From positions 1 to 64,000 of the forward strand of contig JAURVT010000033.1 in NCBI GenBank assembly GCA_030655315.1: 64,000 bases of DNA. Reading direction: 5' to 3'. Below the pieces are notes generated by a model that ran no database searches, was not told where the DNA came from, and saw nothing but the letters and a program-made list of their open reading frames with translations. The DNA comes from Nocardioidaceae bacterium (GTDB lineage: Bacteria > Actinomycetota > Actinomycetes > Propionibacteriales > Nocardioidaceae). Positions 1 to 64,000 of the stretch are shown here, in pieces. Each line of letters starts with the position of its first letter. The first letter of the stretch is position 1. The position numbers were made by a program, and so were the translations under genes.

Positions 1-615
1 GGGGGCGGCGCTGCCCGGCTCCCGCGGCCCCCACGCCTCGGGCTCGGGGACCCCTGGCGGACGCTGGCGCCGACGTCCGGGCGACGACGTGCCCGGCGCG
101 ACGTCGGCGTCGCTCTCGCCCGGCTCCTTGGCGCCCGGCCACGCCTTGGCCACGCGCGAGGCGAGCACGAAGTCCTTGCGCAGCGGGTGGCCCTCGAACC
201 GCTCGGGCAGCAGGAGCGTGGTGAGCGCGACCCCGCCCTCGAAGCCGATGCCGAACATCTCGTGGGTCTCGCGCTCGTGCCACGCGGCGCCCTCCCAGAC
301 CGGGACGAGCGAGTCGAGCGTCGGCGCGTCGCGCGGCACCGTCGTCGACACCAGGAGGTGGCGCAGGGCCCCGGGCCCACCGAGACGTGCGACGTGGCAG
401 ACGACGGTGAACCCGTCGTCGAGCTCGTCCACCGCGCTGAGCCAGTCGAAGAAGGAGAGCCCGGCGCGGTCGCGGAGCGCCGTGGCCACCGCACGCCAGA
501 CCGCCGACGGCACGCGCAGCGTCGGCGGGCCGAACCCGTCGTCGACCACCAGCGCGTCGGCGTGGTCGCCCGCGGCCGCGCGCGCGACGTCCAGCGCCTC
601 GGCCGGCGCGGTCAT
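1..615 (-). CDS. nuoC2: NADH-quinone oxidoreductase subunit C, second copy (partial, 3' end off window)
   Basis: This is a complex I 30-kDa subunit, part of the peripheral arm. I translated it directly: it starts at an ATG that overlaps the nuoB2 stop by 4 nt (ATGA) and stays open to base 1 (205 codons). The family signature is clear: [16 protein letters not shown] at about residues 112-127, then [17 protein letters not shown]. It is shorter at the N-terminus than the nuoC of the main operon (28541-29317). After the conserved core the last 40 or so residues are a Pro/Gly/Arg-rich tail ([13 protein letters not shown]) running off the edge. The stop codon is not visible. Other genes of this second cluster presumably follow to the left. 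Confidence 0.9.
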
Positions 616-1208
616 CGTCCCTCGGGCGGCTCGACCCGGGGCGACAGCAGGGAGGTGGCCCCGCGCGGGGCGTACCGGTCGGCGAGGTCCTCGCCGGCGA
701 TGTGGTCCTGGAGCTTGACGATCCCCTGGAGCAGCGCCTCGGGGCGCGGCGGGCAGCCGGGCACGTAGACGTCGACCGGGATGATCTGGTCCACGCCCTT
801 GGTCACGCAGTAGGAGTCCCAGTAGGGCCCGCCGGAGTTGGCGCACGAGCCGAACGAGATCACGTACTTCGGGTCGGGCATCTGCTCGTACAACCGCTGG
901 ACGGCCGGCGCCATCTTGTCGGTGACGGTGCCCGACACGACCATCAGGTCGGCCTGCCGCGGGCCGGGCGCGAACGGGATCACGCCGAGCCGGATGAAGT
1001 CGTGCCGCGACATCGAGCTGGCGATGAACTCGATCGCGCAGCAGGCGAGGCCGAAGTTGAAGACCCACAGCGAGTACCGGCGGCCCCAGTTGAGCAGGTA
1101 GCGGACGGGGCGCGGGGCCAGCGTCGAGCCCGGTCCGAGGGTGGGGTCGGAGAACACCGGGTCGGGCAGGTGGACGACGGGACGGTCGGGGACGCGGTCT
1201 AGGTCCAC
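612..1208 (-). CDS. nuoB2: NADH-quinone oxidoreductase subunit B, second copy
   Basis: NuoB carries the N2 [4Fe-4S] cluster next to the quinone site. The ligands are all present: the adjacent pair in [10 protein letters not shown], the Cys of [12 protein letters not shown] and the Cys of [10 protein letters not shown]. The chosen GTG start at 1208 overlaps the nuoA2 stop and lies about 10 nt after an AAGG, giving 198 aa. A GTG at 1157 would give 181 aa, nearer the family norm of 160-185, so the start is uncertain. A longer open frame continues upstream inside nuoA2 but is only an overlap of frames. The stop overlaps the nuoC2 start. The protein is clearly diverged from the nuoB of the main operon at 29314-29868, so this is a paralogous cluster and not a recent duplicate. 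Confidence 0.88.
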
Positions 1209-1567
1209 GTCAGCACGCCCTTGCGCCAGGCGTAGACCAGGCCGAGCGCGATGAAGCCGAGGAAGACCGCCATCTCGACCGCCGCCGCCCAGCCGATCTG
1301 CGCGAACACCGTGGCCCAGGGGAACAGGAACACCGCGTCGACCGCGAAGATCACGTAGAGGTAGGCGTAGACGAAGTAGCGGACGTTGCTCTGCGCCCAC
1401 CCCGTGCCCACCGGGTCGACGCCCGACTCGTAGGTCAGCAGCTTCTCGCGGGTGGGGCGGCTCGGGCGCAGGAACCGGTTGAGGCCCATCATCCCCGCGG
1501 CCAGCGCGACGCCGAGGAGGCCGACGACGGCCACGCTCGCGTACGACCAGAGGTAGTCCGCACCCAT
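1199..1567 (-). CDS. nuoA2: NADH-quinone oxidoreductase subunit A, second copy
   Basis: NuoA is a small three-helix membrane subunit of the quinone module. The 122-residue product has three hydrophobic segments (about 8-28, 65-85 and 95-113) and the family loop containing [14 protein letters not shown], which corresponds to the YECG-type loop near the quinone site. Here the usual Cys of that loop is replaced by Ser, whereas the main-operon NuoA keeps YECGIEP. It is the first gene of the second nuo cluster, transcribed leftwards and divergent from the Fic gene. A TAGACT -10 box sits 7 nt before the ATG, so the message is probably leaderless. Confidence 0.9.
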
Positions 1568-1574
1568 GCGCGGC

Positions 1575-1580
1575 AGTCTA
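1575..1580 (-). promoter_or_regulatory. -10 box of nuoA2 (leaderless promoter)
   Basis: TAGACT on the minus strand fits the actinobacterial TANNNT -10 consensus and ends 7 nt before the ATG at 1567. Transcription would then begin at or next to the start codon. No Shine-Dalgarno sequence precedes the ATG. The palindrome at 1611-1645 lies just upstream of where the -35 should be. Confidence 0.6.
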
Positions 1581-1610
1581 GGTCCTGCGGACCCCGGCCA
1601 AGGCCCCCCG

Positions 1611-1645
1611 CCTTGCTGAAGGATGTGCCGTATCCTTCAGCAAGG
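1611..1645. promoter_or_regulatory. Perfect 14-bp inverted repeat between nuoA2 and fic (candidate operator)
   Basis: Arms 1611-1624 (CCTTGCTGAAGGAT) and 1632-1645 (ATCCTTCAGCAAGG) are perfectly complementary around a 7-nt spacer. A -10 type hexamer TATCCT (1631-1636) for the rightward Fic gene lies inside the repeat, and the left arm abuts the likely -35 region of nuoA2. A dimeric regulator bound here could block fic and affect the divergent nuo2 promoter. The Fic protein has a C-terminal HTH-like segment, so autoregulation is an attractive but untested idea. It is not followed by T residues and is far from any 3' end, which argues against a terminator. Confidence 0.6.
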
Positions 1646-1662
1646 CTGGAGCTGACGGAGGG

Positions 1663-2880
1663 ATGGCGGTGAGGACGGTGACGACGGCGTGGCCGGCGGT
1701 GGGCTGGGAGCGTGTGCCGTGGACACCGTCGCGCGACGCCGACGTCTCGCGCACCCAGCGGCGTCGACATCTAGGACCGTTCGACGCCGCGGTGGTGCCA
1801 CCGATCGCCGACCTCGACGTGCCGCTGTCGCGCGAGACCCTCGCGGTCGCGCTCGAGGCCGCCTCGAGCGTCACCCGGTTCGACGAGCACTCGACGGCCC
1901 GGCTCGGCGGCACCGAGATCGGTCCCGTCGACGCCGTCCTGCTGCGCACCGAGTCGGCCTCGAGCTCCCAGATCGAGAACCTGACGGTCGGCGCCCGCCA
2001 GCTGGCGATGGCCGCGCTGGGCGGATCGTCCGGACGCGACGCGGCACTGGTCGTCCGCAACGTGACGACGATGCGCGCTGCCCTCGCCCTCGCCGACCGG
2101 CTCGACGTCGAGGCACTGCTCGAGCTGCACGCAGCCCTGCTCCACGGCATCGACCCGGACGCCGGGTCACTTCGCGAGGAGCAGATGTGGATCGGCGGCA
2201 GTGGCGTGTGCCCCCACCACGCGCAGTTCGTCCCGCCCACGCACGGGCCCGTCCACGAGGCGCTCGGCGACCTCGCGCGCTTCATGAGCCGCGACGACCT
2301 GCCCCCGATGGTGCAGGCGGCGGTCGCGCACGCCCAGTTCGAGACCATCCACCCGTTCACCGACGGCAACGGCCGCACCGGGCGCGCCCTCGTCCACGCG
2401 CTGCTGCGCCACCAGCGCGTCACCGAGCGCGTGACCGTGCCCGTGTCGGCCGGGCTCCTCAGCGACGTCGAGGGCTACGTCGCCGCGCTCGACGCGTACC
2501 GCGACGGGGACCCCGAGCCGATCGTCCTCGAGCTGTGCGAGGCGACCTTCCTGGCGATCGGCAACGGCTCGCAGCTGCTCGAGCGGCTCGAGGCGGTGCG
2601 CGGGGAGTGGGACCGACGTCTGACGGCGCGCCGCGACGCTGCCGCCTGGAAGGTGGCGGACCTGCTGCTCGCGCAGCCCGTCGTCAGCACCGGACACGTC
2701 GCCGACCGGCTCGGCGTCAGCGGCCGCACCGCCCAGACCGCCATCGACCGACTGGCCGCGGCCGGCGTCCTCACCCTGGTGAGGAAGCAGGCCCGCAACC
2801 GCGTCTGGCAGGCCCCCGAGGTCGTCGACGCCCTCGACGCCTTCGCCCATCGCGCCGGCCGCCGTCGCCGCTCCGGCTGA
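1663..2880 (+). CDS. Fic/DOC family protein with C-terminal winged-helix-like segment
   Basis: Fic proteins usually transfer AMP from ATP to a hydroxyl on a target protein. The core motif HPFTDGNGRTGR begins at about residue 230 and matches HPFx(D/E)GNGRxxR with catalytic His and phosphate-binding Asn/Arg intact. An N-terminal S-S-Q-I-E-N at residues 101-106 fits the (S/T)xxxE(G/N) inhibitory helix, making this a self-inhibited class II Fic. Residues about 335-370 (VADRLGVSGRTAQTAIDRL) look like an HTH. Length is 405 aa. The ATG at 1663 touches a GGAGGG; the in-frame GTG at 1669 has better spacing from it, so the start may be two codons later. The target is unknown, and no toxin or antitoxin partner is adjacent. 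Confidence 0.9.
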   Translation: MAVRTVTTAWPAVGWERVPWTPSRDADVSRTQRRRHLGPFDAAVVPPIADLDVPLSRETLAVALEAASSVTRFDEHSTARLGGTEIGPVDAVLLRTESASSSQIENLTVGARQLAMAALGGSSGRDAALVVRNVTTMRAALALADRLDVEALLELHAALLHGIDPDAGSLREEQMWIGGSGVCPHHAQFVPPTHGPVHEALGDLARFMSRDDLPPMVQAAVAHAQFETIHPFTDGNGRTGRALVHALLRHQRVTERVTVPVSAGLLSDVEGYVAALDAYRDGDPEPIVLELCEATFLAIGNGSQLLERLEAVRGEWDRRLTARRDAAAWKVADLLLAQPVVSTGHVADRLGVSGRTAQTAIDRLAAAGVLTLVRKQARNRVWQAPEVVDALDAFAHRAGRRRRSG

Positions 2881-2894
2881 CCCTCCCGGCGGCA

Positions 2895-2979
2895 CCCCTC
2901 CCGTCCGCGATCTGGTGCCCTGTGGTGCCCATCGGGCGCCCATGACCACCACAGGGCTTCGGATCGCGGACGGGAGGGG
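2895..2979. terminator. Long bulged hairpin between fic and aldo/keto reductase
   Basis: Outer arms 2895-2912 and 2962-2979 are an 18-bp perfect inverted repeat (CCCTCCCGTCCGCGATC core). Inner arms 2918-2926 and 2948-2956 (CCCTGTGGT/ACCACAGGG) pair as well, with small bulges between. There is no U tract. It sits 14 nt after the fic stop and just before the next promoter, so it could stop fic transcription. It resembles the dispersed palindromes elsewhere in the window but I see no second copy here. Confidence 0.55.
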
Positions 2980-2987
2980 CGCGCCGG

Positions 2988-2993
2988 TAGCGT
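2988..2993 (+). promoter_or_regulatory. -10 box of aldo/keto reductase (leaderless)
   Basis: TAGCGT fits TANNNT and is followed by exactly 6 nt (CGGGGC) and then the ATG at 3000. No ribosome binding site is present. The position supports the start codon chosen. Confidence 0.55.
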
Positions 2994-2999
2994 CGGGGC

Positions 3000-3863
3000 A
3001 TGACCTCCCTCCCCACCCGCAGCATCGGCGACCTCACCGTCAGCGCGATCGGCCTCGGCGCGATGCCGCTGTCGATGACCCCCGGCGAGCCCGGACCCGA
3101 GCAGGCCGAGCAGGTGGTGCACGCCGCCCTCGACGCCGGCGTCACCCTGATCGACACCGCCGACGCCTACACCCCCGACGGCCGGCTCGGCCACAACGAG
3201 GAGGTCGTCGCCGCGGCGCTCGCGTCGTACGGTGGCGACACCTCCGGCGTCGTCGTGGCGACCAAGGGCGGCCACACCCGCGACGGCGAGAGCTGGGGGC
3301 TCGACGGCCACCCGGACTACCTGCGTCGCGCGGCCGAGGCGTCCCTGCGCCGGCTCGGCACCGACGGCATCGGCCTGTACCAGCACCACCGTCCCGACCC
3401 GGCCGTCCCCTACGCCGAGACGATGGGCGGTCTGCGCGCCCTCGTCGACGCCGGCCTGGTGCAGCGCGTCGGCATCTCCAACGCGAACCCCGAGCAGATC
3501 CGCGAGGCGCGCGAGATCGTGGGTGACGCGCTCGTCAGCGTGCAGAACGAGCTGAGCCCACGGTTCCGCTCCAGCCTCCCCGAGGTGGAGGTCTGCCAGG
3601 AGCTCGGCCTGGCCTTCCTGCCCTGGAGCCCGCTCGGCGGCACCGGCAAGGCGGCCGAGCTCGGCTCCGAGCACGACGCCTTCGCGGCCGTCGCCGACGA
3701 GCTCGACGCCTCACCCCAGCAGGTGGCGCTGGCCTGGCTGCTCGGCCTGTCGCCGAACGTCATCCCGATCCCCGGAGCCAGCCGTCCGACGTCGATCACG
3801 TCCTCGGCCCGGGCCACCGGCATCACCCTCAGCGCCGACCAGACTGCCCGGCTCTCGGCCTGA
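3000..3863 (+). CDS. Aldo/keto reductase
   Basis: An NAD(P)H-dependent oxidoreductase of the AKR superfamily, predicted to be cytosolic with a TIM-barrel fold. The catalytic tetrad is visible: Asp and Tyr in IDTADAYTPDG (about residues 52-62), Lys in VVATKGGHT (about 86) and His in YQHHRPD (about 127). The late NPIPGASRP-like segment VIPIPGASRPTS matches the cofactor-binding loop. Length 287 aa is near the usual 280-340. It stands alone between two hairpins, so it is probably monocistronic; the physiological substrate cannot be inferred. Confidence 0.9.
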   Translation: MTSLPTRSIGDLTVSAIGLGAMPLSMTPGEPGPEQAEQVVHAALDAGVTLIDTADAYTPDGRLGHNEEVVAAALASYGGDTSGVVVATKGGHTRDGESWGLDGHPDYLRRAAEASLRRLGTDGIGLYQHHRPDPAVPYAETMGGLRALVDAGLVQRVGISNANPEQIREAREIVGDALVSVQNELSPRFRSSLPEVEVCQELGLAFLPWSPLGGTGKAAELGSEHDAFAAVADELDASPQQVALAWLLGLSPNVIPIPGASRPTSITSSARATGITLSADQTARLSA

Positions 3864-3902
3864 CGCCATCCGGACGGGCCCGCGGAGACCGTCCCGGTCG
3901 TC

Positions 3903-3957
3903 GAGTTCCGCGTCATCGTGGGTTGAGCGCCGCTCGACCCACGATGACGCGGAGCTC
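3903..3957. terminator. Bidirectional hairpin terminator between convergent genes
   Basis: Arms 3903-3928 and 3932-3957 (26 nt each, core CGCGTCATCGTGGGT) pair with only two G-U type mismatches around a 3-nt loop. The right arm runs into the stop codon of the exporter gene (3956-3958). Location between the converging reductase and exporter genes suits a two-way terminator. It lacks a T-run on either side. Confidence 0.7.
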
Positions 3958-5239
3958 AAGCAGCCTGGGCCCGCTTCGCGGCGGGCCGCACGACCGCCCA
4001 GGTGAGGACGGTGCCGAGGGCGGTGACGGACAGGATGACGACGCCCATGGGCACCGCGGTGCCCTCGCCGAAGGCACCGACGAGCGGGGCGACGAGCGCG
4101 CCGACACCGAACTGCACGGTGCCGAGCAGCGCGGCGGCCGTGCCGGCCACCTCGCCGTGGCGCGATAGCGCGAGCGCCGGGGTGTTGGGCATCGCGAGGG
4201 AGACCGCGGCCATCACGCCGGCCAGCGGGAGCATGAGCAACACCACCGAGTCCGAGCCGCTCAGCGTCACCGCGACGAGCAGCGCACCGGCGACGAGCCC
4301 CGCGACGGTCGACCACGACAGCACCTGCAGCGGCGTGAACCGGTCGAGCAGCACCGGGTTGAGCTGGGAGAAGACCACCAGCACGAGGGCGTTGGCGCCG
4401 AAGACGAACCCGAAGGTGCGCTCGCTGAGGCCGTAGACGTCCTGGAGCACGAACGACGCCCCCGAGACGTAGGCGAAGATCGCGGCGAACATCAGACCCG
4501 CGGTGAGCACGAGCGCGACGAACGTCCGGTCGCGCAGCAGGGAGCCGTAGGTCGACAGGGTGCTCCGCACGTGCAGCGGACGACGGCGCGACACCGGCAG
4601 GCTCTCGGCCAGGCCGACGCCGGCGACCACCACGAGCACCGCGGCGGCGGCGCCGAGCACCCAGAAGATGCCGCGCCAGTCGGTGAACCCGAGGACGAGG
4701 CCGCCGAAGGTGGGGGCCAGCACCGGCGCGACGCCGATGACGAGCACCAGGCGCGACAGCATCCGCGCGGCGTCCGAGCCCTCGAACAGGTCGCGGACCA
4801 TCGCCATGGCGGTCACCGCGAGCGCGGCGCCGGCCAGACCCTGGACGACGCGGGCCGTGGTGAGCATCGCGAGGCTGGGGGCCAGCGCGCACGCCACCGA
4901 CATCAGCACGTGCACGACCAGGCCGGAGAGCATCACGCGGCGACGCCCGTAGGCGTCGGAGACCGGACCGAGGACCAGCTGGCCGAGGGCCAGGCCCGCC
5001 AGCATCGCCGTCAGCGTCACCTGCGCGCCGGCCTGGCTGGTGCCGAGGTCGTCGGCCAGCGCGGGCAGGGCCGGCAGGTACATGTCGATGCTCAGCGGCC
5101 CGACGGCGATGACGGCGCCGAGCACCAGCACCAGCTGCACGTAGCGACGCCCGACGGGCGCGGCGACGCCCACCGGGGCCGCGGAGGTCACGGGGTCGAC
5201 GACGGGCACGTCGACGGTGGCGGTGGGGTCCGGTTCCAT
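3956..5239 (-). CDS. MFS drug resistance transporter, Bcr/CflA type
   Basis: A 427-residue, 12-helix major facilitator predicted to export small molecules with proton exchange. After a 30-residue Pro/Val-rich cytoplasmic N-terminus come the Bcr/CflA hallmarks: an acidic residue in helix 1 (GPLSIDMYLPALPALADDLG), the motif-A loop GPVSDAYGRRRVML and the family segment VQGLAGAALAVTAMAMVRDLFEG. The ATG at 5239 was chosen because the open frame further upstream is antisense to korA. No strong ribosome binding site is visible. The substrate is unknown. Confidence 0.88.
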   Translation of the reverse strand: MEPDPTATVDVPVVDPVTSAAPVGVAAPVGRRYVQLVLVLGAVIAVGPLSIDMYLPALPALADDLGTSQAGAQVTLTAMLAGLALGQLVLGPVSDAYGRRRVMLSGLVVHVLMSVACALAPSLAMLTTARVVQGLAGAALAVTAMAMVRDLFEGSDAARMLSRLVLVIGVAPVLAPTFGGLVLGFTDWRGIFWVLGAAAAVLVVVAGVGLAESLPVSRRRPLHVRSTLSTYGSLLRDRTFVALVLTAGLMFAAIFAYVSGASFVLQDVYGLSERTFGFVFGANALVLVVFSQLNPVLLDRFTPLQVLSWSTVAGLVAGALLVAVTLSGSDSVVLLMLPLAGVMAAVSLAMPNTPALALSRHGEVAGTAAALLGTVQFGVGALVAPLVGAFGEGTAVPMGVVILSVTALGTVLTWAVVRPAAKRAQAA

Positions 5240-5339
5240 GGTGGTAGTCAACCGGCCCCGTCGAGCGATTTGTTCCCCCGGCCCGTGGCCGTGCCGCCCG
5301 GGACGTGAGCCACGCCACGCCGAGCGGCCGCATCTCGCA

Positions 5340-5345
5340 TAGCCT
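5340..5345 (+). promoter_or_regulatory. -10 box of the korAB operon
   Basis: TAGCCT fits TANNNT. Transcription would start near 5352, leaving a short leader that holds a strong AGGAGGT (5368-5374) 4 nt before the GTG start of korA. This is one of the few genes here with a classical ribosome binding site. Confidence 0.5.
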
Positions 5346-5378
5346 GGGGACGACCGGGTCCCGACACCAGGAGGTCGC

Positions 5379-7265
5379 GTGGTCAAGCAGGTCGAGCAGC
5401 TGGACCGCGTGGTGATCCGCTTCGCCGGCGACTCCGGCGACGGCATGCAGCTCACCGGCGACCGGTTCACCCAGGAGACCGCGACGTTCGGCAACGACCT
5501 GTCGACGCTGCCCAACTTCCCCGCCGAGATCCGGGCGCCCGCCGGCACGCTGCCGGGCGTCTCGTCGTTCCAGCTGCACTTCGCCGACCACGCCGTCCTC
5601 ACGCCCGGCGACCGGCCCGACGTGCTCGTGGCGATGAACCCCGCCGCACTGCGCGCCAACGTCGCCGACCTGCGTGCCGGCGGGATCCTCGTCGTCGACA
5701 GCCACGACTTCACCCGACGCAACCTCGCCCGCGCCGGCTACGAGCACGACCCGCTCGAGGGCGACGACCTCGCCGCGTTCCAGGTGCACGCGATCGACCT
5801 CACCGGGCTCGCGACCGGGGCGGTCGAGGGGTTCGGCCTGTCCCGCAAGGACGCGAGCCGCACCAAGAACATGTTCGCGCTCGGCCTGCTGTCGTGGATG
5901 TACGGACGCCCGGTCGAGGGCACCATCGAGCACGTCCAGAACCGGTTCGCCTCCAAGCCCGACGTCGCCGCCGCCAACATCGCCTCCTTCCGCGCCGGGT
6001 GGGCGTTCGGCGAGACCACCGAGTCGTTCGCGGTGTCCTACGAGGTGGCGCCGGCGCCGATGCCGGCCGGTCGCTACCGCAACATCACCGGCAACCTCGC
6101 CCTCGCCTACGGCATCGTCGCCGCCGGGCAGCTCTCCGGGCTCCCGGTGTTCCTGGGCGCCTACCCGATCACGCCCGCCAGCGACGTCCTCCACGAGCTG
6201 TCGCGGCACAAGTCGTTCGGCGTGACCACGTTCCAGGCCGAGGACGAGATCGCGGGCGTCGGCGCGGCCCTCGGCGCCGCGTACGGCGGCCACCTCGCCT
6301 TCTCCAGCACGTCCGGCCCCGGCGTCGCCCTCAAGAGCGAGACGATCGGCCTGGCGGTCATGCTCGAGGTGCCGCTGGTGGTCGTCGACGTGCAGCGCGG
6401 CGGACCGTCCACGGGCCTGCCCACGAAGACCGAGCAGGCCGACCTCCTGCAGGCGATGTTCGGGCGCAACGGCGAGGCCCCCGTCCCGATCGTCGCGCCG
6501 TCGTCGCCGGCGGACTGCTTCGACGCCGCCAGCGAGGCCGCGCGGATCGCCGTCACCCACCGCACGCCGGTGATGCTGCTGTCCGACGGCTACCTCGCCA
6601 ACGGGTCCGAGCCGTGGCGGGTGCCCGACGTCGACGCCCTCCCGCGCATCGACCCGCGGTTCGCCGACGGGCCCAACACGCCCGAGGGCTTCGCGCCCTA
6701 CGCCCGCGACCCCGAGACGCTCGCCCGACCGTGGGCGCCGCCGGGGGTGGCCGGCCTCGAGCACCGCATCGGGGGCATCGAGAAGGCCGACCTCAGCGGT
6801 GACATCTCCTACGACCCCGAGAACCACGACCTGATGGTCCGCACCCGTCAGGCCAAGGTCGATGCCGTCGCCGCGTCCATCCCGCCTACCGAGGTCGACG
6901 ACCCCACGGGCGACGCGCGCATCCTGATGCTCGGCTGGGGGTCGACGAAGGGGCCGATCGCCGCCGGCGTGCGGCTCGCCCGGGCCGAGGGCACCCCGGT
7001 CGCGCAGGCGCACGTGCGCCACCTGAACCCGCTGCCGCCCGACCTGGGCGACGTGCTGCGCCGCTACGAGCGCGTCGTGGTGCCGGAGATGAACCTCGGC
7101 CAGCTCGCCCTGCTGCTGCGCGCGCGGTACCTCGTCGACGTCCGCGGCTACGACAAGGTGCGCGGCATGCCGTTCGTCTCCGACGAGCTGGCCCAGGTGA
7201 TCGCCGAGCACGCGCTCGACCTCGTCCGCCAGGACGAGCGGACCGACTCGAAGGAGCGTGCATGA
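5379..7265 (+). CDS. korA: 2-oxoacid:ferredoxin oxidoreductase, fused gamma-alpha subunit
   Basis: With KorB this makes 2-oxoglutarate (or related 2-oxoacid):ferredoxin oxidoreductase, which converts 2-oxoacid plus CoA to acyl-CoA, CO2 and reduced ferredoxin. The 628-residue protein is the gamma-alpha fusion typical of actinobacteria: gamma domain about 1-190 (RFAGDSGDGMQLTGDRF), then the alpha domain with GAYPITPASDVLHEL, FQAEDEIAGVGAALGAAYGG and DVQRGGPSTGLPTKTEQADL. The GTG at 5379 follows an AGGAGGT. korB overlaps by 4 nt. A ferredoxin gene is not adjacent. Reduced ferredoxin could feed the second complex I cluster encoded nearby; that link is inference. Confidence 0.93.
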   Translation: MVKQVEQLDRVVIRFAGDSGDGMQLTGDRFTQETATFGNDLSTLPNFPAEIRAPAGTLPGVSSFQLHFADHAVLTPGDRPDVLVAMNPAALRANVADLRAGGILVVDSHDFTRRNLARAGYEHDPLEGDDLAAFQVHAIDLTGLATGAVEGFGLSRKDASRTKNMFALGLLSWMYGRPVEGTIEHVQNRFASKPDVAAANIASFRAGWAFGETTESFAVSYEVAPAPMPAGRYRNITGNLALAYGIVAAGQLSGLPVFLGAYPITPASDVLHELSRHKSFGVTTFQAEDEIAGVGAALGAAYGGHLAFSSTSGPGVALKSETIGLAVMLEVPLVVVDVQRGGPSTGLPTKTEQADLLQAMFGRNGEAPVPIVAPSSPADCFDAASEAARIAVTHRTPVMLLSDGYLANGSEPWRVPDVDALPRIDPRFADGPNTPEGFAPYARDPETLARPWAPPGVAGLEHRIGGIEKADLSGDISYDPENHDLMVRTRQAKVDAVAASIPPTEVDDPTGDARILMLGWGSTKGPIAAGVRLARAEGTPVAQAHVRHLNPLPPDLGDVLRRYERVVVPEMNLGQLALLLRARYLVDVRGYDKVRGMPFVSDELAQVIAEHALDLVRQDERTDSKERA

Positions 7266-8350
7266 CGAGCACCGACCTGCCGATGCCCGTGCTGGCCCGC
7301 GACGGCCTGGCGGGCGTCCCCACCACCGACGCGGAGCAGAGCCGCAAGGAGTTCGCGTCGGACCAGGAGGTGCGCTGGTGCCCCGGCTGCGGCGACTACG
7401 CGGTGCTGGCGGCGGTCCAGGGCTTCCTCCCCGAGCTCGGCCTGCGCCGCGAGAACATCTGCTTCGTGTCCGGCATCGGCTGCTCGAGCCGCTTCCCGTA
7501 CTACCTCGACACCTACGGCCTGCACTCCATCCACGGGCGTGCACCGGCGATCGCGACCGGCCTGGCCACCGCGCGTCCCGACCTCTCGGTGTGGGTCGTC
7601 ACCGGCGACGGCGACGCGCTCTCGATCGGCGGCAACCACCTGGTCCACGCGCTGCGCCGCAACGTGAACCTCACCATCCTGCTGTTCAACAACCGCATCT
7701 ACGGCCTCACCAAGGGGCAGTACTCCCCCACGTCCGAGATCGGCCTGGTCACCAAGTCCACGCCGATGGGGTCGGTCGACACCCCGTTCAACCCCGTCAG
7801 CCTTGCGCTCGGCGCCGAGGCGACCTTCGTGGCGCGGACGGTCGACTCCGACCGCAAGCACCTGACGGCGGTGCTCCGCGAGGCCGCCGCGCACCGCGGC
7901 GCCTCGCTGGTGGAGATCTACCAGAACTGCCCGATCTTCAACGACGGCGCGTTCGACGCCGTCAAGGACGCCGACCAGCGCGAGGAGGCCGTCATCCCCC
8001 TGGTGCACGGCGAGCCGATCCGCTTCGGGGCCGGCGGGCGCCACGGCGTGGTGCGCTCGGCGTCCGGCGGCGTCGAGGTGGTCGACGTGCCCGACGACGC
8101 CGACGACGCCTGGCTCGCGCGGCTGCTCGTCCACGACGCGCACGCCGACGACCCCACCCAGGCGTTCGCGCTGTCGCGGCTCACCGACGCCGGCCACCTG
8201 CAGCGCGCCCCGATCGGGATCTTCCGCCAGGTAGAGCGTCCGACCTACGACGACCTCACCCGGCAGCAGGTCGAGACCGCGATCGGCACCAGTGGCCCCG
8301 GCGACCTCCAGTCGCTCGTCGACGGGCCCGACACGTGGACGGTCGGCTGA
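7262..8350 (+). CDS. korB: 2-oxoacid:ferredoxin oxidoreductase, beta subunit
   Basis: The beta subunit binds thiamine diphosphate and a [4Fe-4S] cluster. Cluster cysteines are in WCPGCGDYAV (about residues 39-48) and ENICFVSGIGCSSR (about 67-80), with another in the later YQNCPIFNDGAF. The TPP motif is GDGDALSIGGNHLVHALRRN (about 118-137). Length 362 aa is normal for the actinobacterial form. The ATG overlaps the korA stop by 4 nt, so translation is coupled. The intact cluster and TPP ligands imply an active enzyme. Confidence 0.93.
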   Translation: MTSTDLPMPVLARDGLAGVPTTDAEQSRKEFASDQEVRWCPGCGDYAVLAAVQGFLPELGLRRENICFVSGIGCSSRFPYYLDTYGLHSIHGRAPAIATGLATARPDLSVWVVTGDGDALSIGGNHLVHALRRNVNLTILLFNNRIYGLTKGQYSPTSEIGLVTKSTPMGSVDTPFNPVSLALGAEATFVARTVDSDRKHLTAVLREAAAHRGASLVEIYQNCPIFNDGAFDAVKDADQREEAVIPLVHGEPIRFGAGGRHGVVRSASGGVEVVDVPDDADDAWLARLLVHDAHADDPTQAFALSRLTDAGHLQRAPIGIFRQVERPTYDDLTRQQVETAIGTSGPGDLQSLVDGPDTWTVG

Positions 8351-8380
8351 CCGCAGCCGGCGTGGGTGTTCCATGGACCC

Positions 8381-9154
8381 ATGTCCGTCCAGCTGTCCTC
8401 GTACCTGCGTTCCGTCTCCACCGACCTGCGGCACGAGCCCACGTCAAAGCGCGTGAGGGCGTTCGTCGGCGGCGACCTCGTCCTCGACTCGCGGCGCGCG
8501 GTGCTGCTGTGGGAGCCGCGCCACGTCGTCGCGCTCTACGCGGTCCCCGCGGACGACCTCGTCGGGTCGACGCCGAGCCAGGCCCCCGTCGAGCCCGCGC
8601 CGGACGGTGACGGCCCCGTCTTCCCCGGCGTCCCGTTCGCGGCGCACACGGCGCCCGGCACGCCGCTCGACCTCGCCGCCGGCGACCGGACGCTCGTCGG
8701 TGCCGGCCTGCTGCTCGACGACGCCGACCTCGCGGGGTACGTGCTCGTCGACGGGGAGGCGGTGGACGAGTGGCGCGAGGAGGACGAGGTCGTCATCGGG
8801 CACCCCCGCGACCCGTTCCACCGCGTCGACGTGCGCCAGGGCTCCGACGAGGTCGTGGTGACGCACGACGGCGTCGAGCTCGCGCGCTCCACGCGTCCGC
8901 GGGTCGTCTTCGAGACCCACCTCCCCCCGCGCTACTACCTGCCCACCGCGGACGTCCGCACCGAGCTGCTCACCTCGACCGACACGTCCAGCGTCTGCGC
9001 CTACAAGGGGACGGCCTCTTACCTCGCGCTGGACGGCCTCGCCGACGTCGCATGGGGCTACCCGCACCCGCTCTCCGACGCCGCCGACCTCGCCGACACC
9101 TGGTGCTTCGACGGCTCCAAGGTCGAGGTGGCGGTCACGCCCACGTCGGCCTGA
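8381..9154 (+). CDS. Tandem DUF427 domain protein
   Basis: Two DUF427-type units can be seen. The C-terminal one (about residues 145-250) carries the family pattern RPRVVFETHLPPRYYLP and CAYKGTASYL. The N-terminal half begins RVRAFVGGDLVLDSRRAVLLWEPRHVVALYAVP, which is the same kind of unit but loses the later conserved part. The function of DUF427 is not established. The start at 8381 (ATG) was preferred; a GTG at 8366 would add five residues. It follows korB by 30 nt on the same strand and may be in the same transcript. Length 257 aa. Confidence 0.75.
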   Translation: MSVQLSSYLRSVSTDLRHEPTSKRVRAFVGGDLVLDSRRAVLLWEPRHVVALYAVPADDLVGSTPSQAPVEPAPDGDGPVFPGVPFAAHTAPGTPLDLAAGDRTLVGAGLLLDDADLAGYVLVDGEAVDEWREEDEVVIGHPRDPFHRVDVRQGSDEVVVTHDGVELARSTRPRVVFETHLPPRYYLPTADVRTELLTSTDTSSVCAYKGTASYLALDGLADVAWGYPHPLSDAADLADTWCFDGSKVEVAVTPTSA

Positions 9155-9186
9155 CCCGGCCGTCCGGCGGACGCGAGCGGCGGGCG

Positions 9187-9192
9187 TAGTCT
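9187..9192 (+). promoter_or_regulatory. -10 box of rarD (leaderless)
   Basis: TAGTCT fits TANNNT and is followed by 6 nt (GCGCCG) and the GTG at 9199. This fixes the start codon and predicts a leaderless message. Confidence 0.55.
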
Positions 9193-9198
9193 GCGCCG

Positions 9199-10107
9199 GT
9201 GGACGAGTCGCGCCGTGGTTTCCTGCTGGGCGCGGGCGCCTATCTCTGCTGGGGCCTGTTCCCGCTCTACTGGCCGCTCCTGCAGCCCGCCGGCGCGATC
9301 GAGGCGCTGTCGCACCGCGTCGTGTGGTCGCTGCTGTTCGTGGTCGTCCTCGTCACCGCGGTGCATCGCTGGAGCCTGCTCCGCGCGGTGCTGAGCCAGC
9401 CACGCAAGCTGCTGCTCGTCCTCGTCGCGTCGGTGGTGATCGCCTTCAACTGGGGCGGGTTCATCTGGGGCGTCAACAACGGCTACGTCATCGAGGTCTC
9501 CCTCGGGTACTTCATCAACCCGCTGGTGACGATCCTGATCGGCGTGGTGGTGCTCAAGGAGCGGCTGCGCCCGGTGCAGTGGGCTGCGCTCGGCCTCGCG
9601 GTCGTCGCCGTGGTCGGTCTGACCGTCGACTACGGGCGTCCGCCGTGGCTGGCCCTGCTCGTCGCCTTCTCCTTCGGCACCTACGGGCTGATGAAGAAGA
9701 AGCTCGACCTCGGCGCCACCGAGGGCCTCGCGCTCGAGACCATGCTGCTCACGCCCGTCGCGCTCGGGTACCTGGTCTGGCTGCAGCTCTCCGGCGACGG
9801 GACCTTCGGGTCCGAGGGCGTCCCGCACGCGCTGCTGCTGGTCGGCACGGGCCTGGTCACCGCGATCCCGCTGCTGATGTTCGGGGCCGCCGCCACGCGC
9901 GTCAGCCTGACGACGATCGGCCTGCTGCAGTACATCGCCCCGACGCTGCAGTTCGTCCTCGGCCTCGTCGTCTTCGGCGAGACCATGACCACCACCCGCT
10001 GGTTCGGCTTCGCCCTGGTGTGGACCGCCCTGGCGATCATCACCGCCGAGGCGCTCGTGCACCGTCGCCGCGTCGTCCGCCACCCCGCCGAGGCCGCCAC
10101 CGCCTGA
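9199..10107 (+). CDS. rarD: RarD-type EamA-family transporter
   Basis: A 302-residue inner-membrane protein with about ten hydrophobic helices. The segment FLLGAGAYLCWGLFPLYWPLLQPAGAIEALSHR is split here by its own features: the CWGLFPLYW stretch and the EALSHRVVWSL that follows are characteristic of RarD rather than general EamA proteins, and NWGGFIWGVNNGYVIEVSLG with FINPLVTILIGVVVLKERL closes the first repeat. RarD was first linked to chloramphenicol sensitivity in Pseudomonas, and its substrate is unknown. It is likely transcribed on its own and ends at a palindromic cluster. Confidence 0.85.
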   Translation: MDESRRGFLLGAGAYLCWGLFPLYWPLLQPAGAIEALSHRVVWSLLFVVVLVTAVHRWSLLRAVLSQPRKLLLVLVASVVIAFNWGGFIWGVNNGYVIEVSLGYFINPLVTILIGVVVLKERLRPVQWAALGLAVVAVVGLTVDYGRPPWLALLVAFSFGTYGLMKKKLDLGATEGLALETMLLTPVALGYLVWLQLSGDGTFGSEGVPHALLLVGTGLVTAIPLLMFGAAATRVSLTTIGLLQYIAPTLQFVLGLVVFGETMTTTRWFGFALVWTALAIITAEALVHRRRVVRHPAEAATA

Positions 10108-10270
10108 CCGCCGTCCGTCGCGCCCGCCCCACCGGTCCGTCGCTCCCGCCCCACCCGTCCGTCGCCGGCCCCGGTCACGGCCGGGTCGGACCGACGGACG
10201 GCAGGGGTCGGAGCGACGGACCGAGCGGGTCGGACCGACGGACGGCAGGGGTCGGAGCGACGGACGGGGG
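10108..10270. repeat. GTCCGTCG palindromic repeat cluster with a 39-bp direct repeat
   Basis: The whole gap between converging rarD and the SpoIIE-like gene is built of short units. On the left are three GTCCGTCG copies in one direction, and on the right are four CGACGGAC copies in the other, so the region can fold on itself. The right half contains an identical 39-bp direct repeat, 10183-10221 and 10227-10265, separated by 5 nt. It probably serves as a two-way terminator. Two copies with a 5-nt gap are not a CRISPR. Confidence 0.75.
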
Positions 10271-13006
10271 TCAGTGGGACTGGGGGTCGTGGACCCGGCG
10301 ACCCTCGGCGGTGACGCCGCGGACGACGAGCTCCACGCGGACGATGGTGCCCTCGCTGGTGCTCATCATGGAGAGGTCGTCGCTGATGGCCCGGACGAGG
10401 TACAGGCCGCGGCCGCGCTCGCTCTCGGTGCCGGGCAGGCGACGACCGAGCTCGTCGATGCTGTCGACGCCGGGGCCGTCGTCGGACACCTCGATGGTGA
10501 CGCGCCCCGTCTGCACCTGGACGCTCATGGTGACGACGCCGCGCGCGACCGACGCGGCGTTGGCCAGCAGCTCGGCGGCGACGAGCACCGCGTCGTCGGA
10601 CTCCACCTGGTGCGCCATCAGCCAGGTGCCGAGCTCGCGGCGCATCGTGCGGACGCCCTCGGGCTCGGGCGGCTCGAGCCGCCAGCGGCGGTCGGACTCG
10701 ACGGCGGCCTGGCGGGTGCGGCGCAGCACCAGGGCGAGGGTGTCGTCGCGACGGTCGGCACCGGCCAAAGAGCGGCGGACCAGCTCGTCGGCGTAGTGCT
10801 GCGAGGGCAGGTGGGCCACCTCGGCGGCGACCTTCACCAGCGAGTCCATGCCCTCGATGATGTCCTTGCGGGCCTCGATCAGGCCGTCGGTGTAGAGCAC
10901 CACCGAGTCGTGGACGTCGAGGGTGGTCGTGGCGACGTTGTCGCTGCCCACGCCGGGCCAGCCGATCGCCCCACCGGTGGCGGCGAGCTGGGTGACCTCG
11001 CCGCGGGAGCCGACCACGAGCGCGGGCGGGTGCCCGCCCGAGACGACCTCGAGGCGGCCGTTGCGCGGGTCGTAGCGCGCGACGACGACGGTGGCGACGA
11101 GCTCGGACTCCTGCGCGCCCAGCAGCTCGTCGGTGCGGCGGACGACGTCGACGAGGTCGGTGCCGTCGAGGGCGACGAACCGCAGCATGTGCATGACGGT
11201 GAGCGCGTCCTTGGTGGCGGCCACGCCGTGCCCGAGCACGTCGACGACGGCCACGTGCAGCTCGCCCGACGGCAGCTCGTGCCAGTCGAACAGGTCGCCG
11301 CCGGTGGGCGAGGCGGGGTCGGACGCGACGTAGGCGACCGCGATGTCGGCCCCCTCGACGGCCGGCGGCTCGGGGGCGACGGCCTGCTGGAGGTGGTCGA
11401 CGACCAGACGCTGAGCCGCCTGGGCCTCGACGAGCGCGCGGAACTGCTCGCGCAGCTCCTCGTACTCCTCGGCGGGGGTGACGTCGCGGGCGACGACGAC
11501 GAGCGACTGCCGACCCTCGGGGTCGGTGCCCGACGTGGCCGAGCAGGACAGCCGACGCTGGTCGCCGTCGGCGGTGGTCACGAGGATCTCGCGCGGCAGC
11601 GAAGGCATCGTCACCCAGTTGGCGAAGTCGACGGGACGCCCGGCCGCGGTGCGCGCACTGAGCACGCGCATCAGGTCGCGACGACCCGTGACCTCGCTCT
11701 CGGCGTAGCCGGTGATCCGCTCGCAGGCGGCGTTCCACGTGAGCAGCACGCCGCTGTCGGCGAGGCTGAAGATGCCGTCGGACGTGGTGCTGACGATCTG
11801 GTTGAGCTGGCGCTCCTGCTCGGTGACGCTGGCGAACAGCCGGCCTCGCGCCAGGGTGTTGCCCGTCTCACGGGCGAGCGCCTGCAGGACGACGAGCTCG
11901 GCGGACCCGGTCCCCTCGAACCCGACCTGGTCGAAGACGATCAACGCACCGACCGGCTTCTCGTCCTTGACCAGGGCCGCGCTGCTCGACTCGCGCCAGC
12001 CCGCCTCCTCGAGCGCGCGTGCGAGGTTCCCGGCCTCCCCGGCCCTCAGGCGGGTGGGCTCGAGCTCGCCGGCGAGAAGGCGCTCGATCGAGGACGCCGA
12101 CCGGTCGGGCGCGACCGCGCCGTCGGTGCCGGTGCTGAGGTAGGTGCCGAACGTGCCGTCGTCCTGGGTCAGGACGAGCGCCGCCACCCTGCAGTCGAAG
12201 CTCTGCCGGACCTCGTCCAGGAACTCGTGCACGACCTCCAGCGGATCGATCTTCGACGTCAGGCGTGCCGCGGCCTGCCTCAGGCCCTCCAGTCGACGCC
12301 CGTCGGCCTGGGCCGCGGCGTACTGGCGCACGACGTAGTAGAGCAGGACGAGCGGGAACGGGAAGAGCACCGTCGCCGCGGGGTGACCGACCGCCGCGAG
12401 GACGAAGAGCAGACCGAACAGCAGGTTGACCGAGACGCTCAGGAGCGTGGTGCCGAGGAGTGGCCGCAGTCCCGCGAACGCCCGACGCGCCGGGAGGTCC
12501 TCGGCGACGGACCGGACGGCCGTGGTGGCGGCGACGTTCACGAGGTTGACCGCGACGATGGTGACGACGAAGACGCCGAGGGAGCGCAGCGACAGGACCT
12601 CGCTCGACATCAGGCTGTCGGCGACGAGGCAGCCCACGGCCGCCGCGAGCATCCACTGGCCCGCGTTGAACAGGCCCTTGATCGGCTGGGTGCGGCGCGC
12701 GACGGCTGAGGCGAGCTGGACGACGCCGAGCACGCCGACGACCACCAGCGGCTCGAACGCGAAGATCAGTGGTGCCAGGAGCGCGTCGACGAGGGTGAGC
12801 GACTCCACGGAGCTGCGCCGCCGGAATCGGATACGCAGGAGCTCGGCAGCGGCGAGACCGACGACGAGCGCGGGCAGCGTGTAGAGCGGCAGCGCGAAGG
12901 CCGGCTCGGCGTCGATGAGGAGCGCGACGACGAGCGCGATCGCGGCGAGGACGTAGACGCCGGCGACGAAGACCCGCAGACGACGTTGCACGCGCGATCC
13001 GGTCAC
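10271..13006 (-). CDS. Membrane GAF-PAS-SpoIIE phosphatase with C-terminal HATPase
   Basis: A 911-residue sensor of the partner-switching type, which would dephosphorylate anti-sigma-factor antagonists and act as an RsbW-like kinase. Order: about seven hydrophobic segments (12-230), GAF (about 245-395), PAS (about 400-515, NQIVSTTSDGIFSL), PP2C/SpoIIE (about 545-740) and HATPase (about 785-900). The phosphatase metal-site residues are kept in PTGGDLFDW, VVDVLGHGVA, LYTDGLIEAR and RRDDTLAL. The HATPase has AAELLANAA, SDDGPGVD and GRGLYLVRAI. Both catalytic ends look active. No sigma factor or antagonist gene is adjacent. It starts at a GTG (13006) after AGGGG and lies 51 nt downstream of the secreted-peptide gene on the same strand. 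Confidence 0.9.
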   Translation of the reverse strand: MTGSRVQRRLRVFVAGVYVLAAIALVVALLIDAEPAFALPLYTLPALVVGLAAAELLRIRFRRRSSVESLTLVDALLAPLIFAFEPLVVVGVLGVVQLASAVARRTQPIKGLFNAGQWMLAAAVGCLVADSLMSSEVLSLRSLGVFVVTIVAVNLVNVAATTAVRSVAEDLPARRAFAGLRPLLGTTLLSVSVNLLFGLLFVLAAVGHPAATVLFPFPLVLLYYVVRQYAAAQADGRRLEGLRQAAARLTSKIDPLEVVHEFLDEVRQSFDCRVAALVLTQDDGTFGTYLSTGTDGAVAPDRSASSIERLLAGELEPTRLRAGEAGNLARALEEAGWRESSSAALVKDEKPVGALIVFDQVGFEGTGSAELVVLQALARETGNTLARGRLFASVTEQERQLNQIVSTTSDGIFSLADSGVLLTWNAACERITGYAESEVTGRRDLMRVLSARTAAGRPVDFANWVTMPSLPREILVTTADGDQRRLSCSATSGTDPEGRQSLVVVARDVTPAEEYEELREQFRALVEAQAAQRLVVDHLQQAVAPEPPAVEGADIAVAYVASDPASPTGGDLFDWHELPSGELHVAVVDVLGHGVAATKDALTVMHMLRFVALDGTDLVDVVRRTDELLGAQESELVATVVVARYDPRNGRLEVVSGGHPPALVVGSRGEVTQLAATGGAIGWPGVGSDNVATTTLDVHDSVVLYTDGLIEARKDIIEGMDSLVKVAAEVAHLPSQHYADELVRRSLAGADRRDDTLALVLRRTRQAAVESDRRWRLEPPEPEGVRTMRRELGTWLMAHQVESDDAVLVAAELLANAASVARGVVTMSVQVQTGRVTIEVSDDGPGVDSIDELGRRLPGTESERGRGLYLVRAISDDLSMMSTSEGTIVRVELVVRGVTAEGRRVHDPQSH

Positions 13007-13057
13007 GGATGCCCCTGAGGGTCGGTCACGGTCACTCCGACCGGTCCGACCCGAGGA

Positions 13058-13237
13058 TCAGTCCCAGTTCCAGCCGTTGGCGCGGTAGAGCTTGGGGCTC
13101 GGCGCGGCCGAGGTGCTGGAGGCGCTCGACGTGACGACGGTGCCGGAGGTGTCGGCCGAGGCGGACGTCGGGACGGCCAGCAGGGTCGAGGCGGCGACGG
13201 CCGCGGCGGCCACTCCGTAGGCGAGGCGCTTCATCAT
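13058..13237 (-). CDS. Small secreted peptide precursor, 59 aa, unknown function
   Basis: No family recognised. The start ATG-ATG-AAG at 13237 has a GGAG 8 nt upstream. Residues 1-28 form a standard signal peptide: MMKR, an Ala/Val-rich core, then PTSASA before Asp. Cleavage there leaves about 31 residues, Ser/Thr-rich and ending in a distinctive KLYRANGWNWD. There is no cysteine, so no disulfides or lipobox. A longer frame upstream (to 13285) lies over the promoter and is not credible. The gene precedes the membrane SpoIIE sensor by 51 nt with no clear terminator between, so they probably share a transcript and the peptide could be its signal or regulator. Confidence 0.7.
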   Translation of the reverse strand: MMKRLAYGVAAAAVAASTLLAVPTSASADTSGTVVTSSASSTSAAPSPKLYRANGWNWD

Positions 13238-13292
13238 CGTGTACTCCATCAATCTGGGTAGCCCGAACCCCCGGTCGGGGCACAACGGGATC

Positions 13293-13298
13293 AGACTA
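13293..13298 (-). promoter_or_regulatory. -10 box upstream of the secreted-peptide gene
   Basis: TAGTCT on the minus strand fits TANNNT. Transcription would start near 13286, giving a leader of about 50 nt with the GGAG ribosome site. This would drive both the peptide gene and the SpoIIE-like gene. Confidence 0.45.
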
Positions 13299-13341
13299 AG
13301 CCCAAGTGGGCCATGCCGGGAAGCCTCTTCGGGCTACTCAT

Positions 13342-13356
13342 CGCAGATGATCTGCG
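13342..13356. promoter_or_regulatory. 15-nt palindrome upstream of the peptide promoter (candidate operator)
   Basis: CGCAGATGATCTGCG has 7-bp arms around one base. It is about 45 bp upstream of the proposed -10 box and 75 bp after the end of the polyprenyl synthase gene. The rest of 13238-13430 shows nothing else I can name. Confidence 0.3.
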
Positions 13357-13430
13357 GTGCACGCCCCCCGGTCGCCGCACGATCGGCGGCCAGGGCCGCA
13401 CGAACCGGACGAACGGGGCGGATCGGCCTG

Positions 13431-14420
13431 TCAGCCGACGCGCGAGACCACCAGGTCGCAGAGCGAGGCGAAGGCGCGCCGGGCCGGGACGTCGTCGAGG
13501 TCCTCGAGCATCGCGCGCGCCTCGTCGGCCTCGCGGCGGACGAAGGCGCGGGCCTGCTCGACGCAGGCGTGCGCCCGCAGCAGGCCGAGGGCCTCGTCGA
13601 CCTCGTCGTCCTGCGTGAGCGGACGGGCGAGCAGCGAGAGCAGCCGCTCGTCGGCCGGGTCGGTGGAGCGGCGGGCCAGCAGGGTGGGCAGCGTGGGGAC
13701 GCCCTCGCGCAGGTCGGTGCCGGGCGTCTTGCCCGAGTCGCCCTCGTCGGACGCGACGTCGATGACGTCGTCGCTGAGCTGGAAGGCGCTGCCGATCTTC
13801 TCGCCGAACCGGGTGAGCAGGTGCTCGACCTCGGGGGCGGCGCCGGACATCCGGGCCCCGAACAGGGCGGAGGTGGCGATGAGCGCGCCGGTCTTGTCGG
13901 CCACGACGCCCAGGTAGTGCTCGAGCGGGTCCTCGTCGTCGGCCGGGCCGAGCGTCTCGCGGATCTGGCCCTGCACGAGCCGGGCGAACGTCGCGGCCTG
14001 GATGCGGACGGCCTCGGGGCCGAGGTCGGCCACCACGGTGGACGCGCCGGCGAACAGGTAGTCGCCGACGAGGATGGCCATCGAGTTGCCCCACCGGGAG
14101 TTCGCGGTGGGCGCCCCGCGCCGCAGCGTCGCCTCGTCCATCACGTCGTCGTGGTACAGCGTCGCGAGGTGCGTCAGCTCGACCACGACGGCGGCGGGGA
14201 CGACGTCGGCCGCGGACGGGTCGCCGAACTCCGCGGCGAGCAGCACCACGAGCGGACGGAACCGCTTGCCGCCGGCTCGCAGCAGGTGCACGGCGGCCTC
14301 GCTGACGAAGCGCTGCTCGGACTCGGTGGCGGCACCCAGCTGCTTCTCGACCTCGTCGATCGACAGCCGCACGCGCGACTCCAGCTCGGGGTCGGCGTAG
14401 TCGAGCTCGAACGCTGGCAC
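13431..14420 (-). CDS. Polyprenyl diphosphate synthase (menaquinone side chain)
   Basis: An all-trans prenyltransferase that elongates allylic diphosphates with isopentenyl diphosphate. Both aspartate-rich motifs are present: YHDDVMDEATLRRG (about residues 89-102) and FQLSDDVIDVASDEGDSGK (about 214-232), as is GGKRFRPLVVLLAAE. Length 329 aa is typical. It follows nuoN by 60 nt on the same strand, so it may be read from the nuo transcript. The neighbourhood (nuo and men genes) supports a role in making the menaquinone tail; chain length cannot be read with certainty. Start is a GTG with AGGAG about 11 nt before. Confidence 0.9.
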   Translation of the reverse strand: MPAFELDYADPELESRVRLSIDEVEKQLGAATESEQRFVSEAAVHLLRAGGKRFRPLVVLLAAEFGDPSAADVVPAAVVVELTHLATLYHDDVMDEATLRRGAPTANSRWGNSMAILVGDYLFAGASTVVADLGPEAVRIQAATFARLVQGQIRETLGPADDEDPLEHYLGVVADKTGALIATSALFGARMSGAAPEVEHLLTRFGEKIGSAFQLSDDVIDVASDEGDSGKTPGTDLREGVPTLPTLLARRSTDPADERLLSLLARPLTQDDEVDEALGLLRAHACVEQARAFVRREADEARAMLEDLDDVPARRAFASLCDLVVSRVG

Positions 14421-14480
14421 GGTGGCTTGTCTCCTGGACTCGGTCGATGCACCCCCGGCACGGGGTGCATCCTCATTGTC

Positions 14481-16103
14481 TCATCGGACGAATGCGCCTG
14501 CGGACTGGGCGAGGTCGAGGACCGGTCCGGGCACGACGCCCAGCAGCACGGTCACGACGACGGCCACCACGATCACCGCGGTGGTGGCCATGCTGGGCAC
14601 CGCCACGCTGGGTCCCTCGCCCGTCGGCTCGGTGAAGAACATGGTGACGATCACGCGCACGTAGAACGACGCCGCGACGACGCTGGCGAGCACGGCGACG
14701 ACCACCAGGGGCCACGCGCCGCCCGACCACGCGGCGCTGAAGACCGCCCACTTGCCGATGAACCCGCTCGTCAGCGGGATGCCCGCGAACGCCAGCATGA
14801 ACAGCGCGAACGCCCCCGCGACGAGCGGCGACTCCCGGCCCAGACCGGCCCAGCGCGAGAGCTGGGTGGTCTCGCCGGACGCGTCGCGCACGATGGTGAC
14901 GATCGCGAAGGCGCCGATGGTCGAGAAGCCGTAGACGGTCAGGTAGAACAGCACGCTCGAGACGCTGGTGACGCTCGCGTCGCGGGTGCCGACGAACGCG
15001 CCCGTCACGCCCACCAGGATGAACCCGGCGTGCGCGATGGAGGAGTAGGCCAGCATCCGCTTGACGTCGCTCTGGGTGACGGCCGCGACCGCGCCGACCA
15101 CCATGGTGAGGATCGCGACGACCCAGAACATCGGGCGCCAGTCCCAGCTCGCGCCACCGAAGGCGACGAAGAACAGCCGCAGCATCGCGCCGAACGCGGC
15201 GACCTTGGTGCCGGCGGCCATGAAGGCGGTGACGGCGGTCGGGGCGCCCTGGTAGACGTCGGGGGTCCAGGCGTGGAACGGCACGGCGCCGACCTTGAAC
15301 ATCACGCCGACGGCCATCAGCGCGATGCCGGCGAGGAGCAGGTTCTGCCCGTCGATCCGGTTGCTGACGGCCTGGTCGATGTCGCCGAGGCCGAAGCCGC
15401 CGGCGAAGCCGTACACCAGGGCGATGCCGTAGGCGAAGAACGCCGAGCTGAATGCGCCCAGGAGGAAGTACTTCATCGCCGACTCCTGGCTGAGCAGGCG
15501 GCGACGACGCGCCAGCCCGCACAGCAGGTACAGCGGGAGCGAGAGCACCTCGAGCGCGACGAACATCGTGAGCAGGTCGTTGGCGGCCGGGAACAGCATC
15601 ATGCCGACGAGCGCGAACATCGCGAGGGGGAAGACCTCGGTGTGCTCGATGCGGTGCTCCACCGCCTCGCGCTCCATCGCCGACCCCGGGGGCGCGGCGG
15701 CCTGGCCGGTGAAGGCCGACAGCCCGCCCTCGAGCCGACGCTCGGCGAACAGCAGCATGCTGACCAGCGCGAACAGCAGGACCAGGCCCCACATGAACAC
15801 CGACGGGCCGTCGACCGCGACGGCGCCCTCGGCGACGACGCGTCCACGAGCCAGCACGTCGCCGCTGGCGCGGTCGAGCCCGAGGCCCACCCACACGGTG
15901 GCGGCGAGCGCGACGACGATGCCGCCGATCGCCAGGGCGGTCTGGATCGTGAAGCGCAGGGCGCGGGGCGCGAACGCCTCGACCATGACGCCGAGCAGCG
16001 CGACCGCCGCGACGACGAGCAGCGGCGACAGGTCGCCGTACTGGATCGTCGGGGAGTCGATCGGCGGCGGTGCGGACGCCGACACGAGCAGGGGGTGGAT
16101 CAT
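14481..16103 (-). CDS. nuoN: NADH-quinone oxidoreductase subunit N
   Basis: An antiporter-like proton-channel subunit of the complex I membrane arm, 540 aa with about 14 helices. Family segments include EVLSLPLYLLCG, ESAMKYFLLGAFSSAFFAYG, VGAVPFHAWTPDVYQGAPT and VKRMLAYSSIAHAGFILVG, which contain the conserved helix 5 Glu and helix 7/8 Lys residues. Last gene of the 14-gene operon; its ATG overlaps the nuoM stop by 4 nt. Confidence 0.95.
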   Translation of the reverse strand: MIHPLLVSASAPPPIDSPTIQYGDLSPLLVVAAVALLGVMVEAFAPRALRFTIQTALAIGGIVVALAATVWVGLGLDRASGDVLARGRVVAEGAVAVDGPSVFMWGLVLLFALVSMLLFAERRLEGGLSAFTGQAAAPPGSAMEREAVEHRIEHTEVFPLAMFALVGMMLFPAANDLLTMFVALEVLSLPLYLLCGLARRRRLLSQESAMKYFLLGAFSSAFFAYGIALVYGFAGGFGLGDIDQAVSNRIDGQNLLLAGIALMAVGVMFKVGAVPFHAWTPDVYQGAPTAVTAFMAAGTKVAAFGAMLRLFFVAFGGASWDWRPMFWVVAILTMVVGAVAAVTQSDVKRMLAYSSIAHAGFILVGVTGAFVGTRDASVTSVSSVLFYLTVYGFSTIGAFAIVTIVRDASGETTQLSRWAGLGRESPLVAGAFALFMLAFAGIPLTSGFIGKWAVFSAAWSGGAWPLVVVAVLASVVAASFYVRVIVTMFFTEPTGEGPSVAVPSMATTAVIVVAVVVTVLLGVVPGPVLDLAQSAGAFVR

Positions 16104-17638
16104 CGCGAGCCCTCCTCGGCCTCGGTGGAGACCGGTGCCGGGTCGGTGACGCCGACGTGCTGGAGCGTGGCGTCGACGGTCGGCTGGATCACGTTGAGCA
16201 GCGGCTGCGGGTACAGGCCGAGACCGATGATCAGCACGACCATCGGGGCCAGCGACGCGATCTCACGCCCGCGCAGGTCGGTGACGTGGCGGTTGTCCTC
16301 GCGCAGCGGTCCGGTCATCGTGCGTTGGTACATGAGCAGGATGTAGAGCGCGGCCAGCACGATGCCGAGCGTGGCGAACACCGCGGCGACCGTCGACCTC
16401 GTGAAGGTGCCCGCGAGCACCAGGAACTCGGACACGAACGGCGACAGCCCCGGCAGGGACAGGCTCGAGAGCCCGGCCAGGAGCAGGATGCCGGCGAGCA
16501 CGGGCGCCACCTTCTGCACGCCGCCGTAGTCGGCGATGCTCGCCGAGCCACGTCGCGCGATCAGGAAGCCGGTGACCAGGAAGAGCGCGGCCGTCGACAG
16601 GCCGTGGTTGAACATGTAGAGCGCCGCACCGGTGGTCGACTGCGTCGTGAAGGCGAAGATGCCGAGGATGATGAAGCCGAAGTGCGACACCGAGGTGTAC
16701 GCGATGAGCCGGCGGATGTCGTCCTCGCCGATGGCCAGCAGCGCGCCGTAGATGATCGAGATCACCGCGAGGGTGATGACCACCGGGCTGGCCCACTGCG
16801 ACGCCTCGGGGAACAGGCCGAGGCAGAACCGCAGCATGCCGAAGGTGCCGATCTTGTCGAGCACGCTGACCATCAGCACCGAGGACCCGGGCGTGGCCGC
16901 CTTGGCCGCCCCGGGCAGCCAGGTGTGCAGCGGCCACAGCGGTGCCTTGATGGCGAACGCGACCATGAACCCGATGAACAGCAGACGCTCGGTCCACGTG
17001 CCCATCTCGAGGTCCATCAGGTCGCTCAGCAGGTACGACGGGCTCCCCGCGCGGGAGGACACCACGTACAGGCCCACCACCGCGGCGAGCATGACCAGCC
17101 CGCCGAGCAGGTTGTAGACCAGGAACTTGAGCGCCGCGGACTGGCGACCGAGACCGCCGTAGCCGCCGATCAGGAAGTACAGCGGGATGAGCGTGGCCTC
17201 GAACAGGACGTAGAAGAGGAACACGTCGGTGGCCATGAACGCCCCGAGCGCGAGGCCCTCGAGCACGAGCATCCAGGCGAAGAACGACGCGCTGCTCCAC
17301 CGGCCACCGTCGCCGTCCTCCCACGAGGCGAGGATGACGACGGGCGTCAGGATGGCCGTCATCACCACGAGGGTGAGGCCGAGCCCGTTCATGCCGAGGG
17401 CGTAGTGGACGCCGAACGCGGCGATCCAGTCCACCTGCTCGGTGAGCTGGTAGCCCGAGCCGTCGAGGTCGAACTGCGCGGCCACGACGAGCACGAGCAC
17501 GAGCGTCAGGCCGCTGAAGCCGAGCGCCACCTGCTTGGCGAGCAGGGCGCGTCCGCGCGGCAGCAGCGCGAGCACGACACCGCCCACGATCGGGGCCAGT
17601 CCGAGGATGGTCAGCCAGGGCACGTCGGAGCCTCTCAT
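16100..17638 (-). CDS. nuoM: NADH-quinone oxidoreductase subunit M
   Basis: Antiporter-like membrane subunit, 512 aa. The ATG at 17638 overlaps the nuoL stop by 4 nt; the much longer open frame upstream is only a shadow of nuoL. Family markers include [21 protein letters not shown] (carrying the conserved Glu), [41 protein letters not shown] and [14 protein letters not shown]. Acts in proton pumping between nuoL and nuoN. Confidence 0.95.
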
Positions 17639-19590
17639 GCCAGGTTCACCGCGAGCACCGCGACCAGCACGATCAGGGCACCGCCGAAGATGGTCAGGGA
17701 GTAGGACCGGACGAAGCCGGTCTGGGCGCGGCGCAGGAGCGAGGACGTCGCGCCGATGCCGCCGGTGACGGCGCGCACGGCGCCGTCGACGCCGATCCGG
17801 TCGAAGACCGCCAGGCCCCGGGTGGCCTGGTCGCCGGGCCGCATGAGCACGGCCTCGTTCACGGCGTCGCCGTAGAGGTCGCGGCGGCCCGCGCGGGTCA
17901 CGAACGACACCTTCTCGGGTGCGGTCGACGGGACGTCGCGGCGGCCGTAGGTGGCCCACGCGACGGCGACGCCGATCGCGACGAGCACCGTGATGCCGAC
18001 GCTGAAGACCCAGGCCGGGACGGCGAGCTCGTGCGTCTCGTAGCCGGTGACCGGGGTGAGCCAGTCCGAGATCCAGCCGCCGAGGACGAGGAAGCCGCCG
18101 AGGACCGAGGCGACCGCGAGCACGACGAGCGGCGCGGTCATCACCGCGGGCGACTCGTGCGGGTGGGCGTTCTCCTTCCAGCGTCGCGAGGACAGGAAGG
18201 TCATGATCATCAGCCGCGTCATGTAGAACGCGGTGACGCCCGCGCCGAGCGCCGCGGCGATCCCGACGAAGACGTTCTCGGCGAACGCGGCCTCGATGAT
18301 CCGGTCCTTGGAGAAGAAGCCGGAGAAGCCGGGGAACCCGATGATCGCCAGGTAGCCCATGGCGAACGTGCCGAACGTCAGCGGCATCAGCCGGGCCAGC
18401 CCGCCGTAGCGGCGCATGTCGACCTCGTCGTCCATGCCGTGCATCACCGAGCCGGCGCCGAGGAACATGTTGGCCTTGAAGAAGCCGTGGGTGATCAGGT
18501 GGAAGATCGCGTAGGCGTAGCCCGCCGGACCCAGTCCGGCCGCGAGCATCATGTAGCCGATCTGGCTCATCGTGGAGCCGGCGAGCGCCTTCTTGATGTC
18601 GTCCTTGGCGCAGCCGATCCAGGCGCCGGCGATCAGCGTGACGAGCCCGACCACGACGACCGCGGTGCGGGCCGCCTCGGTGCCCTCGTAGATGAAGTTC
18701 GAGCGGACGACCAGGTAGACGCCGGCGGTGACCATCGTGGCGGCGTGGATCAGGGCCGAGACCGGGGTCGGGCCCTCCATCGCGTCGAGCAGCCAGCTCT
18801 GCAGCGGCACCTGGGCGGACTTGCCGCACGCGCCGAGCAGGAGGAGCAGGCCGAGCGCGGTGGCGGTGCCGCTGGAGACCTGCTCGATCCCCTCGGCCAC
18901 GCCGACGAACGAGGTGGTGCCCAGCTGGGCGAACATCAGCATGATCGCGAGCGCGAGGCCGACGTCGCCGACGCGGTTGACCACGAACGCCTTCTTGGCC
19001 GCGACGGCCGCCGACTGCTTGTGCTGCCAGAACCCGATGAGCAGGTACGACGCGAGGCCGACGCCCTCCCAGCCGAGGAAGAGCACCAGGTAGTCGCCCG
19101 CGAGGACGAGGGTGAGCATCGCGGCGATGAAGAGGTTGAGGAACCCGAAGAACCGGCGACGGCGCGGGTCGTGCTCCATGTAGCCGATCGAGTAGACGTG
19201 GATGAGCGTGCCGACGCCGGTGATCAGCAGCACGAACAGCGCCGAGAGCGGGTCGTACAGGAACGTCATGTCGACCTGGAAGCCGCCGACGTGGATCCAC
19301 GCGAAGAGGTTCTGCTCGATTGAGCGGTCGCCCGCGTCGCGCCCGAGGAGCGTGACGAACAGGACCACGCCGATCACGAAGGACGCGAGCGAGGCGGCGG
19401 TGCCCAGCAGGTGTCCCCGCTTGTCGGCGAGGTCGAAGCGCGGGCCGTCCCCGAGCACGAGCAGCGCGGAGCTGACCAGCGGCACGAGGATCATCACGGC
19501 GATCAGCACGAAGACGCCGGAGGCGGCCACGGGGGCGAGCGCGTCGGGGGCCTGCTCGGTCGCGAGCAGCAGGTCGGTGGGTGCGGTCAT
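17635..19590 (-). CDS. nuoL: NADH-quinone oxidoreductase subunit L
   Basis: The distal antiporter-like subunit with the long lateral helix; 651 aa fits. Markers: [58 protein letters not shown] and [20 protein letters not shown]. The C-terminal 150 residues include the hydrophilic lateral-helix region and a final membrane segment. The start lies 19 nt after the nuoK stop, one of the few real gaps in the operon. Confidence 0.95.
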
Positions 19591-19609
19591 GGTTCTGGGG
19601 GACCCGTCC

Positions 19610-19906
19610 TCAGTACTTGAGCAGGCTCGCGTCGTCGACCGAGGCCGAGCGACGCGTACGGAAGATGGACACGATGATCGCGAGCCCGACGACGACCTCG
19701 GCCGCGGCGACGACCATCACGAGGAACGCGGCGATCTGGCCGTCGAGGTTGCCGTGCGCGCGCGCGAACGTGACGAACGCGAGGTTCGTCGCGTTGAGCA
19801 TCAGCTCGACGCACATGAACACCACGATCGCGTTGCGCCGCACCAGCACGCCGACGGCGCCGATCGTGAAGAGCAGCAGCGACAGGGTGATGTAGTGGTC
19901 GGTCAC
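19610..19906 (-). CDS. nuoK: NADH-quinone oxidoreductase subunit K
   Basis: A three-helix membrane subunit of 98 aa, normal length. Conserved glutamates are in [12 protein letters not shown] and [11 protein letters not shown]. The GTG start at 19906 overlaps the nuoJ stop by 4 nt. The C-terminus ends DDASLLKY, close to the usual actinobacterial LLKG/LLKY ending. Confidence 0.95.
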
Positions 19907-20715
19907 GACTCCTCCGTCCGCCCGCTGCCGCCACGTCGGGGCGTGGAGCCGCCGATGGTGCTGGTCGGGTCGTCGGGGTCGAGCTGACGAAGGGTCTGGC
20001 CCACGTCGCCCTCGAAGCCCTCGCGCACGGACCCGCGGGCCCGCAGCACGCGGGACACCGACAGCTCCGACGGCGAGCCGTCGGGCAGCAGGGCCGGGGT
20101 GTCGACGGCGTTGTGGCGCGCGTAGACGCCGGGCGTGGGCAGCGGGCCGGGGTGGCGGCCGGTCTCGGCGTACTCCTGGAGCCGACGGGCGGACTCCTCG
20201 CGCTGGCTGCGCCGGGGCACCAGGCGCTCGCGGTGCGCGAGCACCATCGCGCCGACCGCGGCGGTGATGAGCAGCGCGGCGGTGAACTCGATCGCGAGCA
20301 CGTACTTGGTGAACATCAGCGCGGCCAGGCCGTAGACGTTGCCGTTGGCGTTGGCCTCTCCGAGCCCGACCGAGACGCCGACGACGCCCTGGCCGACGAC
20401 GAGCACCACGAGCACGCCGAACGTGAGCCCGACGACCAGCGCCATCATCCGCTGGCCCTTGATCGTCTCGACCAACGAGTCGGACGCGTCGACGCCGACC
20501 AGCATCAGGACGAACAGGAACAGCATCATGATCGCGCCGGTGTAGACGATGATCTGCACGGCGAACAGGAAGGGTGCACCCTGGGAGGCGTAGGTGATCG
20601 CGAGGCTGATCATCACGACCGCGAGCAGCAGGGCGGAGTGCACCGCCTTGCGCGCGAGCACGACGCCGAGCGCCGCGAGCACCATGATCGGCGCCAGCGT
20701 CCAGAACGTGACCAT
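19903..20715 (-). CDS. nuoJ: NADH-quinone oxidoreductase subunit J
   Basis: A five-helix membrane subunit. Residues about 1-165 hold the helices, with [22 protein letters not shown] as the conserved pi-bulge helix region and [20 protein letters not shown] near the end. The product is 270 aa, so about 100 residues form a hydrophilic, Arg/Pro-rich C-terminal tail absent from short NuoJ proteins but common in actinobacteria. The ATG at 20715 shares one base with the nuoI stop. Confidence 0.93.
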
Positions 20716-21284
20716 CAGGCGCGCTCCCCTTCCGTGGTCGGCGCGGCGACGTCGGTGGTCGGCACGCGTTCGGCGAACGTCCGGTTGTAGTAGTCCTCGG
20801 CGTCGTCGCCCAGCATCATCTCGTGCGGCGGCTGCTCCATGCCCGGCAGCAGTGGGGCGAGGAGGTCCTGCTTCTCGTAGATCAGCGCCTCGCGCGAGCG
20901 GTCGGCGAGCTCGTACTCGTTGGTCATCGTGAGCGCGCGCGTGGGGCAGGCCTCGATGCACAGCCCGCACAGGATGCAGCGCAGGTAGTTGATCTGGTAG
21001 ACGCGGCCGTACCGCTCCCCCGGGCTGAACCGCTCGTCCTCGGTGTTGGACGCGCCCTCGACGTAGATCGCGTCGGCCGGGCACGCCCAGGCGCACAGCT
21101 CGCAGCCGATGCACTTCTCGAGGCCGTCGGGCCAGCGGTTGAGCTGGTGCCGGCCGTGGAACCGCGGCGCGGTCGGCTTCTTCTCGAACGGGTACTGCTC
21201 GGTGACGGGCTTGCGGAACATGGTCCGGAAGGTGACTCCGAACCCGGCGACCGGGTCCCAGAGCTGCTCCTTGAGCGTGGCCAT
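20715..21284 (-). CDS. nuoI: NADH-quinone oxidoreductase subunit I
   Basis: Carries the two [4Fe-4S] clusters N6a and N6b that link the peripheral arm to N2. Both motifs are intact: [16 protein letters not shown] and [16 protein letters not shown]. Length 189 aa with an acidic tail. It starts 1 nt after the nuoH stop. Confidence 0.95.
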
Positions 21285-21285
21285 C

Positions 21286-22557
21286 TCACTCCTCCCTGGA
21301 GGTGGTGGACGTGGCGGTGGTCTCGGTCTGGTCGGTGCGGTCGGTGGACGTCTGGCGGCCCGGCATCGGGGGCACCGGGAAGCCGCCGGCGAAGGCGTCG
21401 AACTCGACCTCGTCCTCCACCTCGTCGGCCTTCTTGGACTCCGGGATCAGGCTGACGAGCAGCAGGACCACGGCGACGCACGCCGCCACGATGAGCAGCG
21501 TCTGCCGGTCGAGCGTGAGGTCGGACTGGACCTTGCGCACGATCATCACGAGGACCGTCCAGGCCAGGGCGGCCGGGATCAGCCACTTCCAGCCGAACTT
21601 CATGAACTGGTCGTAGCGCATCCGCGGCAGCGTCCCGCGCAGCCAGATGAACAGGAAGATGAAGGCCAGCGTCTTGCCCAGGAACCACAGGACGGGCCAG
21701 TAGCCCTCGTTGGCGCCGTCCCAGAACGCGATCGGGTACGGGGCGCGCCAGCCGCCGAGGAACAACGTGGTGGCGAGCGCCGAGACGGTGACCATGTTGA
21801 CGTACTCGGCCAGGAAGAACAGCGCGAACTTCAGCGACGAGTACTCGGTGTGGAACCCGCCGACCAGCTCGCCCTCGGCCTCGGGGAGGTCGAACGGCGC
21901 ACGGTTGGTCTCTCCGACCATCGCGATCACGTAGATCACGAACGCGGGAAACAGCGGGATGAAGAACCACATGCCTTCCTGCGCCTCGACGATGGCGGCG
22001 GTGGACATCGACCCGGCGTAGAGGAAGACCGAGACGAACGTCAGGCCCATGGCGATCTCGTAGGAGATCATCTGCGCCGACGAGCGCATCCCGCCGAGCA
22101 GCGCGTAGGTCGAGCCCGACGACCAGCCGGCGAGCACGATGCCGTAGATGCCGATGGACGTCACCGCGAGCACGTAGATGACGCCGACCGGCAGGTCGGT
22201 GAGCTGCAGCGGCGTGACGGTGTCGGTGAAGGGGATCTTCACCTCGGGGCCGAACGGGATGACCGCCCAGGCCATGAAGGCCGGGATCGTCGCGATGATA
22301 GGCGCGAGGACGTAGACGACCTTGTCGGCCGCCGTCGGGATGATGTCCTCCTTCAGCGCGAGCTTCACGCCGTCGGCCAGCGACTGCAGCAGGCCGAACG
22401 GGCCGTGCACGTTGGGGCCGACGCGGTGCTGCATCTTGGCGACCACGCGACGCTCGAACCAGATGTTGAACAGCGTGTAGACGACGAGGACGACGAAGAT
22501 CAGGACCGCCTTGACGATCACGACCCACCACGACTCGGTGCCGAACAGGTCGCTCAT
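21286..22557 (-). CDS. nuoH: NADH-quinone oxidoreductase subunit H
   Basis: The heel subunit that forms the quinone chamber and its proton link; 423 aa with eight or nine helices. Markers: [40 protein letters not shown] and the [15 protein letters not shown] loop. The C-terminal 50 residues form a charged tail rich in Thr/Ser/Asp. The ATG overlaps the nuoG stop by 4 nt. Confidence 0.95.
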
Positions 22558-24992
22558 CGCGACACCTCCGTGCTGGGGACCTCGACGGTGACGACGTCGC
22601 CGGACGTCGCGCCCAGCACCTGCAGCAGCGGGAGGCCGCCCGAGGCGGCCGGGGCCCAGACGACGTGGTCGGGCAGGTCGGCGGCCTCCACCGGCAGCGC
22701 GATCGCACCGCGCTCGGTGCGGAGCACGACCTCGCCGCCCTCGGCCAGGCCGAGCCCGGCGATGGTGGTGGCGGACAGCCGGGCCACGGACCGGCGGGCC
22801 GTCGCGCGGTACGCGTCGTCGCCGTCCTGGCCGCGGCCGTCATCGACGAGCAGGCGCCAGGTGGAGAGCACGGCCTGGCCGGTGGTCACCGCGCGGGCGC
22901 GACCGGGCTCGACGAGCGGCGCCGCGGCGCGGTCGCCGTCCCAGAGCCCGACGTCGAGGACGTCGGAGTGCACCTGGGCGACCGTGCGGAAGCCGAGCGG
23001 ACGTCCCATCTCCTCGGCCATGCCGGCGAGGACGCGCGAGTCGGGCAGCGAGCTCGCGCGGTCGATCACCGTGCCGAACGGGCGGCGACGCCCCTCCCAC
23101 GTGACGAACGTGCCGGACTTCTCGACCGGCGGCGCGACGGGCAGCACGACGTCGGCGCGTGCGGTGACCTCGCTCTCGCGCACCTCGAGGCTCACCACGA
23201 AGGTGGCGGCGTCGAGCGCGGCGAGGGCGAGCTCGCGGTCGGGCAGATCGACGAGCTCGACGCCCCCGACCACCAGGCCGGTCAGCTCGCCGGCGGCGGC
23301 GGCGGCCCAGATGGCGTCAGCGTCGCGGCCGGGCTCGGCCGGGAGCGAGTCGACGCCCCAGGCCGCGGCGAGGTCGGCACGCGCGCTCGCGTCGGCGACG
23401 GGTCGTCCGCCGGGGAGCAGGCCCGGCAGCAGACCGGCCTCGACGGCGGGACGGTCGCCGGCACGGCGGGGGATCCAGGCGAGGCGGGCCCCGGTGTGGC
23501 GGGCGAGACGGTAGGCCGCGGTGAGGGCGCCGGGCACGGTGGCCAGGCGCTCGCCGACCAGCACGACGTCACCTGCCCCGAGCGCGAGCGACGCGTCGTC
23601 GGCGAGCGCGGCCAGGGCCTGCGCCTCGTCGCCGGGCGTGGTGGGCACCAGCCGTCCGCCTGCCTTGGTGAGGCCGCGGGTGGTGTGGCTGGCGAGGGCG
23701 ACGACCTGGGTGCCGTGGTGGCGGTGCGCCTTGCGCAGCCGCAGGAAGACCGTCGCCGCCTCGTCCTCGGGCTCGAGCCCGGCCAGGACGACGGTGCCGG
23801 CACGCTCGAGGTCGGCATGGGTGACGCCGAGCCCCGACCCGGCGACGGCGGCGGCCAGGAAGTCGGCCTCCTCGGCCGAGTGCGGACGGGAGCGGAAGTC
23901 GACGTCGTTGGTGCCGAGCGCCACGCGGGCGAACTTGGCGTAGGCGTAGGCGTCCTCGAGCGGCAGACGGCCACCGGGCAGGACGCCGACGCGGCCGTCG
24001 AGGCCCGCGAGGCCACGACCGGCGACGGCCAGGGCCGCGGGCCAGGACGCCGGCTCGAGCTCACCGGTGCCGGGGTCGCGGACGAGCGGCGTGGTGAGGC
24101 GGTCCGGACGCGAGGACCAGCCGAAGCAGAAGCGGTCCTTGTCGCTGATCCACTCCTCGTTGACCTCGGGGTCGTCGCCGGCCAGGCGTCGCATGACCTT
24201 GCCGCGACGGTGGTCGACGCGGACCGCGGCGCCGCACGCGTCGTGCTCGGCGACCGAGGGCGTCGAGACGAGGTCGAACGGGCGCGAGCGGAAGCGGTAG
24301 GACGCACTGGTGAGCGCACCCACCGGACAGATCTGGATGGTGTTGCCCGAGAAGTAGGAGTCGAACGGCTCGCGCTCGTAGATGCCCACCTGCTGCAGCG
24401 CACCGCGCTCGACGAGCGCGATGAACGGGTCGCCGGCGATCTGCTCGGAGAAGCGGGTGCACCGGGCGCAGAGCACGCAGCGCTCGCGGTCGAGGAGGAC
24501 CTGGGCCGAGATGTTGATCGGCTTGGGGTAGGTGCGCTTGACCTCGGTGAAGCGCGACTCGTCGTGGCCGTTGCTCATCGCCTGGTTCTGCAGGGGGCAC
24601 TCGCCGCCCTTGTCGCAGACCGGGCAGTCCAGCGGGTGGTTGATGAGCAGGAACTCCATGATGCCGTTCTGCGCCTTCGCGGCGACCGGCGAGGAGACCT
24701 GCGTGCGCACGACCATGCCCGGCATGACGGGCTGGGTGCACGAGGCCGTCGGCTTGGGCGCGCCACGGCCGTTGCCCATGTCGGGGATCTCGACCAGGCA
24801 CTGGCGGCAGGCGCCGACCGGCTCGAGGAGCGGGTGGTCGCAGAACCGGGGGATCGCGACGCCCATCAGCTCGGCGGCGCGGATCAGCAGGGTGTCCTTG
24901 GGGACGCTGACCTCGACGTCGTCGATGGTCAGCGTGACGAGCTCGACCGGCGTGGTGTCCGCCTGCGCCGAGCCCTCCTTGGCGACGGTCAT
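22554..24992 (-). CDS. nuoG: NADH-quinone oxidoreductase subunit G
   Basis: The large Fe-S subunit of the NADH module, 812 aa. Ligands for N1b ([15 protein letters not shown], then SCTQP), N5 ([14 protein letters not shown]) and N4 (CVLCARC, later CPVGAL) are intact. The position of the extra N7 cluster (CxxCxxxC in some bacteria) reads [14 protein letters not shown] and has one Cys, so N7 is not expected. A molybdopterin-oxidoreductase-like domain follows and is more diverged. The ATG at 24992 overlaps nuoF by 4 nt; the 1379-codon frame through this region is a fusion of out-of-frame sequence and was rejected. Confidence 0.93.
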
Positions 24993-26317
24993 GCGCTCGC
25001 TCCCTGGGTGGCGCGGACGGACTCGCGGACGGGCGCCAGCATCGACGCCTCGTAGGGGAACAGCTCCCACGCGGGGGTGGTCATGCCGGCCTCGAACTCG
25101 GAGCGGAAGTGTCGGATGCCCGACGTGATGGGGGCCGCGGCACCGTCGGCGAGCGCGCAGAAGGAGCGTCCGACGATGTTGTCGCAGAGGTCGAGGAGCA
25201 GCTCGACGTCGCCCTCGCGTCCCTGCCCGGCCTCGAGGCGCTGCAGCGCCTGGACGAGCCACCAGGTGCCCTCGCGGCACGGCGTGCACTTGCCGCAGGA
25301 CTCGTGCTTGTAGAACTCGGTCCAGCGCAGGACGCACCGCACCAGCGACGTCGTCTGGTCGAAGACCTGGAGCGCCTTGGTGCCGAGCATCGAGCCCGCG
25401 CCGCCGACGCCCTCGTAGTCGAGGGGCACGTCGAGGTGCTCCTCGGTGAGGATCGGGGTGGACGAGCCGCCGGGCGTCCAGAACTTGAGCGTGCTGCCCT
25501 CGCGCATGCCACCGCCGAGGTCGAGCAGCTGGCGCAGGGTGATGCCGAGCGGGGCCTCGTACTGGCCGGGACGGCGCACGTGGCCCGACAGCGAGTAGAG
25601 CGTCATGCCCTTGGACTTCTCGGTGCCCATGGAGGAGAACCAGTCGACGCCGCGCTCGAGGATCGCCGGGACCGAGGCGATGGACTCGACGTTGTTGATC
25701 ACGGTGGGGCAGGCGTAGAGGCCGGCGACCGCGGGGAACGGCGGACGCAGGCGGGGCTGGCCGCGGCGTCCCTCGAGCGAGTCGAGCAGCGCCGTCTCCT
25801 CGCCGCAGATGTAGGCGCCGGCGCCGGCGTGCACGACCACGTCGATGTCCGAGCCCGATCCCAGCACGTTCTTGCCGAGCAGGCCCTTCGCGTAGGCCTC
25901 GTCGGCGGCGGCCTGCAGGCGTCGGACGACGTGCAGCACCTCGCCGCGGACGTAGATGAACGCGGTGCTCGCGCGGATCGCGTGGCAGGTGATGGCGACG
26001 CCCTCGACGAGCGTGTGCGGCGAGGCCATCATCAGCGGGATGTCCTTGCACGTGCCCGGCTCGGACTCGTCGGCGTTGACCACCAGGTAGTGCGGCTTTC
26101 CGTCGCCCTGGGGGATGAAGCCCCACTTCATGCCGGTGGGGAAGCCCGCTCCCCCGCGGCCGCGCAGGCCGGAGTCCTTGACGGTGGTGATGAGGTCGTC
26201 GGGCAGCATCGTGAGCGCGCGGCGGAGCCCGGCGTAGTCGCCGTACCCGTCGAGGGTCCAGGAGCGCTCGGTGTCCCAGGTGTCCGACAGGACCGGGGTC
26301 AACGTGGGGATGCTCAT
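24989..26317 (-). CDS. nuoF: NADH-quinone oxidoreductase subunit F
   Basis: The NADH-oxidising, FMN- and N3-carrying subunit, 442 aa. FMN/NADH motifs are [16 protein letters not shown] (about residues 50-65) and [15 protein letters not shown]3 cysteines are in [12 protein letters not shown] plus a later Cys in [11 protein letters not shown]. The ATG overlaps the nuoE stop by 4 nt. Confidence 0.96.
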
Positions 26318-27191
26318 CGGTCGTCCTCCTGCGCGTCGTCACGCTCGGCGGCCGGGGTGGCCCCCGTCTTCTCCTCGGCCTCGGCCTCGACGGCCGCTGC
26401 CTCGACGTCGTCGTCGCCCACCTGCTCGGCGGCCTTGACCGCCTGCTCGCCCGGCGTGCCGGACGGGTCGGTGACGACCTGGTGGGCGTCGGTGCCGGCG
26501 TCGTCGTCGGCACTGCCGTCGGTGAGGCTGTCGGGTGCGCGCCAGTCGTTCTCGCGGGCGATCGACAGGCCGACCAGCGACGCGGGACCGGCGGCGGGAC
26601 CCTCGTCGGCGCGTCCGTCGGGGAAGCCGGCGAGCAGCCGCTCGCCCTCGCGCCACGACGTGATGCGGGCGCCGCGGGTGGGCAGCACCTCACGTCCCTC
26701 GCGCAGCGCGTCGACGACCTCGACGGCCGAGTCGGGCGTCTGGTTGTCGAAGAACTCCCAGTTGACCATCATCACGGGCGCGTAGTCGCACGCCGCGTTG
26801 CACTCGAGGTGCTCCAGGGTGATCGCGCCGTCGTCGGTGGTCTCGTCGTGACCGACGTCGAGGTGCTCCTCGAGGCGCTTCAGGATCGCGTCGCCGCCCA
26901 TCACCGCGCACAGGGTGTTGGTGCAGACCCCGACGTGGTGCGTGCCGACGGGGCGGCGCTTGTACATCGTGTAGAAGGTCGCGACGCCGGAGACCTCGGC
27001 GGTGGTGATGCCGAGGACCTCGGCGCACAGCTCGATGCCCTCGGGCGTGACGTAGCCCTGGACGGACTGCAGCAGGTGCAGCATCGGCAGCAGCGCCGAG
27101 CGGGACTGCGGGTAGCGCCCGGCGATCTGGGCGAGGTCGCCGCGGACGCGCTCGTCGAGCACGCCGCTCGTCCTGGGCTCGTGGTCGGTCG

Positions 27192-27195
<4 letters not shown>
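26314..27195 (-). CDS. nuoE: NADH-quinone oxidoreductase subunit E
   Basis: The [2Fe-2S] N1a subunit. Ligands are in CTNTLC (CxxxxC) and CNAACD (CxxxC). The thioredoxin-like core covers about residues 1-180. The rest of the 293 residues, about 110, forms an acidic, Ala/Glu/Asp-rich tail with no recognised fold. The GTG start at 27195 overlaps the nuoD stop by 4 nt. Confidence 0.93.
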
Positions 27196-28540
<1,345 letters not shown>

Positions 28541-28541
<1 letters not shown>

Positions 28542-29317
28542 CAGTTGTACGACCTCCGCTGGTCGGGCGGCGGGACCGTCGCGCCCTTGTACTCGACGGG
28601 GATGCCGCCGAGGGGGTAGTCCTTGCGCTGCGGGTGGCCCGGCCAGTCGTCGGGCATCAGGATGCGGGTGAGGGCCGGGTGTCCGTCGAAGACGATGCCG
28701 AACATGTCGAACGTCTCGCGCTCGTGCCAGTCGGCCGTCGGGTACACCGGGACCACCGACGGCAGGTGCGGGTCGGCGTCGGGGACGGCGACCTCCAGCC
28801 GCACGCGGCGGTTGTGCGTCATCGACAGCAGGTGGTGGACGACGTGCATCTCGCGTCCGGTCTCGTGCGGGTAGTGCACGCCCGAGACGCTGCTGCAGAG
28901 CTCGAACCGCAGCGCGGGGTCGTCGCGCATCACGCGCGCCACGGTGAGCAGGTCGGCGGCGCGGACGTGGAACGTGATCTCGTCGCGGTCGACGACGACC
29001 TTCTCGACCGAGCCCGTGAGCTGCTCGGAGGTCAGCGCGGAGTCGAGGCGGTCGGCGACGTCGTCGAACCAGCCGCCGAAGGGGCGCTGGGTGGCGCCCG
29101 GCAGGGTGACGGGACGCGTCAGGCCGCCGTAGCCGGAGGTGTCGCCGGTGCCGCGGACGCCGAACATGCCCTCGCGGACGTCGACGACCTCGAGCGTGCT
29201 GGCGTCGCTGGGCACCACCTCGGCACCGCGCGGCTCGGCGACCTGCTCGTGGCTGACGTCCTGGGTGTTGGGTCGCTGGACGTCGGGGCGCTTCGGGGCG
29301 TCGTCGGCAGGTGTCAC
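28541..29317 (-). CDS. nuoC: NADH-quinone oxidoreductase subunit C
   Basis: The 30-kDa subunit, 258 aa. The core motif is [19 protein letters not shown] (about residues 197-215), followed by [19 protein letters not shown]. The N-terminal 60 residues are hydrophilic and not conserved. The GTG start overlaps nuoB by 4 nt. The partial paralog nuoC2 at 1-615 lacks the long N-terminal extension. Confidence 0.95.
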
Positions 29318-29868
29318 CGCAGCAGGCCCTTCTGCTCGATCGTCGGGGTGGCGGCGAGGGCCGCGGTCTCGAGCTCGTCGATCTCGGCGAGGCGGTGCGC
29401 GCCGAGCTTGGTGTGCTGGATGTCGGCGTGCAGCTTGAGGATCGCGTCGATCAGCATCTCGGGCCGCGGCGGGCAGCCGGGGAGGTACATGTCGACGGGG
29501 ACGACGTGGTCGACGCCCTGCACGATCGCGTAGTTGTTGAACATGCCGCCCGAGCTGGCGCAGACGCCCATGGCGAGGACGTACTTGGGGCCGGCCATCT
29601 GGTCGTAGATCTGGCGCAGGACGGGCGCCATCTTCTGGCTGACGCGGCCGGCGACGATCATCAGGTCGGCCTGGCGCGGCGAGGGCCGGAACACCTCCAT
29701 GCCGAAGCGCGAGGAGTCGTAGCGGGGCGCGCCGAACGTCATCATCTCGATGGCGCAGCAGGCCAGGCCGAACGTCGCGGGCCAGAACGAGGCCTTGCGG
29801 AAGTAGCCCGCGAGCCCCTCGACGGTGGACAGGAGGACTCCGCTGGGGAGCTTCTCTTCGAGACCCAT
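29314..29868 (-). CDS. nuoB: NADH-quinone oxidoreductase subunit B
   Basis: The N2 cluster subunit, 184 aa. Ligands: [27 protein letters not shown] and [14 protein letters not shown]. The N-terminus [21 protein letters not shown] is characteristic of actinobacterial NuoB. The ATG lies 1 nt downstream of the nuoA stop. Confidence 0.96.
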
Positions 29869-29869
29869 G

Positions 29870-30229
29870 TCAGTCCCACTCCATTCCGCCGCGCCGCCAC
29901 TCGTAGGCGTACGCGATCGTGACGTTGACCAGGAACAGCACCGCGGCCCACAGGGGGAACCAGCCGAGCTGGTCCGAGGCCACGGCGTACGGGTAGAGGA
30001 TGATCACCTCGATGTCGAAGACGATGAACATCATGGCGGTGATGAAGTACTTGACCGAGACCTTGCCGCCGCCGATCGGCTGCGGCGTGGGCTCGATGCC
30101 GCACTCGTAAGAGTCGAGCTTGGCCCGGTTGTAGCGGGCCGGTCCGGTGAACGGCGCGATGCCGACGGAGAAGACCGCGAACCCTGCGGCCAGCACGCCC
30201 AGGGCGAGGATCGGGATGTAGGCGTTCAC
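29870..30229 (-). CDS. nuoA: NADH-quinone oxidoreductase subunit A
   Basis: First gene of the main operon, 119 aa with three helices. The loop [17 protein letters not shown] keeps the Cys that is replaced by Ser in nuoA2. It starts at a GTG (30229) about 10 nt after GGGGAG. Upstream lies a leader of about 140 nt with a Rex-like operator. Confidence 0.95.
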
Positions 30230-30315
30230 GCGGTGTCACTCCCCTGGGGCGGACGGTGTCTGAGGGACTCACGGCTGTGCTGCGGTCGCCGTCCTCGGAC
30301 CCTCTCGCTCGTGCG

Positions 30316-30335
30316 CTCGTGAATTTCTTCACGAG
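30316..30335. promoter_or_regulatory. Rex-like operator in the nuo leader
   Basis: A perfect palindrome CTCGTGAA-TTTC-TTCACGAG with 8-bp arms and a 4-nt spacer. Its core GTGAAnnnnTTCAC matches the redox repressor Rex consensus (TTGTGAAnnnnTTCACAA); only the outer T/A pairs differ. Rex is known to repress the nuo operon in Streptomyces when NADH/NAD+ is low. Here the site lies about 30-50 nt after the proposed transcription start and about 90 nt before the nuoA start, a position suited to blocking transcription. Confidence 0.65.
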
Positions 30336-30373
30336 GGTCGGCGAGACGACGCTCGGGGGTGGCGACGTTCGTC

Positions 30374-30379
30374 AGTGTA
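30374..30379 (-). promoter_or_regulatory. Candidate -10 box of the nuo operon
   Basis: TACACT on the minus strand fits TANNNT. Transcription would start near 30367, giving a leader of about 138 nt that includes the Rex-like palindrome. No good -35 hexamer is visible, and the palindrome at 30383-30418 covers that area. Confidence 0.4.
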
Positions 30380-30382
30380 TGC

Positions 30383-30418
30383 CCGGTCACACCCCGTCCG
30401 ACACGGGGGTGTGACCGG
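30383..30418. promoter_or_regulatory. 13-bp inverted repeat over the nuo promoter region
   Basis: Arms 30383-30395 (CCGGTCACACCCC) and 30406-30418 (GGGGTGTGACCGG) are perfect with a 10-nt spacer. It overlaps the likely -35 to -15 zone of the candidate nuo promoter, so it may be an activator or repressor site. It could also be a terminator for menG, which ends about 210 nt upstream in the direction of transcription. The half-site order (TCACA then TGTGA) is opposite to CRP sites. Confidence 0.5.
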
Positions 30419-30473
30419 CGACACCGGTCCTGACCTGGGGATTTAGGGCATTTCTGGCTTGCGTTATTGACGT

Positions 30474-30632
30474 GGTCGCGATGGCCGGGAGCAACGCCGC
30501 CGGCCGGAATGCCGTGCACGTCAGGCTGACCCGTCCGGCGCCCGGCTGGGAAGGCGCCGCGGCGAGGACGACCCGGGGTTGGTCGTCGAGGCCGCGAGCA
30601 ACGCACCCAGGCGGGATGCCGGGGCGCGTCAG
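30474..30632. repeat. Imperfect direct repeat between menG and the nuo promoter
   Basis: Copy 1 (30474-30524) and copy 2 (30581-30632) share GAGCAACGC and an aligned frame of about 51 nt with roughly 75% identity by eye. Copy 2 runs over the menG stop codon. Together with the palindromes this fills most of the 399-nt gap 30230-30628. An AT-rich stretch at 30441-30470 stands out from the GC-rich background but I cannot assign it. No ORF in the gap is credible. Confidence 0.5.
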
Positions 30633-31324
30633 AGGGGCTTGGTGGCGTGGTGGAGGGCGACGATCCCGCCGGTGAGGTCGGTCCAGGTGACCGAGCGCCA
30701 TCCGCTGTCGTGGATCTGGCCGGCGAGGTGGCTCTGGTCGGGCCAGGAGCGGATCGACTCGGCGAGGTAGACGTACGACTCGGGGTTGGACGAGACCCGG
30801 CGGGCGACCGAGGGCAGCGCGCGCATCAGGTAGTTGACGTAGACGGTGCGGAACGGCGCCCAGGTGGGACGGCTGAACTCGCACACCACGAGGCGTCCGC
30901 CGGGGCGGGTGACGCGGAGCATCTCGCGCAGGCCGGCGGACGGGTCGACGACGTTGCGCAGGCCGAACGAGATCGTCACCGCATCGAACGAGTCGTCGGC
31001 GAACGGGAGGCCGGTGGCGTCGCCGGCCACGAAGGGCAGGTGCGCGTACTGGCGGACGCCCTGGCGGAGCATGCCGATGGAGAAGTCGCACGGGACGACG
31101 GTGGCGCCGGCGCGGGCGAACGGGACGCTGGAGGTCCCGGTGCCGGCGGCGAGGTCGAGGATCGTCTCGCCCTCGGCCGGGGCGACGGACTCGACCACGC
31201 GGCGGCGCCAGCGTCGGTCCTGCCCGAGGGAGAGGACGTCGTTGGTGAGGTCGTAGCGGCGCGCGACGTCGTCGAACATGCGGGCCACCTCGCCCGGCTG
31301 CTTGGTCAGGTCGGCGCGGGTCAC
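30629..31324 (-). CDS. menG: Demethylmenaquinone methyltransferase
   Basis: Methylates demethylmenaquinone with S-adenosylmethionine, the last step of menaquinone synthesis. The 231-residue protein has the SAM motif [20 protein letters not shown] (about residues 58-77) and the UbiE/MenG signatures [20 protein letters not shown] and [11 protein letters not shown]. The GTG start at 31324 sits after GGGACGAT and has no obvious ribosome site. The frame continues far upstream but runs antisense to menF. It ends 400 nt before nuoA on the same strand. Confidence 0.94.
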
Positions 31325-31385
31325 CGGGCCATCGTCCCATCGTGTGACGTGCCCCGCCTGATCGGGCCGGGCGCCGTCCGCGACG

Positions 31386-31391
31386 TACCCT
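31386..31391 (+). promoter_or_regulatory. -10 box of menF (leaderless)
   Basis: TACCCT fits TANNNT and is followed by 6 nt (GAAAGG) and the GTG at 31398. The menF and menG starts are only 73 nt apart and divergent, so their promoters share this gap. Confidence 0.55.
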
Positions 31392-31397
31392 GAAAGG

Positions 31398-32657
31398 GTG
31401 ATCAGCCCCGAGGGCCCGGACGCGGGCGTCCCCCGTCTGGTGGTGCGCACCACCCGCATCGGCCCCCTCGCGAACGGCCTGCTCGACCTCCTTCCCGAGC
31501 ACGACTCGCTCGCCTGGGTGCGCGACGGCGACGGCCTCGTCGGCTGGGGACGTGCGGCGGTCGCCTCGACGTCGGGGCCCGGCCGGTTCTCCGACGCGCA
31601 GGACTGGTGGCGCGATCTCACCGCCGCCGCCGACGTGCTCGACGACGTCGACTGCGCCGGGTCCGGGCTCGTCGCGTTCGGCTCCTTCGCCTTCGCCGAC
31701 GACCCCGGCGACTCGGTGCTCGCCGTGCCCGAGGTGGTGGTCGGACGCCGGGGCGACCTCGTCTGGCTGACGACGATCGGCACCGACGAGCAGCCCGCCC
31801 CCGGCCTCCGGCCGGGCAGCCCGGCCCGCCGGCCCGAGAACGTCGTCTTCACCGACGGTGCCCGCGGCGGGGCCGACTGGGAGACCGTCGTCGCCGAGGC
31901 GGTGCGCCGCATCACCGCCGGCGACCTCGACAAGGTGGTGCTCGCCCGCGACCTCGTGGCCGACCTCGACGCGCCCCTCGACACGCGCTGGCCGCTGCAG
32001 CGCCTCGCCGCCACCTACCCGCCGTGCTGGACCTTCCAGGTCGACGGCCTGTTCGGGGCCACCCCGGAGATGCTGGTGCGACGCGAGCGCGGCCTGGTGA
32101 CCTCGCGGGTGCTCGCCGGCACGATCCGTCGCACCGGCGACGACGCCCACGACCTCGCGCTCGCCGCGTCGCTGGCGCGCTCCAGCAAGGACCTCGAGGA
32201 GCACGAGTACGCGGTGCGCTCGGTCGCCGACGTCCTCGCCGACCACTGCACGGGGATGAACGTGCCGGAGTCGCCGTTCGTCCTGCACCTGCCCAACGTC
32301 ATGCACCTGGCCTCCGACGTCGCCGGCGTGATCGACGACGACACGTCCGCGCTCGAGCTCGCCGGCGCCCTGCACCCGTCGGCGGCCGTGGGCGGCACGC
32401 CGACCAAGACCGCCGTCGACCTCATCCTCGAGATCGAGGGCATGGACCGCGGGCGCTACGCCGGTCCGGTCGGCTGGATCGACGCCGACGGCGACGGCGA
32501 GTGGGGCATCGCGCTGCGCTCGGCCTCGGTCGAGGGCGACGGAACGCGGGTGCGCCTCTACGCGGGCTGCGGCATCGTCGCCGACTCCGACCCCGGGGCC
32601 GAGCTCGCCGAGAGCCAGGCCAAGCTCGTCCCCGTGCGCGACGCCCTGACCTCCTGA
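31398..32657 (+). CDS. menF: Isochorismate synthase (menaquinone-specific)
   Basis: Converts chorismate to isochorismate, the first committed step of menaquinone synthesis. The 419-residue protein has the chorismate-binding domain in its C-terminal 260 residues: [64 protein letters not shown] and [20 protein letters not shown]. The divergent menG supports a menaquinone rather than siderophore role. No lyase gene of siderophore pathways is nearby. GTG start fixed by the -10 box. Confidence 0.92.
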
Positions 32658-32682
32658 CCCACCGGTCTGGGACGCTGTCCCG

Positions 32683-33405
32683 GTGCTGCTCCAGGTGGTC
32701 GTCCTCGTCGCGCTGGTCGCCGTGCTCGGGCTCTACGTCCGGCGCGACGTCACCGAGTACGCCCGCTTCCGCGCCCTGACGGACACCTCGGCCCGGGTGC
32801 GCGCCTACCGCCGCTGGTGCCTGGAGGGGCCGCTGCTCTTCGGCGGCATGACGCTCGTCGCGCTGGGCGTCGCGGGCCGTCCGTTCGAGGCGCCGCTCGC
32901 CCGCGCGGCGGCCTCCGACCTCGTGTCATCGGCCCGCGACGGGCTCGGCACCGGCTTCGTGGCCGCGTTCGTCGCCGCCGTGGTGGGCGGTTCGGTGGTC
33001 GGCGCGGTCCTCGCGAGCCGCTCGTCCGGCGCACCGTCGACCGTGGGCGACATCGACGCCCTCCTGCCGCGCAACCGTGCCGAGCTGCCGTGGGGCGGCG
33101 TGCTGTCGGTGACGGCCGGGGTGTTCGAGGAGCTGCTCTTCCGCCTCGCGCTGCCCGCGCTGGTGCTCGCGGTGACCGGCAGCGTCGTCGCGGCCTTCGT
33201 CGGCCCGACCCTGGTGTTCGGGCTGATGCACGCCTACCAGGGCGCGGCCGGCGTCGTCGGCACCACCGTGGTCGGCGTCCTGATGGTGGGCGTCTACCTG
33301 CTCACCGGCCAGCTGTGGGTCGCGATCGTGCTGCACGTCGTGATCGACCTGCGCGCCCTCGTCCTCGTGCCCGCACTCACCGGCGCCCGCTCCCGTCCCG
33401 CCTAG
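32683..33405 (+). CDS. CPBP family intramembrane metalloprotease
   Basis: A membrane protein of the CAAX protease/bacteriocin-processing (Abi) family. The 240 residues form about six to eight helices. The three family motifs are present: EELLFR (EExxxR; about residues 148-153), FGLMHAYQG (FxxxH; about 183-191) and HVVIDLRALV (HxxxD-like; about 222-231). These are the Glu and His residues used for catalysis. It begins 25 nt after menF and may share the transcript; a GACGCT 6 nt before the GTG could give its own start. Substrate unknown. Confidence 0.85.
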   Translation: MLLQVVVLVALVAVLGLYVRRDVTEYARFRALTDTSARVRAYRRWCLEGPLLFGGMTLVALGVAGRPFEAPLARAAASDLVSSARDGLGTGFVAAFVAAVVGGSVVGAVLASRSSGAPSTVGDIDALLPRNRAELPWGGVLSVTAGVFEELLFRLALPALVLAVTGSVVAAFVGPTLVFGLMHAYQGAAGVVGTTVVGVLMVGVYLLTGQLWVAIVLHVVIDLRALVLVPALTGARSRPA

Positions 33406-33438
33406 CGGCGGTGGCCATGGCACCAGGATCGGCCCGGA

Positions 33439-33456
33439 GGTGGGGCCGTACCCACC
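33439..33456. terminator. Weak hairpin between convergent CPBP protease and SGNH genes
   Basis: GGTGGG (33439-33444) pairs with CCCACC (33451-33456) around 6 nt. The gap 33406-33486 also holds a near-repeat of CAGGATC...TCGGCCCG at its two ends. No T-run. This junction is weaker than the others in the window. Confidence 0.3.
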
Positions 33457-33486
33457 GCGCACCCGTGCCGAGGGCGACCCCCAGGA

Positions 33487-34257
33487 TCAGATCGGCCCGA
33501 GGCTCGGCCGCTTGGCGGTGACGGCGTCGCCGGACGACGTGCCGCGGATGCGCCGCTCCACCCAGGGCAGCGCGTGCTCCTTGGCCCAGGCGAGGTTGGC
33601 GTCGCGGCGCTCGTTCTTGGGGACGAACGCGGCCTTGCTCATCGGCTCGCTGACGAGGTCGTGCGGGACGCCCAGGACGTCGAGCACGGCGATCGCCATC
33701 CGGGTGTGCCCGCGCCACGACATGTGCATGCGGTCCTCGTCCCACAGCCGGTTGTCGGCGTACTCGCGCAGGCGCCAGTAGTCGAGCAGCGTCGCGCCGT
33801 GCACGTCGGCCATCTCGCGCACCAGCTCGTTGTAGATCGCGAACCGGCCCCGCATCGTCCCGATCACCGGCGCACCGACCGGGTCGACGGCGGTCCAGAC
33901 GACGACGCGTGCGCCGGTCGCGGTGAGCCGCCCGACCGCTTCCCCGTAGCGCGCGACGAGGTCGTCGAGGTCGACCTTGGGTCGCAGGATGTCGTTGGCC
34001 CCGGCGTAGATCGTCACCAGGTCGGGCCGCATCGCGACCGCCGGCTCGATCTGCTCGTCGAGGATCGCGTCGAGCTTGCGGCCACGGATCGCGAGGTTCG
34101 CGTACCCGAAGTCGTCGGTGCGCGTCGCCAGCACCTCCGCGACGCGGTCGGCCCACCCGCGCAGCCCGTTGGGGCGCGACGGGTCGGGGTCGCCGACGCC
34201 CTCGGTGAAGGAGTCGCCGAGCGCGACGTAGCGGTGGAAGACAGGTGACGCGGTCAT
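33487..34257 (-). CDS. SGNH/GDSL hydrolase
   Basis: A serine esterase or lipase-like enzyme of 256 aa. Block I is VALGDSFTEGVGD (nucleophile Ser at about residue 16), block III is IYAGANDILRP with the Asn, and the late Asp/His pair is DRMHMSWRGH. There is no signal peptide, so the enzyme is probably cytosolic. Such proteins deacylate small esters or acyl sugars; the substrate cannot be told. The start at 34257 diverges from the DUF1275 gene by 43 nt. Confidence 0.9.
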   Translation of the reverse strand: MTASPVFHRYVALGDSFTEGVGDPDPSRPNGLRGWADRVAEVLATRTDDFGYANLAIRGRKLDAILDEQIEPAVAMRPDLVTIYAGANDILRPKVDLDDLVARYGEAVGRLTATGARVVVWTAVDPVGAPVIGTMRGRFAIYNELVREMADVHGATLLDYWRLREYADNRLWDEDRMHMSWRGHTRMAIAVLDVLGVPHDLVSEPMSKAAFVPKNERRDANLAWAKEHALPWVERRIRGTSSGDAVTAKRPSLGPI

Positions 34258-34300
34258 CCCCCGATCGTCCCAGGCCGGTCACGGTTGGCAGGATCGGCCC

Positions 34301-34993
34301 ATGAGCACCGCCTCCCAGCGCCTGCACACCGCGGGACGCGTCCACGTCCCGCTGATGCTCGCCCTCACCTTCTCCACCGGCGTCGTCGACGCGGTCGGCT
34401 ACCTCGGCCTCGACCGCGTCTTCACCGGCAACATGACGGGCAACGTCGTCATCCTCGGGATGGCGCTGGTCGGCGCGGACGACCTGCCGATCCTCGGCCC
34501 CGTCATCGCGCTCGTGGGCTTCGTCCTCGGGGCCGCGCTGGGCGGCTTCGTCCTGCGCCACCGCGAGAGCGGCTGGTCCCGTCGGACGAGCGGCCTGCTC
34601 GCCGTCGTCGCCGTGGTGCTGACGGCGCTGGCCGTCACCCTCCTGGTCGTCCCCTCCTTCCCCGAGCCGCTCGCGCTGTCGGTGACGGGCGTGCTGGGCG
34701 CCGCGATGGGGCTGCAGGCCGCGACCGCGCGCCACCTCGCCGTCGCCGACGTCACCACCGTCGTCGTCACGTCGACGCTCACCGGGCTGGCCGCCGACTC
34801 CGTGCTCGGCAACCGGTCGGGCACCCGGCAGTGGCGACGCCTCGGGGCCGTCGGGCTGATCCTGCTCGGCGCCGCCGCCGGGGCCGCGCTGCTGCGCTGG
34901 GAGCTCGGCGCCGGGGTCGCGCTGTCGGCCGTGATCACCGTCGTGGTGGTGGTCGTGGGCCACGTCGCCATGCGGCGCGCGTCCGCCGCCTGA
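34301..34993 (+). CDS. DUF1275 (YoaK-like) membrane protein
   Basis: A 230-residue integral membrane protein with about seven helices. The family opening FSTGVVDAVGYLGLDRVFTGNMTGN is split over residues 24-48, and MGLQAATARHL plus VTTVVVTSTLTGLA mark the second half. The function of DUF1275 is unknown; some members are thought to be transporters. It has CAGGAT 6 nt before the ATG, a weak -10 match, and is followed 23 nt later by the helicase gene. Confidence 0.85.
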   Translation: MSTASQRLHTAGRVHVPLMLALTFSTGVVDAVGYLGLDRVFTGNMTGNVVILGMALVGADDLPILGPVIALVGFVLGAALGGFVLRHRESGWSRRTSGLLAVVAVVLTALAVTLLVVPSFPEPLALSVTGVLGAAMGLQAATARHLAVADVTTVVVTSTLTGLAADSVLGNRSGTRQWRRLGAVGLILLGAAAGAALLRWELGAGVALSAVITVVVVVVGHVAMRRASAA

Positions 34994-35003
34994 CGGCCCG
35001 CCG

Positions 35004-35009
35004 TAGGGT
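35004..35009 (+). promoter_or_regulatory. -10 box of the helicase gene (leaderless)
   Basis: TAGGGT fits TANNNT, followed by 7 nt and the ATG at 35017. It lies in the 23-nt gap after the DUF1275 gene, so the helicase has its own promoter and its start is well supported. Confidence 0.55.
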
Positions 35010-35016
35010 CGAGCGC

Positions 35017-37557
35017 ATGCGCCTCGTCGACCACCTGCCCGAGGGCCCGTTCGACGAGGACCTCACGCTGGCGGCGTTCACCGAGTGGGCCGACGCGCAG
35101 GGGCTGACCCTCTACCCGCACCAGGAGGAGGCGATCCTCGAGGTGCTGGCCGGCTCGAACGTCATCGTCGCGACGCCGACGGGCTCGGGCAAGAGCCTGG
35201 TGGCCGCGGGTGCCCAGCTGGCGGCGCTGGCCGCGGGTCGTCGCACCTACTACACGGCGCCGATCAAGGCACTCGTGTCGGAGAAGTTCTTCGCGCTCGT
35301 CGAGCTGTTCGGCGCCGAGAACGTCGGCATGGTGACGGGCGACGCCGCGGTCAACGCGGACGCGCCGATCATCGCCGCCACCGCCGAGATCCTGGCCAAC
35401 AAGGCGCTGCGCGAGGGCGCGGCCGCCGACGTCGGCCTGGTGGTGATGGACGAGTTCCACTACTACTCCGACCCCGACCGCGGGTGGGCCTGGCAGGTGC
35501 CGCTCCTCGAGCTGACGAACGCGCAGTTCGTCCTGATGTCGGCCACGCTCGGCGACACCACCTTCTTCGCCGACGACCTCACCCGCCGCACCGGCCGCGA
35601 GACCGCCACCGTCACGTCGGTCGACCGGCCCGTCCCACTGGTCTTCGAGTACGTCACGACGCCCGTCCACGAGACGCTCGAGGAGCTGCTCGGGTCACAC
35701 CAGGCGCCGGTCTACGTCGTGCACTTCACCCAGGCGTCGGCGATCGAGCGCGCTCAGGCGCTCGCGTCGATGAACGTCGCGTCGCGGGCCGAGCGCGACG
35801 CCATCCGCGACACGATCGGTGCGTTCCGGTTCACGTCGGGCTTCGGGACGTCGCTGTCGCGCCTGGTGCGCCTCGGCATCGGGGTGCACCACGCGGGCAT
35901 GCTGCCGCGCTACCGGCGGCTCGTCGAGACGCTGACGCAGGCGGGGCTGCTCAAGGTGGTCTGCGGCACCGACACCCTCGGCGTCGGGATCAACGTGCCC
36001 ATCCGCACCGTGCTGTTCTCCGCGCTCACCAAGTACGACGGGACACGCCAGCGTCACCTGCAGGTGCGTGAGTTCCAGCAGATCGCCGGGCGTGCCGGGC
36101 GGGCGGGCTTCGACACCGTCGGCAGCGTCGTCGTCGAGGCGCCCGACCACGTCGTCGAGAACGCCAAGCAGCTCGCCAAGGCCGGTGACGACGTCCGCAA
36201 GCAGCGCAAGGTCACCCGCAAGAAGGCACCGGAGGGCTTCGTCAACTGGACCGAGTCGACCTTCGACCGGCTGACGACGGGCGAGCCCGAGCCGCTGGTC
36301 TCTCGGATGAAGGTGTCGCACGCGATGGTGCTCGACGTCGTCCAGCGCCGCGGTGACGCGTTCGCGTCGATGCGTTACCTGCTGCGCGACAACCACGAGC
36401 CCCGTCGCCGCCAGAACCAGCTGATCCGCGAGGCGATCGCGATCTTCCGGGCGCTGGTCGCCGGTGGCGTCGTCGAGCGCGTGCCCGAGCCGGGCCCGGA
36501 CGGCCGCACCGTGCGGCTGACCGTCGACCTGCCGCCCGACTTCGCGCTCAACCAGCCGCTGTCGCCGTTCGCGGTCGCCGCGCTCGACGTGCTCGACCCC
36601 GAGTCCGAGGACCACGCGCTCGACGTCGTCTCGGTGATCGAGTCGACGCTGGAGGACCCGCGGACGATCCTGCGCGCGCAGCAGCACCGGGCGCGCGGCG
36701 AGGCCGTCGCGCAGATGAAGTCCGAGGGCATCGAGTACGAGGAGCGGATGGAGCTGCTCGACGAGGTCACCCACCCGCAGCCGCTGCGCGACGTCCTCGA
36801 GGCGGCGTACGAGGCGTACAAGGCCGGGCACCCGTGGGTGGCCGACCACGAGCTGCGCCCCAAGTCCGTCGCCCGCGAGATGTGGGAGCGGTCGATGACC
36901 TTCGCCGAGCTGGTCTCCTACCACCAGCTCGCGCGGTCCGAGGGCCTCGTCCTGCGCTACCTGTCCGACGTCTACAAGGCGCTGCGGCACACCGTCCCCG
37001 CGTCGGCGCGCGACGAGCTGCTCGAGGACATCACCGCCTGGCTCGGCGAGGTCGTCCGCCAGACCGACTCCTCGCTGCTCGACGAGTGGGAGGAGCTCGC
37101 CGCCGGCGGTGGCCAGGCCGTCGTCGCCGCGCGTCCCCTCGACGCGACACCGACCGCGCTCACCTCCAACACCCGCGCCTTCCGCGTGCTCGTGCGCAAC
37201 GCGCTGTTCCGACGCGTCGAGCTCGCGGCGCTGCGGCGCTTCGAGGAGCTCGGTGCCATGGACGCCGCCGCGGGCTGGACCGCCACCCGCTGGTCCGAGG
37301 CGATGACCGACTACTTCGCCGAGTACGACGTGCTCGGCACCGACGCCGACGCCCGCGGCCCGTCGATGTTCGTCGTCGACGACGACCCCGAGCGCGACGA
37401 CCCCGACGCCGGACGCGTGTGGGAGGTGGAGCAGGTGATGGCCGACCCCGACGGCGACCACGACTGGCGCATCCGCGCGACGGTCCACCTCGACGCCTCC
37501 GACGAGGCCGGCGAGCCCGTCGTCCAGCTCCGCACCGTCGCCCCCCTCACCTCCTAG
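35017..37557 (+). CDS. Ski2-like DEAD/DEAH-box RNA helicase with DUF3516
   Basis: An 846-residue superfamily 2 helicase. Motif I is ATPTGSGKSLVAAG (about residues 49-62), motif II is VVMDEFHYYSDP, motif III is LMSATLGD, and motifs V/VI are CGTDTLGVGINVP and QQIAGRAGRAGFDT. The C-terminal 450 residues match DUF3516-type helicases of actinobacteria, related to Ski2/Mtr4 proteins that act in RNA turnover. The ATG at 35017 was chosen over the longer upstream frame, which overlaps the DUF1275 gene. Likely roles are RNA processing or decay. Confidence 0.88.
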   Translation: MRLVDHLPEGPFDEDLTLAAFTEWADAQGLTLYPHQEEAILEVLAGSNVIVATPTGSGKSLVAAGAQLAALAAGRRTYYTAPIKALVSEKFFALVELFGAENVGMVTGDAAVNADAPIIAATAEILANKALREGAAADVGLVVMDEFHYYSDPDRGWAWQVPLLELTNAQFVLMSATLGDTTFFADDLTRRTGRETATVTSVDRPVPLVFEYVTTPVHETLEELLGSHQAPVYVVHFTQASAIERAQALASMNVASRAERDAIRDTIGAFRFTSGFGTSLSRLVRLGIGVHHAGMLPRYRRLVETLTQAGLLKVVCGTDTLGVGINVPIRTVLFSALTKYDGTRQRHLQVREFQQIAGRAGRAGFDTVGSVVVEAPDHVVENAKQLAKAGDDVRKQRKVTRKKAPEGFVNWTESTFDRLTTGEPEPLVSRMKVSHAMVLDVVQRRGDAFASMRYLLRDNHEPRRRQNQLIREAIAIFRALVAGGVVERVPEPGPDGRTVRLTVDLPPDFALNQPLSPFAVAALDVLDPESEDHALDVVSVIESTLEDPRTILRAQQHRARGEAVAQMKSEGIEYEERMELLDEVTHPQPLRDVLEAAYEAYKAGHPWVADHELRPKSVAREMWERSMTFAELVSYHQLARSEGLVLRYLSDVYKALRHTVPASARDELLEDITAWLGEVVRQTDSSLLDEWEELAAGGGQAVVAARPLDATPTALTSNTRAFRVLVRNALFRRVELAALRRFEELGAMDAAAGWTATRWSEAMTDYFAEYDVLGTDADARGPSMFVVDDDPERDDPDAGRVWEVEQVMADPDGDHDWRIRATVHLDASDEAGEPVVQLRTVAPLTS

Positions 37558-37879
37558 CCCCCTCCCCGCCCGCTGTCTCGCCGAGTGGCGCAAATTCGGG
37601 GTCGACACGCATGATTCGGCCCGATCTTGCGCCACTCGAGCACGGATTTGCGCCACTCGACGCGGACGGATCGGGCGCCGGCCCCGTCACGCGCAGAGGA
37701 GAGCGGCGAGAAGGTCACGAGGTGGCCGGCAGAGTGACGCGCGGGCGTACGGGTCGACGCGGCGGCGGACGCTCACCGAGTGGCGCAAACCTGCGGACGA
37801 GCGGCGCAAGATCGGGGTCCGCCTCGGCGTGTCACCCCGAGTTTGCGCCGCTCGGCGGGAGGCGGGAGAGGGGGCGGGG
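37558..37879. repeat. Six-copy GAG(T/C)GGCGCAA palindromic repeat region
   Basis: This 322-nt gap between the converging helicase and LuxR genes holds no credible gene. It contains six copies of the 11-mer GAGTGGCGCAA or GAGCGGCGCAA: forward near 37583, 37778 and 37799, reverse near 37627, 37647 and 37843. The best stem is 37798-37818 with 37834-37854 (21 nt, two mismatches); another pairs 37582-37601 with 37622-37640. The stems probably end both transcripts. The copies differ by one T/C change that is matched on both arms of a stem, which suggests compensatory change. Confidence 0.75.
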
Positions 37880-40807
37880 TCAGTCGGGGAGGAGGCCGCG
37901 GCGGCGGGCGAGGGAGGCGGCCTCGGTGCGGCCGGAGGCGCCGAGCTTGGCGAGCAGGTTGGAGACGTGGACGCTGACGGTCTTGGTGCTGATGAACAGC
38001 CGGGTGCCGATCTCGCCGTTGGTGCGGCCGTCGGCGACGAGGGCGAGCACCTCGAGCTCGCGCGGGGTCAGGACGTCGGAGCCGCGGGACGGTCGGCCGG
38101 GGCCGCGCAGGAGCGACAGCTCGGCCAGGAGCGGACGGGCACCCAGCCGCCGCGCCACCTCGCGGGCCGGGGCGGCCACCGCGTCGGACTCGGCCTGACG
38201 CCCCGCGACGCGCAGCGCCGCGGCCAGCCGGGCCTGCGACCGGGCCACCTCGAAGACGTGCCCCGACTCGCCGAAGCCCCGCACCGCCCGCTCCCAGGCC
38301 GTCACGAGGTCGTCCGGCTCCACCGACTCCCCCGCGGCGCGACGCAGGCGGAGCCGCTCGGCGGACGTGCGCGCGAGCCACGCCCGCGACTCCACCCCCT
38401 GCTGCCGCGGTCCCTCGCGGGTGGCGATGCCGCGCGCCACCTCCTCGACGTCGCCGGCCCGCTCGAGCCAGGCCGCCCGGACGTCGGGCCCGACCTCGCC
38501 GACGTGCGCCGCCAGCTGGCCCAGCAGCACCGCGCCGAAGCGCACCCGCGCGGAGAAGCGCGGCTCCCAGGTCCGGGAGAGCAGCGCGACGGCCTCGTCG
38601 TGGAAGGCGATCGCGGCCGGCACGTCACCCGCATCGGCGAGCAGCTCCACGCCCGAGCCCGCGGCCAGGATCGCGACGAACCCCTCCCGCTCCCAGGTAC
38701 GGCGGCTGTCGAGCACCGCCGGCAGGACCGACGCGTCGCCCCGACCCGCGCGGACGAGCATGGCCGCCTGGCCGACCATCGCCGCCGGGACGGGCGGGGC
38801 TGCCGCTCCGGCGAGGTCCCCGGCCGCGAGCGCGCCGTCCCAGTCGCCCGACATGTACGACGACACGATCCGCAGCACCCACGCGTCCACGCCGAACGGC
38901 GCCCAGGTGTGCCGCAGGACGCGGGCCCGCTCGGCCACGGCGGTGAACTCGGGCACGGCGCCCGCCGGGTCGCCGCCCTCCATCCGCATGGTCGCCAGGT
39001 GGTACCCGGCGCGGAGCTCGGCCACCGCGTCGCCGTCGACGCGCGCCTGCCGGGCGACGTCCTCGAGCACGTGCCGCGCGCCGTCGGGGTCACCGAGGCG
39101 CTCCTCGAGCCGGGCGACCGTCACGCGCAGGTCGGTCGCGAGTCGGGACTGGCCGCTGCGCTCGGCGAGGTCGATCGCGTGGGACGCGTCGACGATCGTC
39201 GCCTCAGTCATCTCCGGCGGCGCGGCACGGGTGTAGACCGCGAGCACGCGGGCGGTGACCTCGTCGTCGCGGACGTCGTCGAGCAGACCGTGGGCCTCGC
39301 GGGCCACCTCCCACGGGTCCACCCCCGTGTCGGCGACGAGCGCCGCGTCGGCCAGGGCGGCGAGCAGCCGGGCCCGGCGGGCGACGGACGCCGACGCGGG
39401 CAGGTGGGCGAGGGCGTCGCGCAGCATGGCCACCGCGCGGTCGACGTGCCCGCCGTCCACCGCGGCCTGCGCCGCACGCAGGGTCAGGGCGAGGACGTCG
39501 ACGCCCTCGGGCGGCTCGCCCTCGCCCAGCAGCTCCAGGGCGCGCTCGTAGTGCCGCCCGGCCTCGCCGGGACCGCCGACGCGCATGGCCTCGTCACCGG
39601 CCTCGAGGCTGGCGCGGACCGCGAGGTCGCGCTGCCCGGAGAGCCGGGCGTGCCGGGCCAGCTCGGCGGCCGAGCCCTCGACGGCTCCCGAGCCCAGCGC
39701 GCGGGCGTAGGCACCGTGCAGCCGGGTGCGCTCCCCGGGCATCAGGTCGTCGTAGACGGCCTCGGCGAGCAGCGCGTGCCGGAAGGAGTAGCGCCCCGCG
39801 TCGTCGGGCACGAGGACGTGCCGCTCGACGGCCGCGCGCAGCGCCGCGTCGAGGTCGGCGTCGGTGGTCTGCGAGACGGCCGCGAGCAGCGGGTGCGAGA
39901 CGCGACGTCCGGCGACGGACGCGGTGCGGACCACCTGGCGCGCGCCGTCGTCGAGCTGCTCCAGCCGCACGAGCAGCAGGTCGGCGAGGTCGAGCGGGAG
40001 CCCGCCGGCCGCGACCGCCCCGACCAGCTCCTCGACGAAGAACGCGTTGCCGTCGGCCCGGTCGACGATCTCGGCGACGTCGGGCTCGGCGAGCACCGAG
40101 CTCTCCAGGTCGCGGACGAGCAGGCGCACGTCGGGCTCGGCGAGCGGGTCGAGCTGCACGCGCTCGACACCGGTGACCCGGGTCCACTGCGCGACGACGG
40201 GCCGCAGCGGGTGGCGACGGTGGAGGTCGTCGGTCCGGTACGACACGACGAACCGGAGCGGCGCGTCGGCCTGGCGCGCGAGTGCCACGCTCAACACGTC
40301 GCGGGTGGACTGGTCGGCCCAGTGGGCGTCCTCGACCACGACGAGCAGCGGCGCGTCCGCGGCGAGGTCGGTGAGGGCGCCGAGCACGCCCTCGATCAGC
40401 TCGGCGCGGTCGATCGGCACCGGCACGTCGGACGAGCCCGCGCGCTGGCGGTGCCGCGGCAGCAGGCGACGGACGGAGGGGTGAGAGGCCACCAGCTCCT
40501 CGGTGCGCCGGGGGTCCTCGGCGTCGAGGCGGCCGAACATCTCGGTGAGCGGCAGCGACGGCACCTCGTCGTCGCCGAGGTCGAGGCAGTGCCCGGAGAG
40601 CACCCGCCACCCGGCGGCGCGGGCGTGCGCGCCCAGCTCGGACAGCAGGCGGGTCTTGCCGATGCCGGCGTCCCCGCCGAGCAGCACCGCGCGCGACGTC
40701 GCGACCGCGGGGTCGTCGATGCCCAGGGCGGCGACCACCTGGGCCAGCTCGGCGGCCCGGCCGACGATGCCGCCCGGGCGTGGAGGATGGAGCATGTCGT
40801 CCATCAT
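37880..40807 (-). CDS. Large LuxR-family (LAL/MalT-like) ATPase regulator
   Basis: A 975-residue transcription regulator. N-terminal AAA/NACHT-like ATPase: Walker A GGDAGIGKTRLL (about residues 44-55), Walker B LLVVVEDAHWAD (about 153-164), then WFFVEEL-like NAFFVEELVG. The middle 550 residues look like helical TPR-type repeats. The C-terminal HTH is LTPRELEVLALVADGRTNGEIGTR through TVSVHVSNLLAKLG (about 905-955). LAL proteins act as ATP-gated activators of degradation or secondary-metabolism genes. Two ATGs (40807, 40804) stand together at the start. No clear target operon is next to it, though the GMC/aldehyde dehydrogenase operon lies just upstream on the same strand. Confidence 0.9.
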   Translation of the reverse strand: MMDDMLHPPRPGGIVGRAAELAQVVAALGIDDPAVATSRAVLLGGDAGIGKTRLLSELGAHARAAGWRVLSGHCLDLGDDEVPSLPLTEMFGRLDAEDPRRTEELVASHPSVRRLLPRHRQRAGSSDVPVPIDRAELIEGVLGALTDLAADAPLLVVVEDAHWADQSTRDVLSVALARQADAPLRFVVSYRTDDLHRRHPLRPVVAQWTRVTGVERVQLDPLAEPDVRLLVRDLESSVLAEPDVAEIVDRADGNAFFVEELVGAVAAGGLPLDLADLLLVRLEQLDDGARQVVRTASVAGRRVSHPLLAAVSQTTDADLDAALRAAVERHVLVPDDAGRYSFRHALLAEAVYDDLMPGERTRLHGAYARALGSGAVEGSAAELARHARLSGQRDLAVRASLEAGDEAMRVGGPGEAGRHYERALELLGEGEPPEGVDVLALTLRAAQAAVDGGHVDRAVAMLRDALAHLPASASVARRARLLAALADAALVADTGVDPWEVAREAHGLLDDVRDDEVTARVLAVYTRAAPPEMTEATIVDASHAIDLAERSGQSRLATDLRVTVARLEERLGDPDGARHVLEDVARQARVDGDAVAELRAGYHLATMRMEGGDPAGAVPEFTAVAERARVLRHTWAPFGVDAWVLRIVSSYMSGDWDGALAAGDLAGAAAPPVPAAMVGQAAMLVRAGRGDASVLPAVLDSRRTWEREGFVAILAAGSGVELLADAGDVPAAIAFHDEAVALLSRTWEPRFSARVRFGAVLLGQLAAHVGEVGPDVRAAWLERAGDVEEVARGIATREGPRQQGVESRAWLARTSAERLRLRRAAGESVEPDDLVTAWERAVRGFGESGHVFEVARSQARLAAALRVAGRQAESDAVAAPAREVARRLGARPLLAELSLLRGPGRPSRGSDVLTPRELEVLALVADGRTNGEIGTRLFISTKTVSVHVSNLLAKLGASGRTEAASLARRRGLLPD

Positions 40808-40840
40808 CGCCCGGACGCCGACCTCACGTCACCGGCTCGC

Positions 40841-40981
40841 TCAGCGGGCCCGGGCGCGCCGCGTCAGCCGGCGGGCACGGCGCACGACGGCGGCCTGCTG
40901 CTCGTTCTCGATGAACCGGCGTGCGCGGTCGTGGCGGTACTCGATCTCGGCCATCAGGCTCGGGTCGATGCGTGCGTCCAT
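40841..40981 (-). CDS. Small basic protein, 46 aa, unknown function
   Basis: No family recognised. The ATG at 40981 has a GGAG 6 nt upstream. The product is helical-looking and very basic at its C-terminus (RRARRLTRRARAR), with MAEIEYRHDRARRFIEN before it, so it could bind nucleic acid or membrane. It lies 33 nt upstream of the LuxR gene on the same strand and may be co-transcribed with it. A stem-loop at 41000-41018 precedes its ribosome site. A longer frame to 41362 overlaps the GNAT gene out of frame and was rejected. Confidence 0.6.
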   Translation of the reverse strand: MDARIDPSLMAEIEYRHDRARRFIENEQQAAVVRRARRLTRRARAR

Positions 40982-40999
40982 GGTCTGCTCCGTCCCTCG

Positions 41000-41018
41000 G
41001 CCACCTCGTGCAGGTGGC
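41000..41018. promoter_or_regulatory. Stem-loop just upstream of the 46-aa gene
   Basis: GCCACCT (41000-41006) and AGGTGGC (41012-41018) pair around 5 nt. In the message it would lie about 10 nt before the GGAG of the 46-aa gene and could affect its translation. It is short and may be chance in such GC-rich DNA. Confidence 0.3.
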
Positions 41019-41039
41019 GTCGAGGTCGACGATGCGGCC

Positions 41040-41106
41040 CTGAGGTAGCACCGGACATCGGCCGAGCTCCCTATCTCCGGCGTCGGCGCGGCCGTCGCTA
41101 CCTCAG
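41040..41106. repeat. Spaced 10-bp inverted repeat at the end of the GNAT gene
   Basis: CTGAGGTAGC (41040-41049) and GCTACCTCAG (41097-41106) are perfect inverted copies 47 nt apart. The second covers the GNAT stop codon (41103-41105). It may be paired operator half-sites upstream of the 46-aa/LuxR unit or a long-loop terminator of the GNAT operon. Confidence 0.35.
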
Positions 41107-41651
41107 ACGGCCCGTGCGGGGCGCTCGAGCACGAGCTCGCGACCGTCCTCCTCGTCCCACTGCTCGCCGACGTGCACGAACCCGTGCGCGTCGAGCAGCG
41201 CCCGCGACGCGACGTTGTCGGGACGCACGCTCGCGCGGACGGCGCCCACCCCGGGCATGGCGGCCGCCACCTCGAGCAGCACCAGCAACGCGGCGCGCGC
41301 GTGGCCGCGGCGACGGTGCGCCGGGTCGGTGGCGTACCCGACCTCGACGGTGCCCCCGGCATCGGGACGTCCGTGGAAGCCGGCCCGGCCGACCACCACG
41401 CCCGCGTCGACCACGAGCCGGGTGACCCACGGCGCGTCCGCGGGCTGGTCGGCCACCTGGTCGCGTCGCCGCCGCCAGGTGCCCCGGCACTCCTCGCCGA
41501 CCAGGTAGGCGGTGAGGGGCAGCCCGCTCAGCGCCGAGGCGGCCGCCAGGTCGCCGTCGGCGAGCGCCACCAGCACCGGGTGCGGCACGAGCACGAGCGA
41601 GCGCCCTGCCGCCTCGGGCACCCGCGACGTCCAGGGGTCCTGGGTCACCAC
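41103..41651 (-). CDS. GNAT family N-acetyltransferase
   Basis: A 182-residue acetyl-CoA-dependent acetyltransferase of the RimJ/RimL type. The acetyl-CoA motif is VEVGYATDPAHRRRGHARAAL (Q/RxxGxG/A region; about residues 103-123), followed by VRASVRPDNVASRALLDAHGF. It is the last gene of the GMC-aldehyde dehydrogenase-GNAT operon, starting 4 nt after the dehydrogenase stop. The substrate is unknown. GTG start; the second codon is also GTG. Confidence 0.87.
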   Translation of the reverse strand: MVTQDPWTSRVPEAAGRSLVLVPHPVLVALADGDLAAASALSGLPLTAYLVGEECRGTWRRRRDQVADQPADAPWVTRLVVDAGVVVGRAGFHGRPDAGGTVEVGYATDPAHRRRGHARAALLVLLEVAAAMPGVGAVRASVRPDNVASRALLDAHGFVHVGEQWDEEDGRELVLERPARAV

Positions 41652-41655
41652 CTCG

Positions 41656-43242
41656 TCAGGGACGGCGGGCGATGCCCGCCAGCTTGGTGATGGTCGCGCC
41701 GATGCGCGAGCCGGCCTCCTTGGGCAACGTCGAGGCGCCGCCGTGGAGCACGGTGATGATCTGGCTGAGCTGGCGGTCGGCGGCGGCCGTGCGGGTGAAC
41801 GACATCAGGTTCAGCGGCGGCTTGATCCGCTGGCGGGCGACGGCGTGGGCGTAGGTGAACTCGCGCAGCCCGTCGGGGCCGTGGATGCGGCCGAAGCCCG
41901 AGGCCCCGACACCGCCGAAGGGGAGCGACGGGATCGCCGCGAAGCTGATCACCGCGTTCACCGACGTCATGCCCGACCGGATCCTCGACGCGATCTCGGC
42001 ACCGCGCGCCCGGGAGAACACCGCGCCGCCGAGGCCGTAGGAGGTGGCGTTGGTGCGCTCGACCGCCTCGTCCATGTCGCGCACCCGGGTGACGGTGAGC
42101 GTGGGGCCGAAGGTCTCCTGCGTCACCGCGGTCGAGTCCTCGGGGGTGTCGAGCAGGACGGTGGGCTGCACGTAGCGGTCGCCGACGGCGTCGAGGCCAC
42201 CGACGAGCGCACGGGCGCCCTTGTCGAGCGCGTCCTGGACGTGCGAGCGGATGACGTCCAGCTGTGACGGCATGGTGATCGGGCCCAGCTTCGCGCCCTC
42301 CCCCGCGCCGGCGACGAGCCCGCGCGTCGCCTTCTCGACCTCCACCACGAAGTCGTCGTAGACGCGCTCGTGAACGTAGACCCGCTCGATGCCGATGCAG
42401 GTCTGGCCGGCGTTGGACATGCCGCCCCAGACGGCCGCGTCGGCCGCGGCGGCGAGGTCGGCGTCGTCGTCGACGATCAGCGCGTCCTTGCCGCCGGCCT
42501 CGATGATCACCGGGGTGAGGTGCTCCGCCGCGGCGGCCATCACCTTCTTGCCGGTGGCCGTGGAGCCGGTGAAGGCGATCTTGTCGACGCCGGACGACGA
42601 CGCGAGCGCGCCGCCCGTGGCGCCGAGGCCCGTCACCAGGCCGAGGAGGGCACGGTCCGGCACGACCTCGCGCAGGCTGTCGGCCAGCCAGCGCCCGACG
42701 CCGGGCGTCAGCTCGCTGGGCTTGAACACGACGGTGTTGCCCGCGGCGAGCGCGTAGGCGATGGAGCCCATCGGGGTGAAGACCGGGTAGTTCCACGGGC
42801 CGATGACGCCGACGACGCCCAGCGGCTTGTACTCCACGGTCGCGGCCTGGTTGGCCATCAGCAGGCCGGGCGCGACGCCGCGCGGGCCGAGCACCTTCCG
42901 GGCGTGGCCGGCGGCCCAGGCGAGGTGGTCGATCGCGAGCGCGATCTCCATCGTCGCGTCGGCGTGCGGCTTGCCGGTCTCGCGGTGCACGACGTCGGCG
43001 AGCTGGGCCATCCGGCGCGTGATGACCCCCCGCCACCTGCCCAGCACGTCGGCGCGCTCGGCGAACGTCAGCGCCGACCACCAGGTGGACGCCTCGCGGG
43101 CCGCGGCGACGGCGGCCTCGACGTCGGCGACGGTGTGCACCGGGTAGGTGTCGACGACGTCGCCGGTGGCGGGGTCCAGGGAGTCGAACGTCTCGTGGTC
43201 GGGCTCGCGGACCTCGGCGGGCCTCTCGTCGATCGCGGTCAT
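41656..43242 (-). CDS. NAD(P)-dependent aldehyde dehydrogenase
   Basis: Oxidises an aldehyde to its acid. The 528-residue protein has the Rossmann motif FTGSTATGKKVM, the general base Glu in IIEAGGKDALIV (about residue 250) and the nucleophile Cys in NAGQTCIGIERVYV (about 284). PWNYPVFTP is the conserved binding block. The last 70 residues extend beyond the usual core and are basic and helical. It overlaps the GMC oxidoreductase stop by 4 nt, so alcohol to aldehyde to acid conversion is likely one pathway. Confidence 0.92.
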   Translation of the reverse strand: MTAIDERPAEVREPDHETFDSLDPATGDVVDTYPVHTVADVEAAVAAAREASTWWSALTFAERADVLGRWRGVITRRMAQLADVVHRETGKPHADATMEIALAIDHLAWAAGHARKVLGPRGVAPGLLMANQAATVEYKPLGVVGVIGPWNYPVFTPMGSIAYALAAGNTVVFKPSELTPGVGRWLADSLREVVPDRALLGLVTGLGATGGALASSSGVDKIAFTGSTATGKKVMAAAAEHLTPVIIEAGGKDALIVDDDADLAAAADAAVWGGMSNAGQTCIGIERVYVHERVYDDFVVEVEKATRGLVAGAGEGAKLGPITMPSQLDVIRSHVQDALDKGARALVGGLDAVGDRYVQPTVLLDTPEDSTAVTQETFGPTLTVTRVRDMDEAVERTNATSYGLGGAVFSRARGAEIASRIRSGMTSVNAVISFAAIPSLPFGGVGASGFGRIHGPDGLREFTYAHAVARQRIKPPLNLMSFTRTAAADRQLSQIITVLHGGASTLPKEAGSRIGATITKLAGIARRP

Positions 43243-44861
43243 CGGGCGTCCTTCGGGGTCGAGCGGGGGCGGGGCGCGGCACGGCCGCGCAGCAGGTCGG
43301 CGGCCTTCTCGCCGATCATGATCGTGGGCGCGTTGGTGTTGCCGCGGGGCACCACCGGCATCACCGACGCGTCAGCCACGCGGAGACCCTCCACGCCGCG
43401 CACGCGCAGCTCGGGGTCGACGACGGACTGCTCGCCGCTGCCCATCGCGCACGTGCCGACGGGGTGGTAGAGCGTCTGCGTGGTCTGGCGGACGTGCTCC
43501 TCGACGTCGGCCGTCGACTCCGACGCGGGCATCTGCGGCCCGTCGAGGAAGCGGGCGAACGGGCCCGACCGGGCGATGTCGTAGGCGCGCTCCATGCCGG
43601 CGACGATCGCGTCGTGGTCGGTCTGGTCCTCGAGGTAGCGCGGGTCGATCTCGGGGTGCCAGCGCGGGTCGGTGGAGCGCAGCCGCACGTGGCCGCGGCT
43701 CTTGGGGTCGACCAGCGTCGACGCGACGGTCACGCCGCGCGAGAGCGCCTCGCGCAGCCCGTTGTCCCAGAACCCCGCCGGCGCCATGTGGAACTGCACG
43801 TCGGGGGCCGCGAGCCCGTCGCGGCTGGCGAAGAAGGCCCCGGCCTCGGCGACGTTGGACACCAGCGGCCCGGTGCCCGTGGCCTTCCAGCGCAGCAGGT
43901 TGGTCAGCCCGGCGAGCTCGGTCAGGTCGGAGGTGCCCCGGGTGTTCCACAGGACGCCGGTGACGGGGTGGTCGTGCAGGTTCTCGCCCACGCCGGGCAG
44001 GTCGACGACGACGTCGACGCCCACGTCGCGCAGGTGTGCCGCCGGGCCGATGCCCGACAGCATCAGCAGCTGCGGCGTGTTGAGCGTGCCGCCCGACAGC
44101 ACCACCTCGGCGGACGCGTGCACGGCATGGGTGGCGTCGTCCTGGAGGTACTCCACGCCGACGGCGCGGGTGCCCTCGAGGAGCACGCGGGTGACGAGCG
44201 CGCCCGTGCGGACGGTGAGGTTGGGGCGTCCCGTCGCGGGACGGATGAACGCGTCGGCGACCGACCAGCGCCGTCCGCGGTGGTGGGTGACCTGGTAGAG
44301 GCCGGCCCCCTCCTGCTCGGCGCCGTTGAAGTCGTCGTTGGGCTTGAGCCCGGCCGCGACGGCCGACTCGACCCAGGCATGGCTCAGCTCGTGGGTGAAC
44401 CGGCGGTCCTCGACGTGCAGGGCGCCGCCCCGTCCGTGGTACGGACCACCGAGCCGGTCGTTGTCCTCGCTGCGCACGAAGTACGGCAGCACGTCCTCGT
44501 AGCCCCAGCCCGTGGCGCCGTGCGCGTCGCGCCAGCCGTCGTAGTCGGCGCGGTTGCCACGGATGTAGATCATCGCGTTCATCGACGAGCAGCCGCCGAG
44601 GGCCTTCATCCGCGGCCAGTAGGCACGGCGGCCGGCGAGCTGCTTCTGCGGCGTGGTCTCGTACTTCCAGTCCCACCGGGTCTTGAACAGCGACGAGAAC
44701 GCGGCAGGGATCTTGATCTCGTCCGCGTCGTCGACGGGCCCGGCCTCGAGCAGGAGGACGCGGGTGCCGGGGTCCTCGCTCAGACGGGCGGCGACGACGC
44801 CGCCCGCGCTCCCCGAGCCGACCACCACGTAGTCGAACTCCTCCGTTGCCGGACCTGCCAT
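43239..44861 (-). CDS. GMC family FAD-dependent oxidoreductase (choline dehydrogenase-like)
   Basis: Oxidises a primary alcohol using FAD. The 540-residue protein starts with the dinucleotide fold VVVGSGSAGGVVAARLSE, has the GMC signatures ALGGCSSMNAMIYIRGN and SGGTLNTPQLLMLSGIGP, and ends with the active-site His/Asn region YHPVGTCAMG and VMPVVPRGNTNAPTIMIGE. Together with the aldehyde dehydrogenase it resembles choline-to-betaine or aliphatic/polyethylene-glycol alcohol pathways; the substrate is open. The ATG has GGAGG 6 nt before it. Confidence 0.92.
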   Translation of the reverse strand: MAGPATEEFDYVVVGSGSAGGVVAARLSEDPGTRVLLLEAGPVDDADEIKIPAAFSSLFKTRWDWKYETTPQKQLAGRRAYWPRMKALGGCSSMNAMIYIRGNRADYDGWRDAHGATGWGYEDVLPYFVRSEDNDRLGGPYHGRGGALHVEDRRFTHELSHAWVESAVAAGLKPNDDFNGAEQEGAGLYQVTHHRGRRWSVADAFIRPATGRPNLTVRTGALVTRVLLEGTRAVGVEYLQDDATHAVHASAEVVLSGGTLNTPQLLMLSGIGPAAHLRDVGVDVVVDLPGVGENLHDHPVTGVLWNTRGTSDLTELAGLTNLLRWKATGTGPLVSNVAEAGAFFASRDGLAAPDVQFHMAPAGFWDNGLREALSRGVTVASTLVDPKSRGHVRLRSTDPRWHPEIDPRYLEDQTDHDAIVAGMERAYDIARSGPFARFLDGPQMPASESTADVEEHVRQTTQTLYHPVGTCAMGSGEQSVVDPELRVRGVEGLRVADASVMPVVPRGNTNAPTIMIGEKAADLLRGRAAPRPRSTPKDAR

Positions 44862-44892
44862 GCGAGCCTCCGAGTCGTGCGACGTTGGTCAC

Positions 44893-44898
44893 AAGTTA
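44893..44898 (-). promoter_or_regulatory. -10 box of the GMC-ALDH-GNAT operon
   Basis: TAACTT on the minus strand fits TANNNT; transcription would start near 44886, leaving a 25-nt leader with GGAGG. Just upstream, GCTGG and CCAGC (about 44902-44925) can form the menD terminator stem. So the operon is separate from menD although only 73 nt away. Confidence 0.5.
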
Positions 44899-44934
44899 CG
44901 CGCTGGTAGCAAGCGCTGCCAGCGGCGGGGGTCG

Positions 44935-46584
44935 TCAGGCGAGACGGGCGCAGGCGGCCAGCCGCGCGTCCAGGCCACGGCGGCGGGAGCGGTCGAGCGG
45001 CACCTCGACCACCTCGACGCCGTGGCAGTCCGAGGCGAGCACGTCACGCAGCCTCCCGAGGTCGGTGACGCGCTCGTGCGGGACGCCCGCGGCGGCGCAC
45101 CACGCGCCCAGGTCGGCACCGGTGGGGGTGGCGAAGAGCCGCTCGAAGGTGGCGGCGCGCGACGCGTCGCCGTGCTCGAGGCCGGAGAAGATGCTGCCGC
45201 CGTCGTCGGAGGCGACCACGATCCGCAGGTCGGGGCGCGGCTCGTGCGGCCCGAGCAGCAGTCCGTTGGTGTCGTGCAGGAACGTCAGGTCGCCGACGTA
45301 CGCGAGCGCGTGGCTGGACCGCCGCGCCAGCGCGACGCCGATCGCGGTCGACACCATGCCGTCGATGCCAGCCAGGCCGCGGTTGGCCATCACCATCCGC
45401 CGCTCCCCCACGGGGTGCGCGACCGCCATCAGGTCGAGGTCGCGCACGGGGCTCGACGAGCCGACGACGAGCAGGCCACCGGGACGCAAAGCCGCCGACA
45501 CCTCGTGCGCGAGCACCTGCGGCGCGATCGCCGGCTCAGCGGACAGGACCTCGTCCATCGCCTGCCGGGTGGCGGCGTCGGCGGTGGCCCAGCGGTCGCG
45601 CCAGGCGGGGTCGTCGGGGCCGTCCACGCCGGCGGCACCGAGCACGCGCGCCACCTGGTTGCCGGGGTCGGGCCGGGTGCCCGATCCCACCGCGACCACC
45701 TCGACGTCGGGGCGCGACAGCAGCCGTGTGACGGGTCGCGACAGCGTCGGGTGACCGAGGACGACCACGCGCTCGACCGCGTCGGCGAGCTCGGGCAGGC
45801 CCAGCAGCAGCCGGTAGGCGCCGATCGGGGCCGTGCCGGTGCGCGAGCCCGACGACGGCTCGGCGAGCAGCGGCCAGCCGGCGCGCTCGGCGAGCTGACG
45901 GGCGGGCGGGCCCGCGTCGTCCCCGGCGACGACGACCGTGCGCGGGCCGAGCGGGAGCGTGACGCGCTCGTGGGCCTCCTCGCGGAGGTCGAGCGACCAC
46001 GCCAGGCCGTCGGGGCGACCCGCGAGCGAGGCGGGCAGCCCGGTGTCGTCGTCGGGCACCAGCGGGTCGCGCAGGCAGACGTCGACGTGCACCGGGCCGA
46101 GGCGGGTGGCCTGGAGCGCCCGGCTGAGCGCCGCGCGCCAGGGGCCGGACGTGGCCGGCACGACGTCGGGCGCGGGCAGCTCGACGTAGGCCCGGACCGC
46201 GCCGCCGAACACCTTGACCTGGTCGGTGACCTGGTTCGCGCCGGTCCCCCGCAGCTCGGCGGGCCGGTCGGCGCTGAGCACGACCAGCGGGACGCCCGCG
46301 TGGTGCGCCTCGAGCACCGCGGGGTGCAGGTTGACCACGGCGGTGCCCGACGTCGTCACGACCGGGACGGGGCGGTGCGAGCCCTTGGCCAGGCCGAGCG
46401 CGAGGAACCCGGCGCTGCGCTCGTCGACCCGGACGTGGAGGCGGAGCAGGCCGGCGGCGTCGGCCGCGTGCAGCGCGTAGGCGAGCGGGGCGCTACGCGA
46501 GCCGGGCGCGAGCACGGCCTCGCGGACGCCGTGCCGCACCAGCTCGTCGACGATCACCCGGGCGAGCGCGGTGGACGGGTTCAC
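44935..46584 (-). CDS. menD: 2-succinyl-5-enolpyruvyl-6-hydroxy-3-cyclohexene-1-carboxylate synthase
   Basis: A thiamine diphosphate enzyme that joins isochorismate and 2-oxoglutarate in menaquinone synthesis. The 549-residue protein has VLAPGSRSAPLAYALH and VRVDERSAGFLALGLAKGS near the N-terminus, TSGTAVVNLHPAVLEAHHAG (ThDP-binding side), and the ThDP motif YVGDLTFLHDTNGLL late. The GTG start at 46584 overlaps the menC stop by 4 nt; the longer upstream frame overlaps menC out of frame. Confidence 0.94.
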   Translation of the reverse strand: MNPSTALARVIVDELVRHGVREAVLAPGSRSAPLAYALHAADAAGLLRLHVRVDERSAGFLALGLAKGSHRPVPVVTTSGTAVVNLHPAVLEAHHAGVPLVVLSADRPAELRGTGANQVTDQVKVFGGAVRAYVELPAPDVVPATSGPWRAALSRALQATRLGPVHVDVCLRDPLVPDDDTGLPASLAGRPDGLAWSLDLREEAHERVTLPLGPRTVVVAGDDAGPPARQLAERAGWPLLAEPSSGSRTGTAPIGAYRLLLGLPELADAVERVVVLGHPTLSRPVTRLLSRPDVEVVAVGSGTRPDPGNQVARVLGAAGVDGPDDPAWRDRWATADAATRQAMDEVLSAEPAIAPQVLAHEVSAALRPGGLLVVGSSSPVRDLDLMAVAHPVGERRMVMANRGLAGIDGMVSTAIGVALARRSSHALAYVGDLTFLHDTNGLLLGPHEPRPDLRIVVASDDGGSIFSGLEHGDASRAATFERLFATPTGADLGAWCAAAGVPHERVTDLGRLRDVLASDCHGVEVVEVPLDRSRRRGLDARLAACARLA

Positions 46585-47534
46585 GCCGCCTCCACCTCGG
46601 CGAGACGCGCGAGCCAGCGGGCGGTGGTCTCGTCGTCGGCGGTGACGGCGCGCAGGGCCTCGGCTTCGGGCACCGGACGGGTGACGGGCAGCAGGCCGTC
46701 GACGGGCAGCAGCGGGCGCGCCACCACGTCGGCGGTGAGCAGCTGGACGGTGGCCAGGCCGCAGGCGTAGGGGAGCTCGGGCAGCGCGGCGGCGAGGGCG
46801 ACCCCGGCGGCGATGCCGATGGACGACTCCAGCGCGCTCGACACGACGACGGGCAGGCCGATCCGCTCGGCGATCTCCAGGCACGCGGCCACCCCGCCCA
46901 GCGGCTGCACCTTCAGCACGGCGACGTCGGCCGCCTCCAGCTCGACGACGCGGTACGGGTCGGCGGCCCGGCGGATGGACTCGTCGGCGGCGACCGGCAC
47001 GTCGACCCGGCGTCGGACGGCGGCGAGGTCCTCCACCGACGCGCACGGCTGCTCGACGTACTCCAGCCCCCCCGCGACGCGGTCGAGCGCGGCGACCGCG
47101 GCGACCGCGGCGTCGACGTCCCAGCCGCCGTTGGCGTCGACGCGCACGCGTCCGCCGGGGCCGAGCGCGTCGTGGACGGCCTCCACGCGCGCGACGTCGT
47201 CGGCCAGGCTCTGCCCGGGCTCGGCCACCTTGACCTTGGCGGTGCGGCAGCCGCGTCCGGCGGTGACGACGGCGGCCGCCTGCTCGGGCCCGACGGCCGG
47301 CACGGTGCAGTTCACGGGCACGGCGTCACGGACCGGCGTGGGCCACGCGACGTCGGCGCTCGCCCGCGCGGCGACCAGCCACGGGACGCACTCGCGGGCG
47401 TCGTAGTCGAGGAACGGGCTGAACTCGGCCCACCCCGCGTCACCGCGCAGCAGCAGCCCCTCGCGCACCGTGATGCCGCGGAATCGGGTGCGCATCGGCA
47501 CCCGGTAGACCACGACGTCGGGAATCTGCGGCAC
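46581..47534 (-). CDS. menC: o-Succinylbenzoate synthase
   Basis: An enolase-superfamily enzyme that dehydrates SHCHC to o-succinylbenzoate. The 317-residue protein keeps the acid-base Lys in RTAKVKVAEPG (about residue 110), metal ligands in VRVDANGGWD, YVEQPC and VAADESIRR, and the second Lys in VAVLKVQPLGG. It is the first gene of the menC-menD pair; TAGTCT lies 6 nt before the GTG, so the message is probably leaderless. The paired hairpin element begins 35 nt upstream. Confidence 0.92.
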   Translation of the reverse strand: MPQIPDVVVYRVPMRTRFRGITVREGLLLRGDAGWAEFSPFLDYDARECVPWLVAARASADVAWPTPVRDAVPVNCTVPAVGPEQAAAVVTAGRGCRTAKVKVAEPGQSLADDVARVEAVHDALGPGGRVRVDANGGWDVDAAVAAVAALDRVAGGLEYVEQPCASVEDLAAVRRRVDVPVAADESIRRAADPYRVVELEAADVAVLKVQPLGGVAACLEIAERIGLPVVVSSALESSIGIAAGVALAAALPELPYACGLATVQLLTADVVARPLLPVDGLLPVTRPVPEAEALRAVTADDETTARWLARLAEVEAA

Positions 47535-47540
47535 CGTCCG

Positions 47541-47546
47541 AGACTA
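47541..47546 (-). promoter_or_regulatory. -10 box of menC (leaderless)
   Basis: TAGTCT on the minus strand fits TANNNT and is followed by 6 nt and the GTG at 47534. The hairpin doublet at 47570-47672 lies where the -35 and upstream region would be. Confidence 0.55.
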
Positions 47547-47569
47547 CCGGCGGCCGTTGGTCGACGGGA

Positions 47570-47672
47570 GAATCGGCGTATGACCGGCATCTGCGGTCAT
47601 ACGCCGATTCCTCGGGAGGCGGTTGGACGGAAGAATCGGCGTATGACCAGGTGGGCTGGTCATACGCCGATT
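47570..47672. repeat. REPIN-like doublet of two hairpins (copy 1), GAATCGGCGTATGACC family
   Basis: Hairpin A pairs 47570-47585 with 47595-47610 (16 bp, perfect). Hairpin B pairs 47633-47650 with 47656-47672 (17 bp). All four arms are the same 16-mer GAATCGGCGTATGACC or its complement, so this is two inverted pairs about 23 nt apart. The flanks also match (CGACGGGAG and GACGGAAG). A second doublet lies at 48702-48806 on the other side of the AbiEi/DUF559-like gene. Confidence 0.75.
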
Positions 47673-47771
47673 TTCCCGTCCCCGCGGCCCGCTGGGGACC
47701 CGACGGTCCGTCGTCCACAGATCCGTCGGCACCCCTACCGAGACCGCCAGGGACGCGCCCAGGGTGGCGTC

Positions 47772-48689
47772 ATGGCCATCGCGCTCGAGCTTCCCCACGA
47801 CCTCCTCACCACCCAGCAGGGTGTCGTCACGACCTCGCAGGCGTTGGCCCTGTTCGGCCAGCCGCGGTTGCGGTCGGAGCTCGACGGACGCCGCTGGCGG
47901 TCGCCCGCCCGCGGCGTCGTCGTGACCCACAACGGTCCGCTCACCGAGCAGCAGCGGACGTGGGTGGCGCTGCTCGCGTCCGCGCGCGGGTCGGTCGTCG
48001 GTGGCATCACCGCGCTCCGTCAGGACGGGTTCACCGGGTTTGCCACGCGCGTGGAGGTGCCGCGCGTGGTGCAGCCCATGGGCGCTCGCCGGCCGTCCTT
48101 CGGCGACGTGCAGGTCCACTGGTCGATCGCGCTCGACCAGCGCGACGTCCACCCCGTCCGGGAACCGGCGCGGACGCGGCCCGCCCGCAGCGCGGTCGAC
48201 GAGGCGAGCTGGTCGCGTGACCCGCGACGGGCACGCGCGATCGTCCTGGCGGCGGTGCAGCAGCGGCTCGTCGAGCCTCGAGCGGTGCGTGAGGCCGTCG
48301 GCCGTCGCGGCGCGTGCCGGCACCGCGGTCTGATCCTCGAGTCCGGGCTCGACGCGGGCGGTGGCATCCAGTCGCTGCCCGAGCTCGACTTCGACGACCT
48401 GCGCACCGGTGCCGGCATCCCCGCTCCGAGCCGGCAGACCCCGGTGAAGGGCGCTGACGGCCGGTTCCACCTCGACGTCGAGTGGCGAGAGCTCGGCACC
48501 GCCTGCGAGATCCACGGCATGCCGCACCTCGAGGTCGAGCAGTGGGACTCCGACCTCCTGCGCGCCAACGAGATCACCATCGCCGGCCCTCGACTGCTGC
48601 TCTTCAGCTCTTACGCCGTGCGTCACCAGCAGCAGGTCGTCGTCTCGCAGCTGGTGCGGATGCTTCGCCGTGGTGGTTGGTCGGGCTGA
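47772..48689 (+). CDS. AbiEi-like/DUF559-like protein flanked by palindromic doublets
   Basis: A 305-residue protein of a family common in Nocardioidaceae-type genomes. Residues about 8-60 look like an AbiEi-type HTH (LLTTQQGVVTTSQALALFGQ), and GGITALRQDGF with VDEASWSRDPRRARAIVLAAV form the middle. The C-terminus resembles a degenerate PD-(D/E)xK/DUF559 nuclease: LPELDFDDL, FHLDVEW and ACEIHGMPHLE, where the usual EYDG is EIHG. So nuclease activity is uncertain. No toxin (AbiEii) gene is adjacent. It sits alone between menC and menE, on the strand opposite to both, flanked on each side by the same hairpin doublet. Confidence 0.65.
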   Translation: MAIALELPHDLLTTQQGVVTTSQALALFGQPRLRSELDGRRWRSPARGVVVTHNGPLTEQQRTWVALLASARGSVVGGITALRQDGFTGFATRVEVPRVVQPMGARRPSFGDVQVHWSIALDQRDVHPVREPARTRPARSAVDEASWSRDPRRARAIVLAAVQQRLVEPRAVREAVGRRGACRHRGLILESGLDAGGGIQSLPELDFDDLRTGAGIPAPSRQTPVKGADGRFHLDVEWRELGTACEIHGMPHLEVEQWDSDLLRANEITIAGPRLLLFSSYAVRHQQQVVVSQLVRMLRRGGWSG

Positions 48690-48701
48690 CGCGGCGACCG
48701 G

Positions 48702-48806
48702 AGAATCTGCCTCTTCGCCCGATGCGCGGTCCTACGCCGATCCCTCGGTGCGAGCCACGACGGAAGAATCGGCGAATGACCAGGTGGGCTGGTCATACGC
48801 CGATTC
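48702..48806. repeat. REPIN-like doublet (copy 2), one intact and one degenerate hairpin
   Basis: The intact hairpin pairs 48766-48783 with 48789-48806 (18 nt, one mismatch) using the same arm and loop (GTGGG) as hairpin B of copy 1. Before it, 48702-48747 is a decayed version of hairpin A: GAGAATC, then CTACGCCGATCCCTCGG keeps spacing but has lost pairing. The order and orientation are the same as in copy 1. It also lies between converging genes and may end transcription. Confidence 0.7.
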
Positions 48807-48819
48807 TCCCGTCCCCGCG

Positions 48820-49869
48820 TCAGCCCGCCCCGCCCGCCAGCGTCCGCAGCGCGACCCGGTCTGTCTTGCCACCGGGCAGGAGCGGCAGGGCGTCGAGGAC
48901 GACGACCGCGCGCGGGCCCCACGTGCGGGGCAGCCCGGCGGCCTCGACGGCGTCGCGCAGGGCGGGCAGGGGCGCCGTGCCCACGACGCAGGCCACCACG
49001 CGGGTGCCCCACTCGTCGTCGGGCACGCCGACGGCGAGGGCGTCGACCACGTCGTCGGCGGCGAGCAGGGCCTCGGTGACCGCAGGGAGCGACACGTTGA
49101 CGCCGCCCGAGACCACCACGTCGTCGCTGCGGCCGAGGACGCGCAGCAGGCCGTCGTCGTCGAGCTCGCCGAGGTCGTCGGTGGCGAACCAGCCGTCGCG
49201 CAGGACCGCGGCCGTGCGCGCCGCGTCGCCGCCGTAGCCGTCGAAGAGCACCGGGCCGGCGAGGTGGACGCCGCGGTCGGCGTCGATCCGCAGCGCGACC
49301 CCGTCGAGCGGGACGCCGTCGTACACGCAGCCACCGGCGGTCTCGCTCATGCCGTAGGTGCGCACGACGCGGACACCGGCCTCGGCGCAGGCGTGCCGCA
49401 GGCGGACGGGCATGCCCGCGCCGCCGACGAGGAGGGCGTCGAGCGAGGCGAGCGCACCGATCCTGCCGTCGCGGACGAGGCGGTGGACCTGCGTCGGGAC
49501 GAGCGAGGCGTAGGCGCGTCCGCCGCCGGACCCGAGCGCGGCCACGGCCGAGGCGAGGTCGGGGTGGTCTGCCGCGACGACCGGGTCGGTGCCCGCGAGC
49601 AGCGACCGCACCAGCACCTGCAGCCCGGCCACCGCAGAGACCGGGAGGTCGAGCAGCCAGCGTCCGGGGCCTCCGAGCCGGGCGTGGGTGGCGTGCGCGG
49701 ACGACGTCACGGCCCGTCGCGACAGCACGACGTCCTTGGGACGGCCGCTGCTGCCCGAGGTGCGCACCACCAGCGGCTCGGGCTCGGCGGACGCGGCGAG
49801 CCACGGGCTCAGCAGCCCGGCGACCTCCGCGGGCGTGCCGGCGACCGGCTGCAGCGACGGGGTGCCCAT
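48820..49869 (-). CDS. menE: o-Succinylbenzoate-CoA ligase
   Basis: An AMP-forming acyl-CoA synthetase that activates o-succinylbenzoate. The 349-residue protein is short for the superfamily (usually 450 or more) but this is usual for actinobacterial MenE. ATP motif VVRTSGSSGRPKDVVLS (about residues 36-52), RTYGMSETAGGCVYDG (motif II), and LGRSDDVVVSGGVNVS plus the catalytic Lys of LLPGGKTDRVALR near the end are all seen. The ATG at 49869 lies 7 nt after TAGGGT. A GTG at 49878 falls inside the -10 box and is unlikely. It is divergent from menA. Confidence 0.92.
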   Translation of the reverse strand: MGTPSLQPVAGTPAEVAGLLSPWLAASAEPEPLVVRTSGSSGRPKDVVLSRRAVTSSAHATHARLGGPGRWLLDLPVSAVAGLQVLVRSLLAGTDPVVAADHPDLASAVAALGSGGGRAYASLVPTQVHRLVRDGRIGALASLDALLVGGAGMPVRLRHACAEAGVRVVRTYGMSETAGGCVYDGVPLDGVALRIDADRGVHLAGPVLFDGYGGDAARTAAVLRDGWFATDDLGELDDDGLLRVLGRSDDVVVSGGVNVSLPAVTEALLAADDVVDALAVGVPDDEWGTRVVACVVGTAPLPALRDAVEAAGLPRTWGPRAVVVLDALPLLPGGKTDRVALRTLAGGAG

Positions 49870-49876
49870 GCCTCCC

Positions 49877-49882
49877 ACCCTA
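49877..49882 (-). promoter_or_regulatory. -10 box of menE (leaderless)
   Basis: TAGGGT on the minus strand fits TANNNT and ends 7 nt before the ATG at 49869. The menE-menA gap is only 38 nt, so the two divergent promoters must overlap. Confidence 0.55.
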
Positions 49883-49907
49883 GGAGCGCGTGGGACGATG
49901 ACGCGTC

Positions 49908-50780
49908 ATGGCTACCGCAGCGCAGTGGGTCGAGGGTGCCCGTCCCCGCACCCTCCCCGCCGCCGTCGCCCCGGTGCTCGCGGGCACCGGCGCGGCCGCG
50001 CAGCTCGGTGGCTTCGTCTGGTGGAAGGCACTGCTGGCGCTGCTCGTCAGCCTCGCGCTGCAGGTCGGCGTCAACTACGCCAACGACTACTCCGACGGCG
50101 TGCGCGGCACCGACGACGACCGCGTCGGCCCGATGCGGCTCGTCGGCTCCGGCGCCGCGACGCCGTCCGCGGTCAGGACCACCGCGTTCGCGAGCCTCGG
50201 TGCCGGCGCGGCGTTCGGCCTGGTCCTCGCCCTGACGACGGCATGGTGGCTGCTGCTCGTCGGCGCGGTCGCGATCGTGGCCGCCTGGTACTACACCGGC
50301 GGCGCCCGGCCCTACGGGTACGCCGGCCTCGGCGAGGTCGCGGTGTTCGTGTTCTTCGGGCTGGTGGCGGTGCTCGGCACCACCTACGTGCAGGCCGAGA
50401 CGCTCAGCTGGGCGGCACTGGCGTGCGCGGTGGGCGTCGGTGCGCTCGCCTGCGCGATCCTCGTCGCCAACAACCTGCGCGACATCCACTCCGACGTCGA
50501 CGCGGGCAAGCGCACCCTCGCCACCCGCCTGGGCGACGCGTCCACCCGCCGGTTCTACGTGCTGCTCGTGCTCGTCGCGGTCGTCGCCGCGGTCTCGACC
50601 GCGGGGACCGTCGGCGCCTGGTCGCTGCTCGCCGTGCCGGGCCTCGCGATGCTCGTCCCGCCGTCGCGCCGGGTGCTCGGCGGCGCCACCGGCCCCGCGC
50701 TCATCCCCGTCCTCGCCGGCACCGGGATCGCCGAGCTGGTCTACGCCGCCGGACTCTGCGCCGCCCTCGCCCTGGGTTAG
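49908..50780 (+). CDS. menA: 1,4-Dihydroxy-2-naphthoate polyprenyltransferase
   Basis: Attaches the polyprenyl tail to DHNA in the membrane. The 290-residue UbiA-family protein has about eight helices and both Asp-rich motifs: [20 protein letters not shown] (about residues 57-76) and [22 protein letters not shown] (about 187-208). The opening [20 protein letters not shown] is typical of MenA. Upstream lies GGGACGAT, a weaker promoter candidate. It ends at the shared repeat at 50802. Confidence 0.94.
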
Positions 50781-50801
50781 GGCTCACGCACGGCAGATGT
50801 G

Positions 50802-50863
50802 CCGATGCACGGGAGATCTCCCGTGCATCGGACCAGCTACCACGTTCACGTGGTAACTGATCC
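50802..50863. repeat. Palindromic element, copy 1 (GGGAGATCTCCC family)
   Basis: Two hairpins. 50802-50831 is a 30-nt perfect palindrome with no loop, centred on GGGAGATCTCCC. 50838-50855 pairs TACCACGT with ACGTGGTA around TC. The stretch 50811-50863 matches 58864-58916 with four mismatches in 53 nt. It lies between converging menA and the Cds1-like gene, and the stop codon of the latter (50846-50848) is inside the second hairpin. Confidence 0.75.
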
Positions 50864-51949
50864 ACCCTCCGCCGGCCACTCCCCCGTCGCGGCGAACTCC
50901 TCGAGCACGGCGGTGTGGGGGGCGAGGTCGAGGTCGTGCTCGGCGAGCCAGTCGTCGTCGTAGTAGGTGCCCGCGTAGCGCTCGCCGCCGTCGCAGAGCA
51001 GCGTGACGACGCTGCCGGCCTCGCCGGCGGCCCGCATCCGGGCGACGACCTGCAGCGAACCCCACAGGTTGGTGCCGGTGGAGCCGCCCACCATGCGTCC
51101 CGTGCGCTCCGAGCACCAGCGCATCGCGGCGAGGGAGGCGGCGTCGGGGACGCGCAGCATCTCGTCGATCACGCCGCCGACGAACGACGGCTCCACGCGG
51201 GGACGGCCGATCCCCTCGATGCGCGACGCGGTGCCGGTGACGACGTCGGAGGAGTCGGTCTCCCAGCCCTCGAGGAAGGCGGAGCTCTCCGGGTCCACGA
51301 CGAGCAGCTGCGTGGGGTGGCGCTGGTAGCGCAGGTAGCGGCCGATGGTCGCGGACGTGCCGCCGGTGCCGGCGCTCACCACCACCCACGACGGGACGGG
51401 GTGCGGCTCGGCCGACATCTGCTCGAAGATCGACTCCGCGATGTTGTTGTTGCCGCGCCAGTCGGTGGCGCGCTCGGCGTGGGTGAACTGGTCGAGGTAG
51501 TGGCCGTCGCACTCGTCGGCGAGGCGGCGCGCCTCGGCGTACACGTGGCCCGCGTCGTCGACGAAGTGGCAACGCCCGCCGTACCACTCGATCAGCGCCA
51601 CCTTCTGGGCGCTGGTGCGGCGCGGCACCACGGCGACGAACGGCAGCCCGAGCAGGCGGGCGAAGTACGCCTCGCTGACGGCCGTCGAGCCGCTGGAGGC
51701 CTCGATCACCGTGGTGGTCGGACCCACCCAGCCGTTGACGAGGGCGTAGAGGAACAGCGAGCGCGCCAGCCGGTGCTTCAGCGAGCCGGTCGGGTGCACC
51801 GACTCGTCCTTCAGGTACAGCTCGACGCCGGGCGGTCCCGGCAGGGGGAAGACGTGCAGGTGGGTGTCGGCGCTGCGGTTGGCGTCGGCCTCGACCCGGC
51901 GGACGGCCTCGTCGACCCAGCGACGGTCGTCAGTCGAGATCTTCGGCAC
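50846..51949 (-). CDS. PLP-dependent cysteine synthase-family protein (Cds1-like)
   Basis: A fold-type II PLP enzyme of 367 aa. The PLP lysine is in [13 protein letters not shown] (about residue 59), and [16 protein letters not shown] and [18 protein letters not shown] bind the substrate and phosphate. The N-terminus with [20 protein letters not shown] resembles the mycobacterial L-cysteine desulfhydrase Cds1, which releases H2S, pyruvate and ammonia and helps redox balance; this match is from memory. It overlaps the upstream DUF4229 gene by 20 nt, so they are co-translated. Its last codons and stop are formed by the palindromic repeat, which may have altered the C-terminus. Confidence 0.83.
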
Positions 51950-52199
51950 GGCGAGACTCCTCGATGCGCGCGCTCATCCGCTCGGCCCGCACCTGGACGC
52001 GCTCGGCGACCTGGTCGCGCAACCGCCCCAGCAGGGCGAACGACGCCACCGCCGAGATCGCCAGCGCCACCAGGGCCGTCCACAGCGCCGTGATCGACGT
52101 CCACCGGTACCCCAGCGGCAGGCAGACGGCCCACACGAGGGCGAACGCGACCAGGAACAGGCCGAGCCGGGCGAGGGTGTAGCGGATCACCGGAGTCAC
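51930..52199 (-). CDS. DUF4229 small membrane protein
   Basis: An 89-residue protein with two hydrophobic helices (about residues 10-28 and 36-58) and a charged coiled C-terminus ([21 protein letters not shown]). The opening [15 protein letters not shown] is typical of the actinobacterial DUF4229 family, whose function is unknown. It is a GTG start with TAGCCT 6 nt before, so leaderless, and it overlaps the downstream PLP enzyme. Confidence 0.8.
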
Positions 52200-52205
52200 C
52201 CCGTC

Positions 52206-52211
52206 AGGCTA
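52206..52211 (-). promoter_or_regulatory. -10 box of the DUF4229/Cds1-like pair (leaderless)
   Basis: TAGCCT on the minus strand fits TANNNT and is followed by 6 nt and the GTG at 52199. Between it and the ABC gene lies a GC-rich stretch with a short tandem CCCCGGACGC-like repeat (about 52230-52258). Confidence 0.55.
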
Positions 52212-52266
52212 CCGGGGCGCCGCCCCGTCCCCGGACGCCCCGACCCCGGACGCCCGGACCCGTCGT

Positions 52267-52323
52267 CGAGATACGGGACGTGCACCACCGACGGCCGTTC
52301 GGTGGTGCGCGTCCCGTATCTCG
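52267..52323. terminator. 25-bp hairpin terminator after the ABC permease gene
   Basis: Arms 52267-52291 and 52299-52323 (core CGAGATACGGGACG and GCACCACCGA) pair with one G-U type mismatch around a 7-nt loop. It begins 14 nt beyond the permease stop in the direction of transcription. No T-run follows. Likely terminator of the ABC operon. Confidence 0.7.
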
Positions 52324-52337
52324 GCGACTCCGGAGGG

Positions 52338-54776
52338 TCAGTCGGCGACGAGGCCCGCGGCCGGCGACACCCGGGCCGCGCGGCGTGCGGGGAGGACGCT
52401 CGCGACGAGGCCGGCCACCGCGGCGACCACGACGATCCCCGCGAGCTGGAGCCAGGGCACCGACACCCCCCCGAGGACGCCGGCGCTCACGGCGCGCACG
52501 CCGCACCAGGCGTAGAGCACGCCGAGCCCGACGCCGAGGACCGTCGCGACCACCGACATCAGCAGCGACTCCAGTGCGATCGTCCGGCGCAGTCGACGCC
52601 GCTCGAGGCCGAGCGCGCGGAGCAGGGACGTCTCGCGGAGCCGCTCGAGCACCGACAGGCTCATCGTGTTGCCGACCCCCACCAGTGCGATCAGCACCGA
52701 GACGGCCAGCAGGCCGACGGTCACCAGCAGCATCGTGTCGAGGACGCCCAGCACCCCCGCCCGCTGCGGCAGCCCGCCGGAGACGTCCAGGTCGGCCCGC
52801 GCCGCGAGCGCGCCGATCGCCGCCGTGGTCGCCTGGGCGTCCGCGTCGTCGTCGGCCCGCACCCACACGGCCGACGGCGCGACGTCGTCGCCGGCGACGG
52901 CCCGCAGGTCGCGCGCGGTCACCCAGCCCACCGCGCCGACGCCGTCGTCGATCCTCACGGTGAGGGACTCCGGACGGCCGTCGGGTCCGACCACCTCCAC
53001 CCGCGCGCCGTCCGCGACGCCGGCGTCACTCGCCACCTGGCTCGGCAGCACGACCGTCCCGGGTCGCAGGCCGACGAGCGTCGACCCGCCGTGGGCGACC
53101 TGCCGGGCGTCGTCGCCCACGCCGAGCAGCCGCACGGACGTGCCGCCGACCTCGACCTGCGCGCCGGCGAGCTCGGCGCTGCGTCCGACGCCGTCGGTGC
53201 CGCCCACCTCACGGGCGACGCCCCCGGGGAGGGCGCCGGTCGTCGACGTGAGCGCGAGGTCGACCGGCGCGGCGTCGTCCAGCACCGAGCCGACGCTCGA
53301 CTTCACGCTCGCGGTGCCGACCACGACCGTCGTCACCAGCGTGACGCCCACCAGCAGCGCGAGCGTGGTGGACGCGGTGCGGCGCGGGTTGCGCACCGCG
53401 TTCTGCACCGCGATCCGCCCGGGCACCCCGGCCGTCCGGAAGAGCGGCCCGACGAGCCGCACCAGGGCGGGCACCAGCACGGGTCCGAGCAGCACGACCC
53501 CGACGAAGGAGAGCATGCCGCCCGCCATCGCCACGAGGAGGCTGGGCGCGGCGGCTCCGAGGAGGAGGGCGCCGACCCCGGTCCCGCCCACGACGAGCGC
53601 CGAGACGATCCGCAGCACTCCCGCCCGCGACCGGGCGGCGGGCTCGACCTGCGGCTGCAGCGCCGCGAGCGGCGTCTGGCGCGCCACCCGGCGGGCCGGC
53701 ACGACGCAGGCGGCCACCGTGACGAGCACGGCCGCCAGCACCGGCACCGCGACGGACCCGACGCCGATCGAAGGGGTACCGGTCGTCAGCGGGCTCGTGG
53801 CGTCGAGCAGCGCGACGCCGGCGAACGCGAGGGCGTACCCGGCCACCGCACCGAGGAGCGAGGCGACGAGGGCCAGCACCGCCGCCTCCGCGACGACGCC
53901 GCGCACCAGCTGGCGACGCAGGGACCCCACGCAGCGCAGCAGCGCGAAGTCCCGGGCCCGCTGGGCGAGGAGGATGGTGAAGGTGTTGGCGATGACGAGC
54001 ACGCCGACGAAGGCGGCCAGCGCGGCGAAGGCCAGCACCAGGTTCTGGAAGACGTCGACGCCCTGCGTCGCCTGCGAGCGCTGGTCGGCGAGGAAGTCGT
54101 CGGCGGTCTGGACCACGACGGCACCGTCGTCGCCGAGCGACGAGCGCAGCGCCGTGGCGACCGACGACGCGTCGCCGGCGGCGGTGTGCAGCACGAGGCT
54201 GGTGGCGAAGGCGTTGCCGTCCGTGGCGGCGAGCACGTCCTCGGGCAGGTAGACCGAGGCCGACAGCGGTCCGGTCGCGTCGTCCACCAGGCCCGTCACC
54301 GTGAACCTCCCGGTGCCGCCGAGCCCCTGGGCGGTCACCCGGTCGCCGACCGCGAGACCGGCGTCGCGGGCGGCGTCGGCACTGACGAGCGCGTCGGTCG
54401 GACCCCGCGGGAAGGCACCCACGGACAGGCGCTGCCAGCGCAGGGCGGGGTCGGCGGCGACGCTGCCGACGGGGCGGGTGGTCGGCGCGCCGCCCAGGCC
54501 GACCTCGGTGTAGCTCGAGCGGTTGACGGCGACCGACTCGACGCCGGGCACGTCGGCGGCCCGTCGCTCGAGCGCGGAGGCGTCGGCGAGGTCGCCGGTG
54601 AGGACGACGTCGGCGCCGCGGTACTGGGCGGCCACCTCGGCGGTGGCACCCTCGCGGGCGGCCGCGCTCATCGCGTTGACGGCCACCACGAAGGCGACGG
54701 CGATGGCGATGGCGAGGCCCGCGGCGACGTAGCGCCGCAGCTGGTGGCGCAGGGAGGCCAGGACGACGGTGCGCAC
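52338..54776 (-). CDS. ABC transporter permease with two FtsX domains
   Basis: An 812-residue membrane protein of the FtsX/MacB family. Order: N-terminal helix (14-35), a periplasmic-type domain to about 230, three helices with FtsX domain 1 (about 235-400), further helices, a second extracytoplasmic domain, and FtsX domain 2 (about 680-800) ending in VLPARRAARVSPAAGLVAD. Such permeases move peptides, lipids or envelope compounds, or act as mechanical sensors. It starts 1 nt after the ATPase stop. With the TCS upstream it fits the actinobacterial stress or antimicrobial-peptide resistance modules. Confidence 0.9.
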   Translation of the reverse strand: MRTVVLASLRHQLRRYVAAGLAIAIAVAFVVAVNAMSAAAREGATAEVAAQYRGADVVLTGDLADASALERRAADVPGVESVAVNRSSYTEVGLGGAPTTRPVGSVAADPALRWQRLSVGAFPRGPTDALVSADAARDAGLAVGDRVTAQGLGGTGRFTVTGLVDDATGPLSASVYLPEDVLAATDGNAFATSLVLHTAAGDASSVATALRSSLGDDGAVVVQTADDFLADQRSQATQGVDVFQNLVLAFAALAAFVGVLVIANTFTILLAQRARDFALLRCVGSLRRQLVRGVVAEAAVLALVASLLGAVAGYALAFAGVALLDATSPLTTGTPSIGVGSVAVPVLAAVLVTVAACVVPARRVARQTPLAALQPQVEPAARSRAGVLRIVSALVVGGTGVGALLLGAAAPSLLVAMAGGMLSFVGVVLLGPVLVPALVRLVGPLFRTAGVPGRIAVQNAVRNPRRTASTTLALLVGVTLVTTVVVGTASVKSSVGSVLDDAAPVDLALTSTTGALPGGVAREVGGTDGVGRSAELAGAQVEVGGTSVRLLGVGDDARQVAHGGSTLVGLRPGTVVLPSQVASDAGVADGARVEVVGPDGRPESLTVRIDDGVGAVGWVTARDLRAVAGDDVAPSAVWVRADDDADAQATTAAIGALAARADLDVSGGLPQRAGVLGVLDTMLLVTVGLLAVSVLIALVGVGNTMSLSVLERLRETSLLRALGLERRRLRRTIALESLLMSVVATVLGVGLGVLYAWCGVRAVSAGVLGGVSVPWLQLAGIVVVAAVAGLVASVLPARRAARVSPAAGLVAD

Positions 54777-54777
54777 G

Positions 54778-55542
54778 TCAGCCCCCGATCCGGCTGAGGG
54801 CGTCCAGGACGGCCTCGGGGGTCGGGTCGCTGATGCCGCCCGCGACCCGGCCGTCGGCGATCAGGACGACCTCGTCGGCGTAGGCCGCGGCGCTCGGCTC
54901 GTGCGTCACCATCACGACGGTCTGCCCGAGCTCGCGGACCGAGCGTCGCAGGAATCCGAGGACCTCGGCGCTGGCGCGGCTGTCGAGGTTGCCGGTGGGC
55001 TCGTCGGCGAACACGATCTCCGGTCGCGCGGTGAGCGCCCGGGCGATGGCGACCCGCTGCTGCTGGCCGCCGGACAGCTGGGACGGGCGGTGCCCCATCC
55101 GCTCGCCGATCCCGAGCACCGAGACGACCTCGTCGAACCAGGCCCAGTCGGGCTCGCGTCCGGACAGCTCGAAGGGCAGCAGGACGTTCTGGCGCGCCGT
55201 GAGCATCGGGAGCAGGTTGTAGGCCTGGAAGACGAAGCCGACGCGGTCGCGGCGGAAGCGCGTCAGCGCGTCGTCCCCCAGCCCGGTCAGCTCCACGTCG
55301 CCGACGCGGACGCTGCCGGACGTCGCCGAGTCGAGCCCTGCCAGGCAGTGCATCAGCGTGGACTTGCCCGACCCCGAGGGTCCCATCACGGCGGTCAGCC
55401 GCCCGCGGGCGACGCTGAGGTCGATCCCGGCGAGCGCGTGGACGGCGGTGTCACCGGCTCCGTAGACCTTGGTCAGGCCGCTGACGACTGCGGCGGCCGT
55501 GGGTGCGGCGACGGGCGGGCGGAGGGCGGCAGCGGGGTGCAT
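54778..55542 (-). CDS. ABC transporter ATP-binding protein (LolD/MacB type)
   Basis: The ATPase of the transporter, 254 aa. Walker [19 protein letters not shown] (about residues 54-71), Q-loop [12 protein letters not shown], signature [17 protein letters not shown], Walker [15 protein letters not shown] and the H-loop VTHE. The ATG at 55542 has GAGGAG 7 nt before it. A GTG at 55581 is rejected because it lies within the -10 box of this operon. Confidence 0.93.
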
Positions 55543-55579
55543 CTGGGGCTCCTCGGGACGTCGGTCAGGGACGTCGCCC

Positions 55580-55634
55580 ACGCTAGGAACGGGGGCACCC
55601 CCGGGTCGTCAGCCCGCGGACCGCACCTGGTCCG
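55580..55634 (-). promoter_or_regulatory. Promoter and candidate response-regulator site for the ABC operon
   Basis: TAGCGT (55580-55585) is a TANNNT -10 box, with the start near 55573 and a 30-nt leader. CGGACC-n6-GGTCCG at 55617-55634 is a perfect inverted repeat centred about 52 bp upstream of that start, a usual place for an activator. The NarL-type regulator encoded just upstream would be the obvious binder. Confidence 0.45.
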
Positions 55635-55672
55635 GCCGGCGTCATACCCCGGTCGTACGCCAGGGGTGCGGC

Positions 55673-56341
55673 TCAGTCGTCCAGCAGCCCGGACTCGTAC
55701 GCCAGGACGACGAGCTGGACCCGGTCGCGCGCGGCCGTCTTGGCGAGGATGCGTCCGACGTGGGTCTTGACGGTGGGCTCGGCGACCACCAGCTCGGCGG
55801 CGATCTCGGTGTTCGACAGCGCGCGCCCGACGAGGACGAGCACCTCGCGCTCGCGCTCGGTGAGGGTGTCGACCCGGGCCACCTGGGCCCGGTCGGGGCC
55901 GGGCGCCTCGGGCTGCTCGGGCAGGACGAACCGCTCGAGCATGCGACGGGTGGCGCTCGGGGCGACCACGGCGTCGCCGGCGTGCACGTCACGGACCGCC
56001 GAGAGCAGGGTCTCGGGCGGCGCGTCCTTGAGCAGGAAGGCCGACGCCCCGGCGCGCAGCGCGTCCATCACGTACTCGTCGAGGTCGAAGGTGGTGAGCA
56101 CGACGACCTTGGGCGGTCGCGGGAGCGCGGTGACCAGGCGGGTGGCCTGCACGCCGTCGAGCCGGGGCATCCGCACGTCCATCAGCACGACGTCGACGTC
56201 CGTGGACTCGCAGAGCGCGACGGCCTCCTCGCCATCGCCCGCCTCGCCCACGACCACCATGTCGTCCTGGCTGTCGACGAGCATCCGGAACCCCGCCCGG
56301 ACGAGCTGCTGGTCGTCCACGAGCGCCACGGTGATGGTCAT
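55673..56341 (-). CDS. NarL/FixJ-type response regulator
   Basis: A 222-residue DNA-binding response regulator. Receiver domain 1-120: acidic pocket VALVDDQQLVRAG, phospho-acceptor Asp at about 55 in VVLMDVRMPR, and Lys in FLLKDAPP. C-terminal HTH LTEREREVLVLVGRALSNTEIA then VKTHVGRILAKTAARDRVQLV. Its ATG overlaps the kinase stop by 4 nt, so the kinase is its partner. It probably controls the downstream ABC operon, as in many actinobacterial modules. Confidence 0.93.
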   Translation of the reverse strand: MTITVALVDDQQLVRAGFRMLVDSQDDMVVVGEAGDGEEAVALCESTDVDVVLMDVRMPRLDGVQATRLVTALPRPPKVVVLTTFDLDEYVMDALRAGASAFLLKDAPPETLLSAVRDVHAGDAVVAPSATRRMLERFVLPEQPEAPGPDRAQVARVDTLTEREREVLVLVGRALSNTEIAAELVVAEPTVKTHVGRILAKTAARDRVQLVVLAYESGLLDD

Positions 56342-57498
56342 CGGCCCTCCGGGGTGCGGGTCGGGACGTGGGCGGTGACCAGGAAGCCGCCGCCGGGTCG
56401 GGGACCGGCCTCGACGACGCCCTCGTGCAGGGCGATCCTCTCGCGCATGCCGCGCAGCCCGTACCCGCCGGTGCTGGCCGCGCTGCCACCGCGGCCGTCG
56501 TCGCCCACGCGGATCCGCGCGTCGTCGCCGTCGAGGCTCACCTCGACGGTCGCGCTGGCCCCGGGCCCCGCGTGCTTGAGGACGTTGGTCAGGGCCTCCT
56601 GCACGACGCGGTACACCGTGAGGCCCGCCGCCGGCGGGAGCGACCGCACGGACTCCTCCAGGCTGAGGTCGACCTCGAGGCCGTTCGCGCGGACCTGCTC
56701 GACGAGCGCGACGAGGTCGCCGGCACCCGGCACGGGCACCCGCTCGGCCCCGGCGTCGTCCTCGCCGCGCAGCAGGCCGAGCAGGCGGCGCATCTCGGCC
56801 AGCGAGGAGCGACCGGCGTCGGAGATGGTCGCGAGCGCCTCGACCGCGGCCCCGGGACGCGTGCGCGCCGCGTAGGTGGCGCCGTCGGCCTGGACCACGA
56901 TGACCGACAGGCTGTGCGCGACCACGTCGTGCATCTCGCGCGCGATGCGGGCGCGCTCGGTGGACGCCGCGAGCCGGGCCTGCGTCTCGGCCTCGCGCTC
57001 GCGCTCCTGGGCGGTGGCGACGAGCTGCGCGGTGTAGTCGCGGCGGGTGCGCACCTGGGCACCGGCGAGCCAGGCCAGGCCGCACGCGAGCGACAGGGCG
57101 ACGAAGGTGGTGCCCACCGTCTGCCAGCCGCCGCCGGCGCTCCAGTCGAGTGCCGCGATCGCGCTGCCCAGCACCCCCGTGGCCAGGCCGGCGTAGCGCG
57201 CCCACCGGGGTCCGTAGGCCGCCACCGCGTAGAGGGCGGGGAAGAGGACGACCTCGCCGAACCGGCCGTCCCGGGTGTCGAGCAGCGCCAGCGCCAGCAG
57301 CGACAGCCCCACGAGGGTGAACATCAGCACGGGCGCCCGACGGCGCACCACGAGCGGCAGGAACAGGGCGGCGTCCACCCACCCGCTCCACCCGGCCCCG
57401 CCCCCCGACAGCAGGGCCAGGCCGGAGAGCAGCGCCACGACCGTCGCGTCGACCGCGACGGGGTGCGCCCGCGACCACGCGTCGACCCGTTCGCGCAC
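56338..57498 (-). CDS. Sensor histidine kinase (HisKA_3, NarL-partner type)
   Basis: A 386-residue membrane kinase. Four to five hydrophobic segments occupy residues 15-148 with hardly any extracytoplasmic loop, so the signal may come from within the membrane or from the ABC transporter. The dimerisation box REMHDVVAHSLSV has the phospho-acceptor His at residue 190. ATPase motifs are EALTNVLKHAG (N box), VGDDGRGG and GYGLRGMRERI. The start is 5 nt after the stop of the dehydratase-like gene, which suggests a shared transcript. Confidence 0.92.
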   Translation of the reverse strand: MRERVDAWSRAHPVAVDATVVALLSGLALLSGGGAGWSGWVDAALFLPLVVRRRAPVLMFTLVGLSLLALALLDTRDGRFGEVVLFPALYAVAAYGPRWARYAGLATGVLGSAIAALDWSAGGGWQTVGTTFVALSLACGLAWLAGAQVRTRRDYTAQLVATAQEREREAETQARLAASTERARIAREMHDVVAHSLSVIVVQADGATYAARTRPGAAVEALATISDAGRSSLAEMRRLLGLLRGEDDAGAERVPVPGAGDLVALVEQVRANGLEVDLSLEESVRSLPPAAGLTVYRVVQEALTNVLKHAGPGASATVEVSLDGDDARIRVGDDGRGGSAASTGGYGLRGMRERIALHEGVVEAGPRPGGGFLVTAHVPTRTPEGR

Positions 57499-57503
57499 GG
57501 TGC

Positions 57504-58463
57504 TCAGCCGTTCAGCACCGAGGCGAGGAACTCGGGGTCGACGTTGCCGCCCGACGCGATCGCGACGGTGGTGCCGGTCCGCAGCGTGGACGCGTGCTCG
57601 ACGTAGGCCGCCGCGGCGACGGCACCGCTGGGCTCGACGACGATCCGGGCACGGGTGACGATCTCGCGCATGACCGACAGGATCGTCTCCTCGGTGACCG
57701 TGACCACGTCGTCGACGTAGCGGTGCACGTGCTCCCAGTTCAGCTCGCCGACCGACGGCGTGCGCAGGCCGTCGGCGATGGTGCGCGTGGTCTGGTCCGT
57801 CGACCAGACCCGACGCTCCCCCGCGGCGAAGCCCTCGGCGAGGTCACCGGCGAGCGCGGGCTCGACGCCGATCACCGTGCAGTCGGGCCGCAGCGCCTTG
57901 ACGGCGACCGCGACGCCCGACAGCAGGCCTCCCCCGCTCACCGGGACGAGCACCACGTCGACGTCGGGCACCTGCTCGAGGATCTCGAGGGCGACGGTGC
58001 CCTGCCCGGCGATGATGCGGGCGTCGTCGTAGGGCGGGATGATCTCGGCGCCGGTGCGCGCCGCGATCTCGGCGCAGGCGCTGACGCGCTCGGTGACCGG
58101 GACGAGCACGACCTCCGCGCCCCAGCGTCGGGTGCCCTCGATCTTGACCTGCGGCGACCCCTCCGGCATCACGACGGTGGCCGGCACGCGTGCCGCCGTG
58201 GCCGCGAACGCGATCGCCTGCCCGTGGTTGCCCGAGGAGTGCGTGACGACACCGGCCTCACGTCGGGCCGGGTCGAGCAGCGCCAGCGCGTTGGTGGCAC
58301 CCCGCAGCTTGAACGCCCCGGTGGGCTGCAGCGACTCGGCCTTGAGCCACAGCGACGACCCGCCGGGGCCCGAGCCGGCGAGGGGCAGCACCGGGGTGCG
58401 GAGGCAGGTCGTGGCGACGCGCGAGGCGGCCGCCTCGACGTCGGCGAGCGTCACGAGGTCCAT
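57504..58463 (-). CDS. Threonine/serine dehydratase-like PLP enzyme
   Basis: A fold-type II PLP enzyme of 319 aa, resembling catabolic threonine ammonia-lyase and serine racemase. PLP lysine in PTGAFKLRGATNAL (about residue 51), HSSGNHGQAIAFAA (about 75-88), phosphate loop PVSGGGLLSGVAVAVK and ASGGNVD at the end. It lacks the regulatory ACT domain of biosynthetic IlvA, so the catabolic or racemase type is more likely. It is leaderless from TAGGCT and leads directly into the kinase and regulator genes. Confidence 0.88.
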   Translation of the reverse strand: MDLVTLADVEAAASRVATTCLRTPVLPLAGSGPGGSSLWLKAESLQPTGAFKLRGATNALALLDPARREAGVVTHSSGNHGQAIAFAATAARVPATVVMPEGSPQVKIEGTRRWGAEVVLVPVTERVSACAEIAARTGAEIIPPYDDARIIAGQGTVALEILEQVPDVDVVLVPVSGGGLLSGVAVAVKALRPDCTVIGVEPALAGDLAEGFAAGERRVWSTDQTTRTIADGLRTPSVGELNWEHVHRYVDDVVTVTEETILSVMREIVTRARIVVEPSGAVAAAAYVEHASTLRTGTTVAIASGGNVDPEFLASVLNG

Positions 58464-58469
58464 GCGGAC

Positions 58470-58475
58470 AGCCTA
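58470..58475 (-). promoter_or_regulatory. -10 box of the dehydratase-like gene (leaderless)
   Basis: TAGGCT on the minus strand fits TANNNT and is followed by 6 nt and the ATG at 58463. It may drive the dehydratase, kinase and regulator together. Confidence 0.55.
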
Positions 58476-58533
58476 GGGCCGGGCCGGGTGGCCGGCGGGC
58501 GACGCTCGTACGGCCCGGTGACCACGACCCCGT

Positions 58534-58539
58534 TAACCT
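58534..58539 (+). promoter_or_regulatory. -10 box of the PLDc_N gene (leaderless)
   Basis: TAACCT fits TANNNT and is followed by 7 nt and the ATG at 58547. Confidence 0.55.
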
Positions 58540-58546
58540 GGGGCAC

Positions 58547-58804
58547 ATGGGCAAGGCACTGCTGGTGGTGGTCGTGGCCGTGCTGGCCATCTACTCGCTC
58601 TTCGACGTCGTGGCGACGCCCCGCACGTCGATCCGCTCGCTCCCCAAGGCCGTCTGGATCCTCGTCGTCCTGGTTCCGGTGCTCGGCGCCATCCTGTGGC
58701 TGCTGTTCGGCAAGGTCCGCACCCGGCCCGCCGGCCCGCCCCGCGCCCCCCGTCCGCCCAACCGCGGCCCCGACGATGACCCCGAGTTCCTCCGCGGCTT
58801 GTAG
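58547..58804 (+). CDS. PLDc_N domain small membrane protein
   Basis: An 85-residue protein with two hydrophobic helices (about 4-22 and 36-54) and a Pro/Arg-rich tail. The pattern IYSLFDVVATPRTSIRSLPK and WILVVLVPVLGAILWLLFGK is that of the phospholipase D N-terminal (PLDc_N) membrane domain, which occurs alone in many actinobacteria. There is no catalytic HKD motif. Function unknown. It ends at the second copy of the palindromic element. Confidence 0.85.
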   Translation: MGKALLVVVVAVLAIYSLFDVVATPRTSIRSLPKAVWILVVLVPVLGAILWLLFGKVRTRPAGPPRAPRPPNRGPDDDPEFLRGL

Positions 58805-58833
58805 CCGAGGCCCGTCCAGCGGCGATCGTTTAC

Positions 58834-58916
58834 CACGTGAACGTGGTGAACAGCGCGAAGCATGGGAGATCTCCCGTGCTTCGGACCACTTACCACGTTC
58901 ACGTGGTAAATGATCC
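58834..58916. repeat. Palindromic element, copy 2 (GGGAGATCTCCC family)
   Basis: The centre 58856-58883 is a 28-nt palindrome with one T-G mismatch pair. Outside it, TTTACCACGTGAACGTGGT (from about 58839) and TACCACGTTCACGTGGTAAA (58891-58910) are inverted copies, so the whole 83 nt is one large palindrome. The right part matches 50811-50863 with four mismatches in 53 nt. It lies between converging PLDc_N and ccsB genes and probably ends both transcripts. Confidence 0.75.
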
Positions 58917-58942
58917 TCCCGCCGGGCCCCCGCCGACGCGCC

Positions 58943-59899
58943 CTACTTGGAGTAGGAGTGCAGGCCGGGGACGAAGAGGTTGACGCCGACGTAGTTGAAC
59001 ATGAAGGTGGCGAAGCCGACCAGGGCCAGGATGGCCGCGGCCTTGCCCTTCCAGCCGGCGGTGGCGCGGGCGTGGAGGTAGCCGGCGTAGACGACCCAGG
59101 TGATGAAGGCCCAGACCTCCTTGGGGTCCCAGCCCCAGTACCGGCCCCACGCGTACTGGGCCCAGATCGGGCCGGCGATGAGCGCGCCGAACGTCCAGAT
59201 CGGGAACGCGAAGGCGTGAACGCGGTAGGCCAGGCGGTCCATCGCCACCGACGAGGGCAGGCGCCAGATCGGGCCGACGCGGTCCTCCTCGTTCGGCGTG
59301 AGCCGCTCGGCACGCGCCTTGACGAGGTACAGCACCGACGTCGCGGCGCCCACCAGGAACGCCGAGCCCGCGATCATCGCGGCGGCGACGTGGATGACGA
59401 GCCAGTACGAGTGCAGCGCGGGCACGAGCGGGCCGGCCGGCACGTAGACGGTCATCGACAGGCCGAGGACGATCACTGCGAAGCCCGTGACGATGCCGCC
59501 GAGCCACTGCACCTGCTGGGTCTTGACCAGGCCCAGGTAGACGGTCATCGCGACCGCGACGCCGGCGCACGAGAACTCGTACATGTTGCCCCACGGGACG
59601 CGCTCGGCGGCCAGGCCGCGGGCGACGACGCCGGCGACCAGGATCAGCGTGCCGAGGATGCTGAACGACGTGCCCATCCGGCCGGCGAGGTCGCGGCGCA
59701 GCTCGGGCGGGGCGTCGGCCTCGTGGGCGTCGACGTCGCCGCCGCCACCGGCGGTGACGAGCTCGCGCTCGCGCACCGGCGTCCTGACCTGCCGCGCGAA
59801 GCCCCACTCGGCCATGTAGGCCAGCCAGGCCAGCGCGATCACTACCGTCGCCGAGGCGACGGCGTAGTTGGAGAAGGTGGCGTAGTCGGCGAGCGTCAT
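58943..59899 (-). CDS. ccsB: Cytochrome c biogenesis protein CcsB (heme lyase subunit)
   Basis: With ResB this forms the system II cytochrome c synthetase that carries heme outward and attaches it to apocytochromes. The 318-residue membrane protein has the WWD-type motif WGRYWGWDPKEVWAFITW (about residues 256-273) and conserved His residues in VPALHSYWLVIHV and in the C-terminal GLHSYSK. Last gene of the hemL-to-ccsB operon; it overlaps resB by 4 nt. Confidence 0.94.
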   Translation of the reverse strand: MTLADYATFSNYAVASATVVIALAWLAYMAEWGFARQVRTPVRERELVTAGGGGDVDAHEADAPPELRRDLAGRMGTSFSILGTLILVAGVVARGLAAERVPWGNMYEFSCAGVAVAMTVYLGLVKTQQVQWLGGIVTGFAVIVLGLSMTVYVPAGPLVPALHSYWLVIHVAAAMIAGSAFLVGAATSVLYLVKARAERLTPNEEDRVGPIWRLPSSVAMDRLAYRVHAFAFPIWTFGALIAGPIWAQYAWGRYWGWDPKEVWAFITWVVYAGYLHARATAGWKGKAAAILALVGFATFMFNYVGVNLFVPGLHSYSK

Positions 59900-61557
59900 G
59901 ATCGTGCGTCCTCGTGCTGGTCGTCGATGCTCTTGTCGGTGCTGGTCGCGTCGGGTCCGTCGTTTGCCGCGACGGGGTGCTCGTCCTGCAGCTCGCGGAC
60001 GATCTCGTCGATGTCGGCGCCGAGGTCACCGCGCGAGACGCGGTCGAGACCTGCCACCTCCACCACGGTACGCGTCCCCTCGCGGCGCGCACGAAGCCAT
60101 GTGCGCCGGGGCCGGATGCCCAGCGACAGGATCAGCCCGAGCACGCCGATGGACGTCGCCCAGAGCGGGACCTGCAGCCCCGGCGACGCGCTGAACTGGA
60201 ACTTCACGAACTGGCGCAGACCCACGAACTCGACGGTGCCGCGCCCGTCGGGCAGGTCGGTGACCTGGCCCTGGGAGAGGTTGATCCGGAACGGCGCGCC
60301 GTCCGTGTCGGTCATCTGCGTGAGGTCGTCCTTGTCGAGGATGAACACCGACTGGGGGTCGCCCTCGTCCAGGCCGAGGTTGCCGTAGTAGGCGAACAGC
60401 CCGAGATTCGGGTTGGCCGCGCCGGGGAAGGCCGAGATGGGCGCGGAGTCGTCACCGGTGGAGATCGCCGTGGGCAGGAAGAAGCCCTGGAAGCCCAGCT
60501 GCTCGGGCACCGCGTCGGGCACCTTGACGACCCCGGTGGACGTGTAGGTGCCGTCCTCGGGCAGGAACGGCACCGCGCCGTCGAACGCGACGTTGCCGTC
60601 GCCGTCGGTGACCTTGATGACGGGGGCGTAGCCCTGGCCGACGATGAACACCGAGGTGCCGTCGATGTTCAGCGGGTGGTTGACCTGGATGTCGAACGGG
60701 CGCTCGGGCTCGCCCGGACGCGACGTGTAGCGCCCGAGGGCCTCGAACTCGCGCGGGGCCCCGCGCTGCGGGCCGGTGAGCTGGAAGCGGGCCCGGAAGT
60801 CGTCGAGGGTGAGCGAGAACGGCGGGAGCCGGTCGGTGTCGAAGAGCGCGCCCGCGCTGAACTCGTCGTACTGCGTGAGGTCGTTGGAGAACCCGCCGCC
60901 CTCGTCGACGACGATCGCGCTGCCGCGGTAGCCCAGCAGGCCGCCGGCGGCGACGCTGACGAGCACGATCACCAGGCAGACGTGGAAGACCAGGTTGCCG
61001 GCCTCGCGCAGGTAGCCGCTCTCGGCGCGGACCTCGGTGTCGACGACGTCGACGCGCGCGCGGCCGCGTCCGAGCACCTTGCGGGCGTGGGCCACGACCT
61101 CGTCGAGGTCGGCGTCGGTCTCCCAGCGGCGCGACTCCGGCAGCCGCTCGAGGTTGCGCGGCGCCTTGGGCGGACGCGCCCGGAGCGCGCGGTAGTACAC
61201 GAGCGTGCGCGGCAGGATGCAGCCCACCAGCGAGACCATCAGCAGCAGGTAGACCGAGCTGAACCAGGGCGAGGAGTAGACGGAGAAGAAGCCGAGGTTG
61301 TCGAGGATCGGCGCGAGCGTCGGGTGCTGGATCTGGTAGCGCTCGAGCGCCTGGGCGTCGACGCCCCGCTGCGGCACCAGCGAGCCGGGGATGGCCGCGA
61401 CGGCCAGCAGCAGGAGCAGGAACAGCGCGGTGCGCATCGACGTCAGCTGGCGCCACGCCCACCGCAGCGTCTCGCGGGTGGACAGCGCCGGTGCCGACGA
61501 CGGCCGCTTCGGTGCGTCGCCCCGGGGCCGACGCCTCTCGCTCGTGGAGGTCGCCAT
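59896..61557 (-). CDS. resB: Cytochrome c biogenesis protein ResB
   Basis: The ResB/Ccs1 partner of CcsB, 553 aa. Four helices (about 40-60, 95-115, 185-205 and 460-480) flank a large extracytoplasmic domain. The family segments LRWAWRQLTSMRTALFLLLLLA (split at the first helix), GSLVPQRGVD and FFSVYSSPWFSSVYLLLMVSL are clear. The overlap with ccsB and a 6-nt gap to ccdA show one operon. Confidence 0.93.
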   Translation of the reverse strand: MATSTSERRRPRGDAPKRPSSAPALSTRETLRWAWRQLTSMRTALFLLLLLAVAAIPGSLVPQRGVDAQALERYQIQHPTLAPILDNLGFFSVYSSPWFSSVYLLLMVSLVGCILPRTLVYYRALRARPPKAPRNLERLPESRRWETDADLDEVVAHARKVLGRGRARVDVVDTEVRAESGYLREAGNLVFHVCLVIVLVSVAAGGLLGYRGSAIVVDEGGGFSNDLTQYDEFSAGALFDTDRLPPFSLTLDDFRARFQLTGPQRGAPREFEALGRYTSRPGEPERPFDIQVNHPLNIDGTSVFIVGQGYAPVIKVTDGDGNVAFDGAVPFLPEDGTYTSTGVVKVPDAVPEQLGFQGFFLPTAISTGDDSAPISAFPGAANPNLGLFAYYGNLGLDEGDPQSVFILDKDDLTQMTDTDGAPFRINLSQGQVTDLPDGRGTVEFVGLRQFVKFQFSASPGLQVPLWATSIGVLGLILSLGIRPRRTWLRARREGTRTVVEVAGLDRVSRGDLGADIDEIVRELQDEHPVAANDGPDATSTDKSIDDQHEDARS

Positions 61558-61563
61558 CAGGTG

Positions 61564-62319
61564 CTAGATCACCGTCCCGTAGCCGGAGACCCACTGGCGC
61601 AGGTCGAACACGAGCGCGTCCCACGCCCCGGTGACGAGCAGCAGCCCCACCGCGACCAGCATGCCGCCCCCGGCCAAGGAGACCGCCCGCTGGTGCGTGC
61701 GCACCCAGTCCACGGCGCCCATGAACCGGCGCAGGCCGAGGCCGGCCAGGACGAACGGGATGCCGAGGCCGAGGCAGTAGGCGAACGTGAGGAACGCCCC
61801 GCGCCCGGCGGCGGCGTCGTTGAGCGACAGCCCCAGCACCGCCCCGAGGGTCGGGCCGATGCAGGGCGTCCAGCCCAGGCCGAACAGCGCGCCGAGCAGG
61901 GGCGCGGCGGCGAGGCCGACCGACGGCACCCGGTGGACGCGCACGTCGCGCTGCAGCGCCGGCACCAGCCCCATGAACGCGAGGCCGAGCACGATGGTGA
62001 CCACGCCCATGACGATCGAGATCGTGCGCGTGTAGGGGGCGAGCTGCCACCCGATGGCCCCGAACAGGGTGCCGTAGGAGACGAAGACCGCGCTGAACCC
62101 GAGGACGAAGAGCAGCGTGCCCGCGAGCATGCGCCCGCGCGGACGCGAGCCGGTGTCGGCGAGGTCGGCGGCCGACAGCCCGGTCACGTAGGACAGGTAG
62201 CCCGGGAGCAGGGGCAGGACGCAGGGGGAGAAGAAGGACACCAGGCCCGCGATCATCGCGACGGGCACCGCGAGCAGCAGCGATCCCGACGAGGCGGTCC
62301 CGGCGAACCACTCACCCAT
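61564..62319 (-). CDS. ccdA: Thiol-disulfide carrier CcdA
   Basis: A six-helix membrane protein that passes electrons from cytosolic thioredoxin to extracytoplasmic TlpA-like proteins, keeping apocytochrome cysteines reduced. The two redox cysteines are in SFFSPCVLPLLPGYLSY (about residue 33) and GLGWTPCIGPTLG (about 150). Length 251 aa is typical. Its ATG overlaps the tlpA stop by 8 nt. Confidence 0.93.
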   Translation of the reverse strand: MGEWFAGTASSGSLLLAVPVAMIAGLVSFFSPCVLPLLPGYLSYVTGLSAADLADTGSRPRGRMLAGTLLFVLGFSAVFVSYGTLFGAIGWQLAPYTRTISIVMGVVTIVLGLAFMGLVPALQRDVRVHRVPSVGLAAAPLLGALFGLGWTPCIGPTLGAVLGLSLNDAAAGRGAFLTFAYCLGLGIPFVLAGLGLRRFMGAVDWVRTHQRAVSLAGGGMLVAVGLLLVTGAWDALVFDLRQWVSGYGTVI

Positions 62320-62911
62320 CGCTCTGCCGAACCTCGCCCGACTTCACCTCGTCGATGAGCCCGGCCAGCGTCGAGGCGGTGACGTCGTCGAGGACGCGGG
62401 CGGCCACGCGTCCCTGGTCGTCGATCACCCAGGTGGTGGGGATGGCCTGCGAAGGCAGTGAGTCCACGAAGCCGAGCAGCGTCTGCGACGACGGGTCGGA
62501 GATGCTCGGGTACGGCATGCCGACGCGGTCGGAGAACGCCCTGGACGCGGCCGCCTCCTCGCGGATGGCGATGCCCACGAACTGCACGTCCTGGTCGGCG
62601 TACTGCTTCGAGACCTCGATCAGGGCCGGCGCCTCCTTGCGGCACGGCGGGCACCACGATCCCCAGACGTTGACCACGAGCGTCTTCCCCGCGAACTGCG
62701 AGAGCTCGAGCCGCTCGCCGTCGAGGGTCTCGCCGGCGATGTCGGGCGCCTCCTCGCGGTCAGCGGGCGAGACGACGGTGATCAGGCCGTCGCCGGTCAC
62801 GTACTCGCCGCTGGTGGTGGCGGTGCTCCGGGTGCACGACGCGAGGGTGCCCACGAGCGCCACGACGAGGAGGACGGCCGCGAGGCGGCGATTCCGGTGG
62901 GGCACCCTCAC
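62312..62911 (-). CDS. TlpA/ResA-family thiol-disulfide lipoprotein
   Basis: A membrane-anchored thioredoxin-like protein that reduces apocytochrome c. The 199-residue precursor has a signal peptide with lipobox LASC (Cys at about 27), and the active site WGSWCPPCRKEAP (about 82-94). The GTG at 62911 overlaps the phosphoglycerate mutase-like gene stop by 4 nt; another GTG two codons later is possible. It is the expected electron partner of CcdA next to it. Confidence 0.92.
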   Translation of the reverse strand: MRVPHRNRRLAAVLLVVALVGTLASCTRSTATTSGEYVTGDGLITVVSPADREEAPDIAGETLDGERLELSQFAGKTLVVNVWGSWCPPCRKEAPALIEVSKQYADQDVQFVGIAIREEAAASRAFSDRVGMPYPSISDPSSQTLLGFVDSLPSQAIPTTWVIDDQGRVAARVLDDVTASTLAGLIDEVKSGEVRQSDG

Positions 62912-63567
62912 GCGCCGCCTACGAACTTCTTGCGCAGCGCGGCGGGGATGAGGTCGCCGGCGGGCTCGTTGTACGCCACCGCGACGACGTCGTCGTCCTC
63001 GTACGTCACCGACGTGACGCTGGCGAGCGAGCACTGACGCTTGCGGGGGTCGTGCGCGAAGCGGCGTCCCTCCACGGCCATCCGCGCGGTCCAGACGGGC
63101 AGCTGGTGCGACACGATCGCCGCCTCGTGACCGCGGGCGGCGTCGCGGGCGTCGGCCATCGCGGCCAGCATCCGGTCGGCGATCTCGCGGTAGGGCTCGC
63201 CCCACGACGGCTTGAGCGGGTTGCGCACCAGCCACCAGGCCGACGGGTGCCGCAGGGCGCCGTCGCCGACCCCGAAGATCTTGCCCTCGAACGCGTTGCC
63301 CGCCTCGATCACGCGCTCGTCGGTGGTCACCGGCAGCCCCGTGGCCTTGGCCGTGGGCGCGACCGTCTGCTGCGCCCGCTCCAGCGGCGAGGCGACGAGG
63401 TGCGCGAGGTCGCGCGCGACGAGCCACTCGCCGACCCGCTCGGCCATCTGGTGGCCGAGGTCCGACAGCACGTAGCCGGGCAGGCGGCCGTACAGCACGC
63501 CGGTGGGGTTGTAGACCTCGCCGTGGCGGACGAGGTGGACGACGGTGCGGGCGTGGTCGTGGACCAT
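62908..63567 (-). CDS. Histidine phosphatase (phosphoglycerate mutase-like)
   Basis: A 219-residue member of the histidine phosphatase superfamily. The catalytic motif HLVRHGEVYNP has the phospho-His at about residue 14; the acid Glu is in ERVIEAGNAFEGK, and the second His in AAIVSHQLPVW. The ATG at 63567 is preferred over a longer frame that runs into hemL. The same gene sits between hemL and the cytochrome maturation genes in mycobacteria (as I recall, Rv0525); its substrate is not known. Confidence 0.88.
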   Translation of the reverse strand: MVHDHARTVVHLVRHGEVYNPTGVLYGRLPGYVLSDLGHQMAERVGEWLVARDLAHLVASPLERAQQTVAPTAKATGLPVTTDERVIEAGNAFEGKIFGVGDGALRHPSAWWLVRNPLKPSWGEPYREIADRMLAAMADARDAARGHEAAIVSHQLPVWTARMAVEGRRFAHDPRKRQCSLASVTSVTYEDDDVVAVAYNEPAGDLIPAALRKKFVGGA

Positions 63568-63574
63568 GGCGGGC

Positions 63575-64000
63575 TCAGCTCCGGGGGGCGTCGTCGGGGG
63601 TGGCGGCGGCCGCTGCACGGGCCGCGACGGGCAGTGCCTCGGCGAGACGGTCGAGCGCGCGGTCGTCGTGGGCGGCGGTGACGAACCAGCTCTCGAACGA
63701 GCTGGGCGGCAGGTAGACGCCCGCGTCGAGCATCGCGTGGAAGAAGGCCCGGTAGCGGAACGGCTCCTGGTCCTGCGCCTCGGCGAAGCTCGTGGCCGGG
63801 GTGGTGCGTCCGAAGAAGACGCTGAACATGTTGCCCGCCGACTGCACGACGTGCTCCACCCCCGCGGCCGAGCAGGCGTCGCCGGCGAGCTCCTGCACCT
63901 GCAGCGACACGGCGTCGAGGTGCGCGTAGACCTCGTCGGTGGCGAGCCTCAGGGTCGTGTAGCCGGCCGTGGTCGCGACGGGGTTCCCCGACAGGGTGCC
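63575..64000 (-). CDS. hemL: Glutamate-1-semialdehyde 2,1-aminomutase (partial, 5' end off window)
   Basis: Makes 5-aminolevulinate from glutamate-1-semialdehyde for heme synthesis, using PLP. Only the C-terminal 141 residues are here. They begin with the family motif GTLSGNPVATTAG, which I read directly at the window edge, followed by NMFSVFFG and FFHAMLDAGVYLPPSSFESWF, all typical of HemL. The stop is 7 nt before the histidine phosphatase start, so it heads the heme-cytochrome operon. Confidence 0.92.
   Translation of the reverse strand, partial: GTLSGNPVATTAGYTTLRLATDEVYAHLDAVSLQVQELAGDACSAAGVEHVVQSAGNMFSVFFGRTTPATSFAEAQDQEPFRYRAFFHAMLDAGVYLPPSSFESWFVTAAHDDRALDRLAEALPVAARAAAAATPDDAPRS

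Follow-up and report, generated by a model that had tools for sequence, protein, structure and literature searches.

Gram-positive bacteria are known to pair peptide pheromones with membrane receptors, as in the Agr and ComX-ComP systems; to our knowledge, few peptide ligand-receptor systems have been described in actinobacteria. The locus reported here lies in a 64,000-nucleotide stretch of DNA from a Nocardioidaceae bacterium (contig JAURVT010000033.1; hereafter the window). It resembles Agr and ComX-ComP in that a small, predicted exported precursor is encoded beside a polytopic membrane sensor, and in that the peptide changes fast while the sensor is conserved; the adjacency of precursor gene and sensor gene that marks these systems is found in the window and in eight relatives. 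It differs from them in the S-component-like fold predicted for the sensor, in the presence of SpoIIE and GGDEF-EAL domains among the signalling outputs, and in the tandem tryptophan-containing units (W units) of the candidate ligand, which often form the tail of a subtilase. The receptor of the known pheromone systems is a histidine kinase, whereas the output of the window's sensor is a SpoIIE-type phosphatase with an RsbW-like ATPase; other members of the sensor family do have HisKA. No Agr- or ComX-type maturation gene was recognized by eye beside the window's peptide gene. We found no description of such a peptide-sensor pair in the open-access literature, a search that is incomplete for subscription papers and preprints, and neither the W tail nor the peptide has a model in Pfam or NCBIfam. 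Judged from the sequences, the paired gene set is apparently undescribed and new in kind; it would work like a peptide-receptor pair, although the window lacks the receptor feature of the histidine-kinase pheromone families.

The peptide gene (13058..13237, minus strand; 59 codons plus stop, with the ATG at 13235-13237 and the stop at 13058-13060) encodes a product of 59 amino acids, MMKRLAYGVAAAAVAASTLLAVPTSASADTSGTVVTSSASSTSAAPSPKLYRANGWNWD. It is present at the same place in nine relatives, the window included, with a profile E-value of 1e-17, and a ribosome-binding-site-like GGAG (13244..13247) stands six bases ahead of its start codon. Residues 1-28 (13154..13237) read as a Sec signal peptide with the start MMKR, a hydrophobic core and a putative cleavage site between ASA and D; the K-R pair and the hydrophobic core are conserved among the relatives. 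Cleavage there would leave a mature peptide of 31 residues (13061..13153) that ends in the W unit GWNWD (13061..13075), a version of the family motif G-x(1,2)-W-[ED] carried by all nine peptides (22 units in total). The sensor gene follows on the same strand after a gap of 51 nt (13007..13057) in which a terminator scan found no terminator-like site, and promoter and terminator scans of the locus as a whole found nothing either. The peptide matched no family in Pfam or NCBIfam, and its score of 15.1 bits against the WGxxGxxG family (NF041742) falls short of the cut-off of 35.

The sensor gene (10271..13006, minus strand, GTG start) encodes a membrane sensor phosphatase of 911 amino acids. An N-terminal membrane domain with a predicted ECF S-component-like fold (residues 1-235; 12302..13006) is followed by a GAF domain (residues 254-384; 11855..12247; Pfam 4e-4, at 21.3 bits just below the cut-off of 22.4), a PAS domain (residues 400-508; 11483..11809; Pfam 2e-7), a SpoIIE PP2C phosphatase domain (residues 580-763; 10718..11269; Pfam 2.2e-33) and an RsbW-like HATPase domain (residues 779-891; 10334..10672; Pfam HATPase_c_2 4e-17). 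The open reading frame coordinates and the Pfam matches bear out the original prediction of a 59-residue signal-peptide ORF placed 51 nt before a GAF-PAS-SpoIIE-HATPase membrane protein on the same strand, with GAF as the one domain just under its cut-off; the seven helices then proposed for the sensor correspond to seven to eight membrane-length helices in the AlphaFold2 model. The catalytic domain is a clear member of the SpoIIE/RsbU-type PP2C phosphatases (PF07228, 2e-33; 116.3 bits against a gathering score of 25) with a fused RsbW-like ATPase, but the membrane domain and the linked, predicted-secreted candidate ligand are not part of that family. Against the stage II sporulation protein E equivalog (TIGR02865) the sensor scores 26.7 bits, far under the cut-off of 490.8. 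Between the convergent ends of the sensor gene and a RarD-like gene, GC-rich tandem repeats of 22/44 nt occupy positions 10100-10267 of the window.

Full-length SpoIIE sensors, which we took as orthologues, numbered 15 in 342 genomes of the same family. When the DNA upstream of each was translated, the peptide was found immediately upstream in nine of them, the window counted, and all nine peptides combine a K-R signal peptide start with a G-x(1,2)-W-[ED] end directly followed by the stop codon. In seven of the nine the W unit is present in 2-5 copies (GNDWE twice and three times, GTSWE three times, GV/TDWE twice, GVGWD twice, GNSWE three and five times), and the window's own peptide has a single motif, which is the most divergent of the set. 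A rough estimate that assumes independence puts the chance of eight relatives all sharing this ending at about 3e-31. GWNWD had been proposed as the C-terminal pattern to look for in related genomes; this literal ending occurs only in the window's genome, and it was given up as a search pattern in favour of the relaxed W-unit pattern, which is conserved and usually tandem. A peptide gene that was not conserved, or that occurred apart from the sensor, would have spoken against the pair. A profile built from the nine peptides recovered their own nine genomes at E 5.5e-15 or better and, as next best, signal-peptide-like noise at 2e-6, so that nothing convincing was found outside the nine sensor-bearing genomes among the 342, and no peptide without a sensor came to light; the gene stands beside the sensor in nine of the 15 orthologues, and the other six (L015, L129-L133) all belong to one genus, g21. 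The gene upstream of the peptide, read by eye, encodes a polyprenyl synthetase in the window and in genome G025, an OsmC-like product in G014 and a zinc-ribbon-like product in G026. Since this next gene differs between lineages, peptide and sensor stay together while their neighbourhood changes.

In the six peptide-less orthologues the phosphatase domain is still about 65% identical to that of the window's protein. All nine peptide-bearing SpoIIE sensors keep a KxxF core in their membrane domain and none of these six does; the absence of the peptide and the loss of KxxF in the six g21 orthologues count as one evolutionary event. The motif KxxFN was considered as a mark of ligand-bearing sensors and rejected: it holds in the SpoIIE clade but fails at class level, where it is not specific to W-repeat loci. 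In one of the g21 members (L133) a tandem DNA repeat fills the place of the peptide. A CATACT hexamer, noticed by eye, precedes the peptide gene at three loci (L010, L012, L126) and stands directly before the sensor gene in the peptide-less g21 genomes; it is possibly a shared promoter element.

A search with the whole sensor also matched proteins of 900 amino acids that share only its N-terminal membrane part and carry PAS-GGDEF-EAL in place of SpoIIE; a profile comparison with hhalign showed the membrane domains to be homologous (E 3e-13). Directly upstream of GGDEF-EAL sensors we again found W-repeat ORFs, with the units TSSWE (three to five copies), TSNWD (three), STDWG (two), RGNQWG (GNQWG; five) and VSHWD, and before other family members the upstream gene encodes a subtilase with a C-terminal W-repeat array, for instance of STAWN or TYSWD. 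At the edge of a contig of genome G014 (L138, C86), TPGHAWDTASTEWAR repeats, whose unit is unlike the others, precede a GGDEF-EAL sensor. In a set of 58 complete sensors at class level, the output is GGDEF and EAL in 34, HisKA in 21 and SpoIIE in three. The Pfam membrane domain MASE9 (PF20972) was reached by two of these 58 (best E 4.8e-5); the remaining 56 gave no match at 0.001, and the window's protein none at E 1. SpoIIE matches from Streptomyces and other named genomes covered the catalytic part only, and a full reading of four of them (L041-L044) revealed no apparent membrane domain of this type. The window's own genome encodes the membrane domain at two further loci: in one (L240, G000:C7:21291-27091) a subtilase with a W-rich tail stands directly before a same-domain sensor with an EAL-like output motif, and the other (L347, G000:C3:27890-28603) holds the domain for a third time, in a more divergent form and with no W-repeat ORF upstream.

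Counted at a domain-profile E-value of 1e-10 or better, the membrane domain occurs in 83 genomes out of a class-wide sample of 395, spread over 57 of 138 genera, and in 117 out of 296 sampled from the phylum at large; not all of these hits have a W-repeat neighbour. Surroundings were fetched for 80 class-level loci, 73 of which have at least 400 nt upstream. A scan for any W-repeat ORF in six frames proved too noisy, and we tied the test to position and spacing by asking for an ORF that ends beside the sensor and contains at least three tandem xxW units. This strict test was passed by 57 of the 73 sensors, and by 16 of 28 among the best phylum-level hits. It was passed by none of 68 SpoIIE genes without the domain (loci whose sequence match began 4 kb in), by none of 63 positions 1.2 kb further upstream and by one of 63 at the sensor's own end; an antisense control gave nine of 63, which mirror the same repetitive DNA. 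Where an array contains three or more identical units of five residues, the distance from it to the start of the sensor gene has a median of -6 nt. The linkage was recovered in the reciprocal direction: in eight genomes, 19 of 21 W-tailed subtilases precede a sensor (two further ones lie at contig ends), as does none of the seven untailed ones. The 16 failing sensors include one with a degenerate W-rich tail upstream (L254) and two with a W-repeat ORF about 900 nt upstream (L281 and L305). At L290 and L293 the upstream gene looks like one for a response regulator and not for a W-repeat protein. At L366 (G412:C17) a subtilase whose tail repeats GNAWSG stands as an orphan, with no sensor nearby, and is followed by an acetyltransferase-like ORF.

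That the linkage tracks the membrane domain of the sensor, whichever of the three outputs is attached, and does so phylum-wide, makes it improbable that the peptide is simply a small exported protein or an antimicrobial, possibly a RiPP, co-transcribed with a stress phosphatase and out of contact with it. Shortness, predicted export and an aromatic C-terminus are what such a product would show, but no maturation gene was recognized by eye next to the window's peptide. The pairing of peptide and membrane sensor, originally proposed as a new signalling pair, is upheld by comparative evidence from far beyond the locus; that the peptide signals through the sensor we infer.

Among the upstream ORFs, 48 are of subtilase size, and the five that were compared with Pfam hit Peptidase_S8 with E-values of 1e-38 to 1e-47. 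The mycosin-type subtilases of type VII secretion (TIGR03921) are the closest NCBIfam model; the linked subtilases score 122-167 bits (maximum 167.4) and thus below its cut-off of 278.75, and they differ in carrying W-repeat tails. Of the 11 short ORFs, three run into contig ends and are truncated, seven begin with a clear signal sequence (GASWN three times, GSGWH three times, SNGWQ four times, GATWN, SIWN three times, GTSWH three times and SHTWE four times), and one (L258) has a W array but no clear signal sequence. Arrays reach up to 23 units, and aromatic repeat arrays can bind polymers, while subtilases are often surface proteins. The W repeats might accordingly attach to the cell wall or to a polymer of the cell surface while the sensor monitors the wall, the two sharing a process and making no contact, a reading that we consider highly improbable: a single unit, or repeats of five residues within a peptide 30-50 residues long, would make a poor wall-binding module, and paralogues within one genome mostly have different W units, which suggests specificity.

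The membrane domain of the window's sensor was modelled by AlphaFold2 with a pLDDT of 94. A Foldseek search placed ECF S-components on top (RibU, probability 1.00, TM 0.70 by target), and VIA-align gave S-components Z-scores of 10-13.5 over about 160 residues (FolT, 13.5 over 162) and the next unrelated proteins about 8; this match was made on a predicted model at about 10% identity, and, by the tool's own warning, helical bundles may score as high. The model resembles the six-helix fold of the transporter S-components FolT, RibU and ThiT; the sensor domain differs from these in its low identity (about 10%), in extra N- and C-terminal helices and in its fused signalling domains. In S-components a small ligand is bound from the outer side in an intramembrane pocket; small molecules are known as such ligands, and peptides are not. 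By analogy, such binding would fit a receptor role of the sensor domain. The W tail of the L240 subtilase is predicted to be disordered (AlphaFold pLDDT about 35); a solenoid, which we also considered for this tail, is unsupported at this pLDDT, and the predicted disorder would fit a linear array of ligands better than a folded module.

We favour, with some reserve, the reading that the W repeats are ligands of a sensor with an S-component-like fold and that the window holds a reduced, protease-free form. What the comparisons and models show is the conservation of the genes, their linkage in both directions, one membrane domain serving three outputs, the predicted fold and the predicted disorder of the W tail. 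The small gene would yield a precursor exported by Sec and processed so that its C-terminal tryptophan unit could act as a ligand dedicated to the sensor of the next gene downstream. One W unit would dock from outside into the S-component-like membrane domain, and the GAF and PAS domains would relay the signal to the PP2C phosphatase and the RsbW-like ATPase that are fused to them; we infer that this output would, in a direction that the model leaves free, switch a STAS/anti-sigma partner system and hence, by partner switching, a putative target sigma factor. Across Actinomycetota the W units would mostly be presented as a disordered array ending a secreted subtilase, before sensors with GGDEF-EAL, histidine kinase or SpoIIE outputs, and several lineages, the window's included, would have kept nothing but signal peptide and W units. 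Counting against the ligand reading are the third membrane-domain copy (L347), the 16 of 73 sensors without a strict W repeat, the orphan L366, the single and divergent motif of the window's own peptide, the poor specificity of KxxFN at class level and the small-molecule ligands of S-components; many of the genomes compared are, moreover, draft metagenome assemblies.

The same reading can tentatively be extended, at slightly less than an even chance, to a principle for the whole phylum: secreted arrays of W units, as subtilase tails or standing alone, would be private ligands of S-component-like sensors in which c-di-GMP enzymes, histidine kinases and SpoIIE phosphatases are interchangeable, and the tendency of each paralogue to have its own unit would provide several channels per genome. 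If true, it would supply possible inputs to many c-di-GMP enzymes, kinases and SpoIIE phosphatases that now stand as orphans, and would point to a new role for the S-component fold; the candidate ligands are short enough to synthesize, so that the idea is directly testable.

A tree of 90 membrane domains bears on the role of the protease. The SpoIIE sensors form one group (89/88), in which the peptide group is sister to sensors with subtilase tails, three such members from other families standing beside it. The GGDEF-EAL peptide group of the window's family likewise has subtilase-tailed members as its sister (100/99). Another peptide-only group, the third, is placed elsewhere (100/99), and the three are set apart from each other among subtilase-tailed loci. 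Provided that the subtilase form came first, protease-free loci would have arisen at least three times on this tree. The closest rival to the ligand reading takes the W repeats as a tether or plug that holds the subtilase, or an emptied derivative of it, on the sensor, which would then sense proteolytic release or damage and not a diffusing peptide. In most loci the W units do belong to a subtilase whose catalytic motifs are recognizable, and they lie at or near the C-terminus in a tail predicted to be disordered; at least three lineages, however, keep the units without any protease domain, so that the protease is dispensable, and the short forms resemble free exported peptides. We therefore regard a tether or plug as unlikely, and return to the W units as ligands: the W unit is the part that is always kept, and the subtilase-tailed SpoIIE locus L237 carries GNSWYG, whose core, GNSW, recurs in the free peptides that two of the window's relatives encode.
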